40,750 nt of DNA from Candidatus Rokuibacteriota bacterium (lineage in GTDB: Bacteria > Methylomirabilota > Methylomirabilia > Rokubacteriales > CSP1-6). Within the stretch, counting starts at the first letter, position 1, and each line of letters opens with the position of its first letter. Made by a program: the position numbers and the translations under genes. The notes under the pieces were generated by a model that was not told where the DNA came from, did no database searches, and worked only from the letters and a program-made list of their open reading frames with translations. Of this stretch, positions 1 to 40,750 are shown one piece after another. The DNA lies in contig QHSP01000090.1 of the NCBI GenBank assembly GCA_003220495.1, forward strand, positions 1 through 40,750, in the 5' to 3' direction.

Positions 1-1732
1 CCTCGTCCATCAGATGACGGGCGATCTGCGCCAGCAAAACGGGATCGTCGTGCACGACCGACACGGTGTCGCCAGCGCCGACCTCGGCGGCGGTCGTCTG
101 GCGCGCCCATTTCCTCACGGCCTCCTCCAGCGCCTGACGGACGCCGGCGTCGGCCCCGGCCCGCATCAGCCCGCCGAAGCCCTGGACGTCGCCCGTGAGG
201 ATACAGAGGGCGCGCGTCGTGACGGCGCGGTCTTCGCTCGGTGTCCCTCGCCACCCGCGGCCATAACCCACGATATCGACCCGGTCGATACGAGCGAGAT
301 ACCCTGGGCTCAGGCGACCGATCACGTCCGACAGCACGGGGTGCACGAGGTAGCGGCTCGCGCGCGGCAGCACGCCGTCGGGCTCGAGCGTGCCCTCGCC
401 CGGGCGCAGGAATCGCTGGACCCAGTCGCCTCTGACCAGGTCGTGGTGGAGATGGCCGAGGAGACCGACGCGGTAGAGCGCGCAGAACACGTGCCGCTCG
501 TCGACGGCGGCGCCCTCGAGGCGGTGGTTCTGGAACAGCTCTTCGACCTCGTCGCGCGTGAGAATGTGCCCCGGAATGCGCCCGAGGAACCGCTCCAGGT
601 CGAGGTCGCCGACGTACGGGGCGATCTCGGTGAGATACTCGCGCGCGATCTCGGTCGCCCCGAGGTTCACCGCCTCCTTCACGCGGTGCTCATGGCGCCG
701 CTCGTCGGGCCGCAGCGCCGCGAGCCGTTCGCCGATGGTCATCAGATCTCGCGGCCGCAGCAACGTGTGCCGGCACACGTAGTCGAAGGCGTCTTCCTCC
801 TCGCCGGTGTAGACGTGGCTGATCTTCGTGCGGCCGAGGAACGCCTCGATCGGATCCGCGCGCAGCCGTCCAGGCCGGACCATCCGGTCCGACTTCTCCA
901 GGCGGATGTTGTTCACGAAGATCTCGCGCAGGCTCTCGACCGGATAGACGATGTCGACCGCGCTGCCGCGATACTGCTGGGACATGACGGTCGTCTGCAG
1001 GCGCGCGTACGCTTCCTTGCGGACAGCGGCGAAGACCTTCAGGTGGTGGTTGATGCGGCGGAGCTGGTAGGCGACCTCGACGAGCCCCAGCTGGGCGAAG
1101 TACCATATGCTCGGCGACAGCGGACCGGTGACGCTCGGCAGGCTGGCGCGGCTCTCGATGTGCTTGTTGAAGTACTCGTCGACGCCGTCGATGAAGATCG
1201 CGACCGGCGAGCTGACCGCGCGCAGCCGCGGCAGGAGATGTCCGTCGGTGTCGGCGGCGGCGCGCTGCAGCTCGCTGGGCGTGAAATCGAGGAGCCGGAC
1301 GAAATGGTCGATCACGCCGTGAAGGCGCTCGTCGGTCATCAGGCCGGTCAGCTTCGCCGTCACCCGGAGGCCGTCGGCCCGGCCGAGGTGCTTGAGCGCC
1401 GTCGCGGCGATCGCCGTGAGCCAGAGCTTCGACCAGGGCAGGGACGACGCGGCGAAGAAGGCGAGCGCGTCCTTGCTGAAGACCTTGTCGCCGATCGGCT
1501 TGTCGAGGAGATTGCCGGTCGGCAGGCAGGCCGCCCGTCCGTCGCGCTGGTAGAGGATGCGCTTGGCCTTGAGGAGGAGCGTCTTGCCGAAGCCCTTCGT
1601 CCCGATCACGATGAACTTGTCATCGCGATCGAGATTCAGGAAGCTGTCGATCTCCGGCGTATGGTGCAGGAGAGCGTCGTCGAAATCTTCGGCGACGCGA
1701 ATGTCGTCGGCGTCCACGGTCCACGCGCGCAT
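1..1732 (-). CDS. STAND-like P-loop ATPase (Sll1717 type) fused to a cyclase-fold domain, partial
   Basis: The minus frame is open from ATG at 1732 (GGAG five bases upstream) to the window edge, so the C-terminus is missing. About 577 residues are visible. Residues 44-51 read GTKGFGKT, a Walker A loop. Near residue 178 FIDGVDEYF is a Walker B of the STAND type (DGxDE). Further on, FAAVRKEAY and a LRPRDLM segment match what I recall of P-loop ATPases of the Sll1717 family, followed by a winged-helix-like stretch. From about residue 515, ALCILTGDVQGF and later VGAGDTVSVV look like the first strand and the beta hairpin of a class III nucleotidyl cyclase homology domain, each with a candidate metal-binding Asp. 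STAND-type architecture suggests a ligand- or damage-sensing switch. The cyclase assignment is by motif only and activity is unproven. Confidence 0.75.
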   Translation of the reverse strand, partial: MRAWTVDADDIRVAEDFDDALLHHTPEIDSFLNLDRDDKFIVIGTKGFGKTLLLKAKRILYQRDGRAACLPTGNLLDKPIGDKVFSKDALAFFAASSLPWSKLWLTAIAATALKHLGRADGLRVTAKLTGLMTDERLHGVIDHFVRLLDFTPSELQRAAADTDGHLLPRLRAVSSPVAIFIDGVDEYFNKHIESRASLPSVTGPLSPSIWYFAQLGLVEVAYQLRRINHHLKVFAAVRKEAYARLQTTVMSQQYRGSAVDIVYPVESLREIFVNNIRLEKSDRMVRPGRLRADPIEAFLGRTKISHVYTGEEEDAFDYVCRHTLLRPRDLMTIGERLAALRPDERRHEHRVKEAVNLGATEIAREYLTEIAPYVGDLDLERFLGRIPGHILTRDEVEELFQNHRLEGAAVDERHVFCALYRVGLLGHLHHDLVRGDWVQRFLRPGEGTLEPDGVLPRASRYLVHPVLSDVIGRLSPGYLARIDRVDIVGYGRGWRGTPSEDRAVTTRALCILTGDVQGFGGLMRAGADAGVRQALEEAVRKWARQTTAAEVGAGDTVSVVHDDPVLLAQIARHLMDE

Positions 1733-1774
1733 GGCAGCTCCGAGGCGTAGAGGATAATCCAGGTCGGAGCGATC

Positions 1775-2569
1775 ATGAAGACGGACTTGCTGCTGATTCC
1801 GATGAGCGCGCGCTACCGCGACATGCGCGCCGCCGCGGTCGCCGCCGAGGAGGCGGGATTCGACGGGCTCTGGATCTGGGATCACCTGCGTGATCCGGAC
1901 GCCGAGAGCGGTCCGGGCGTGCCCGAGGCGTGGACGGTCCTGACGGCGCTCGCCGAGGCGACCCGGCGCATCTCGCTCGGGCCGCTGGTCCTGAACGTCG
2001 CAAACCGCCATCCCGGCGTACTGGCCAACATGGCCGCCACGTTCCAGGCGGTCTCAGGGGGGCGGCTGCTCCTCGGCATCGGCGCCGGCGGCAGTCAACG
2101 GACGCCCTACGCCGCCGAGCAACGGGCGATCGGACAATCGGTCGAGCGTGACGAGGCGCGCGCCGGCAAGGTGGTCGAGGCGATCGAGCTCATACGGCGA
2201 CTCTGGTCGGGTCACGCCGGATTTCTGAGACCGGAGCCACCGCCGCCGATCATCGTCGGCGGCTTCGGCCCCCGCATGGCCTCCATCGCGGGCCGCCACG
2301 CCGACGGCTTCAACACGCAGGCCATGCACCCGCGTCTCGCCGACCTCGCCCGCCTCGCTCGCGACGAGCACACGAAGGCAGGCCGCAACGCCGCAGACTT
2401 CATCCTCACGGTCTTTGCTGGCCTCGACGAACGCTGGCTCAAGTCCGACTCTCGCGTTCGCCCGATGCTGGAGGGCATCGGCGTCACCCGCCTGATCCTC
2501 CTCATCGAGCCCCCATTCGACGTCGACGAAATCCGCGCCGCCGGAGCTCTGCTTACCGACCGACGGTAG
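1775..2569 (+). CDS. LLM class flavin/F420-dependent oxidoreductase (short form)
   Basis: This 264-residue protein starts at ATG with GGAG five bases upstream. It has the luciferase-like monooxygenase TIM barrel signature: an N-terminal strand, the AEEAGFDGLWIWDH helix-turn, a TRRISLGPLVLN strand, the SGGRLLLGIGAGG phosphate/cofactor loop near residues 91-103, and a PPIIVGGFGPRM strand. Such enzymes use FMN or F420 to oxidise small organic substrates in the cytoplasm. It is shorter than the usual 300-350 residues because the region after the IVGG strand is compact. It is divergent from the ATPase gene (42 bp apart) and convergent with the FAH gene. The substrate cannot be read from the sequence. 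Confidence 0.88.
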   Translation: MKTDLLLIPMSARYRDMRAAAVAAEEAGFDGLWIWDHLRDPDAESGPGVPEAWTVLTALAEATRRISLGPLVLNVANRHPGVLANMAATFQAVSGGRLLLGIGAGGSQRTPYAAEQRAIGQSVERDEARAGKVVEAIELIRRLWSGHAGFLRPEPPPPIIVGGFGPRMASIAGRHADGFNTQAMHPRLADLARLARDEHTKAGRNAADFILTVFAGLDERWLKSDSRVRPMLEGIGVTRLILLIEPPFDVDEIRAAGALLTDRR

Positions 2570-2581
2570 CGAGCACTAGGA

Positions 2582-2605
2582 TCTGTTGCGTACCTTCAGA
2601 ACAGA
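2582..2605. terminator. Weak possible bidirectional hairpin between convergent genes
   Basis: TCTGTT (2582-2587) and AACAGA (2600-2605) form a 6-bp stem with a 12-base loop. It lies in the 53-bp gap between two convergent stop codons. There is no U-tract on either side, so intrinsic termination is doubtful. Confidence 0.2.
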
Positions 2606-2622
2606 CGGCCGCGGTCAAGAAG

Positions 2623-3564
2623 CTAGCGCGCAGCGGCCGGCGGACGATTGCGCGTGACGGCGTCGGGGTGAGTCGAATCGGCCCCCATGTAAATGCCTTT
2701 GTCCCACGTCCGCTTGAGCGGATCGCGCACGTCGAGTCGCATGCGCCCGATGCCGTGGATCTCGAAATCCACGACCTCGCCGTCCTGCAGCGGCCCGAGC
2801 CCCTCGTGATTCGTGCCGCACGCGATGAGATCGCCGGAGTTGAGCGTCATGATCGTCGTCGCGAACTCGACGAGCTCAGGCACCAGGTGCTCCATGTCGT
2901 CGGTGTTGTAGTTGTGGCGCAGCTGACCATCCACCCAGAACTGCACGTGGACATCGTTGGGATTCGGGATCTCGTCGATCGTGGCGATGCACGGCCCGAT
3001 CGGCGCGAACGTGTCGAACGATTTCCCGAGCCAGCTGCCGGTCTTCCACGTCCGCCGACCTTCACCGCGCGCCGACACGTCGATCATGCCGGTGTAGCCG
3101 AAGACGGCGGTGCGCCAGTTGTCGCGCTTCACCGATTTCGCCGGGCCCTTGATGACCAGCGCCAGCTCGGCCTCGTGCATGAAAATCCAGGGCTCGGTGA
3201 ACTCCGGCAGCACGATCGTGTCGCCCGGGCCGATCACCGCGTCCGAGCTCTTGAGGAACATGTTGAGCGGCCGGGCTTCGAGGGCTCCGTGCTCCCAGTA
3301 GTTCGCGATGCACGCGAGGATCTTGCCCGGCCGCGGAAGCGGCGCGCGCAGCCGGACGTCGGCGAACGGCAGCACCTTGCCGTCGCGCGCCAGCCGCTCG
3401 AGCGCCGGACGCAGGCGGTCGAAGTTGTCGATGACCCCGGTCATCGTCGCCGTGGGCGTCGCGCCCGCGGGGACCGCGTCGGCGATGCTCACCACTCCTC
3501 GGTCGGTGAAGAGTCCGGGCAGGAGCTCGGGCTTCCCAGCGATCTGAAACGTGACCAGCTTCAC
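2623..3564 (-). CDS. Fumarylacetoacetate hydrolase (FAH) family protein
   Basis: This 313-residue protein starts at GTG (3564) behind AGGAGGG. The N-terminal part resembles the small FAH-like cap domain. The second half holds the FAH catalytic barrel: FMHEAELALVIKG carries the E-x-E metal pair, followed by the GYTGMIDVSARGEGR and SFDTFAPIGPCI segments and a LNSGDLIACGT strand near the C-terminus. FAH-fold enzymes hydrolyse, hydrate or decarboxylate 2-oxo acid intermediates using Mg2+, often late in meta-cleavage of aromatics. It is transcribed divergently from the VOC/amidohydrolase operon from a near-consensus promoter, so the two may serve one catabolic route. That link is inference. Confidence 0.87.
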   Translation of the reverse strand: MKLVTFQIAGKPELLPGLFTDRGVVSIADAVPAGATPTATMTGVIDNFDRLRPALERLARDGKVLPFADVRLRAPLPRPGKILACIANYWEHGALEARPLNMFLKSSDAVIGPGDTIVLPEFTEPWIFMHEAELALVIKGPAKSVKRDNWRTAVFGYTGMIDVSARGEGRRTWKTGSWLGKSFDTFAPIGPCIATIDEIPNPNDVHVQFWVDGQLRHNYNTDDMEHLVPELVEFATTIMTLNSGDLIACGTNHEGLGPLQDGEVVDFEIHGIGRMRLDVRDPLKRTWDKGIYMGADSTHPDAVTRNRPPAAAR

Positions 3565-3630
3565 GATGCCCTCCTCGTTCCCCAGTGAGATACCCCGTGC
3601 AGGACGCGGTCACCGGCCTCGGCGCGCGCA

Positions 3631-3659
3631 GACATAGCGCCGGCCGCGACCAGTGTCAA
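3631..3659 (-). promoter_or_regulatory. Sigma-70-like promoter for the FAH gene
   Basis: On the minus strand TTGACA (3659-3654), 17 bases, then TATGTC (3636-3631) form a near-consensus promoter 67 bases before the GTG start of the FAH gene. On the opposite strand TGTAGACT (3675-3682) could be the -10 of the divergent operon, so the two promoters would overlap back to back. Confidence 0.6.
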
Positions 3660-3746
3660 GCGCCACATATTCGCTGTAGACTGTGCCCTCGGCGAGGCGT
3701 TCAACCCAGGCGAGGAGGGCGAGGAGAACAGGGAGGAGGGCTGAAG

Positions 3747-4100
3747 ATGGTCAGGGCCAACGGGATCGACCATATCGTGCTGCATGTCACTGATGTGGCG
3801 CGGGCGAAGAAGTTCTACACCGAGGTCCTGGGCATGACGGTCTACCGAGAGAGCGACCGCCAGGCCTTTCTGCACGCCGGCCCGCAGGGGGTGGCCCTCT
3901 TCGAAAAGCAGGGAGACACCCCCCTGGCAGCGGGTAACGATCTCAACCACCTGGCCCTGAGCGTGGCCGCCGGCACCTACGAAACGCTCAAGGCCGATCT
4001 GGAGAGCTACGGCGTGAAGGTGAGCGGCCGCCCTGGAGAGGACCGGTGCATCTACTTTAGCGACCCCGACGGGCACCGCTTGCAATTGATGGTGCGCTGA
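3747..4100 (+). CDS. VOC family protein (glyoxalase/dioxygenase fold)
   Basis: The chosen ATG at 3747 has GGGAGGAGG just upstream and gives a 117-residue protein. The open frame extends further 5' but that part is not protein-like. Two beta-alpha-beta-beta-beta modules are visible: one starts at IDHIVLHVTD, the second at LNHLALSV and ends with YFSDPDGHRLQLMV. The usual VOC metal triad would be His, His, Glu. Here both His are present but the last ligand is Gln (in RLQLMV). VOC proteins include extradiol dioxygenases, glyoxalases and antibiotic-binding proteins. It heads an operon with an amidohydrolase (24-bp gap) and a second VOC gene, which suggests catabolism of an aromatic or related compound. 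Confidence 0.85.
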   Translation: MVRANGIDHIVLHVTDVARAKKFYTEVLGMTVYRESDRQAFLHAGPQGVALFEKQGDTPLAAGNDLNHLALSVAAGTYETLKADLESYGVKVSGRPGEDRCIYFSDPDGHRLQLMVR

Positions 4101-4124
4101 GAGAGCTGACCGAAGGAGGGGGCC

Positions 4125-5270
4125 ATGAGAGACGGCCTGCGCGCGTGGGACGCTGATACGCACGTCAATCCTGCCGCCGAAGTCCTCGAGCGGTACGTCG
4201 ATCCGAGCTTCCGACCCCGGCTGCCCGAGCTTGCGGCGCACCGGCACGCGACAGGCCAGATCGGGGGCACGCCCGGGACCCATCAGTACCGTGTGGGCAC
4301 GAAGTTCTATCGGCGGATCCTCGGCGAGGCGACCGCTCACGAGACTTTCACCGGAAGAGGCACCAACTGGAGGGGGACGAGACAGCCGAGAGCAGGGGTG
4401 CAAGACGATCTGGCCGAGAACCGCATCAAGGACATGGACGACGAGGGCACCGACGCGCATCTGCTGATCCCGACGTCCTGGGTGAGCGTCGTGGGCCTGC
4501 CGGATGTCGAGCTCGAGATCGGGTTGATTCGCGCCTACCACCGCCACGCGGCCGACTTCTGCGGACAGTTTCCGGCGCGTCTCAAGACGATGATCGTCGC
4601 CTCGACGCGCTCGGTCGACGAGGCCGTGAGCGAGATCCGCAAGTGGGGGACGTCCAAGTGGGCGGTTGCGGTCTGGCCCCTGCTCGCCAAGGACATGCCC
4701 GTAGATCATCCTGACCTGGAGCCCATCTGGAAGGCAGCCCAGGAACACGACCTGGCGGTCATGCATCACAGCCTGACCTGGAATCCCCCGTATTTCCCCG
4801 GCTACCAGGATCTCTGGGACAACATCTTCCTGGGCCGCCTCGCCTCCCACCCGTGGGGTGGCATGCGGTTCATGGCCGCCTTCATCGGCGCGGGGATCAT
4901 GGACCGCTACCCCAGCCTTCGCATGGGCATCCTCGAATGTGGCTCTGGCTGGCTCCCGTTCTGGGCCAAGCGCATGGACGAGCAAGCCGTGTACGTCGGA
5001 GGCGTGGCGCCTCTCAAGCATGCCCCGAGCGAGTACATGACCAGCGGGCGCTTCTTCTGCAGCATCGAGCAGCACGAGGGCGAGGACATGTACAACTACG
5101 TCCGCAGCGTCCTCGGCGACGACGTCCTCATGTACGCCTCGGACTATCCCCACTCGGAGTGCCAGTTCCCGAACTCGGTGGACAACATCCTGAAGTGGAA
5201 GAGCCTCAACCCGGACACGAAGAAAAAGCTCCTGTGGGACAATGCGGCGAGGTTCTACAAGCAGACTTGA
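4125..5270 (+). CDS. Amidohydrolase family protein (amidohydrolase-2 / decarboxylase-like)
   Basis: This 381-residue metal-dependent hydrolase starts at ATG 4125 with AAGGAGG upstream. Near the N-terminus DADTHV (residues 9-14) supplies the D-x-H metal site. LAVMHHSLTW gives the His on the next strand. A conserved DRYPSLRMGILECGSGWLPFW block and the YASDYPHSE motif, with the terminal catalytic Asp, are typical of the amidohydrolase-2 group. That group includes ACMSD, gamma-resorcylate and 5-carboxyvanillate decarboxylases. The product is probably a zinc or manganese enzyme that decarboxylates or hydrates an aromatic ring or muconate-type substrate in the cytoplasm. Flanking VOC genes support a role in the same pathway. 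The exact substrate is unknown. Confidence 0.88.
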   Translation: MRDGLRAWDADTHVNPAAEVLERYVDPSFRPRLPELAAHRHATGQIGGTPGTHQYRVGTKFYRRILGEATAHETFTGRGTNWRGTRQPRAGVQDDLAENRIKDMDDEGTDAHLLIPTSWVSVVGLPDVELEIGLIRAYHRHAADFCGQFPARLKTMIVASTRSVDEAVSEIRKWGTSKWAVAVWPLLAKDMPVDHPDLEPIWKAAQEHDLAVMHHSLTWNPPYFPGYQDLWDNIFLGRLASHPWGGMRFMAAFIGAGIMDRYPSLRMGILECGSGWLPFWAKRMDEQAVYVGGVAPLKHAPSEYMTSGRFFCSIEQHEGEDMYNYVRSVLGDDVLMYASDYPHSECQFPNSVDNILKWKSLNPDTKKKLLWDNAARFYKQT

Positions 5271-5278
5271 GGTGAGAT

Positions 5279-5785
5279 ATGCCTGAGATCAGCGGGTTGG
5301 GACACGTGGGCCTCTTCTGCAACGACCTGCCGAAGATGCGGAGCTTCTACGCCCGGATCCTCGGTCTCACGATCAGCGACGAGGACATGGCGCGCGGCAT
5401 CTGTTTCCTGAGCGCCGCCCCCGACGCCGAGCACCATGAGCTGGCTCTGGTGCAGGCCAAGGAGCCCGGACAGAAGACGCACAACGTCCAGCAGGTGTCG
5501 TTCAAGGTGAAGACGCTGGACGACGTGCGTGCGTTTTACCATCGGCTGCAGCAGGAGGGCATGAAGATCGACCGCACGGTCACCCATGGGATCGCCTGCA
5601 GCGTCTACTTCTACGATCCCGAAGACAACCGGGTCGAGCTCTACTACACGACTCCGTACAAGGTGCGTCAGCCGTTCGGCGAGCACATCGATCTGGACGA
5701 GCCCGACGCCAAGCTGCTGGCCTTCGCGCAGTCGTTCGAGGAGAAGAAGGGGCCGCCTCGCGGCGCGCAGCAGCCGGTGGCGTGA
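5279..5785 (+). CDS. VOC family protein (second copy in operon)
   Basis: This 168-residue protein starts nine bases after the amidohydrolase stop, so it is co-transcribed. The first VOC module begins GLGHVGLFCNDL with the expected His. The second begins VQQVSFKVKTL, where the normal His ligand position is Gln. The last strand NRVELYY keeps the Glu. The C-terminus has an extra 45-residue tail rich in charged residues. Homologues act as extradiol dioxygenases or glyoxalase-like lyases. The missing His is the mirror image of the upstream VOC protein, which lacks the Glu. The two may complement each other or act as non-canonical metal sites. Activity is not predictable from sequence alone. Confidence 0.85.
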   Translation: MPEISGLGHVGLFCNDLPKMRSFYARILGLTISDEDMARGICFLSAAPDAEHHELALVQAKEPGQKTHNVQQVSFKVKTLDDVRAFYHRLQQEGMKIDRTVTHGIACSVYFYDPEDNRVELYYTTPYKVRQPFGEHIDLDEPDAKLLAFAQSFEEKKGPPRGAQQPVA

Positions 5786-5830
5786 TCCGTCGGCCGGGCG
5801 AAATAATCCTCGGGCGTCGCCCGTACTCTC

Positions 5831-6439
5831 TTGGGAGACGGCGAGGAGCGTACGGTCATAGAGACCGGCCATGGAGCGGCCCCGAGCCCGGAGACAGACG
5901 ACCGGCGAGCAGAGCTTGACCTTGCGCGTCGCGCCCGCCACGGCGATGCGGCGGCCTTCGACGCGCTGGTGCTTCGCTTTCACCGGCCCGTCCATCGGTT
6001 CTGCTGGCGACTGCTCCGGTCGGCTGACGCCGAGGACCTCGCCCAGGACACGTTCGTCCGGGCCTTCGTCCACTTCGAGCGGTTCGATCCGGAGCGGCCG
6101 GTCCTCCCATGGCTCATCGCCATCGCTCGCCGGCTCTGCCTGGACCTGCTGCGGCGGAGGAAGGTGATGGCCAGGACGGAGACGATGACGAGCACAGGCC
6201 CGCCGGCGCCAAGCCCCGAGGGCGAAGCCTCGCTGCGGGAGCAGCTGTCGCGCCTCGATCAAGCTCTCGGCGATCTCGACGAGGGACCTCGCGAGGCGAT
6301 CGTCCTCTTCCACATCGAGGAGATGTCGTACCGGGACATCGCCGCCGCCCTCGAGGTGCCGATGGGCACGGTGATGACGTGGCTCCATCGAGGCCGCGCC
6401 CAGCTCAAGAGGGCGCTGGAAGGCGCGCCCATCCCATGA
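5831..6439 (+). CDS. ECF-type RNA polymerase sigma factor
   Basis: This 202-residue sigma-70 family protein of the extracytoplasmic function class lacks regions 1 and 3. Region 2 spans about residues 35-110 (DAEDLAQDTFVRAFVHFERF, then PWLIAIARRLCLDLLRRRK), and region 4 lies at the end (SYRDIAAALEVPMGTVMTWLHRGRAQLKRAL), a helix-turn-helix for the -35 element. The furthest in-frame start is TTG at 5831, with no Shine-Dalgarno. GAGGAG at 5841-5846 has no standard start codon at the right distance, so the start is uncertain. The stop overlaps the next gene (ATGA), which encodes a membrane protein that may act as its regulator. Confidence 0.9.
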   Translation: MGDGEERTVIETGHGAAPSPETDDRRAELDLARRARHGDAAAFDALVLRFHRPVHRFCWRLLRSADAEDLAQDTFVRAFVHFERFDPERPVLPWLIAIARRLCLDLLRRRKVMARTETMTSTGPPAPSPEGEASLREQLSRLDQALGDLDEGPREAIVLFHIEEMSYRDIAAALEVPMGTVMTWLHRGRAQLKRALEGAPIP

Positions 6440-6831
6440 GCCAGCGGCCCGACGAGAACGGCCAGCTCACCAGGCTGCTCCAGGCGCTTGCAACGCCGGA
6501 GCCATCGGCCGAGTTTCTTGCCGGCGCGCGGCGCCGATATCTCGAGGCGGTCGAGGCGCGCGACCGGCGTGCCGTCCTCACTGGCCTCGCGGCCGCCCTC
6601 GTCGGTCTGGTGGTGATCGCAACTCTGCTGACGACGGCGATCGAGCCAGCCGCCCTCGTCGCCGGCCTCGCGGAGGCAGCGGCCGACCTCGCCAGATGGA
6701 CGACCGGCGTCGGCGTGGTCATCGCCCTCGTGCCGCTCGCGATCTGGACTTCATTGGCTCTGGGCTCCACCGCGGCGGTTCTGTCACTGGTCCTCATCGC
6801 GCGGACACGATCGCTGGCGCTCGTGAAATAA
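6436..6831 (+). CDS. Small membrane protein, putative anti-sigma partner
   Basis: ATG overlaps the sigma factor stop as ATGA, giving translational coupling and a 131-residue product. The first 50 residues are soluble and charged. They are followed by hydrophobic helices (around AVLTGLAAALVGLVVIATLL, VVIALVPLAIWTSL and AAVLSLVLIA), so there are two or three membrane spans with a short cytoplasmic N-terminus. Position after an ECF sigma gene suggests an anti-sigma factor. However, the HxxxCxxC zinc motif of ZAS-type anti-sigma factors is absent. The function is inferred from context only. Confidence 0.75.
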   Translation: MSQRPDENGQLTRLLQALATPEPSAEFLAGARRRYLEAVEARDRRAVLTGLAAALVGLVVIATLLTTAIEPAALVAGLAEAAADLARWTTGVGVVIALVPLAIWTSLALGSTAAVLSLVLIARTRSLALVK

Positions 6832-6873
6832 GCCGAGCGCTCGACCGTACTCCCGGGCGAAGGGAGATCGGAC

Positions 6874-8055
6874 ATGACCGCAGCCAAGCTGATCGTCGTT
6901 CTCGCCGTCGCTCTCATGCTTCTGCCGGGCCTCGCCTGGGCGGCCACGCCGGACAGCCGGCGGCTGGAGGGCCGACTTCCCGACAACTCTCCCGCCGTCT
7001 CCATCGATCAGCCGCGCGGCACGGTCCTCGACGCGCTGAGCGCGATCGCAAAGCAGACCGGCTGGAGCCTCGTGGTCACCGCGCCCGAGAGCGCGACCAC
7101 GCACCCGCTCACCCTCCAGGTTTCAAAGCGCCCCGCCGGCGAGGTGCTCGATCTGATCCTCGAGGCCGGCTCGCTCCGGGCGTCGTTCGCCGAGGGCGTC
7201 CTCCGAGTTCGCTCGGACGGCGCCGCAGCCTCCGGGGATTCCTGGCGCGAGCGAAGGCGTGAACGGCGCGGTCGTCACGGGTCCGAGCGCGTGGTGTTCG
7301 GCCAATCCCTGAACGTCGCCGCCGAGGAGACCGTCGACAAAGCCGTCGCGGTCGGCGGCTCCGTCACCATCGCGGGCCACGTGCGACGAGATGCGGTGGC
7401 GGTCGGCGGCTCCGTCACACTCCTGCCGGGCGCCCGCGTCGAGGGCGATGCGGTCGCGATCGGTGGCGCGGTGTCGATCGACCAGGGCGCCACGCTCGAG
7501 GGCGACAACGTGAGCCTCGGTGGCGCGCTCCCAACGGGGGTCGGCTCACTCACGCGCTGGGTGGTCGGCGGGCGGCCTGGCTTGCACTCGATGCTCGGCT
7601 TCGCCTCGCGGATGACGCGCGCCGTCCTGCTCTACGTCATCGCGCTGCTCATCGCGGTCGCGTTTCCCGATGCCTTCTCCCGCATCAAGACGTACCTGGT
7701 CAATCGGCCTGGTCTCTCGGCGCTCGGCGGGCTCGCCATCATTTTCGGATTCGTTCCGCTCTGCGTGCTGCTGGCGGTGACGATCATCGGCATCCCGCTC
7801 ATCCCCGTGGCGGTCATGCTCCTCGTGGCCCTGCTGCTCTTCGGGTTCACCGTCTCGGCGGGATGGCTCGGCGAGCGGATGCCGCTCCTTCAGGAGAAGA
7901 CGCCGGTCAAGACGGTCGCACTCGGAGGCGTCGTGCTCGCCCTCGTCGGTCTGGTGCCGTGGATCGGCACGGCGGCGCTCATCCTCGTGGCCGCGTTCTC
8001 CGCCGGCGCGACGCTCCTCTCCCGCTTCGGGCGCACGGTGGCGGTGACCGTCTAG
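6874..8055 (+). CDS. Exported STN-like / bactofilin-like repeat membrane protein
   Basis: This 393-residue protein starts with a signal peptide (hydrophobic VVLAVALMLLPGLAWA, cleavage near residues 23-24). Residues of about 45-115 (SIDQPRGTVLDALSAIAKQTGWSLVV onward) look like a secretin/TonB short N-terminal (STN) domain. After an Arg-rich linker come glycine/valine repeats such as DKAVAVGGSVTI and DAVAVGGSVTLL, which resemble the right-handed beta-helix of bactofilins and polymer-forming cytoskeletal proteins. The C-terminal third has four or five membrane helices. The gene follows the sigma factor and the small membrane protein and is probably their co-regulated effector in the cell envelope. 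Confidence 0.8.
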   Translation: MTAAKLIVVLAVALMLLPGLAWAATPDSRRLEGRLPDNSPAVSIDQPRGTVLDALSAIAKQTGWSLVVTAPESATTHPLTLQVSKRPAGEVLDLILEAGSLRASFAEGVLRVRSDGAAASGDSWRERRRERRGRHGSERVVFGQSLNVAAEETVDKAVAVGGSVTIAGHVRRDAVAVGGSVTLLPGARVEGDAVAIGGAVSIDQGATLEGDNVSLGGALPTGVGSLTRWVVGGRPGLHSMLGFASRMTRAVLLYVIALLIAVAFPDAFSRIKTYLVNRPGLSALGGLAIIFGFVPLCVLLAVTIIGIPLIPVAVMLLVALLLFGFTVSAGWLGERMPLLQEKTPVKTVALGGVVLALVGLVPWIGTAALILVAAFSAGATLLSRFGRTVAVTV

Positions 8056-8069
8056 GCCAGAGGCGGCGC

Positions 8070-8097
8070 TTGAAAGAGTCGGGGCGAGGCGTGTACT
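8070..8097 (+). promoter_or_regulatory. Candidate promoter for the amidohydrolase/LLM/RidA operon
   Basis: TTGAAA (8070-8075), a 16-base spacer and TGTACT (8092-8097) resemble a sigma-70 promoter. It sits 36 bases before the ATG of the amidohydrolase gene and just after the preceding stop codon. Confidence 0.4.
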
Positions 8098-8133
8098 CTC
8101 CGGGCACCTCGTCGAGGTAGAGGAGGCTCGCCC

Positions 8134-9312
8134 ATGTACGACTTGCTCCTGAAGGGTGGCGTGGTCATCGATCCGGCGCAGGACATGCGCGGCGCCTTCG
8201 ATGTCGCGGTGCAGGACGGAAGGATCGCCAGGGTCGCCGCCAGCATCCCCCCGTCGGAGGCCCGGCGGGTCATTCACGTCCCGGGCAAGACCGTGACGGC
8301 CGGGCTCATCGACCTCCATACGCACGTCTTCGACGGCGTGGCGGCCAACGGCGTCCATCCCGATCTCGCGGGTGTCCATGCCGGCGTCACGACGGTCGTC
8401 GACGCGGGGAGCGCCGGCTGCGCGACGTTCAGCGCGTTTCCGCGCCACATCCTGCCAAAGTGCGAGACCGAGGTCATCCCCTTGCTGCACATCTGCCAGA
8501 CCGGGCTCGCCACGAACCCCGACATCATTGCCGAGAGCAGCATCGATCTCGAGAGCACGCTGCGCGTCGCCAGGGAGCACAAGGGGCTGATCAAGGGGAT
8601 CAAGGCGCGCATGGTCTCGCCCGCGCTCGAGATCTTCGGGATGGAGATGCCGCGCCTGGCCAAGCGCGCCGCGCGCGAGAGCGGCGTGCCGCTGATGGTC
8701 CACATCGGCGACACGACCAAGCGCTACGACCCGAACGTGATTCGCGAGCTGCTCCCGCTGCTCGAGCCGGGCGACATCGTGACGCATCTCTTCACCGCCA
8801 ATCCCGGCGGCGTCCTCGACACGAACGGCAAGCTCGTGCCGGAAGCCAAGGAGCTCGCCGCCCGCGGCGTGTGGCTCGACACGGCCCACGGCCGGATGAA
8901 CTTCGGCTTCAACGTCGGCCGCCGTGTCCTCGACCAGGGTTTGACCCCACACTGCATCAGCACGGACCTGACGATCCCGGGCCGCGCCAACACCGTGCAC
9001 AGCATGGTCGAGATCATGGCGCGCTTCCTCGGGATGGGCTTCACGCTCGAGCAGGTCATCGCCATGTCCACCGCGAATCCCGCCCGCGCGATCGGTGAGG
9101 CGAACCGTCTCGGCAGTCTCGCGGTGGGGCGCCAGGCCGATATCTCGGTGCTGGAGGTCCGCGACGGCCGCTGGGTGGTCTACGACACGTTGCGGGACTC
9201 GATGAAGATCGACAAGACCGTGGTGCCCGTGCTGACCGTCAAGCGCGGCCGCGTGTTCGAGCCGGAATGGGGCCCGCATCCCTGGGGCTGGGAGCCGGAG
9301 CGAGTCGGCTAG
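8134..9312 (+). CDS. Cyclic amidohydrolase / deacetylase family metallohydrolase
   Basis: This 392-residue dihydroorotase-like enzyme has GAGGAGG ahead of its ATG. The N-terminal beta-sandwich strand MYDLLLKGGVVIDPAQD is followed by the binuclear metal motif DLHTHV. The Lys in LIKGIKARM is the probable carbamylated bridging ligand. His in LMVHIGD and IVTHLF, and Asp in CISTDL, complete the site, and the C-terminal GSLAVGRQADISVLEV strand closes the sandwich. It should hydrolyse a cyclic amide, imide or N-acyl amino acid. The LLM gene starts two bases after its stop and RidA follows, pointing to a single pathway for a nitrogen heterocycle. The substrate is unknown. Confidence 0.87.
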   Translation: MYDLLLKGGVVIDPAQDMRGAFDVAVQDGRIARVAASIPPSEARRVIHVPGKTVTAGLIDLHTHVFDGVAANGVHPDLAGVHAGVTTVVDAGSAGCATFSAFPRHILPKCETEVIPLLHICQTGLATNPDIIAESSIDLESTLRVAREHKGLIKGIKARMVSPALEIFGMEMPRLAKRAARESGVPLMVHIGDTTKRYDPNVIRELLPLLEPGDIVTHLFTANPGGVLDTNGKLVPEAKELAARGVWLDTAHGRMNFGFNVGRRVLDQGLTPHCISTDLTIPGRANTVHSMVEIMARFLGMGFTLEQVIAMSTANPARAIGEANRLGSLAVGRQADISVLEVRDGRWVVYDTLRDSMKIDKTVVPVLTVKRGRVFEPEWGPHPWGWEPERVG

Positions 9313-9314
9313 CG

Positions 9315-10328
9315 ATGCAGTTCGGTCTGATGCTCCGGGCGCAGTTCCCGGGGGGCGACGACCTGTCGGCGCGCTTCCAGGAGCTCATGGAGCAGGCGCG
9401 GCTCGCCGATGCGCTCGGCTTCGACTCGATCACCAAGGGCATGCACTATAGCAGCGCCCCGTGGCAGAGCCTCCAGCAGCTGCCGTTCCTCTCGCGGGTC
9501 ATGGCGGAGGCGCCCCACCTCCGCCTCAACTTCGGGCTGATCTTGCTGTCCCTCCACAAGCCCCTGGACGTCGCGGAGCAGATCGCGACCGTCGACGTCA
9601 TGAGCGGCGGCAAGGTCATCTTCGGTGTGGCACTCGGCTACCGCGACGTCGAGTTCCTGGCGTTCGGCACGACGCAGAGCCAGCGCGTGAAGCGGTTCGA
9701 GGAGAATCTGGAGGCCGTTCGGCGACTGTGGACCGACGACTCGGTCGACATGGTCGCGTCGCACTTCACCTTGAAGGGCGCCTCGTCCTCGCCGCGCCCC
9801 GTGCAGAAGCCGCATCCGCCGATCTGGATCGGCGCCAACGCCGATCCGGCGATTCGCCGCGCCGCACGGCTCGGCGACTGCTGGTACGTCAACCCGCACA
9901 ACCGCATCGACACGATCGTGCGGCAGGTCGAGGTGTACAAGCGCGCGCTCGACGACTGCCGCAAGCCGTTCCCGGCCGAGTTCCCGGCCCGGCGCGAGGT
10001 GTTCGTGGCCAGGTCGCGGAGCGAGGCGATTCGGCTCTGCGCGCCGTTCCTGTCGGCGAAGTACAGGGCGTATCACGAGTGGGGCCAGGACCGCGCGATG
10101 CCCGCGGGCGACAACGACCTGGGCGCCGAGTTCGACGATCTGATCCACGACCGGTTCCTCATCGGCTCGCCGGACGAGGTCGCCGAGCAGATGCTCGCGC
10201 TCAACCGCGCGACCGGGATCAACCATCTCATCATGAGCGTGCAGTGGCCGGGCATGCCGCAGAGCCTCGCGCTGGACGAGCTGCACATGCTGGCCGAGGA
10301 AGTATTTCCGAAAGTGCGGCAGGGTTAG
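9315..10328 (+). CDS. LLM class flavin-dependent oxidoreductase
   Basis: The start is taken as ATG 9315, two bases after the upstream stop, giving 337 residues that begin MQFGLMLRAQFPGG. Motifs of the luciferase-like family are ADALGFDSITKGMHY, LRLNFGLILLSLHKP, VMSGGKVIFGVALGYRDVEF (cofactor loop) and PHPPIWIGANADPAIRRAARLGDCWY. These monooxygenases open rings or oxidise C-N and C-S bonds with reduced flavin or F420. Neighbours (cyclic amidohydrolase upstream, RidA downstream) recall the Rut uracil pathway, where the LLM enzyme RutA opens the ring and the RidA-type RutC follows. Here the substrate need not be uracil. Confidence 0.9.
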   Translation: MQFGLMLRAQFPGGDDLSARFQELMEQARLADALGFDSITKGMHYSSAPWQSLQQLPFLSRVMAEAPHLRLNFGLILLSLHKPLDVAEQIATVDVMSGGKVIFGVALGYRDVEFLAFGTTQSQRVKRFEENLEAVRRLWTDDSVDMVASHFTLKGASSSPRPVQKPHPPIWIGANADPAIRRAARLGDCWYVNPHNRIDTIVRQVEVYKRALDDCRKPFPAEFPARREVFVARSRSEAIRLCAPFLSAKYRAYHEWGQDRAMPAGDNDLGAEFDDLIHDRFLIGSPDEVAEQMLALNRATGINHLIMSVQWPGMPQSLALDELHMLAEEVFPKVRQG

Positions 10329-10344
10329 CCGCGAAGGAGACGCG

Positions 10345-10728
10345 ATGCCCAAGAAGGAGATCGTGCAGGTCAACCCGGCGGCGGCCAACCCCAACCTGTC
10401 GCCGGCCACCAGGTTCGGGAACCTCGTCTTCGTGTCGGGCCAGACCGGACGGCATCCGGTGACCGGCGAGGTGGGCAAGGACATCCGCGAGCAGACCCGC
10501 AACGTGCTGGAGCGGATCAAGACGATCCTGGCGGCCGCCGGGACCTCGCTCGACAACGTGCTGACCGTGACGACGCACCTGACGAAGCGCGAGGACGTCG
10601 CGGCCTACAACGAGGAGTACGCGAAGTATTTCCCGACCAACAAGCCGGCGCGCACGACGGTGTCGGCGGCGCTGAACTCGCCCGAGCTCCTGGTCGAGAT
10701 CACCGTCACCGCCTGCATCCCGAGCTGA
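10345..10728 (+). CDS. RidA family enamine/imine deaminase
   Basis: This 127-residue YjgF/RidA protein starts 16 bases after the LLM stop, with AAGGAG upstream. The conserved GNLVFVSGQTGRHPVTGEV start, the EQTRNVLERIKTILAAAG helix, and the Arg in KPARTTV with the Glu in LLVEITVTACIP are the substrate carboxylate-binding and core residues of active RidA trimers. It hydrolyses reactive enamine or imine (or aminoacrylate-type) intermediates. Its place as the last gene of the operon suggests it clears an intermediate made by the LLM enzyme and hydrolase. Confidence 0.93.
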   Translation: MPKKEIVQVNPAAANPNLSPATRFGNLVFVSGQTGRHPVTGEVGKDIREQTRNVLERIKTILAAAGTSLDNVLTVTTHLTKREDVAAYNEEYAKYFPTNKPARTTVSAALNSPELLVEITVTACIPS

Positions 10729-10737
10729 CCGCGGGCG

Positions 10738-11751
10738 TCAGGCCGGCAGACGGAGCGCACGCGCCGCCGGCATCACGTCGGCGAGCGCGCGGGCCAGCTG
10801 ACCTTTCTGGTCCCACGACGCGAATCTCAGGATCGGTGTCGTGCAGCCGGCCTCGACGTAGGCGCGCAGCTTCTCCACGACCATGGCGGGCGGCCCGTAC
10901 GCGAGCCAGCCCTCGATGTACTCGCGCGTCATCGCCGGGCTGTAGTATGTCTGCAGGAACTTGACGGCCTCCTCGAACGCGACGGTCCGATCATCGTTGA
11001 TGTTGACCATGAGGTGCAGCGCCGACTCCATCGTCTCGGTCGGACGCCCGGCCTCCCGCGCGATGTCCCGGATCAGCGCCCAGCGCTCCTTGAAGCGCGC
11101 GACCGGCGTGTTGTCGGTCATCCAGCCGTCGGCGAGTAGCCCCACGCGGCGGAGCGCCCGATCCATGACGTGCCGCTTCGTCAGCTCGGGCTTGGGGTTG
11201 GTCGCGATCCAGATCGGGGGGCACGGCTTCTGGACTGGCTTTGGCTCGAGCGTGAGCTCGCGGAACTGATAGAACCGGCCCTCGTGGCTGACCCGATCCT
11301 CGGTCCACAGTCGCCGGAGGATCGCGATGCCCTCCTCGAGCCTGGGTCCGCGGTCGGTCAGCTTCACCCTGAACGGCGCGAACTCGGCCTCGGCCTTCTC
11401 GCGCGGCAAGCTTCCGCCGACGCAGGCACCGAGGATCATCCGGCCGCTCGACACGTGATCGAGCGTGGCCCACTGGGCGGCGAGGAACAACGGGTCTCGC
11501 AACGGGAACGTCGAGAGACAGCAGGTTCCGAGCCGCACCTTGCGGGTGCGCGCGGCGATCGCCGAGAGCAGCACGAGGGACTCGAGGCGAGGCTTGGCGA
11601 AGAGGCTGTCGCCGACCCAGATCGAATCGATCGCGCCCGACGCGTCGGCCTGTTCGGAAATCGCCAGCAGCTCGTCCGCACTGGTCGCCCCGAACAGCAC
11701 GCCCCGGTTGGGGAGGCTGAGCCCGTACCGCGCAGGCCGCGACGGATTCAT
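10738..11751 (-). CDS. LLM class flavin-dependent oxidoreductase
   Basis: This 337-residue enzyme starts at ATG 11751, overlapping the stop of the upstream MFS relic by four bases (ATGA). It shows YGLSLPNRGVLF, SIWVGDSLF, RKVRLGTCCLSTFPLRDP, VSSGRMILGACVGG (cofactor loop) and PCPPIWIATNPK, all diagnostic of the luciferase-like family. The C-terminal part is a helical insertion and lid. It is the third gene of a minus-strand operon after an AMP-dependent CoA ligase and the transporter remnant. This suggests uptake and activation of an organic acid followed by oxidation, a link that is inferred only. Confidence 0.9.
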   Translation of the reverse strand: MNPSRPARYGLSLPNRGVLFGATSADELLAISEQADASGAIDSIWVGDSLFAKPRLESLVLLSAIAARTRKVRLGTCCLSTFPLRDPLFLAAQWATLDHVSSGRMILGACVGGSLPREKAEAEFAPFRVKLTDRGPRLEEGIAILRRLWTEDRVSHEGRFYQFRELTLEPKPVQKPCPPIWIATNPKPELTKRHVMDRALRRVGLLADGWMTDNTPVARFKERWALIRDIAREAGRPTETMESALHLMVNINDDRTVAFEEAVKFLQTYYSPAMTREYIEGWLAYGPPAMVVEKLRAYVEAGCTTPILRFASWDQKGQLARALADVMPAARALRLPA

Positions 11752-12038
11752 GCGGGCAGGGGGCGGCCCTTCGTCTCCGGCGCCGCAAACGGGGTCACGA
11801 TGAGCCCCAACGGATAGCTGAGTCCGATGATCGACGCCGCCGCGCTCACGCCGCCGAGGTTCACGATCAGCCAGCCGGCCAGGAGCGGCCCGGCCGCGGC
11901 GACGTATCGGGTGACGTCGAACACGAGGGAGATCGCCGAGCCGCGCACCGCGGTTGGAAACAGCTCCAGCGCTCGCCAGCCGGCAGCGGTCAGCGCCTGG
12001 GGTTGAGCGTGCTCGGGCGCCGCGATTGTCGCCATCAT
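11748..12038 (-). pseudogene. C-terminal remnant of an MFS transporter
   Basis: A 96-residue frame between the CoA ligase and LLM genes encodes only the last two or three helices of a sugar/acid-porter type MFS protein. RALELFPTAVRGSAISLVFD matches the conserved ELFPT-x-x-RG loop before helix 10 or 11, and APETKGRPLPA matches the PETKG motif at the C-terminal end of the family. About 320 N-terminal residues are missing. It starts at MMATIA with GGGGA nearby and keeps overlapping reading with the LLM start, so the deletion left the operon intact. It could still yield a small membrane protein, but a degraded transporter is the simpler reading. Confidence 0.75.
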
Positions 12039-12052
12039 TCCCCACGGAAATC

Positions 12053-13615
12053 TCAGGACTCGGGTCGGTGTCCGGCCTCTCGCTGCCAAACCGCGGCGAG
12101 CGCGTCGCGGTCGAGCTTGCCGTTGGCGTTCTTCGGCACGGCGTCGACGATGAGGACGGCGGCCGGCACCTTGAAGGCCACGAGCCGCACGCGGCAGTGC
12201 TCGAGGAGCGCCGCTTCGCCGGGGTTTCGCCCGGGACGCGGCGCCACGAATCCGACCGGGACCTCGCCGTAGATGTCGTCGCGCACGCCGAGCGTGCCGG
12301 CGTCGGCGACGTCCGGATGCTCGAGCAGGCAGTTCGTGATCTCGAGCGAGGCGATGTTGACGCCGCCCTTGATGATGATGTCCTTCTTGCGGCCGGTGAT
12401 GTAGATGTAGCCCTCGTCGTCGCGTCTGGCGAGATCGCCGTTGCGGAAGCCGTCCTGCGGAATCGGCACGAGCTGGTCCGGGCCCTGCCAGTACGCGGAG
12501 GCGAGCTGGCGTCCGCTCACGACCATCTCGCCCTCCTCGCCCGGCGCGACCTCTCGGCCGGCGTCGTCGAGAATGCGCACGCGCATGTTGAGGGTCGGCC
12601 GCCCGATCGAGCCGAGCTTGCGGTGCCCCGGGTGGTTGCCGCACATGAAGCCCGTCTCGGTGCCGCCGGCGAGCTGGACGAGCTGGATCCCGTAGGTCTT
12701 CTCGAACTCCACGTGCTTGTCGACGGAAAGGGGCGCGGTGCTCGAGGTCATGAAACGCAGCGCCGGCAGATCGGCCTTCGTCACCGAGACCGGCCTGGCC
12801 AGCAGCATGTTGATGACGGTCGGGATGCCGACGGAGACTGTCACGCGATAGTCGCGGAGCCAGTCGAAAAAGCGCGCCTGCGAGAACTTGCGCGCGAGCA
12901 CGAGCGTGGCGCCGGTCAGCATCGTCGGCCCGACCGACAGGATCTGGGGCGAGGACCAGCTGAAGTGACGGTAGTCGAGGATCGTGTCGGCCTCGCCGAG
13001 CTCGAGCCGATCGACGGGCGACTCGCACATCGCGTAGTACGCCTCGTGGGTCCAGATGGCACCCTTCGGCGCGTCGGTCGTGCCGGACGTGTAGTTGATC
13101 AGCGACCAGTCCGTCCGGGCCGGCCGCGTCGTGACCGGCGCGTCGGATTCCCTCCGCAGGCGGCCGAAGAGATCGTCCGCCGCCGGGGCGGGCGCGTTCC
13201 ACGCCCCGAACGCGAACCACGGCGCCCCGCCGGTGCCGAGCGCGCGGGGATCGCTCACGAGCTCGCGGCTCCAGAAGACCGCCTTCGGCGCCACGTCGTG
13301 CAGGATCTGGCTCACGTGCTTCTCGCGGATCTCGACGTTGATTGCATTCACGATCACGCCGGCGCGCAGCCCGCCCCAGAACACGATCAGCGGCTCGATC
13401 CCGTTGTCGGAGATCAGCGAGATCCGATCACCCTGGCCGATGCCTTCGCCGGCGAGGAAGTTGGCGAACCGTCGGGTCAGCGACTCGAGCTCGCCGAACG
13501 TGATCCGCGAGCCCTGGTCGGGGCTATGAATGAAGACCTTGTCCGCCCGGCGGCCCGCATGCTCCTCGAGCAGCGTGTTGACGTCGACGAACGCGCTCGA
13601 CCCCTCGGCGCTCAC
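12053..13615 (-). CDS. AMP-dependent acyl-CoA synthetase/ligase
   Basis: This 520-residue class I adenylate-forming enzyme has the phosphate loop INYTSGTTDAPKGAIWTHE, the AGGTETGFMCG adenine motif, NGDLARRDDEGYIYITGRKKD with the hinge and ribose-binding Asp, and PKNANGKLDRD near the C-terminus with the catalytic Lys. Such enzymes activate a carboxylic acid as the acyl-AMP and then load CoA. The closest look is to the crotonobetaine/cyclohexane carboxylate and fatty-acid-type ligases. The GTG start has no Shine-Dalgarno and lies right after a possible -10, so the mRNA may be leaderless. It heads an operon with the MFS relic and an LLM enzyme. Confidence 0.9.
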   Translation of the reverse strand: MSAEGSSAFVDVNTLLEEHAGRRADKVFIHSPDQGSRITFGELESLTRRFANFLAGEGIGQGDRISLISDNGIEPLIVFWGGLRAGVIVNAINVEIREKHVSQILHDVAPKAVFWSRELVSDPRALGTGGAPWFAFGAWNAPAPAADDLFGRLRRESDAPVTTRPARTDWSLINYTSGTTDAPKGAIWTHEAYYAMCESPVDRLELGEADTILDYRHFSWSSPQILSVGPTMLTGATLVLARKFSQARFFDWLRDYRVTVSVGIPTVINMLLARPVSVTKADLPALRFMTSSTAPLSVDKHVEFEKTYGIQLVQLAGGTETGFMCGNHPGHRKLGSIGRPTLNMRVRILDDAGREVAPGEEGEMVVSGRQLASAYWQGPDQLVPIPQDGFRNGDLARRDDEGYIYITGRKKDIIIKGGVNIASLEITNCLLEHPDVADAGTLGVRDDIYGEVPVGFVAPRPGRNPGEAALLEHCRVRLVAFKVPAAVLIVDAVPKNANGKLDRDALAAVWQREAGHRPES

Positions 13616-13623
13616 CGCGAGCG

Positions 13624-13652
13624 ATACTGCGCCGTCACCGGTTCGCCGTCAA
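13624..13652 (-). promoter_or_regulatory. Candidate promoter giving a leaderless CoA-ligase mRNA
   Basis: TTGACG (13652-13647) and CAGTAT (13629-13624) are 17 bases apart on the minus strand. Transcription would start about 13617, only a few bases before the GTG at 13615, which lacks a ribosome binding site. On the plus strand TAGAAT (13672-13677) may serve the divergent gene. Confidence 0.4.
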
Positions 13653-13708
13653 GCGAGCCGCCGTCTTCCTGTAGAATCCCGGCAACCCGTAGAAAGGAGC
13701 CAGCCAGC

Positions 13709-14257
13709 ATGCCGCGAGTCACGCCCGTCACTACCAAGGAGCAGGTCGCCCCCGAGCACCGGCCGATCTTCGACGCCGTCGCCGAAGGCCGCGGCAGCGT
13801 GCGCGGGCCCTTCAGCATCATGATGTTCAGCCCGACCTTCTGCGAGCGCGTCCTCAATCTGAGCAATTTCTTGCGCTTCGAGTGCTCGGTGAAGGCGAAG
13901 GAAGGCGAGCTCGCCATCATCGCGACCGCGCGCGAGAAGGACTGCCCGTACGTCTGGGCGGCGCACGTCGTGCTGGCGCGCAAGGCGGGCACACGCGAGG
14001 AGGCCATCGCCGCCGTGCGCGACCGCAAGGACGTCGGCGGCCTCGCGCCCGACGAGCGCGCGATCGTCTCATACGTGCGCCAGCTGCTCCGGACGAATCG
14101 GATCGACCAGGCGGTCTTCGACGCGCTCAAGGAGCGCTACGGCGTGCCGTGGGTCGTGGAGCTGACCGGGCTGATCGGCCACTATGGATCGGTGAGTGGC
14201 CTCTTGAACGCCTTCGAGATGGCGCCGCCGCCCGACGCCGAGCCGCTGCCGGTCTAG
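13709..14257 (+). CDS. Carboxymuconolactone decarboxylase (AhpD-like) family protein
   Basis: The start is ATG 13709, preceded by AAAGGAG, giving 182 residues. The open frame upstream is not protein-like. The fold is the all-helical CMD/AhpD type: PEHRPIFDAVAEGRGSVRGP, a helix with SIMMFSPTFCERVLNLSNFL, VKAKEGELAIIATAREKDCPYVWAAHV, and WVVELTGLIGHYGSVSGLLN. Classical AhpD has a CxxC and a His. Here there is one Cys followed by WAAH (C-P-Y-V-W-A-A-H) without the second Cys, so peroxidase-reductase chemistry is unlikely. A decarboxylase or lyase-like role is more probable. It is transcribed divergently from the CoA ligase. Confidence 0.85.
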   Translation: MPRVTPVTTKEQVAPEHRPIFDAVAEGRGSVRGPFSIMMFSPTFCERVLNLSNFLRFECSVKAKEGELAIIATAREKDCPYVWAAHVVLARKAGTREEAIAAVRDRKDVGGLAPDERAIVSYVRQLLRTNRIDQAVFDALKERYGVPWVVELTGLIGHYGSVSGLLNAFEMAPPPDAEPLPV

Positions 14258-14268
14258 GGGCCTGTCGG

Positions 14269-15366
14269 CTAGTCGATCGCGCGCAGACGCCGCGAGGTGA
14301 AGAGGACGAGGGCGTTGGCGGCGACCAGCGCGCCGCCGACCAGCACCGCGAAGCGCGCGTCGACGACGGCGGCGAGGACGCCGGCCAGGAGGCCGCCGAG
14401 CGGCAGCAGGTTCCAGCAGAGCGAATAGAGGCTCAAGACGCGGCCGCGAAGGTGGTCCGGCACGGTCTGCTGGATGATCGTGGTGACGTGCGTCAGGTAG
14501 AACGTGCTGCAGAAGCCAGTGAGCGCCAGCATCGGGCTCGCGAGCCCCATGCCGGACGCTCGCGAGAACAGCATCAGCGCGAGCCCCATCGACAGCGCGG
14601 CCGCCAGCATCACCAGACCGGGGCGCAAGATCCGCTGGGCCGCCGTCGCGATGATGAGCGTGCCGAGCATCGAGCCGGCGCCGTGCGCCGCGCTCAGCAG
14701 GCCGTAGCCGGTCGAGCCCATCCCGAAGTACGTGTCGGCGAACACCGGCAACAGCGTGATGTACGAGAGGCCGAACAGCGCATTGAAGAGCGCCAGACTG
14801 ATCAGGCTGGTGAAGACGAAGTTCCCGCCGACGAAGCTCAGCCCCTCGACGAGCTGCGCGAGGACGCGCTGTCCATCGCTCGCCTTGATCTCCTCACGGA
14901 CGTCGAGACGACTGTAGAGCGCGAGCGCGGTGCACGACGCGGCCGCCGCCAGCCCGAAGCCGACCGTTCCGCCGAAGGCCGCGATCAGCACCCCGGTGAC
15001 CGACGGGCCGATCATCCGGCCAGCTTGCCAGGGGATCGAGCCGAGCGCGATGGCGTTCGGAAGACGCTCCCGATCGATGAGCTGCGGCACGAGCGACATC
15101 CGGCTCGGCTCGTCGAACGCGCGAAACGTGCTGCCGAGCGCGGCGAGCACGAGCAGGTGCGGGACGCGCGCCAGACCCAGCACGGTCAGCCCGAAGGCGA
15201 GAATCAGAGTCGACGAGGTCAACGTCGTCGTGATGAGCAGCAGCCGGCGCCGACTGGTCCGATCCGCCAGGACTCCGGCGACCAGCTGGAACACGACCAG
15301 CGGCGCGCCCTGCGCCAGGCCGAGATAGCCGAGGTGGAGCGGGTCGCGCGTGAGCTCCCACGTCAT
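14269..15366 (-). CDS. MFS transporter (N-terminus uncertain)
   Basis: The largest standard-start frame (ATG 15366) gives 365 residues with about ten hydrophobic helices and the ADRTSRRRLLL segment equivalent to MFS motif A between helices 2 and 3. The upstream in-frame sequence, to about 15465, clearly continues the family: FAALKTPNYCLYWSGLVFYV would be the cytoplasmic start and helix 1. No ATG, GTG or TTG exists in frame there before a TGA, so either a rare start is used or the start has been lost. The family resembles Enterobactin-exporter/macrolide-type single-component exporters. Substrate not predictable. Confidence 0.82.
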   Translation of the reverse strand: MTWELTRDPLHLGYLGLAQGAPLVVFQLVAGVLADRTSRRRLLLITTTLTSSTLILAFGLTVLGLARVPHLLVLAALGSTFRAFDEPSRMSLVPQLIDRERLPNAIALGSIPWQAGRMIGPSVTGVLIAAFGGTVGFGLAAAASCTALALYSRLDVREEIKASDGQRVLAQLVEGLSFVGGNFVFTSLISLALFNALFGLSYITLLPVFADTYFGMGSTGYGLLSAAHGAGSMLGTLIIATAAQRILRPGLVMLAAALSMGLALMLFSRASGMGLASPMLALTGFCSTFYLTHVTTIIQQTVPDHLRGRVLSLYSLCWNLLPLGGLLAGVLAAVVDARFAVLVGGALVAANALVLFTSRRLRAID

Positions 15367-15506
15367 CCACGCGAAGGTGACGTACTCCGCCCGATGGCCG
15401 AGGACGTAGAAGACCAGCCCTGACCAGTAGAGACAGTAGTTCGGCGTCTTGAGGGCGGCGAAGGTCGAGGGCCGGGCCGTCGCCGCCGGGCTCGCCGGGC
15501 GAGCCG

Positions 15507-15815
15507 CTAGTCGGTGAGCGATCTGAAGATCTCCACCTCGGCCTTGCCCTCGGTGAGTCCCTCTTTCTCACGCCGCTCGCGATACGCGGCGAGGTGGGGC
15601 GCCTTGCGGTGGACATCGAACGCGGCGTCGTCCTTGTACTGCTCGTAGAAAACGAAGAGGTCGGGATCTTTCGTGGAGCGATGGGGCCGGTACACGATGC
15701 AGCCCGGCTCGGCCTTCATGACCGCGGCCACCTGTTCCTTGAGGAGCGCCGCCAGCGCGTCGCCCTTGCCCTTCGCTGCCCGAATCTTCGCGACCACCGT
15801 GAGCACGTCAGCCAT
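15507..15815 (-). CDS. Antibiotic biosynthesis monooxygenase (ABM) domain protein
   Basis: This 102-residue single-domain protein has a dimeric ferredoxin-like fold. It starts at ATG 15815 with AGGAG six bases upstream (an adjacent GTG at 15818 is also possible). LTVVAKIRAAKGKGDALAALL, PGCIVYRPHRSTKDPDLFVFYEQYKDDAAFDVHRKAPHL (in segments) and AEVEIFRSL are typical of the YgiN/ABM family. Family members oxidise quinols or polyketides without cofactor, or bind small molecules. The gene lies just upstream of the MFS transporter, possibly with overlap, so the two may be linked. Confidence 0.87.
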   Translation of the reverse strand: MADVLTVVAKIRAAKGKGDALAALLKEQVAAVMKAEPGCIVYRPHRSTKDPDLFVFYEQYKDDAAFDVHRKAPHLAAYRERREKEGLTEGKAEVEIFRSLTD

Positions 15816-15983
15816 CACACTCTCCTCGGATCTGGAACGCGCGTCTCGGCCGGCGAGGCCTCTTCGTATGCTCGCCTCGGGTGGGGGCCCAGCCTCCGGG
15901 CCGGCCCTGCGGCTCGCACAGCGGTCCCGCGGCGGCCCGCAACGCGCATCGCTAATTTGGCGCGCCGTCGGCGCGCGCGAACG

Positions 15984-16012
15984 AGGCTAGGCTAACTCGG
16001 GAGGGGCGTCAA
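15984..16012 (-). promoter_or_regulatory. Candidate promoter overlapping the FkbM stop codon
   Basis: TTGACG (16012-16007) and TAGCCT (15989-15984), spaced by 17 bases on the minus strand, face the ABM/MFS genes. The -35 box includes the FkbM stop codon. The region 15816-15983 has no coding sequence and no other feature that I could identify. Confidence 0.4.
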
Positions 16013-16971
16013 GCGATCGACGCTGGACTCGCCAGCTCTTTCAACGCTCCGAGAACCGCGTCGCGCCGATGCTCGGGCACCGCCAGAACATTGAGGCTCG
16101 CGGGATCGGCGGGGCTTGGCGTGTACGAATGCCAGTGCGCGCCGGCGCCGGTCAGGAGCGTGTAACCGTGGGCGCGGAGCGCTTCGGCGAGTAGCCGGCA
16201 CGACGTGCCAAACGCCCGCTGGCGGGTCTCTTCGAACTCCATCACGATGAGGGGCTTCTCGTGCCCTCCGAGGAGCTCTCGGCCGCCGCGCACAAGATCC
16301 AACTCGGCGCCTTCGATGTCGACCTTCATGAGGTCGACTCGTGGCACGCGGTGCGTCGCCACGTAAGCATCGAGGCTTGTGCACGGGACAGTACGGGTAA
16401 CGCCGACGTAGCCTTTCGGAGGCGCCAGTGAGCTGTCACCAAGGCTGGAGACGGGAGCCAGGTACAGGCTCTTGGTTCCCGGTTCGGTGCTGAGCGCTAC
16501 GCAGTGGCTCTTGACGTTCCGCAATCGGTTGAGGTGGACGCTGGCGTCGAGGAACCAGTATGTGTCGGGATCCGGCTCGAAGCTATGAACTTGGCCTTCC
16601 GATCCCACCGCCTCGCTCGCCAACAAAGTGTACTGCCCGATATGGGCGCCGACATCGAAGAAGACCATCCCCGGCTCGAGAAGCCGCTGGATGATCGCGA
16701 CCCAATCGGGTTCGTAATATCCCGACTTGTAAATCGTCTCGCCGATCAGGTCGTTCAACGGCACCCAGATCCGTTGGCCGTTCCCCAGCGTTGCTTTGAC
16801 CGGCAGCCGGTAGCGAAGCCGGTTCGCCGTCTCCAGCAAGAGCCAGTGAGGCGCGCGCGGTCCGCCACGCGCCCGCGCAACGTGAGCGTTAAGCCACAGC
16901 CTGACCGCGGCACGCATGAGGGACGGCTGCTTCTCCGCGAGCCAAAGGACCGAGCGGGACAATCCTGCCAC
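16009..16971 (-). CDS. FkbM family SAM-dependent methyltransferase
   Basis: The FkbM methyltransferase core is clear: VFFDVGAHIGQYTLLASEA is the SAM-binding motif I, VHSFEPDPDTYWFL the second strand, and VDLMKVDIEGAELDLVRGG the conserved FkbM motif. LIVMEFEETRQRAFG follows. FkbM proteins O-methylate sugars, polyketides or glycans. The start is taken as GTG 16971, behind GGGAGG at ideal spacing. ATG at 17019 or 17046 would add up to 25 residues. It follows the two kinases on the same strand within 100 bases, possibly in their transcript. A near-identical 17-18 base motif lies at both ends of the gene. Confidence 0.87.
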   Translation of the reverse strand: MAGLSRSVLWLAEKQPSLMRAAVRLWLNAHVARARGGPRAPHWLLLETANRLRYRLPVKATLGNGQRIWVPLNDLIGETIYKSGYYEPDWVAIIQRLLEPGMVFFDVGAHIGQYTLLASEAVGSEGQVHSFEPDPDTYWFLDASVHLNRLRNVKSHCVALSTEPGTKSLYLAPVSSLGDSSLAPPKGYVGVTRTVPCTSLDAYVATHRVPRVDLMKVDIEGAELDLVRGGRELLGGHEKPLIVMEFEETRQRAFGTSCRLLAEALRAHGYTLLTGAGAHWHSYTPSPADPASLNVLAVPEHRRDAVLGALKELASPASIA

Positions 16972-17059
16972 GGTGTCCTCCCTCGAAGGCATGTGGAGTG
17001 GCGAATCTTCGGGTGGCATGCTAGCACACCTGCCGAGAACCGCCATTGGCGGGAGGGCG

Positions 17060-19144
17060 TCAAGCGGGCGTGAGCTCGGCGAGAACCGTGCGGAGATGGT
17101 CCGTGTCGACCGGCTTCACGAGATGCGCGTCGAAGCCGGCGGCCTGTGCGCGCTGGCGATCGAGCGGCTGGCCGTAGCCGCTGATCGCGACCAGCCGGAG
17201 CTCGGCGCCGCGCGCCATCGCCCGCAATCGTCGCGCGACCTCGAAGCCGTCGATCCCGGGCAGCCCGATGTCGATCAAGGCGATCGTGAAGTCGCCGGAC
17301 TGCGCGTGGGCCAGACCATCCTCGCCGCTGACCGTGGCCAGCACCTCGTGGCCGTCCAGCTCGAGCAGCAGGCGCAGGCTCTCGCGCGCGTCGTCGTTGT
17401 CCTCGACGACGAGGATCCGCGTCGGACGAAGCGAGGACGGCGCGGGCAGCTTTGCGGCCGCTGCCGGCGCGGCGCTTCCGGGCAGGCGGACGACGAGCTC
17501 GCTACCGAGCCCTTCTCCCGCGCTGAGCGCCTCGACCGAGCCGCCATGCAGCTCGACCAGCCGCCGGACGAGGGTCAGGCCGAGGCCGAGGCCGTCGGCG
17601 CGCGCGTGGCCCGATCCGCCCCCTCGAACGAACAGATCGAAGATCTGCGGCAGCAAGGCGGACGGGATCCCGCGGCCGGTATCGCGGACGCGCAGCACCG
17701 CCTCCGAGCCGTCCCGCTGCACGCTGACGTTGACACGGCCGCCACGCGCGGTGTAGCGGAGCGCGTTGTCCAGCAGATTTGCGACCACCTGCTCGAGCCT
17801 CGAAGCATCCCCGATCACCCAGACCGGGTCGGTCTTCAGCACCACCTCGTGCTGGGCGGTCTTGCCGGCCGCCTCGAAAGCCTGGAACGCGCGCCGGGCC
17901 ACGTCCGCGAGCGCGACCGGGTGGCGTTCGACGATGATCCGCCCGGTGGTCACGCGCGCGACGTCGAGCAGGTCGTCCACGAGGCGGGCCAGGTGATGGG
18001 TCTGGCGTCCGATGATCATCCGGATCTGCGCGGTCTCGTCGTCCTGGCCACCCAGCTTCTCGAGCACGGCCATCGCGTTGCTGATCGCCGCCAGCGGATT
18101 CCGGAGCTCGTGGGCGAGCATCGCGAGGAACTCGTCCTTGCGTCGGTCCCGCTCCTCGATCTCGCGATAGAGGCTGCGATTGTCGAGGGCGATGGCGGTG
18201 CGGCTCGCCAGATCGCGAACGAGATCGATGTCGGCGGTGGTGTAGCGGCGACCGGAATCGAGCATGGCGAACGCCATCGCCCCGAGCGCGGCCCCGCGCG
18301 CGGGGAGCGGCGCGACGATCGCCCACACCCCGCTGCCGTCCTTCGCGAGCAGCGCCTCGAGCTTGTGGCTGGCGATGACGCGCAGGGCCGCGTCGAGGAT
18401 CTCGCGGTGCACGGCGGCGCCGGCGGGCGGCGGGCCGAGCCGCCCCTGGGCGTCGACGCGGAGCCAGACCCCCTCGGCCTCGGGCGATCTGGTCGCATCG
18501 GTTGACACGACGCCGGCCAGGTCCGCCACGTAGGGGAGCACGGCGCGGAGCAGATCGCCGGCGATCGAGGCGCTCTCGAGCGGCCGCGTCAGGACGCGCG
18601 TGGCCTCGGCGAGCACGCCCAGCCGGACGTTGTTGGCTTCCGCGGCGGCGCGGGCGGCCTGCTCCGCGGCCAGGGTAATTCGCTCTTCGGCGTGGCGGCG
18701 CGCCTGGGCGTGCATCCGCGCCAGCTCCACGAACACCCTCACCTTGGTGCGCAGGATGTCTGGCAAGAACGGGCTGAACAGATAGTCCACGGCGCCCAGT
18801 GAGTAGCCGCGGGCGGCGTGCAGCTCGTCGGTATCGGCGGTGAGGAAGATGATCGGGACGTTGCGAGTTCGCGGACGCTGACGGATCAGGGCGGCGGTCT
18901 CGAAGCCGTCCATCTCCGGCATGTTGACGTCGAGCAGGATCACCGCGACGTCGTGGTCCAGGAGATAGCGGAGCGCCTCGCGGCCGGAATCGACCACGAC
19001 GACGTTTTCTTCCAGCTCGGCCAGCACCGACTCGACCGCCAGGCGCTGCGCGACGGTGTCGTCGACGATCAGGATGTCGACGCGCTCGCGCGCCGCCGGG
19101 AGGAGCGGCTCCGGGCCGCCGCCGGGCCCTTCGACCACGCTCAT
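17060..19144 (-). CDS. Hybrid sensor histidine kinase/response regulator (REC-GAF-HisKA-HATPase-REC)
   Basis: This soluble 694-residue protein has an N-terminal receiver (residues 22-140; Asp72 phosphoacceptor in LLDVNMPEMDG, Thr102), a helical linker, a GAF-like region (about 180-325), a HisKA helix with His345 in LAHELRNP, an ATPase domain (N box DNALRYT, DTGRGIP at 488-494, GLGLGL) and a second receiver (575-692; Asp625, Lys677). In receiver 1 the conserved Lys is replaced by Ser124 (DYLFSPF), so its phospho-switch may differ. No membrane segment is present. The gene starts 28 bases after the giant kinase stop, so the two form one operon and may exchange phosphoryl groups. Confidence 0.92.
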   Translation of the reverse strand: MSVVEGPGGGPEPLLPAARERVDILIVDDTVAQRLAVESVLAELEENVVVVDSGREALRYLLDHDVAVILLDVNMPEMDGFETAALIRQRPRTRNVPIIFLTADTDELHAARGYSLGAVDYLFSPFLPDILRTKVRVFVELARMHAQARRHAEERITLAAEQAARAAAEANNVRLGVLAEATRVLTRPLESASIAGDLLRAVLPYVADLAGVVSTDATRSPEAEGVWLRVDAQGRLGPPPAGAAVHREILDAALRVIASHKLEALLAKDGSGVWAIVAPLPARGAALGAMAFAMLDSGRRYTTADIDLVRDLASRTAIALDNRSLYREIEERDRRKDEFLAMLAHELRNPLAAISNAMAVLEKLGGQDDETAQIRMIIGRQTHHLARLVDDLLDVARVTTGRIIVERHPVALADVARRAFQAFEAAGKTAQHEVVLKTDPVWVIGDASRLEQVVANLLDNALRYTARGGRVNVSVQRDGSEAVLRVRDTGRGIPSALLPQIFDLFVRGGGSGHARADGLGLGLTLVRRLVELHGGSVEALSAGEGLGSELVVRLPGSAAPAAAAKLPAPSSLRPTRILVVEDNDDARESLRLLLELDGHEVLATVSGEDGLAHAQSGDFTIALIDIGLPGIDGFEVARRLRAMARGAELRLVAISGYGQPLDRQRAQAAGFDAHLVKPVDTDHLRTVLAELTPA

Positions 19145-19172
19145 TGCTCTCGCATGCCCGTTGCCGCCACCA

Positions 19173-25139
<5,967 letters not shown>

Positions 25140-25487
25140 TTATGACACTCCTTCTGGGCCAACCCCGACGTGCGGCAGACAGGGTATTCCCCAGGCGCAA
25201 ATCCGGTGATCGCCCGGGTGGGCTTTAAGGGCAAGAGGGATGCCACTTGAAGGTGAAGAGATTACACAGGCTAAAATGCCGTTTTCACGGGCCGGAGCCA
25301 TGTAGAAGGCGCACCCCCTGTAATCTCTACCGAGTACTTCTTACATTGCGTCCGGGCTCGGACACCGCACCTGTCCATACGGCGACGGGAAGAACTCAGC
25401 CGCGACATCCCTTAGGATAAGGGCCTAGGATAAGGGCCGAGCGGCCCAAACCGAGCCGCCGATCAATCATCTCAGGAGGGCCACGCT
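25140..25487. promoter_or_regulatory. Divergent regulatory region between giant kinase and dehydrogenase
   Basis: This 348-base gap has no convincing gene. It carries a perfect inverted repeat AGAGATTACA (25257-25266) / TGTAATCTCT (25319-25328) with 52 bases between the arms. It also has a tandem direct repeat of TAGGATAAGGGCC (25413-25425 and 25426-25438). CCCTTA-GGA-TAAGGG (25409-25423) forms a small dyad. A candidate plus-strand promoter is TTGAAG (25247) with TAAAAT (25272). These are AT-richer than the surroundings and look like operator or regulator sites. No regulator is identified. Confidence 0.5.
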
Positions 25488-26606
25488 GTGCCAAAGGGAT
25501 TGACCGTCGTACTCAACCAGCCCGGAAAGCCGCTCGAGCTCGAGACCCTGCCGACCCCCGAGGTCGAGCCCGGTGGGATCCTGATCAAGAACACCGCGGC
25601 CGCCATCTGCGGATCCGACCTCCACTACTGGCGCAACGACGGCAACTACTCCGGTCCCGACATGCGCCGGGTTCCCGGCCACGAGTTCACCGGCGTGGTC
25701 GCCAGCCTCGGCAAGGGCGTCACGACGGACTCGCTCCGGCGGCCGCTGAAGGAAGGCGATCGCGTCGCGTTTCCGTTCTTCAACCCGTGCAATCGCTGCT
25801 ACTGGTGCATGCGCGGCGAGCACCACGTGTGCCCGCATCGCCAGCGCCGGAGCATGCAGTTCACGTTGAACGAGTACCCGTACTGCGACGGCGGCTACGC
25901 CGAGTACTATTTCCTGCCGCCCGGTCACTACGTCTTCAAGGTGCCCGACATCCTGCCCGACGATTCGATCCCGCCAGTGAACTGCGCGATGTGCCAGGTG
26001 CTGCACGGGCTCGAGTACTCCAACATGCAGTTCGGCGATGTCGTCGTGATCCAGGGTGCGGGCGGCCTCGGCATCTACGCGGCGGCCATCGCGGCCGAGA
26101 AGGGCGCGTCGAAGGTCATCTCGATCGACAAGCAGCCGCTGCGCCTCGACTTCGCGAAGAAGTGCGGCGCGACCGACGTCATCGACATGAACGAGCTCCC
26201 GACGCCGGAAGCGCGCGTCCAGCGCGTGAAGGATCTCACCGACGGGCGGGGCGCCGACGTGGTGGTCGAGGTCGTCGGCATCGCGGCGGCGACGGTCGAG
26301 GGGCTCGATATGGTCCGGCTCGGAGGCAAGTTCGTCGACATCGGCAACATCGTCCCGCAGCCCGTGAGCTTCCCCGCCATCAAGGTGATCGCGCAGCAGA
26401 TCAAGTGGACGGGGCTCATGCACTACAACCCGTGGATCATGCCGAGCGCGCTCGAGCTCCTGGTGCGGACGCGGGACAAGTACCCGCTCTCGAAGGTGGT
26501 CTCGCACAGCTTCCCGCTCGCCGACGTCAATAAGGCGTTCGCGTTCGCGGAGTGGCAGGGCAAGAACGCGGGCACGGCCGCGACGCGCGTGATCCTCAAG
26601 CCGTAG
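25488..26606 (+). CDS. Zinc-binding dehydrogenase (MDR superfamily)
   Basis: This 372-residue medium-chain dehydrogenase starts at GTG 25488 behind AGGAGG. AAICGSDLHYW (catalytic zinc Cys) and VPGHEFTGVV (zinc His-Glu) mark the catalytic site. CNRCYWCMRGEHHVC near residues 101-115 is the four-Cys structural zinc lobe. A Rossmann motif GAGGLGIYAAAIA and the basic ISIDKQPLR strand end suggest an NAD(P)H-binding half. The closest types are sorbitol, threonine and related alcohol dehydrogenases. It oxidises an alcohol to the ketone or aldehyde, substrate not deduced. It is alone on the plus strand, divergent from the giant kinase across the regulatory gap. Confidence 0.9.
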   Translation: MPKGLTVVLNQPGKPLELETLPTPEVEPGGILIKNTAAAICGSDLHYWRNDGNYSGPDMRRVPGHEFTGVVASLGKGVTTDSLRRPLKEGDRVAFPFFNPCNRCYWCMRGEHHVCPHRQRRSMQFTLNEYPYCDGGYAEYYFLPPGHYVFKVPDILPDDSIPPVNCAMCQVLHGLEYSNMQFGDVVVIQGAGGLGIYAAAIAAEKGASKVISIDKQPLRLDFAKKCGATDVIDMNELPTPEARVQRVKDLTDGRGADVVVEVVGIAAATVEGLDMVRLGGKFVDIGNIVPQPVSFPAIKVIAQQIKWTGLMHYNPWIMPSALELLVRTRDKYPLSKVVSHSFPLADVNKAFAFAEWQGKNAGTAATRVILKP

Positions 26607-27720
26607 CGGGGGCGTCCCCGGTCAGCCAGTCGAGGATCTTCGGATTCTCGTCTCGCGGGTAGGTGTGGGAGAGGTCCTCGATCTCGCGATAGACGAGCCG
26701 CGCGCCGGCGGACTGCAGGGCGTCGCGCCCCAGGTGCGCCACCGAGACCGGGAACATCCAGTCGAGCGCGCCGTGGACCATGTAGATCGGCCGGCCCGCG
26801 GCGTGCTCGAGCCCGTTCCCGGCGAAGAGGAACGGATGGAGCACGCCGCACGCCGGCGCCAGGTGCGTGAACGGCATCCCGTCACGGAGACCGCACAGCA
26901 AGGCGTAGGTCGCGCCGTCGGACATCCCGGTCAATAGCACGCGCGAGCGGTCGACCGGATAGCGATCCGCGACCGACTCCACCGTCTGCCGCAACCCCTC
27001 CGCGTCGACGTCCTGACCGCCCATGATCGACCAGGTGCGATCGCGCGAGGTCGGAGCCATCAGGAGCACCCCGCGCGAGCGCGCATCGGCGAGCCAGCTC
27101 CAGAGAAAATCGCGCCCGTGGCCGTGCCCGCCGTGGAGCGCGACGACGAGCGGCATCGGGCTCCGCCCGTCCGAATGCTCCGGGACGTAGACCGAGAAGC
27201 CGCCTCGCGCGTCGCGCTCGTTCGAAGCGTGCAGCACGCCCACGCGCACGTCGTCGTCGCGCAGCGCGCCGTCGCGCAGACGCGCGACCAGCGTGTCGTC
27301 GTCACGCCGTGCCGGCTCGAGAAACCAGCGGCTCACCGGCTCGAACGCGGGCGCCAGCGGGTAGAGCGTCTCCTGGATCCGGGCGAAGCGTCGGAGCGCG
27401 CGAAAGAGGTCGATGGGGTTGTCCGGCGATCGCGTGGCGTCGACGAACGCGTTGACCAGGTCCACCGTCTGCCGCGCCACGTCGGTGAGGCGCTCGCGCA
27501 TGAACTGCAGATCGTCCGGCCACTCGAGCTTCTCGAGGGCGCTGAGCGGTCCCGCGACGGCTTCGGCGCCGGGCGCGAGCTGCTCGGCCAGGCGCGCGGC
27601 GACCGGAGGAAAGAGATGGCGCTGGACCCAGCCGACCCGCTCGAGCGTCTCCAAAACCCGTTGGAGCAGATGGCCGATCGCGCCGATCACTTCGGGGGAG
27701 GGCGGCATGGCGAGAAGCAT
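26596..27720 (-). CDS. Alpha/beta hydrolase (esterase / depolymerase-like)
   Basis: The 374-residue protein is taken from ATG 27720 (a second ATG at 27708). The frame extends further 5' but reads as low-complexity Arg-rich sequence. The first 170 residues are a helical N-terminal region. The hydrolase core follows: LVVALHGGHGHGRDF (oxyanion hole), LLTGMSDGATYALL with the GMSDG nucleophile elbow, YMVHGALDWMFPV (acid) and LSHTYPRDENPKILDWL (His). These features resemble phospholipase/carboxylesterase and PHB depolymerase-like serine hydrolases. Convergent with the dehydrogenase, whose stop it overlaps by 11 bases. No signal peptide is visible. Confidence 0.82.
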   Translation of the reverse strand: MLLAMPPSPEVIGAIGHLLQRVLETLERVGWVQRHLFPPVAARLAEQLAPGAEAVAGPLSALEKLEWPDDLQFMRERLTDVARQTVDLVNAFVDATRSPDNPIDLFRALRRFARIQETLYPLAPAFEPVSRWFLEPARRDDDTLVARLRDGALRDDDVRVGVLHASNERDARGGFSVYVPEHSDGRSPMPLVVALHGGHGHGRDFLWSWLADARSRGVLLMAPTSRDRTWSIMGGQDVDAEGLRQTVESVADRYPVDRSRVLLTGMSDGATYALLCGLRDGMPFTHLAPACGVLHPFLFAGNGLEHAAGRPIYMVHGALDWMFPVSVAHLGRDALQSAGARLVYREIEDLSHTYPRDENPKILDWLTGDAPATA

Positions 27721-27741
27721 CTCACAGAGCCCGTCGCTCTG

Positions 27742-28204
27742 GTGACGCCGCGGCCCGATTACCTCTTCCGGATAGGCGTGGCGGCCGTCATCGTTCTCGG
27801 TATCGCACTCACGCCCGCTCCCGCGGCGGCCGCGCCCCTGCGAACCTTCTACGTCGATCCGGCGGGCAACGACTCGGCGGCGGGCTCGAGCACGAGCCCC
27901 TGGCGCACGCTCCAGAAGGCTGCCAACACCGTGCGCGCGGGGGATCTGGTGATCGTCCGCGCCGGGCGCTACGCGGGCCTCTACCTGACGACGAGCGGCA
28001 CGGCGACCGATCCCATCACCTTCCGGGGCGACCCGGGCGCGATCGTCGACACGCAGAACCCGACCACGCCCGATCTCGGCGGTCTTCACGGCGCGCGGGC
28101 TCCCAGCGCCCACATGGACGGACGCGACGATCACCTCTGCTGTGACCGCCGTCCGAGCCGCTCACATCATCGCGCTCCGCGCCGCCGTTCTCGCCCTCGA
28201 GTAG
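27742..28204 (+). pseudogene. Decayed secreted beta-helix (pectate-lyase-like) protein gene
   Basis: The 5' part, from a GTG at 27742, encodes a signal peptide (VAAVIVLGIALTPAPAAAA) and the first turns of a right-handed parallel beta-helix: FYVDPAGNDSAAGSSTSPWR and TLQKAANTVRAGDLVIVRAG, then DPITFRGDPGAIVDTQN. After about 28065 homology stops. A +1-shifted frame from 28082 encodes TWTDATITSAVTAVRAAHII and ALRAAVLALE before TAG at 28202. This resembles the W-T-D ... A-H-x-x-x-LR tail found at the end of many exported bacterial proteins. The central helix and frame have been lost, so this is a deletion relic of a longer secreted protein. Confidence 0.7.
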
Positions 28205-28382
28205 CGCCGCTAGAGTCCCGTCGCTTCGTCGCGGCGGCTCCGATCTCCCGCACTCGTTCGCCATCCTCAAGTACACTAGGGCCGCGTGCGATCAGGGGGA
28301 TGGGGGAGCGGTCTCGCCCCCCTCATCTTCAGACCAATACACGCGCCGACAACGTTTCGAGCCGCCACAAGGGGGTCAACGC

Positions 28383-29555
28383 GTGAGATTGAGCCTCGCG
28401 TACGAGATGCAGCGGCCGGTGGTCGACGACCACGCGGTCATCAAGGAGACGCTCGAGCAGTGCGTGCTCGCCGACCGGATGGGCTTCGACACCATCTGGT
28501 TCGTCGAGCATCACTTCCTCACGAGCTTCTCGATGTCGCCGTGCCCGGAGGTCATCTTCGGCGCGCTGAGCCAGCTGACCAAGCGCATCCGCCTGGGGTT
28601 CGGCGTCGTGATCCTGCCCTATCACCATCCCGTGCGGGTCGCCGAGCGCGTGGCCATGGTCGATCACATGTCCGGTGGGCGCGTCGAGTTCGGCACCGGC
28701 CGCTCGGCGCCCTACGAGCAGATGGGAATGGGAATCGATCCCCGCAACACGCGCGCCATGTGGGAGGAATCGCTCCGGATGATCCCGCGGATCTGGGAGG
28801 ACGGCATGTTCTCCGCGGAGGGCCAGTTCTGGAAGGTGCCACCGCGTGACGTGCGTCCCAAGCCCTACCAGAAGCCGCACCCGCGGATCTGGGTTGCCGC
28901 GCTGCAGCCGGCCACCTATGAGCTCGCCGCCGAGACCGGCATCGGCGTGATGGCGCTAAGCGTGGCGGCGCCGTCGTATCTGGCGCCCCACATCAAGCAG
29001 TACAAGGAGCGCGTGCGGCACGCCAAGCCGGTGGGGAAGTTCATCAACGACCAGTGGCTGAGCTCGACGATGGCGCTCTGCGACTGGGACGGCAAGGGCG
29101 CGCGCGAGCTGGCGGCCAAGTCGCTCAGGACGTTCTTCGGGCCTGATCGGCCGTATCTGAAGGACCAGACCCATCTCTACGAGCAGCTCGTGGCCTCGTG
29201 GGGCGGCGTGCCCGAGCACTTGAAGGCGAATTTCGCGCGCTACCTGAAGGGCGAGGGGACGGCGGGCGCGCCCGAGGTGGATCTCTCCGGCGGGTCCGGG
29301 CAGATCGCGTCGGCCCTCTGGAACCAGATCGATGCCGACACCCTGGTCGAGCGCGGCGTGCTCGTGGCCGGCGACCCGGAGAGCTGCCTGCGCGGCATCG
29401 CGATCCACGAGGAAGCCGGCGTCGACGAGCTGCAGTTCCTGATGGCGACCGAGACGGTGCCTCACGAGAAGGTGATGACGTCGATCGAGATGTTCGGCAA
29501 GCACGTCATCCCCGAGCTGAAGAAGAAGTCCGCGGCCGCCGCGACTCCGGCCTGA
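28383..29555 (+). CDS. LLM class flavin-dependent oxidoreductase
   Basis: This 390-residue enzyme starts at GTG 28383 (MRLSLAYEMQRP). The DTIWFVEHHFLTSFSMSPCP segment, IRLGFGVVILPYHHPVRVAER, MSGGRVEFGTGRSAPYE (cofactor loop) and PHPRIWVAALQPATYELAAE are typical of bacterial-luciferase-like alkanal/alkane-type monooxygenases. It is one of the longer LLM members, with helical insertions in the second half. Upstream, 28205-28382 holds no gene that I can support. Possible promoter element TACACT is near 28271. The downstream aminotransferase begins 19 bases later, so the two are probably co-transcribed. Confidence 0.9.
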   Translation: MRLSLAYEMQRPVVDDHAVIKETLEQCVLADRMGFDTIWFVEHHFLTSFSMSPCPEVIFGALSQLTKRIRLGFGVVILPYHHPVRVAERVAMVDHMSGGRVEFGTGRSAPYEQMGMGIDPRNTRAMWEESLRMIPRIWEDGMFSAEGQFWKVPPRDVRPKPYQKPHPRIWVAALQPATYELAAETGIGVMALSVAAPSYLAPHIKQYKERVRHAKPVGKFINDQWLSSTMALCDWDGKGARELAAKSLRTFFGPDRPYLKDQTHLYEQLVASWGGVPEHLKANFARYLKGEGTAGAPEVDLSGGSGQIASALWNQIDADTLVERGVLVAGDPESCLRGIAIHEEAGVDELQFLMATETVPHEKVMTSIEMFGKHVIPELKKKSAAAATPA

Positions 29556-29574
29556 CGAGCCGCGGAGGCACGAG

Positions 29575-30627
29575 GTGATCAGGGCCAAGGCGGAGGTCGA
29601 AGCCCTCACGCCGTACGTGGCGCCGCTCGAGGGGCGCCGGCCGTTCTTGCGGCTCGACTTCAACGAGAGCACGGTCGGGCCGAGCCCGCGGGTGCTCGAG
29701 GTGATTCGCAGCCTGCCGCCCGAAGCCTACGCTGCCTATCCGGAGTATGCCGGCCTCAACGCCGCCTACGCCGAGACCGTCGGGGTGCCGGAGCGCCACG
29801 TCGAGGCGTTCAACGGCGTCGACGCGGTGATCCGCGCGATCTTCGATGCCTACGGCGAGAAGGGCAGCACGTTCCTGACCACGGCGCCGACCTTCGGCTA
29901 CTACGAGCCGTGCGCCCAGCAGCAGGGCATGGTGATCGACGAAGTCCTCTATCCGGAGGACCTGCGGTTTCCGCTGGCCGCGATCACGCGGAAGCTCGAA
30001 TCCCGCCCACGTTTGCTCTTCATCTGTAACCCGAACAATCCGACGGGGACGCTCGTCGAGCCGTCCACGCTCGTGGCGCTCGCGCGCGCCGCGCCCCAGA
30101 CCCTGGTGGTCGTCGACGAGCTCTACGTCGCCTTCACGGGCCAGTCGGTCGTGCCGCTGTCGCTCGAGCTCCCCAACGTGGTGGCGCTCCAGTCCCTGTC
30201 GAAGGCGGCCGGGCTCGCCGCCCTGCGGCTGGGATTCGCGATCGGTCATCCGACCATCGTCGAGCGGCTGCGCCGGGTGACCGGACCCTACGACATCAAC
30301 ATGCTCGCGGTCGTCGCGGGCAAGGCCGCGCTCGCCGACCCCGATCACACGCGACGTTACGTGGCCGACGTGCTCGCGGCTCGGGAGTGGACGCTCGGCG
30401 AGCTCCGCCGTCTCGGCGTGCGCCACGCCGGAGAGGGCGGAAACTATCTCCTGGTGTGGCCTCCGGGTGACTGCGAGGCCGCCGTGCGGATGCTACGCGA
30501 GCAGGGGATCCTCGTGCGGAGCATGGCGCGCAAGCCTGTCGTCGACGGAAGCTTCCGTCTCACCATCGGCACACTCGCGGGCATGCGGCGCTTCGTGAGC
30601 GCGTTCTCGCCGATCGCGACTTCTTAG
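29575..30627 (+). CDS. Histidinol-phosphate-aminotransferase-like PLP enzyme
   Basis: This 350-residue fold-type I aminotransferase starts at GTG 29575 with GGAGG upstream. LDFNESTVGPSP is the start common to HisC-like proteins. The core shows AFNGVDAVIRAIFDAYGEKG, LLFICNPNNPTGTLV near residue 150, VVVDELYVAF (Asp and Tyr to PLP), and LQSLSKAAGLAALRLGFAIG with the PLP Lys near residue 209. C-terminal GSFRLTIGT holds the carboxylate-binding Arg. It may be a HisC paralogue for amino acids or amino-phosphonates and is linked to the LLM gene. Its stop overlaps the stop of the opposing FAD oxidase by four bases. Confidence 0.88.
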   Translation: MIRAKAEVEALTPYVAPLEGRRPFLRLDFNESTVGPSPRVLEVIRSLPPEAYAAYPEYAGLNAAYAETVGVPERHVEAFNGVDAVIRAIFDAYGEKGSTFLTTAPTFGYYEPCAQQQGMVIDEVLYPEDLRFPLAAITRKLESRPRLLFICNPNNPTGTLVEPSTLVALARAAPQTLVVVDELYVAFTGQSVVPLSLELPNVVALQSLSKAAGLAALRLGFAIGHPTIVERLRRVTGPYDINMLAVVAGKAALADPDHTRRYVADVLAAREWTLGELRRLGVRHAGEGGNYLLVWPPGDCEAAVRMLREQGILVRSMARKPVVDGSFRLTIGTLAGMRRFVSAFSPIATS

Positions 30628-31850
30628 TGGCGATCGGCGCGGTAGTGCGTCGCGTAGGCGCGCCGGCAGCGCTCGCGTAGCTCGGCCTCGTCGAGCTCGC
30701 GCCCCGCGAAGCGCGCCGTCGAGATCTCGGACAGATCCAGCTCAGAAGTCCCGTTGACGATCCACTCAGCCAGGGCTTCGCCCAACGCCGGCGAAGCGCT
30801 GAGCCCGCCGACACAGCAGCCGCTCATCACCCACGCGCCCACGATCCCGGGGAGTGGCCCGAGCAGATAGCGGTCGTCGGTCGTGAGCGTCGGCAGGCCG
30901 CCGCGGTGCTCGACGATCTGGATCGCCGAATCCTGGAAGATCGGGAACTGGTCGGCGACGCTCGCCGCGAGCCGACGGAGCACCTCGATGTCCAGCGGCA
31001 GCTCGCCCATCTCGAACGCGGGCGAGAGCGCGGCCGCGTCGACCTGCAGCGGATCGGACTCGTAGCCGCCCAGCATGAGTCCGCCGCGCTCGTGGCGCAC
31101 GTAGACGTGCGCGTCGATCACGCGGGCGATCGGAAATTCGGGGACCACGCCCGGGATCGGCTCGGTGATGAAGAGCTGGTGGCGCGTCGGCACGACCTGA
31201 AGCGGCGCGCCGAGGCTCTCCGCGACGACACGTGACCAGGCCCCCGCGGCGTCGACGACCACGCGGGTGGCGATCGTTCCGTGCGGCGTGCGCACGCCCT
31301 CCACGCCGCGCGGGCCGATCTCGAAGCCGATGGCCGGCGTGTGAGGGAGCAGGATCGCGCCGATCTTCTCGGCCGCGCGGCAATAGCCGATCGGAAGCTC
31401 GGACGGCTCGACGTTGCAGTCGGTGGGGCTCCACGTGACGGCGACGATGCCGCGCTCGCGCAGGATCGGCAGCCGCCGCCGCGCCTCCGCGGTCGACACG
31501 AAATCGATCGCGATGCCCGCCTCGCGGCCCCGCTCGACCTCGCGTCCGAGCTGCGCGGCGTCGCGCTCGTTGCGCGCGATCTTGAGCGCGCCGCTCTGCG
31601 TGAACCGCAGGGGCTGGCCGGTCTCGTCGGTGAACGACGCGAGCTTCACGACCGCGCGACGGGCGATCGCGGTGAGGGCGGGGGTGGCGCGGACCTGACT
31701 GGTGAGGCCGGCGGCCCGAGGCGAGGTCTGCGAGGCGAGCCGGGAACGGTCGAGCAACGCCACTCGGAGACCGTGCCGGGCGAGGTGATACGCGACGCTC
31801 GAGCCGAAGGCGCCCGAGCCGATGACGACCCCGTCAGCCGCGTCGATCAT
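30624..31850 (-). CDS. FAD-dependent amine oxidase (DAO family)
   Basis: This 408-residue oxidoreductase starts MIDAADGVVIGSGAFGSSVA, an ADP-binding GxGxxG Rossmann motif, with LLDRS following for FAD ribose binding. RVVVDAAGAWSRVVA and the GGLPTLTTDDRYLLGPLPG / GCCVGGLSASPALGEALAEW segments match D-amino-acid, glycine, sarcosine and dimethylglycine oxidases. It should oxidise an amine or amino acid with FAD in the cytoplasm. It lies 30 bases after the thioredoxin gene and is the last of a three-gene minus-strand operon. It overlaps the aminotransferase stop. Confidence 0.9.
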   Translation of the reverse strand: MIDAADGVVIGSGAFGSSVAYHLARHGLRVALLDRSRLASQTSPRAAGLTSQVRATPALTAIARRAVVKLASFTDETGQPLRFTQSGALKIARNERDAAQLGREVERGREAGIAIDFVSTAEARRRLPILRERGIVAVTWSPTDCNVEPSELPIGYCRAAEKIGAILLPHTPAIGFEIGPRGVEGVRTPHGTIATRVVVDAAGAWSRVVAESLGAPLQVVPTRHQLFITEPIPGVVPEFPIARVIDAHVYVRHERGGLMLGGYESDPLQVDAAALSPAFEMGELPLDIEVLRRLAASVADQFPIFQDSAIQIVEHRGGLPTLTTDDRYLLGPLPGIVGAWVMSGCCVGGLSASPALGEALAEWIVNGTSELDLSEISTARFAGRELDEAELRERCRRAYATHYRADRH

Positions 31851-31880
31851 CGGCCCGGCCGCCTCATCGGCGCGTCGGCC

Positions 31881-32207
31881 TCAGTCGCGGAGCGTGTCGA
31901 GCCGCTTGACGATCTCGCGCTTGGGTGCCGCGCCCACCAGCCGGTCCTTCTCTTCGCCGTACTTGAAGAACACGAGCTGCGGGATCGCCTGCACACGGAA
32001 GCGCGCCGCCAGCGCCGGCTCCTCGTCCACGTTCACCTTGGCGATCGTGGCCTGGTCGCCGACCTCGCGCGCGATCTCGTCGAGCACGGGAGCGATGACC
32101 CGGCAGGGACCGCACCACGGCGCCCAGAAGTCGATGACGACAGGACGCTCGCTCGTGACCACGCCGTCGAACGTGGCGTCCGTGACGTGTACGATCGGGT
32201 TGCTCAT
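31881..32207 (-). CDS. Thioredoxin
   Basis: Taking ATG 32207 (GGGGG about nine bases upstream) gives 108 residues, the classic length of thioredoxin. An upstream in-frame GTG would add three residues. PVVIDFWAPWCGPCRVIAPVLDE contains the WCGPC active site, split here as DFWAPWCGPCR. The following KVNVDEEPALAARFRVQAIPQLVFF supplies the cis-Pro (AIPQ) and the remaining fold. It is a general disulfide reductase of the cytoplasm. Placement between a second thioredoxin-like gene and a FAD oxidase suggests protection of, or electron supply to, that pathway. Confidence 0.95.
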   Translation of the reverse strand: MSNPIVHVTDATFDGVVTSERPVVIDFWAPWCGPCRVIAPVLDEIAREVGDQATIAKVNVDEEPALAARFRVQAIPQLVFFKYGEEKDRLVGAAPKREIVKRLDTLRD

Positions 32208-32276
32208 CGAGTCCACCCCCTTCGAGCTTGAGACGCTACAATGCCGCGCATGGATTCGTGGGCCGACCGTTCGCCG

Positions 32277-32666
32277 TCAGCTCGGGCGGGTTTCCAGGAA
32301 CCGCGCGAGCTCGTTCATGTGCTCGTCGAAGAACGCGAACACGGGAATCGAGCGGTAGCGCCCCTTCTTGAGGTACTGGTCCATCAGGTCGAGATTCGCG
32401 TCGCGCGGAAAGAGCCGCATCTCGATGTTGGCGTGGCCTTCGACGAGCTTGGCCACGAACGGTACGTGGGCCAGACAGGTGCCGCACCAGTCCTCGCTGA
32501 TGACGAGCACGCGGCGCGTGCCGCCGAGCCGCTCGAGAATCTGCGCGTCAGCGTGCCCGATCGTGAGCTCGTCGAGCGCCTCGACGAAGCGCTCCCGATT
32601 GACGGACATGTGATCGACGTACTGCTGCAGGGTCAGCCCCTGCTCGAACCGCTCTTTCGTGACCAC
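32277..32666 (-). CDS. Thioredoxin-family protein with a WCGTC active site
   Basis: This 129-residue protein is taken from GTG 32666, which has AGGAGG at 32674-32679 upstream. The helical N-terminus (LTLQQYVDHMSVNRERF) precedes RRVLVISEDWCGTCLAHVPF, a thioredoxin-like strand and CxxC motif. Its fold continues with IEMRLFPRDANLDLMDQYL and a Pro in SIPVFAFFDE, the likely cis-Pro. CGTC differs from the CGPC of true thioredoxin, and the N-terminal helix is unusual. A reductase or thiol oxidase role is possible. It leads the operon with the thioredoxin and FAD oxidase. Confidence 0.85.
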   Translation of the reverse strand: MVTKERFEQGLTLQQYVDHMSVNRERFVEALDELTIGHADAQILERLGGTRRVLVISEDWCGTCLAHVPFVAKLVEGHANIEMRLFPRDANLDLMDQYLKKGRYRSIPVFAFFDEHMNELARFLETRPS

Positions 32667-32737
32667 TCGCGCTCCTCCTGGGACGAAGCCAATCCAGCCC
32701 GGGTACCCTATCACGGAAGCTTGGAGGCTCACCCCGC

Positions 32738-33832
32738 ATGAAGATCACTCGGGTTCAGACGCTCGTGCTCAATCTCCCGATGCTGATCGATGGGCCGACC
32801 CCGATGCTCGGAGGCCGGCCGAGGACCAGCATCGACATGCTGCTCGTGCGCATCGAGACCGACGGCGGCGTCGTCGGCTGGGGCGAGGCGTTCGGCCATC
32901 GGGTCTTTCCGGCCACGCGCGCCATCATCGACACGCTGCTCGGGCCCATGTGCGTCGGCCGCGACCCGAGCCAGATCTTGGCGATCCACGACGAGGTTCA
33001 GCGCGTGCTGCACGGGATCGGTCGGAACGGTCCGGCGATGTACGCGCTGTCGGGCATCGACATCGCGCTCTGGGACATCGCGGGCAAGGTGGCGGGCGCA
33101 CCGCTCTACCGTCTGCTGGGCGGGAGCCCCCGCGCCGATTTGCCCGCGTACGCGAGCCTCTTGCGCTATGGCACGGCCGACGCCGTCGCTCGCTACACCG
33201 TGCAAGCGCTCGGGCGCGGCTATCGTCTCGTCAAGCTGCACGAGATCACGGTGCCCGAGGTGAAGGCGGCGCGTGACGTCGCCGGCCCGGCCATTCCGAT
33301 CATGGTCGACACGAACTGTCCCTGGACCGTGCCCCAGGCGATCGAGATGGCGCGCCGGCTGGCGCCGCTCGATCTGCACTGGCTCGAGGAGCCGGTGTGG
33401 CCGCCGGAGAACCTCGCGGGTCTCGCCGAGGTGCGTGTGCGCGGCGGGATCGCGACCGCGGCGGGCGAAAACTACGGCACCGCGTGGGAGTTTCGCCGAG
33501 CGATGGAGGCGGGGGCGATCACGTATGCCCAGCCGAGCGTCACGAAGGTGGGCGGCGTGAGCGAGATGCGGCGGGTGATGACGCTCGGCGAGATGTTCGG
33601 GGTGCAGGTCGTGCCGCACTCGGCCTACTTCGGCCCCGGGCTCCTCGCGTCGATCCACTGCATCGCCGCGCTGGCCAGCGACTCCCCGGTCGAGCGCTTC
33701 TACTGCGACTTCGCGGACAATCCGCTGAACGACGCGATCCATCCCAAGGGCGGTCGCATCGCGGTGCCTCAGGGCCCGGGGCTCGGCGTGGATCCCGATC
33801 CGCGCCTGCTCGAGAAGCTGCGCACGGGGTAG
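32738..33832 (+). CDS. Mandelate racemase/muconate lactonizing enzyme family protein
   Basis: This 364-residue enolase-superfamily protein starts at ATG 32738 with GGAGG upstream. The N-terminal capping domain ends near RLLGGSP. The barrel holds metal ligands Asp about residue 190 (IMVDTNCPW), Glu about 216 (LHWLEEPVWP) and Glu about 243 (TAAGENYG). RLVKLHEITVPE has K-L-H where mandelate racemase has K-x-K. VVPHSAYFGPGLLASIH has the second-side His. The chemistry is proton abstraction alpha to a carboxylate, followed by dehydration, racemisation or cycloisomerisation. The K-x-H site makes dehydratase-like or novel specificity likely. The next gene starts seven bases later. Confidence 0.9.
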   Translation: MKITRVQTLVLNLPMLIDGPTPMLGGRPRTSIDMLLVRIETDGGVVGWGEAFGHRVFPATRAIIDTLLGPMCVGRDPSQILAIHDEVQRVLHGIGRNGPAMYALSGIDIALWDIAGKVAGAPLYRLLGGSPRADLPAYASLLRYGTADAVARYTVQALGRGYRLVKLHEITVPEVKAARDVAGPAIPIMVDTNCPWTVPQAIEMARRLAPLDLHWLEEPVWPPENLAGLAEVRVRGGIATAAGENYGTAWEFRRAMEAGAITYAQPSVTKVGGVSEMRRVMTLGEMFGVQVVPHSAYFGPGLLASIHCIAALASDSPVERFYCDFADNPLNDAIHPKGGRIAVPQGPGLGVDPDPRLLEKLRTG

Positions 33833-33839
33833 CGAAGCG

Positions 33840-34403
33840 ATGGCCGAGGAAGCGGCGCCAGCGAAGAGCGTGCCCGGATATCTACCGGGCACGGACATGC
33901 CGCGGTTCATCCGCGACATGATGGAGTTCGTCGGACTGTCGGACGCGGACGTCGCGGCGATCCGTCGCTCGGCGCCGAACGTGCTGAGCCACGAGCGCGA
34001 GCTGACGACCGCGCTCTACGACCACTTCATCAAGTTCCCGCGCTCGGCACAGTTCTTCCTCAAGCCGGACGGCGACGTGGACCAGGTGCGGCTCGAGCGC
34101 CGCAAGCACAGCCTGGGGCGCTGGCTGCGCGAGACCGCCGAGGCGGCGATCACCCAGGAGTTCTCGTACTACCTGCTCAGCGCCGCGCTGGCGCACGGCC
34201 ATCGTCCCACGGCGCCCGGCGCGATCCCGCAGCACCTCATGGTAGGCGCGATGAGCCTCACGCAGACGGCCCTCGCGGGGATCTTCACGCAGGAGCTCGG
34301 CCCCGAGGACGCGGCGGCTGCGAGCGCCGCGTGGAACAAGCTCTTGCTCGTGCAGCTCAGCGTGTTCATGCTCGCGTACGTGCCGCCGCGCCCGGTGTTG
34401 TGA
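33840..34403 (+). CDS. Protoglobin-like heme protein
   Basis: This 187-residue protein resembles the protoglobin/globin-coupled-sensor globin. Helical segments run through LSHERELTTALYDHFIKFPR and SAQFFLKPD, then RLERRKHSLGRWLRE, LSAALAHGHRP (candidate proximal His on the F-helix side) and HLMVGAMSLTQTALAGIF. No signalling output domain is attached, so it is a single-domain globin that could bind O2, NO or CO. It follows the enolase gene by seven bases, probably co-transcribed. Heme binding and the exact His need confirmation, since the identity is by pattern. Confidence 0.7.
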   Translation: MAEEAAPAKSVPGYLPGTDMPRFIRDMMEFVGLSDADVAAIRRSAPNVLSHERELTTALYDHFIKFPRSAQFFLKPDGDVDQVRLERRKHSLGRWLRETAEAAITQEFSYYLLSAALAHGHRPTAPGAIPQHLMVGAMSLTQTALAGIFTQELGPEDAAAASAAWNKLLLVQLSVFMLAYVPPRPVL

Positions 34404-34418
34404 GCGACGCGACGACGC

Positions 34419-34886
34419 TCAGGCGTTCCACTGGCGCGGGCCGTCGTCGTCGTACCCGCACTGCTCGCACGGACTGAAGTAGTGCGTGGCGGGCGGCATG
34501 GCCACCGCCAGACGCAGCGAGTTCTCCGTGCCCACCGTCTTGATGTGATGCACGGTACCCCGCGGCACCCAGACGATGTCGTCCTTGCGCGCCTCGACGA
34601 CGATGCCGCCGGTCAGCTCCCAGGTGAACTCGCCGGCCATCACGACCCACCACTCGTCGAAGTCGGCGTGCCAGTGCGGGCGGTTGCCGCCGCCCGGACG
34701 GTTGGCGATCAGGGTGACGAGGTTGCGCTCGTCCTGGATGACCCGGCGCGACCAGGGCGGGGGACCCATCTTGGCCACGAGATCGGCGATGCGAGTGCGA
34801 AGCATGTTGGGCCCGTCGGCGCTCGCCGCGCGCGGCGGTGTCGGGCCGGTCGCGAAGTGAGGAATGGTGATCGTAGTTATCGGCAC
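34419..34886 (-). CDS. Cupin domain-containing protein
   Basis: The start is taken as GTG 34886, which lies inside the last codons of the E1 beta gene, giving 155 residues. RPHWHADFDEWWVVMAGEF and VWVPRGTVHHIKTVG are the two cupin metal motifs, with HxH and Glu in the first and His in the second. A C-terminal tail has a CEQCG pair. Cupins are metal-binding dioxygenases, isomerases or sensors. Translation coupled to the E1 pair by overlap suggests that it acts on, or senses, the same metabolite. Confidence 0.82.
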   Translation of the reverse strand: MPITTITIPHFATGPTPPRAASADGPNMLRTRIADLVAKMGPPPWSRRVIQDERNLVTLIANRPGGGNRPHWHADFDEWWVVMAGEFTWELTGGIVVEARKDDIVWVPRGTVHHIKTVGTENSLRLAVAMPPATHYFSPCEQCGYDDDGPRQWNA

Positions 34887-35860
34887 GTCTGCCCTCCGGT
34901 CGGAGCACCCTCCAGCACTCGGCGAATCGCCGCTTCGATCTGAGCCCGGTCGGGGAGCGCCGCCTGCTCCAGGGTCGGGCTGTACGGCACCGGCACGGGC
35001 GCCGCGCACACGCGCTGCACGGGCGCCTCGAGCGCGCGGAACGTCTCGGGATCTTCGGTGACGAGTGCCAGGATCTCGGACGCGGCGGAGCAGGTCGCGG
35101 GCGCCTCGTCGACCACGACCAGCCGTCCGGTCCGGCGCACCGAGGCGCGAATCGCTTCCGCGTCCATCGGCACGAGCGTGCGCGGATCGACCACCTCGAT
35201 CGAGATGCCTTCCTTCGCCAGCGAATCCGCGACGGCGAGCGCCTCGCGCACGTAGTAGGCAAGTCCCACGACGGTGACGTCGCGGCCGGCCCGCTTCACG
35301 TCGGCGACGCCGATCGGCACGGTGTGATCGCCGTCCGGCACGGGCCCGGTGACCCCCGCGAGCCGGCTGCACTCGAAGAAGACCGTCGGATTATTGTCGC
35401 GGATCGCGCTCTTGAGCAGCCCCTTGGCGTCGGCCGGCGTCGACGGCAGGATGATCTTCAGCCCCGCCAGGTGCATGAACATGGAGTAGGGGCTCTGCGA
35501 GTGCTGGGCCGCGAGCTGAATGCCGCCGCCGGTCGTGCATCGAAACGTTACCGGGAAGTCAGCCTGGCCACCGAACATATAGCGGATCTTGCTCGCCTGA
35601 TTCACGATCTGATCCATCGCGACGAACGAGAACGTGACCATGCCCCAGTTCACGACCGGGCGAAAGCCGCTGCCGGCCGCGCCGAGCCCGATTCCCGTGA
35701 AGGCCGCCTCGGAGATCGGCGTGAAGCGCACGCGGCGGTCGCCGAACTTGTTCGCGAGGGCCGGCGCGCGGACGGTGCCGAACGTGATGACCCGCTCGTC
35801 GCGCTCCATCTCTTCGATCATCGCCTCTTCGAGCGCTTGCGTGACCGTGATCTCTCTCAC
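34877..35860 (-). CDS. 2-oxoacid dehydrogenase E1 component, beta subunit
   Basis: The start is GTG 35860 with AGGAG upstream (an alternate ATG at 35875 overlaps the alpha stop as ATGA). It gives 327 residues beginning MREITVTQALEEAM. FGTVRAPALANKFGDRRV, RFTPISEAAFTGIGLGAAGSG, VNWGMVTFSFVAMDQIVNQA, the central SQSPYSMFMHLAGLKIILPSTP and the VDPRTLVPMD / VVVDEAPATC motifs are the transketolase-like pyrimidine-binding beta subunit of pyruvate, acetoin or branched-chain 2-oxoacid dehydrogenases. It pairs with the alpha subunit just upstream. No E2 or E3 gene is in the window. Confidence 0.9.
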   Translation of the reverse strand: MREITVTQALEEAMIEEMERDERVITFGTVRAPALANKFGDRRVRFTPISEAAFTGIGLGAAGSGFRPVVNWGMVTFSFVAMDQIVNQASKIRYMFGGQADFPVTFRCTTGGGIQLAAQHSQSPYSMFMHLAGLKIILPSTPADAKGLLKSAIRDNNPTVFFECSRLAGVTGPVPDGDHTVPIGVADVKRAGRDVTVVGLAYYVREALAVADSLAKEGISIEVVDPRTLVPMDAEAIRASVRRTGRLVVVDEAPATCSAASEILALVTEDPETFRALEAPVQRVCAAPVPVPYSPTLEQAALPDRAQIEAAIRRVLEGAPTGGQTCR

Positions 35861-35871
35861 TGGCTCGCTCC

Positions 35872-36846
35872 TCATCCGGCGAACATGTCGACCAGGAGAT
35901 CCTTCGGGTCTGGATACGGGCTCTTCTCCGCGAATTCGACCGCTGCGGCCAGATCGCGCTTGACCCGATCGCGGATCGCCTGCACGTCGGCCGCGGTGAC
36001 GAGATCCCGACCGGCCAGAACGCCCTCGAAGCGCGCGATCGGGTCGCGCTCGCGCCCGCGCCACTGGGCCAGCAGGTCGGCCGATCGCATGTCGGGCTGA
36101 GGGACGTCGCGCATGGCGTGGAAGAGCCAGCGGAACGTCTTGCAGTGCAGCAGGGTCGGGCCGCCTCCGCGGCGCGCCCGCTCGACCGCTTCTCGGGTGG
36201 CCTCCCGCACGGCGAGGACGTCGTTGCCATCGACGGAGACGCCCGGGAGCCCATAGGCCGGCGCGTGCAACGAGATGTCCGCCTCCGGCCGCACCGACTC
36301 GACGGCGTTGCCCGCGCCGTAGCGGTTGTTCTCGCACACGAAGAGCAGGGGAAGCTTCCAGAGCGACGCGATGTTGAGCGTCTCGTGGAATTCGCCCTCG
36401 CCGGTGGCGCCGTCGCCGAAGAAGCACGCGGCGACCGCGCCCTGGTCTTCGAGCTGCGCCGCCAGGGCGGCGCCGCAGGCGATCGGCATGCCGCCGGCCA
36501 CGATGCCGTTGGCTCCGAGCATCCCGATGGCGAAGTCGGCGATGTGCATCGAGCCGCCCTTGCCCTTGCAGTAGCCGTCGGCGCGGCCGAAGAGCTCGGC
36601 CATCATCCGGTTGATGTCGGCGCCCTTGGCGATGCAGTGGCCGTGGCCGCGATGGGTGCTCGTGATGCGATCGGTCGGGCGAAGCGCGGCGCACACGCCG
36701 ACGGCGACCGCCTCCTCGCCGACGTAGGGATGGAGCGCCCCGTAGATCCTTTTCGCCTTGCGCAGCTCGACCGCGAGCAGGTCGAACTCGCGAATCATGA
36801 TCATCTGCCGGAGGATCTCGACCAGCTCGGTCTTTTCCTGTGACAC
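35872..36846 (-). CDS. 2-oxoacid dehydrogenase E1 component, alpha subunit
   Basis: This 324-residue protein starts at GTG 36846 with GGGAGG upstream. The TPP-binding motif is ACFFGDGATGEGEFHETLNI, followed by LLFVCENN. The HRGHGHCIAKG and KGKGGSMHIAD segments are typical of E1 alpha of the pyruvate/acetoin type. In this complex the alpha-beta tetramer decarboxylates a 2-oxoacid with TPP and passes the acyl group to E2. The gene overlaps the beta start and the cupin follows. Divergent from an LLM gene across 125 bases. Confidence 0.93.
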   Translation of the reverse strand: MSQEKTELVEILRQMIMIREFDLLAVELRKAKRIYGALHPYVGEEAVAVGVCAALRPTDRITSTHRGHGHCIAKGADINRMMAELFGRADGYCKGKGGSMHIADFAIGMLGANGIVAGGMPIACGAALAAQLEDQGAVAACFFGDGATGEGEFHETLNIASLWKLPLLFVCENNRYGAGNAVESVRPEADISLHAPAYGLPGVSVDGNDVLAVREATREAVERARRGGGPTLLHCKTFRWLFHAMRDVPQPDMRSADLLAQWRGRERDPIARFEGVLAGRDLVTAADVQAIRDRVKRDLAAAVEFAEKSPYPDPKDLLVDMFAG

Positions 36847-36955
36847 GCCTGCCTCCCGGGGGTCCGAAACCCGCGCTCAGTGTAGGCCAGAACCGCGGTC
36901 TGGGCCAGACAGCCCGGGCCCCCGCGACCGGATGCGCAGGCGGGAAGACGCGTGG

Positions 36956-36961
36956 TATAAC
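36956..36961 (+). promoter_or_regulatory. Candidate -10 box giving a leaderless LLM mRNA
   Basis: TATAAC at 36956-36961 lies only ten bases before the ATG at 36972, and no Shine-Dalgarno precedes that ATG. Transcription would start close to the codon. No good -35 box is present. Confidence 0.35.
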
Positions 36962-36971
36962 TTCGCTCGCG

Positions 36972-38024
36972 ATGCATTTCGGGCTTTTCGTCGAGGAGAT
37001 GCGCCGCGGCGCTACAGCGGTCTCGGCGTTCGACGACGCCTTCGGGCTGGCCGACCTGGCCGAGGCGTGGGGCATGGACTGCGTCTGGCTCGGCGAGATC
37101 CATTTCACCCCTGCCCGCTCGGTCATCTCCGCCTCGCTCCTGGTGGCGAGCTCGATCGCTACTCGCACCAAGCGGCTGCGCGTCGGTACGGCCGTCCAGG
37201 TGCTGCCGTTGAATCACCCCCTGCGCATCGCCGAGGAGATCGCCACAGTCGATCAGATCAGCAAGGGGCGGTTCGAGTACGGGGTCGGCCGCAGCGGGGT
37301 CGTGCGCAGCTACGACGTGTACGGCGTGCCCTACGCCGAGAGCCAGGCCCGGTTCCACGAGGAGCTGGGTATCATCCGGCAGGCGTGGAAGGGCGAGCCG
37401 TTCAGCCATCAAGGCGAGTTCTATCGGTTCGAGAACGCGACGGTGTCGCCGCGGCCGTACCAGGTGCCGCATCCGCCGATCCGCATGGCGACCACCTCGC
37501 ACGAGACGTTCGGCGTGGCCGGCCGGCTCGGGCTGCCGATCTTCGTCGGCCTTCGCGCGACGGACATGGACGATCTCAAGGTGTCGCTCGCGTCGTACCG
37601 CAAGGCGTGGAGCGAGGCCGGACACGCGGGCGCGCCGAGCGCCTACGTGCGCATCCCCGTCTACGCCGCCGCGACGGAGCGGGCCGCGCTCGAGGAGCCG
37701 CGCGAGAGCATCTCGGCCTTCTTCGCGCGGCAGTCCGAGCTCGCGCGCTCGGCGGTCGGCCGCGCCGGCGCCGGCCCCGCCGAGCGGCGGAGCTTTCAGG
37801 CCGAGCGGATGGCGAATCTCTCGTACGACGAGATTCTCGAGAAGAAGGTCGCGTTCGGTACGCCGGCCCAGCTGATCGAGCGTTTGATGGAGCTCCGCGC
37901 AGAGCTTGGCATCGACGGCATCTTGCTCGAGCCGAACTCGGGCGGGCTCATCCCGCTCGCGCTGGAGCGCGAGAGCCTGCGGCTCTTCACGCACGAGGTG
38001 ATCCCGGCGTTCAGGAGGTCCTAG
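36972..38024 (+). CDS. LLM class flavin-dependent oxidoreductase
   Basis: This 350-residue enzyme starts at ATG 36972 (MHFGLFVEEM). The open frame goes further 5', but that region is not protein-like. CVWLGEIHFTPARSVISASL, KRLRVGTAVQVLPLNHPLRI, ISKGRFEYGVGRSG (cofactor loop) and PHPPIRMATTSHETFGV are luciferase-like family motifs. The end (FGTPAQLIERLMELRAELGI) is also typical. The substrate is not deduced. The NHL gene starts two bases after its stop and uses an AGGAGG inside its end, so they are translationally linked. Confidence 0.9.
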   Translation: MHFGLFVEEMRRGATAVSAFDDAFGLADLAEAWGMDCVWLGEIHFTPARSVISASLLVASSIATRTKRLRVGTAVQVLPLNHPLRIAEEIATVDQISKGRFEYGVGRSGVVRSYDVYGVPYAESQARFHEELGIIRQAWKGEPFSHQGEFYRFENATVSPRPYQVPHPPIRMATTSHETFGVAGRLGLPIFVGLRATDMDDLKVSLASYRKAWSEAGHAGAPSAYVRIPVYAAATERAALEEPRESISAFFARQSELARSAVGRAGAGPAERRSFQAERMANLSYDEILEKKVAFGTPAQLIERLMELRAELGIDGILLEPNSGGLIPLALERESLRLFTHEVIPAFRRS

Positions 38025-38026
38025 CT

Positions 38027-38905
38027 ATGGCGACGGTCGGCTCGGGCAAATACACCTATCGCCTCATCGAGAGTTGGGCGCAGCTGCCGACGGGGCAGGC
38101 GTTCGGCAACACCAGCGCCGTCGCCACGGATTCGCAGGACCGGGTCTACGTGTTCCAGCGGAAGGATCCGCCCGTGATGGTCTTCGACCGCGCCGGCCGG
38201 CATCTCGGCGGCTGGGGCATCGGCGCGTTCGCCAACCCGCACGGTATTTACATCGCGAACGACATCGTCTATCTGACCGACCGCGACGATTCGGTGTGTC
38301 TCATGTACACGCTGGATGGCAAGCCGCTCCAGGTGCTGGGCCGTCGCGGCGTGCATTCGGACACCGGATGCGAGAAGCCGGGCGAGCTCGTCCCGCGCGC
38401 GGCCGGCCCGTTCAACTATCCGACCGAGATGGTGCCGTCGCCCTCGGGCAACCTGTACGTGACCGACGGCTACCGCAACGCGCGTGTGCATCGCTTCGAC
38501 GCCGATGGTCGGCTGCTCGGATCGTGGGGCCACCCGGGCAAGACCGAGCCAGACCACTTCCATCTGCCGCACAGCCTCGTCGTCGACGAGCGCGGCCTGG
38601 TCTACGTCTGCGATCGAGAGAACAACCGCATCCAGGTCTTCGCCGCCGACGGCAAGTTCCTCACGATCTGGCCCGACCTGCGCCGGCCGCTCGACATCTC
38701 CATCGACCGCGACGGCCTCTTCTGCATCAGTGAAGGCGGCGTCAGCGGACTCTCGCCGCGTATCAGCCTTATGGACCCGCAGGGCAAGGTCGTCGCCCGG
38801 TGGGATTCGCTCTCGGCCCACGGCAGCTGGATCGACGCGCACGGCGACATCTACCTGGCGCTCGGCACCCGGATGCGTGTCGACAAATACGAGCGGCAGA
38901 GCTAG
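38027..38905 (+). CDS. NHL-repeat beta-propeller protein
   Basis: This 292-residue protein starts at ATG 38027 behind AGGAGG (38013-38018) and is coupled to the LLM gene. Repeated NHL motifs are visible: FANPHGIYIANDIVYLTDRDDS, FNYPTEMVPSPSGNLYVTDG, FHLPHSLVVDERGLVYVCDR and NNRIQVFAADGKFL. These form a five- to six-bladed beta-propeller. It resembles the peptidyl-alpha-hydroxyglycine amidating-lyase-like and 6-bladed propeller family. There is no signal peptide. The function may be lyase or binding. Convergent with the SMP-30 gene two bases away. Confidence 0.85.
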   Translation: MATVGSGKYTYRLIESWAQLPTGQAFGNTSAVATDSQDRVYVFQRKDPPVMVFDRAGRHLGGWGIGAFANPHGIYIANDIVYLTDRDDSVCLMYTLDGKPLQVLGRRGVHSDTGCEKPGELVPRAAGPFNYPTEMVPSPSGNLYVTDGYRNARVHRFDADGRLLGSWGHPGKTEPDHFHLPHSLVVDERGLVYVCDRENNRIQVFAADGKFLTIWPDLRRPLDISIDRDGLFCISEGGVSGLSPRISLMDPQGKVVARWDSLSAHGSWIDAHGDIYLALGTRMRVDKYERQS

Positions 38906-38907
38906 CG

Positions 38908-39822
38908 CTATTTCTTCGCAACCGGCACCGGGATGCCGGGGATCTTCACGTTGACCGAGCCCAGGTGGTTGCGGCTCGTGAAGTAGAGCGTCTTCCAATC
39001 GTCGCCGCCGAAGGCGATGTTTGTCGTGGCCGGAGCTCCGTGGACGATCCGGCCGAGCTTCTTGCCGCGCGGATCCATGATCCAGATCCCGCCGGCGCCG
39101 CCGCAGTAGACGTTGCCTTCCACGTCGACCTTCATGCCGTCGGGCACGCCGGGCTCGTCGCCGCCGAGATCCGCGAAGACTCGGTCGGTCTGCTTCGCAA
39201 GGGTGCCGTTGGGTAGCAGATCGAAGGCGCGAATGTGCTTGCGGCGCGTGTCGTTGATGTAGAGCACGCTCTCGTCCGGCGAGAACGCGAGCCCATTGGG
39301 CAGCACGAAGTCGTCGACGAGCAAGGTATACGTGCCGAGATCGGGGGTGAGGCGGTAGACACCGGAGAAGGTGAGGTCCCACTGCTCGGGCGCGAGGGGG
39401 CTGGTCCACGGATCGGTGAAGTAGATGCAGCCGTCCGACTTGACCACCACGTCGTTGGGACGATTGAGCCGCTGTCCCTTGAAACTGTTCGCGAGGACCG
39501 TGAGGCTGCCGTCGAGCTCCAGTCGTGTGACCCGCCGACTGTCGTGCTCGCAGGCGATCAGCCGGCCCTGCAGGTCGCGCGTCAGCCCGTTGGCGCGGTT
39601 CGTCGGCTCGAGGAACAGCGACACACCCTGGCCGGGGACGTACTTCATCCGTTTGTTGTTGTGGATGTCGCTGAAGAGTAGATAGCGGCCTTCCTTCCAC
39701 CAGAGCGGTCCTTCCGCCGGCCCCTGGGGGCCGCCGAATCCGTCCGCCAGCGCGCGGATAGGTTCGGAAGTGGAGATGATCTTTTCCAGCTCCGGGGCGA
39801 ATTGCTCGATCTTCGTCGCCAT
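38908..39822 (-). CDS. SMP-30/gluconolactonase/LRE family protein
   Basis: This 304-residue protein starts at ATG 39822 with AAGGAG upstream. GPAEGPLWWKEGRYLLFSDI carries the conserved metal-binding Glu. LNRPNDVVVKSDGCIYFTDPW supplies the Asn/Asp. PNGLAFSPDESVLYINDT holds the catalytic Asp, typical of the calcium- or zinc-binding six-bladed propeller lactonases. It should open a lactone, such as a sugar lactone, after a dehydrogenase step. No signal peptide is visible. It is convergent with the NHL gene, and the integron remnant begins 110 bases beyond its start. Confidence 0.9.
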   Translation of the reverse strand: MATKIEQFAPELEKIISTSEPIRALADGFGGPQGPAEGPLWWKEGRYLLFSDIHNNKRMKYVPGQGVSLFLEPTNRANGLTRDLQGRLIACEHDSRRVTRLELDGSLTVLANSFKGQRLNRPNDVVVKSDGCIYFTDPWTSPLAPEQWDLTFSGVYRLTPDLGTYTLLVDDFVLPNGLAFSPDESVLYINDTRRKHIRAFDLLPNGTLAKQTDRVFADLGGDEPGVPDGMKVDVEGNVYCGGAGGIWIMDPRGKKLGRIVHGAPATTNIAFGGDDWKTLYFTSRNHLGSVNVKIPGIPVPVAKK

Positions 39823-39931
39823 GTTGGCTCCTTGCGCACGCGGCGCCTGGGACCCCGCGGTGCCCAGCTTGCGGTATCAGTTCGTCGACTCTTGCCGGGT
39901 TCTGCGACCGGTGCCTATTCTCCTACCAACT

Positions 39932-40286
39932 ATGGCGCTCGAGATCAATGCTGGCGTGCGCCAGCCCAGACTGCTGGATCGCGTGCGCGAGGCCAATCGG
40001 CTGCGCCACGGCAGTCGGAGCACCGAGAAGTCCTATATCGGATGGATCCGTCGCCTCATCCTGTTTCGCGGCAAGCGGCATCCGGCCGAGATGGGCGGGC
40101 CCGAGGTCGCGCAGTTTCTCAGCTCGCTCGCTGTCGAAGGGCAAGTGGCCGCATCGACCCAGAACCAGGCGCTGAGCGCGCTGCTGTTTCTCTATCGCTA
40201 CGTCTTGCATCAGGACTTGCCCTGGCTCGACGACGTCGTTCGAGCCCGGCGACCAAAACACTTGCCGGTTGTCTTGACCCATCGGT
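39932..40286 (+). pseudogene. intI: Integron integrase (IntI-type tyrosine recombinase), 5' fragment
   Basis: From ATG 39932 about 118 residues match the N-terminal SAM-like DNA-binding domain of IntI: RLLDRVREANRLRHGS, TEKSYIGWIRRLILFRGKRH, ASTQNQALSALLFLYRYVL and LPWLDDVVRARRPKHLPVVLT. The last is the classic end of this domain before the catalytic domain begins. After VVLTH the frame passes into unrelated sequence, and the catalytic RHRY residues are absent, so no recombinase is made. In IntI1 the equivalent string is LPVVLTPDEV. It lies on the same strand as the following cassettes. Confidence 0.88.
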
Positions 40287-40611
40287 ATACCTCATCTGGC
40301 TCAGGCTACCGCTCCGAAAGGCTGTCACGCTGTCGCTTGCCACCAACGCAGTGTCTGCAGCCATTGGGGTCTTTGCGCTGTGGCCAATCCTCTTCTATGA
40401 GCCTGGCATTGACCTCGCCCTGCGCATGCCTGGCGCGATAGGTCTAATCGCAATTATCATCATCGTCCTGAATATCTGCATCGAGTACTGGGTCGCCATC
40501 CGATGGTGCGGTGTTCCTCGAACTCGTACAGTTCTGTGGAATGTGGTTGCAGCCAACCTCTTGAGCTTTGCTCTCGTTGTGCTGCTAGTGCCAACGTGGT
40601 TCAAGCTATAG
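40287..40611 (+). pseudogene. 3' part of a membrane-protein gene cassette
   Basis: A different frame, joined near 40280 to the integrase fragment, encodes about 108 residues ending at TAG 40609-40611. YLIWLRLPLRKAVTLSLATN, then AIGLIAIIIIVLNICIEYWV and NVVAANLLSFALVVLLV are hydrophobic helices, about three spans, with a charged RWCGVPRTRTVLW loop. It is visibly AT-richer than its neighbours, as is usual for integron cassettes. Its N-terminus is missing because of the junction. The attC site follows directly after the stop. I do not recognise the family. Confidence 0.65.
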
Positions 40612-40615
40612 GGAG

Positions 40616-40693
40616 CCCTAACTTCACGATGGACCGGACCGCCTGCCGGCGGCGTTGCCGCCGGCACGCGGCCGGTCATCGTGCGCGTTAGAC
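40616..40693 (+). other. attC: attC recombination site of an integron cassette
   Basis: R'' box CCCTAAC (40616-40622) and R' box GTTAGAC (40687-40693) flank an imperfect palindrome. CACGATG (40625-40631) pairs with CATCGTG (40677-40683), and GCCGGCGGC (40645-40653) pairs with GCCGCCGGC (40657-40665) around a GTT loop. Two left-arm bases, a G at 40631-40632 and the A at 40638, stay unpaired, as in folded attC sites. The cleavage point would be in G/TTAGAC. The consensus R' is GTTRRRY. It lies between a cassette stop and the next cassette start. Confidence 0.88.
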
Positions 40694-40707
40694 GCCAAGG
40701 AGACATC

Positions 40708-40750
40708 ATGACGGTCAAGCGTATGGACAACGTCGGCATCGTGGTAGAAG
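40708..40750 (+). CDS. VOC-family gene cassette (partial)
   Basis: ATG 40708 has AAGGAG six bases upstream and lies 14 bases after the attC R' box. The 14 visible residues (MTVKRMDNVGIVVE) match the start of VOC-family proteins (xxMDNVGIVVED). VOC proteins are frequent passengers of chromosomal integron cassettes. It is cut by the window end, so only the first strand of the fold is seen. Confidence 0.75.
   Translation, partial: MTVKRMDNVGIVVE

Follow-up and report, generated by a model that had tools for sequence, protein, structure and literature searches.

An Sll1717-type P-loop ATPase fused to a class III cyclase homology domain with altered base-selecting residues in a soil bacterium (Candidatus Rokuibacteriota)

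We describe a protein in which a P-loop ATPase of the Sll1717 type is followed, in a single polypeptide, by a C-terminal class III nucleotidyl cyclase homology domain with a conserved metal-binding side and a changed base-selecting side. The combination of an Sll1717 ATPase with a residue-altered cyclase domain of this kind is new, while the pairing of STAND NTPases with cyclases is as such already known. As the cyclase domain stands where relatives of the protein carry TIR, SEFIR or kinase domains, the architecture points to a putative role in alarm-type signalling or in defence.

The gene was found in Candidatus Rokuibacteriota bacterium (soil; GCA_003220495.1, contig QHSP01000090.1), at the beginning of the 40,750 nt stretch of DNA that was analysed as a whole (henceforth ‘the window’). 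It is encoded on the minus strand with its ATG at position 1732, and is truncated by the contig edge. The missing C-terminus was recovered from another contig of the same genome (C67, 7308 bases), the last 74 bases of which are exactly the first 74 of the window; joined at this overlap, the two contigs yield an open reading frame of 682 aa (the full protein) that ends in a TGA stop codon (L002:1184). We consider the join credible because 23 other assemblies, some of them from the same genus, hold the gene uninterrupted through its stop codon. At the level of the window the gene is delimited as follows:

1..1732, minus strand: ATPase-cyclase-homology gene, residues 1-577 of 682 (open reading frame; the rest lies on C67, up to the TGA at L002:1184)
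1..74, no strand: 74 bp that exactly match the end of C67, where the missing C-terminus lies (sequence identity)

The N-terminal part (residues 7-468) matches the NCBIfam model NF047389 (‘P-loop ATPase, Sll1717 family’) with 84.4 bits (E 9.1e-24), a score that exceeds the curated cut-off of 75 bits and covers most of the model (positions 5-451 of 454), by which the protein belongs to the family. The Walker A and B motifs of an Sll1717-like ATPase, anticipated by the original prediction, are both present:

329..1714, minus strand: Sll1717-type P-loop ATPase region, residues 7-468 (NF047389, E 9.1e-24)
1580..1603, minus strand: Walker A, residues 44-51, GTKGFGKT (all 25 proteins share K50 and T51)
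1169..1207, minus strand: Walker B, residues 176-188 (PVAIFIDGVDEYF; D182, D185 and E186 in all 24 proteins having the segment)
746..757, minus strand: RPRD motif at residues 326-329 (no variation within the family)
413..556, minus strand: possible winged-helix segment, about residues 393-440 (helix-helix-strand-strand in the model, at moderate confidence)

The two Walker motifs (the core of the second reads AIFIDGVDE) and the RPRD motif are invariant in all family proteins that have the respective segment. The winged-helix-like middle that had also been proposed finds partial support, in that the expected order of helices and strands is modelled there with moderate confidence. Pfam matches to the ATPase part were sub-threshold (AAA_16/ORC-CDC6-like), the distant member L113 matched AAA_16 with E 4e-4, and the ATPase part of the full-length model is at low confidence, so that the ATPase can be taken as a likely, putative member of the STAND proteins proper.

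The cyclase homology domain covers approximately residues 505-682, with D515 as the first metal Asp. Searches of the C-terminus as a single sequence (Pfam and PDB) returned weak matches or none (Guanylate_cyc, E 0.03-0.19, in Pfam), and a profile built from 23 relatives matched 19 PDB sequences, every one of them a class III nucleotidyl cyclase or the holoenzyme of one; 3et6 scored best (E 9.6e-6). The structural model of the domain (mean pLDDT 87.6, >90 over most of model residues 21-160) aligned with Rv1264 (1y11) at Z 20.8 and 2.5 A over 164 residues, as well as with Rv1900c, CYG12 (3et6) and Ma1120 (Z 19-20), and the full-length model yielded the same fold matches. The cyclase fold that had been predicted to begin near residue 515 is thus found by profile and by structure alike, with a start some ten residues earlier:

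1..220, minus strand: class III cyclase homology domain, 5' part, residues 505-577 (profile and structure matches; the domain extends to residue 682 on C67)
188..190, minus strand: Asp515, equivalent of the first metal-binding Asp (invariant, 25 of 25)
68..70, minus strand: Asp555, equivalent of the second metal-binding Asp (invariant, 25 of 25)

Active-site residues were assigned by aligning the profile with 3et6 and tallied across 25 proteins. Asp515 and Asp555 (both candidate metal ligands are therefore borne out), the catalytic Arg620, His592, Glu622 and Lys665 are kept in all 25, including the distant relative L110 (genome G475, L110:1429-3702), which has 32% identity over 673 aligned positions, the same two-domain layout and, at its C-terminus, an added segment of recombinase type (PF07508, E 2e-4). 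At the first base-selecting position (551) we find V, T, I, L, A or H and at the second (609) I or V (P in L110), and the position of the transition-state Asn (616) holds Leu in 22 proteins, Ala in two and Arg in one (L110). Positions 551/609 hence hold no canonical adenylyl or guanylyl pair (Lys/Asp or Glu/Cys-type), and the canonical Asn-Arg pair is reduced to its Arg (25/25), so that half of the six canonical catalytic positions carry other residues. Since the substitutions affect the base-selecting pair (Lys and Asp) together with the transition-state Asn, the synthesis of cAMP or cGMP is not to be assumed. The absence of the Asn does not by itself imply a dead enzyme, as Ma1120, which has Ala at this position and keeps the Arg, is an active adenylyl cyclase, the activity of which was lowered by introducing an Asn (PMC4215837). 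A retained metal side and Arg, together with a changed base side, argue for a domain that would still bind metal-nucleotide and whose chemistry may be altered or lost; it may bind nucleotides instead of converting them. Both parts of the protein are under purifying selection, given that dN/dS among close relatives is ~0.08-0.17 in the cyclase domain and ~0.07-0.16 in the remainder.

Our main ground for seeing an output in the cyclase domain is that the ATPase core carries other domains at this place in relatives. In one gene (L026:7001-8932; 47% identity with the contiguous copy L004 across the aligned part) a TIR_2 domain (Pfam E 4e-14) takes the cyclase position, in a Butyrivibrio plasmid (L112) the Sll1717 ATPase (E 1e-37) is followed by SEFIR (E 1e-6), and in a genome from the family of the window (L042:208-2058) an Sll1717-like core precedes a Ser/Thr kinase (E 2e-53). 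These replacements suggest that the cyclase domain occupies an exchangeable output slot of the ATPase. The cyclase-type output put forward by the original prediction is accordingly plausible, though the replaced base-selecting Lys/Asp and Asn do not allow a cAMP or cGMP product to be presumed.

The reading we prefer, though tentatively and at slightly less than an even chance, is that of a stand-alone single-gene switch, in which a triggered ATPase would dimerise the cyclase-homology domains and the ensuing NTP turnover would serve as an alarm or growth-arrest output. Its computed basis consists of the two-domain architecture, the conservation of both nucleotide-binding cores, the purifying selection, the replacements in the slot and a sporadic, partnerless occurrence; what we infer beyond it is an assembly driven by ATP, a catalytic cyclase domain, its product, a trigger and a part in defence (conflict). 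The Sll1717-type (STAND/ORC-like) ATPase would be held off until a trigger is sensed, the binding of which would release it for nucleotide exchange and ATP-dependent self-assembly, and in the assembled state the C-terminal cyclase-homology domains would pair up as a dimer. Class III cyclases form their active sites at the dimer interface. The dimer would then turn over NTP; the product, most likely a nucleotide that is cyclic or modified in some other way, could act as a signal or through toxicity, giving the alarm or growth-arrest output. A more specific version, which we regard as doubtful, is a single-gene immune switch with a class III cyclase-type effector (exchangeable with TIR in otherwise equivalent proteins) which, its base-selecting and transition-state residues being changed, would make a nucleotide signal other than cAMP/cGMP or deplete NTPs once the ATPase is triggered; it is the module swapping only that would suggest a role in phage defence. 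Should the cyclase-homology domain prove to be an enzyme under regulation, the protein would be a compact one-gene sensor-effector bearing a class III cyclase domain where a sister protein has TIR, its unusual active site would point to a product other than cAMP or cGMP, and the uncharacterised Sll1717 ATPase family could be assigned the function of an exchangeable switch module.

The best rival, which we hold to be rather unlikely, sees in the cyclase-homology domain a non-catalytic binder of nucleotide or metal-nucleotide that senses NTP or a cyclic nucleotide, or dimerises, and so regulates the ATPase as the real output. The replacement of half of the canonical catalytic positions speaks in its favour, as does the description of inactive cNMP cyclase domains, perhaps serving in nucleotide binding only, in NTP-dependent conflict systems (Kaur et al. 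2020; PMC7159879). A mere scaffold, however, would have no need of the metal Asp pair and catalytic Arg that are invariant even at 32% identity, and the slot is filled in relatives by domains of enzyme families (TIR, kinase).

The switch reading can also be set against known systems. With open frames of ~470-570 aa, many members of the NF047389 family leave no room for a cyclase domain, whereas the protein described here has one appended. With the class III cyclases (Rv1264, Rv1900c, Ma1120 and CYG12) it has in common the fold, the metal Asp pair and the catalytic Arg; it differs from them in its base-selecting positions (Lys to V/I/T, Asp to I/V), in its ~20% identity and in the ATPase to which it is fused. 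Human soluble adenylyl cyclase pairs a STAND-type NTPase with cyclase domains. Like Ma1120, our protein lacks the transition-state Asn (PMC4215837). The conflict systems described by Kaur et al. use cNMP cyclases, some of them inactive, as output (PMC7159879, PMC8195603), and the iSTAND2/VMAP systems are described as combining a STAND-type NTPase and a cNMP cyclase domain, either within one protein or within one system (PMC8195603, PMC7159879). The pairing that the original prediction had not seen described is known, then, from other NTPase families and is not new as a category; the literature searched contains no paper naming Sll1717. The STAND-cyclase systems resemble the present protein in joining a switch NTPase to a cNMP cyclase domain, and are distinguished from it by the NTPase family, by its order (ATPase first, cyclase last) and by its being a single gene without accessory genes. 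Furthermore, the PycC cyclase of Pycsar shares with our protein a class III fold, a pair of metal Asp and base-selecting residues that depart from the standard ones (PMC11224242); in contrast to Pycsar, the ATPase is in cis, no PycTM/PycTIR effector gene is adjacent (28 loci) and there is no PADLOC match (PADLOC-DB 2.0.0, L004 and L023, E up to 1).

The surroundings of the gene hold mostly metabolic genes, and no neighbour is conserved across 28 loci or shared outside the source genus. Effector genes, for which the original prediction had proposed to check the upstream neighbours, did not appear: no conserved effector or receptor neighbour was found across the loci examined. Among 59 neighbours four PADLOC families were matched, without pattern, and no defence-island context was found. 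Within the source genus the gene lies, in opposite direction, between thioesterase-like and LLM-class oxidoreductase-like genes (named by eye). In two genomes without the gene the same slot contains a PhyH-like dioxygenase ORF (G048, L080:3050-3925) or its remnant (G051, L079:3892-4163); G054 has a run of N there. The lack of a recurring neighbour and the PhyH-like occupants of the slot point to a self-sufficient unit that is gained and lost, without proving that it is mobile.

Occurrence is sporadic: the gene is present in five of nine genomes of the source genus and in 6/301 of one Burkholderiales family. Relatives (62-92% identity, full length) come from Rokubacteria, Burkholderiales, one Acetobacteraceae MAG, and Binatota and ‘Deltaproteobacteria’ MAGs, and the tree places the window protein with Rokubacteria, which is no proof of transfer. 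Plasmid matches were confined to distant ATPases. Another alternative is an ordinary regulatory cyclase outside defence, in which the ATPase/winged-helix part would sense metabolic or redox state and set a cyclic nucleotide level for a CRP-like receptor encoded elsewhere, as in STAND-containing soluble cyclases. Consistent with it are the single NF047389 locus in each of the 15 genomes tested (in two pieces in G097), the metabolic neighbourhoods without defence island and the absence of any related gene from the phage collection and viral contigs searched. We nevertheless judge it improbable, as patchiness within one genus and swapping with TIR/SEFIR fit conflict modules better and the ATP/GTP-selecting residues are absent. 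An artefact of assembly or binning, as could be supposed of a window that begins within the gene and has the C-terminus on a separate contig, has a negligible probability as the origin of the fusion, and an assembly chimera is ruled out, since the identical arrangement is contiguous in the 23 independent assemblies, which represent several phyla.

Several further loci deserve mention. Three copies are decaying or misassembled, of which L010:16-1944 misses ~40 aa including Walker B, L025:378-1925 goes out of frame close to the cyclase part and L039 is left as two short fragments. The TIR-bearing gene of L026 has an MFS-like transporter ORF directly downstream, and the N-terminal part of the kinase-bearing L042 is broken by an unresolved base. 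Proteins of ~880 aa (L102, L103, L105 and L106; NCBIfam match run on L102) have two P-loop domains, namely an N-terminal ParA-like ATPase with a KGGVGR variant and then an Sll1717 ATPase, and in a further group of Sll1717 ATPases (L082, L084 and L085) the N-terminal stretch resembles, by eye, a nucleoside-deoxyribosyltransferase/TIR-like fold; L082 and L084 had no Pfam match. In the window itself, genes next to the LLM oxidoreductase (2623-5785) encode a hydrolase of the FAH type, an amidohydrolase and two proteins that are glyoxalase/dioxygenase-like (names by eye), and they probably form a catabolic cluster.
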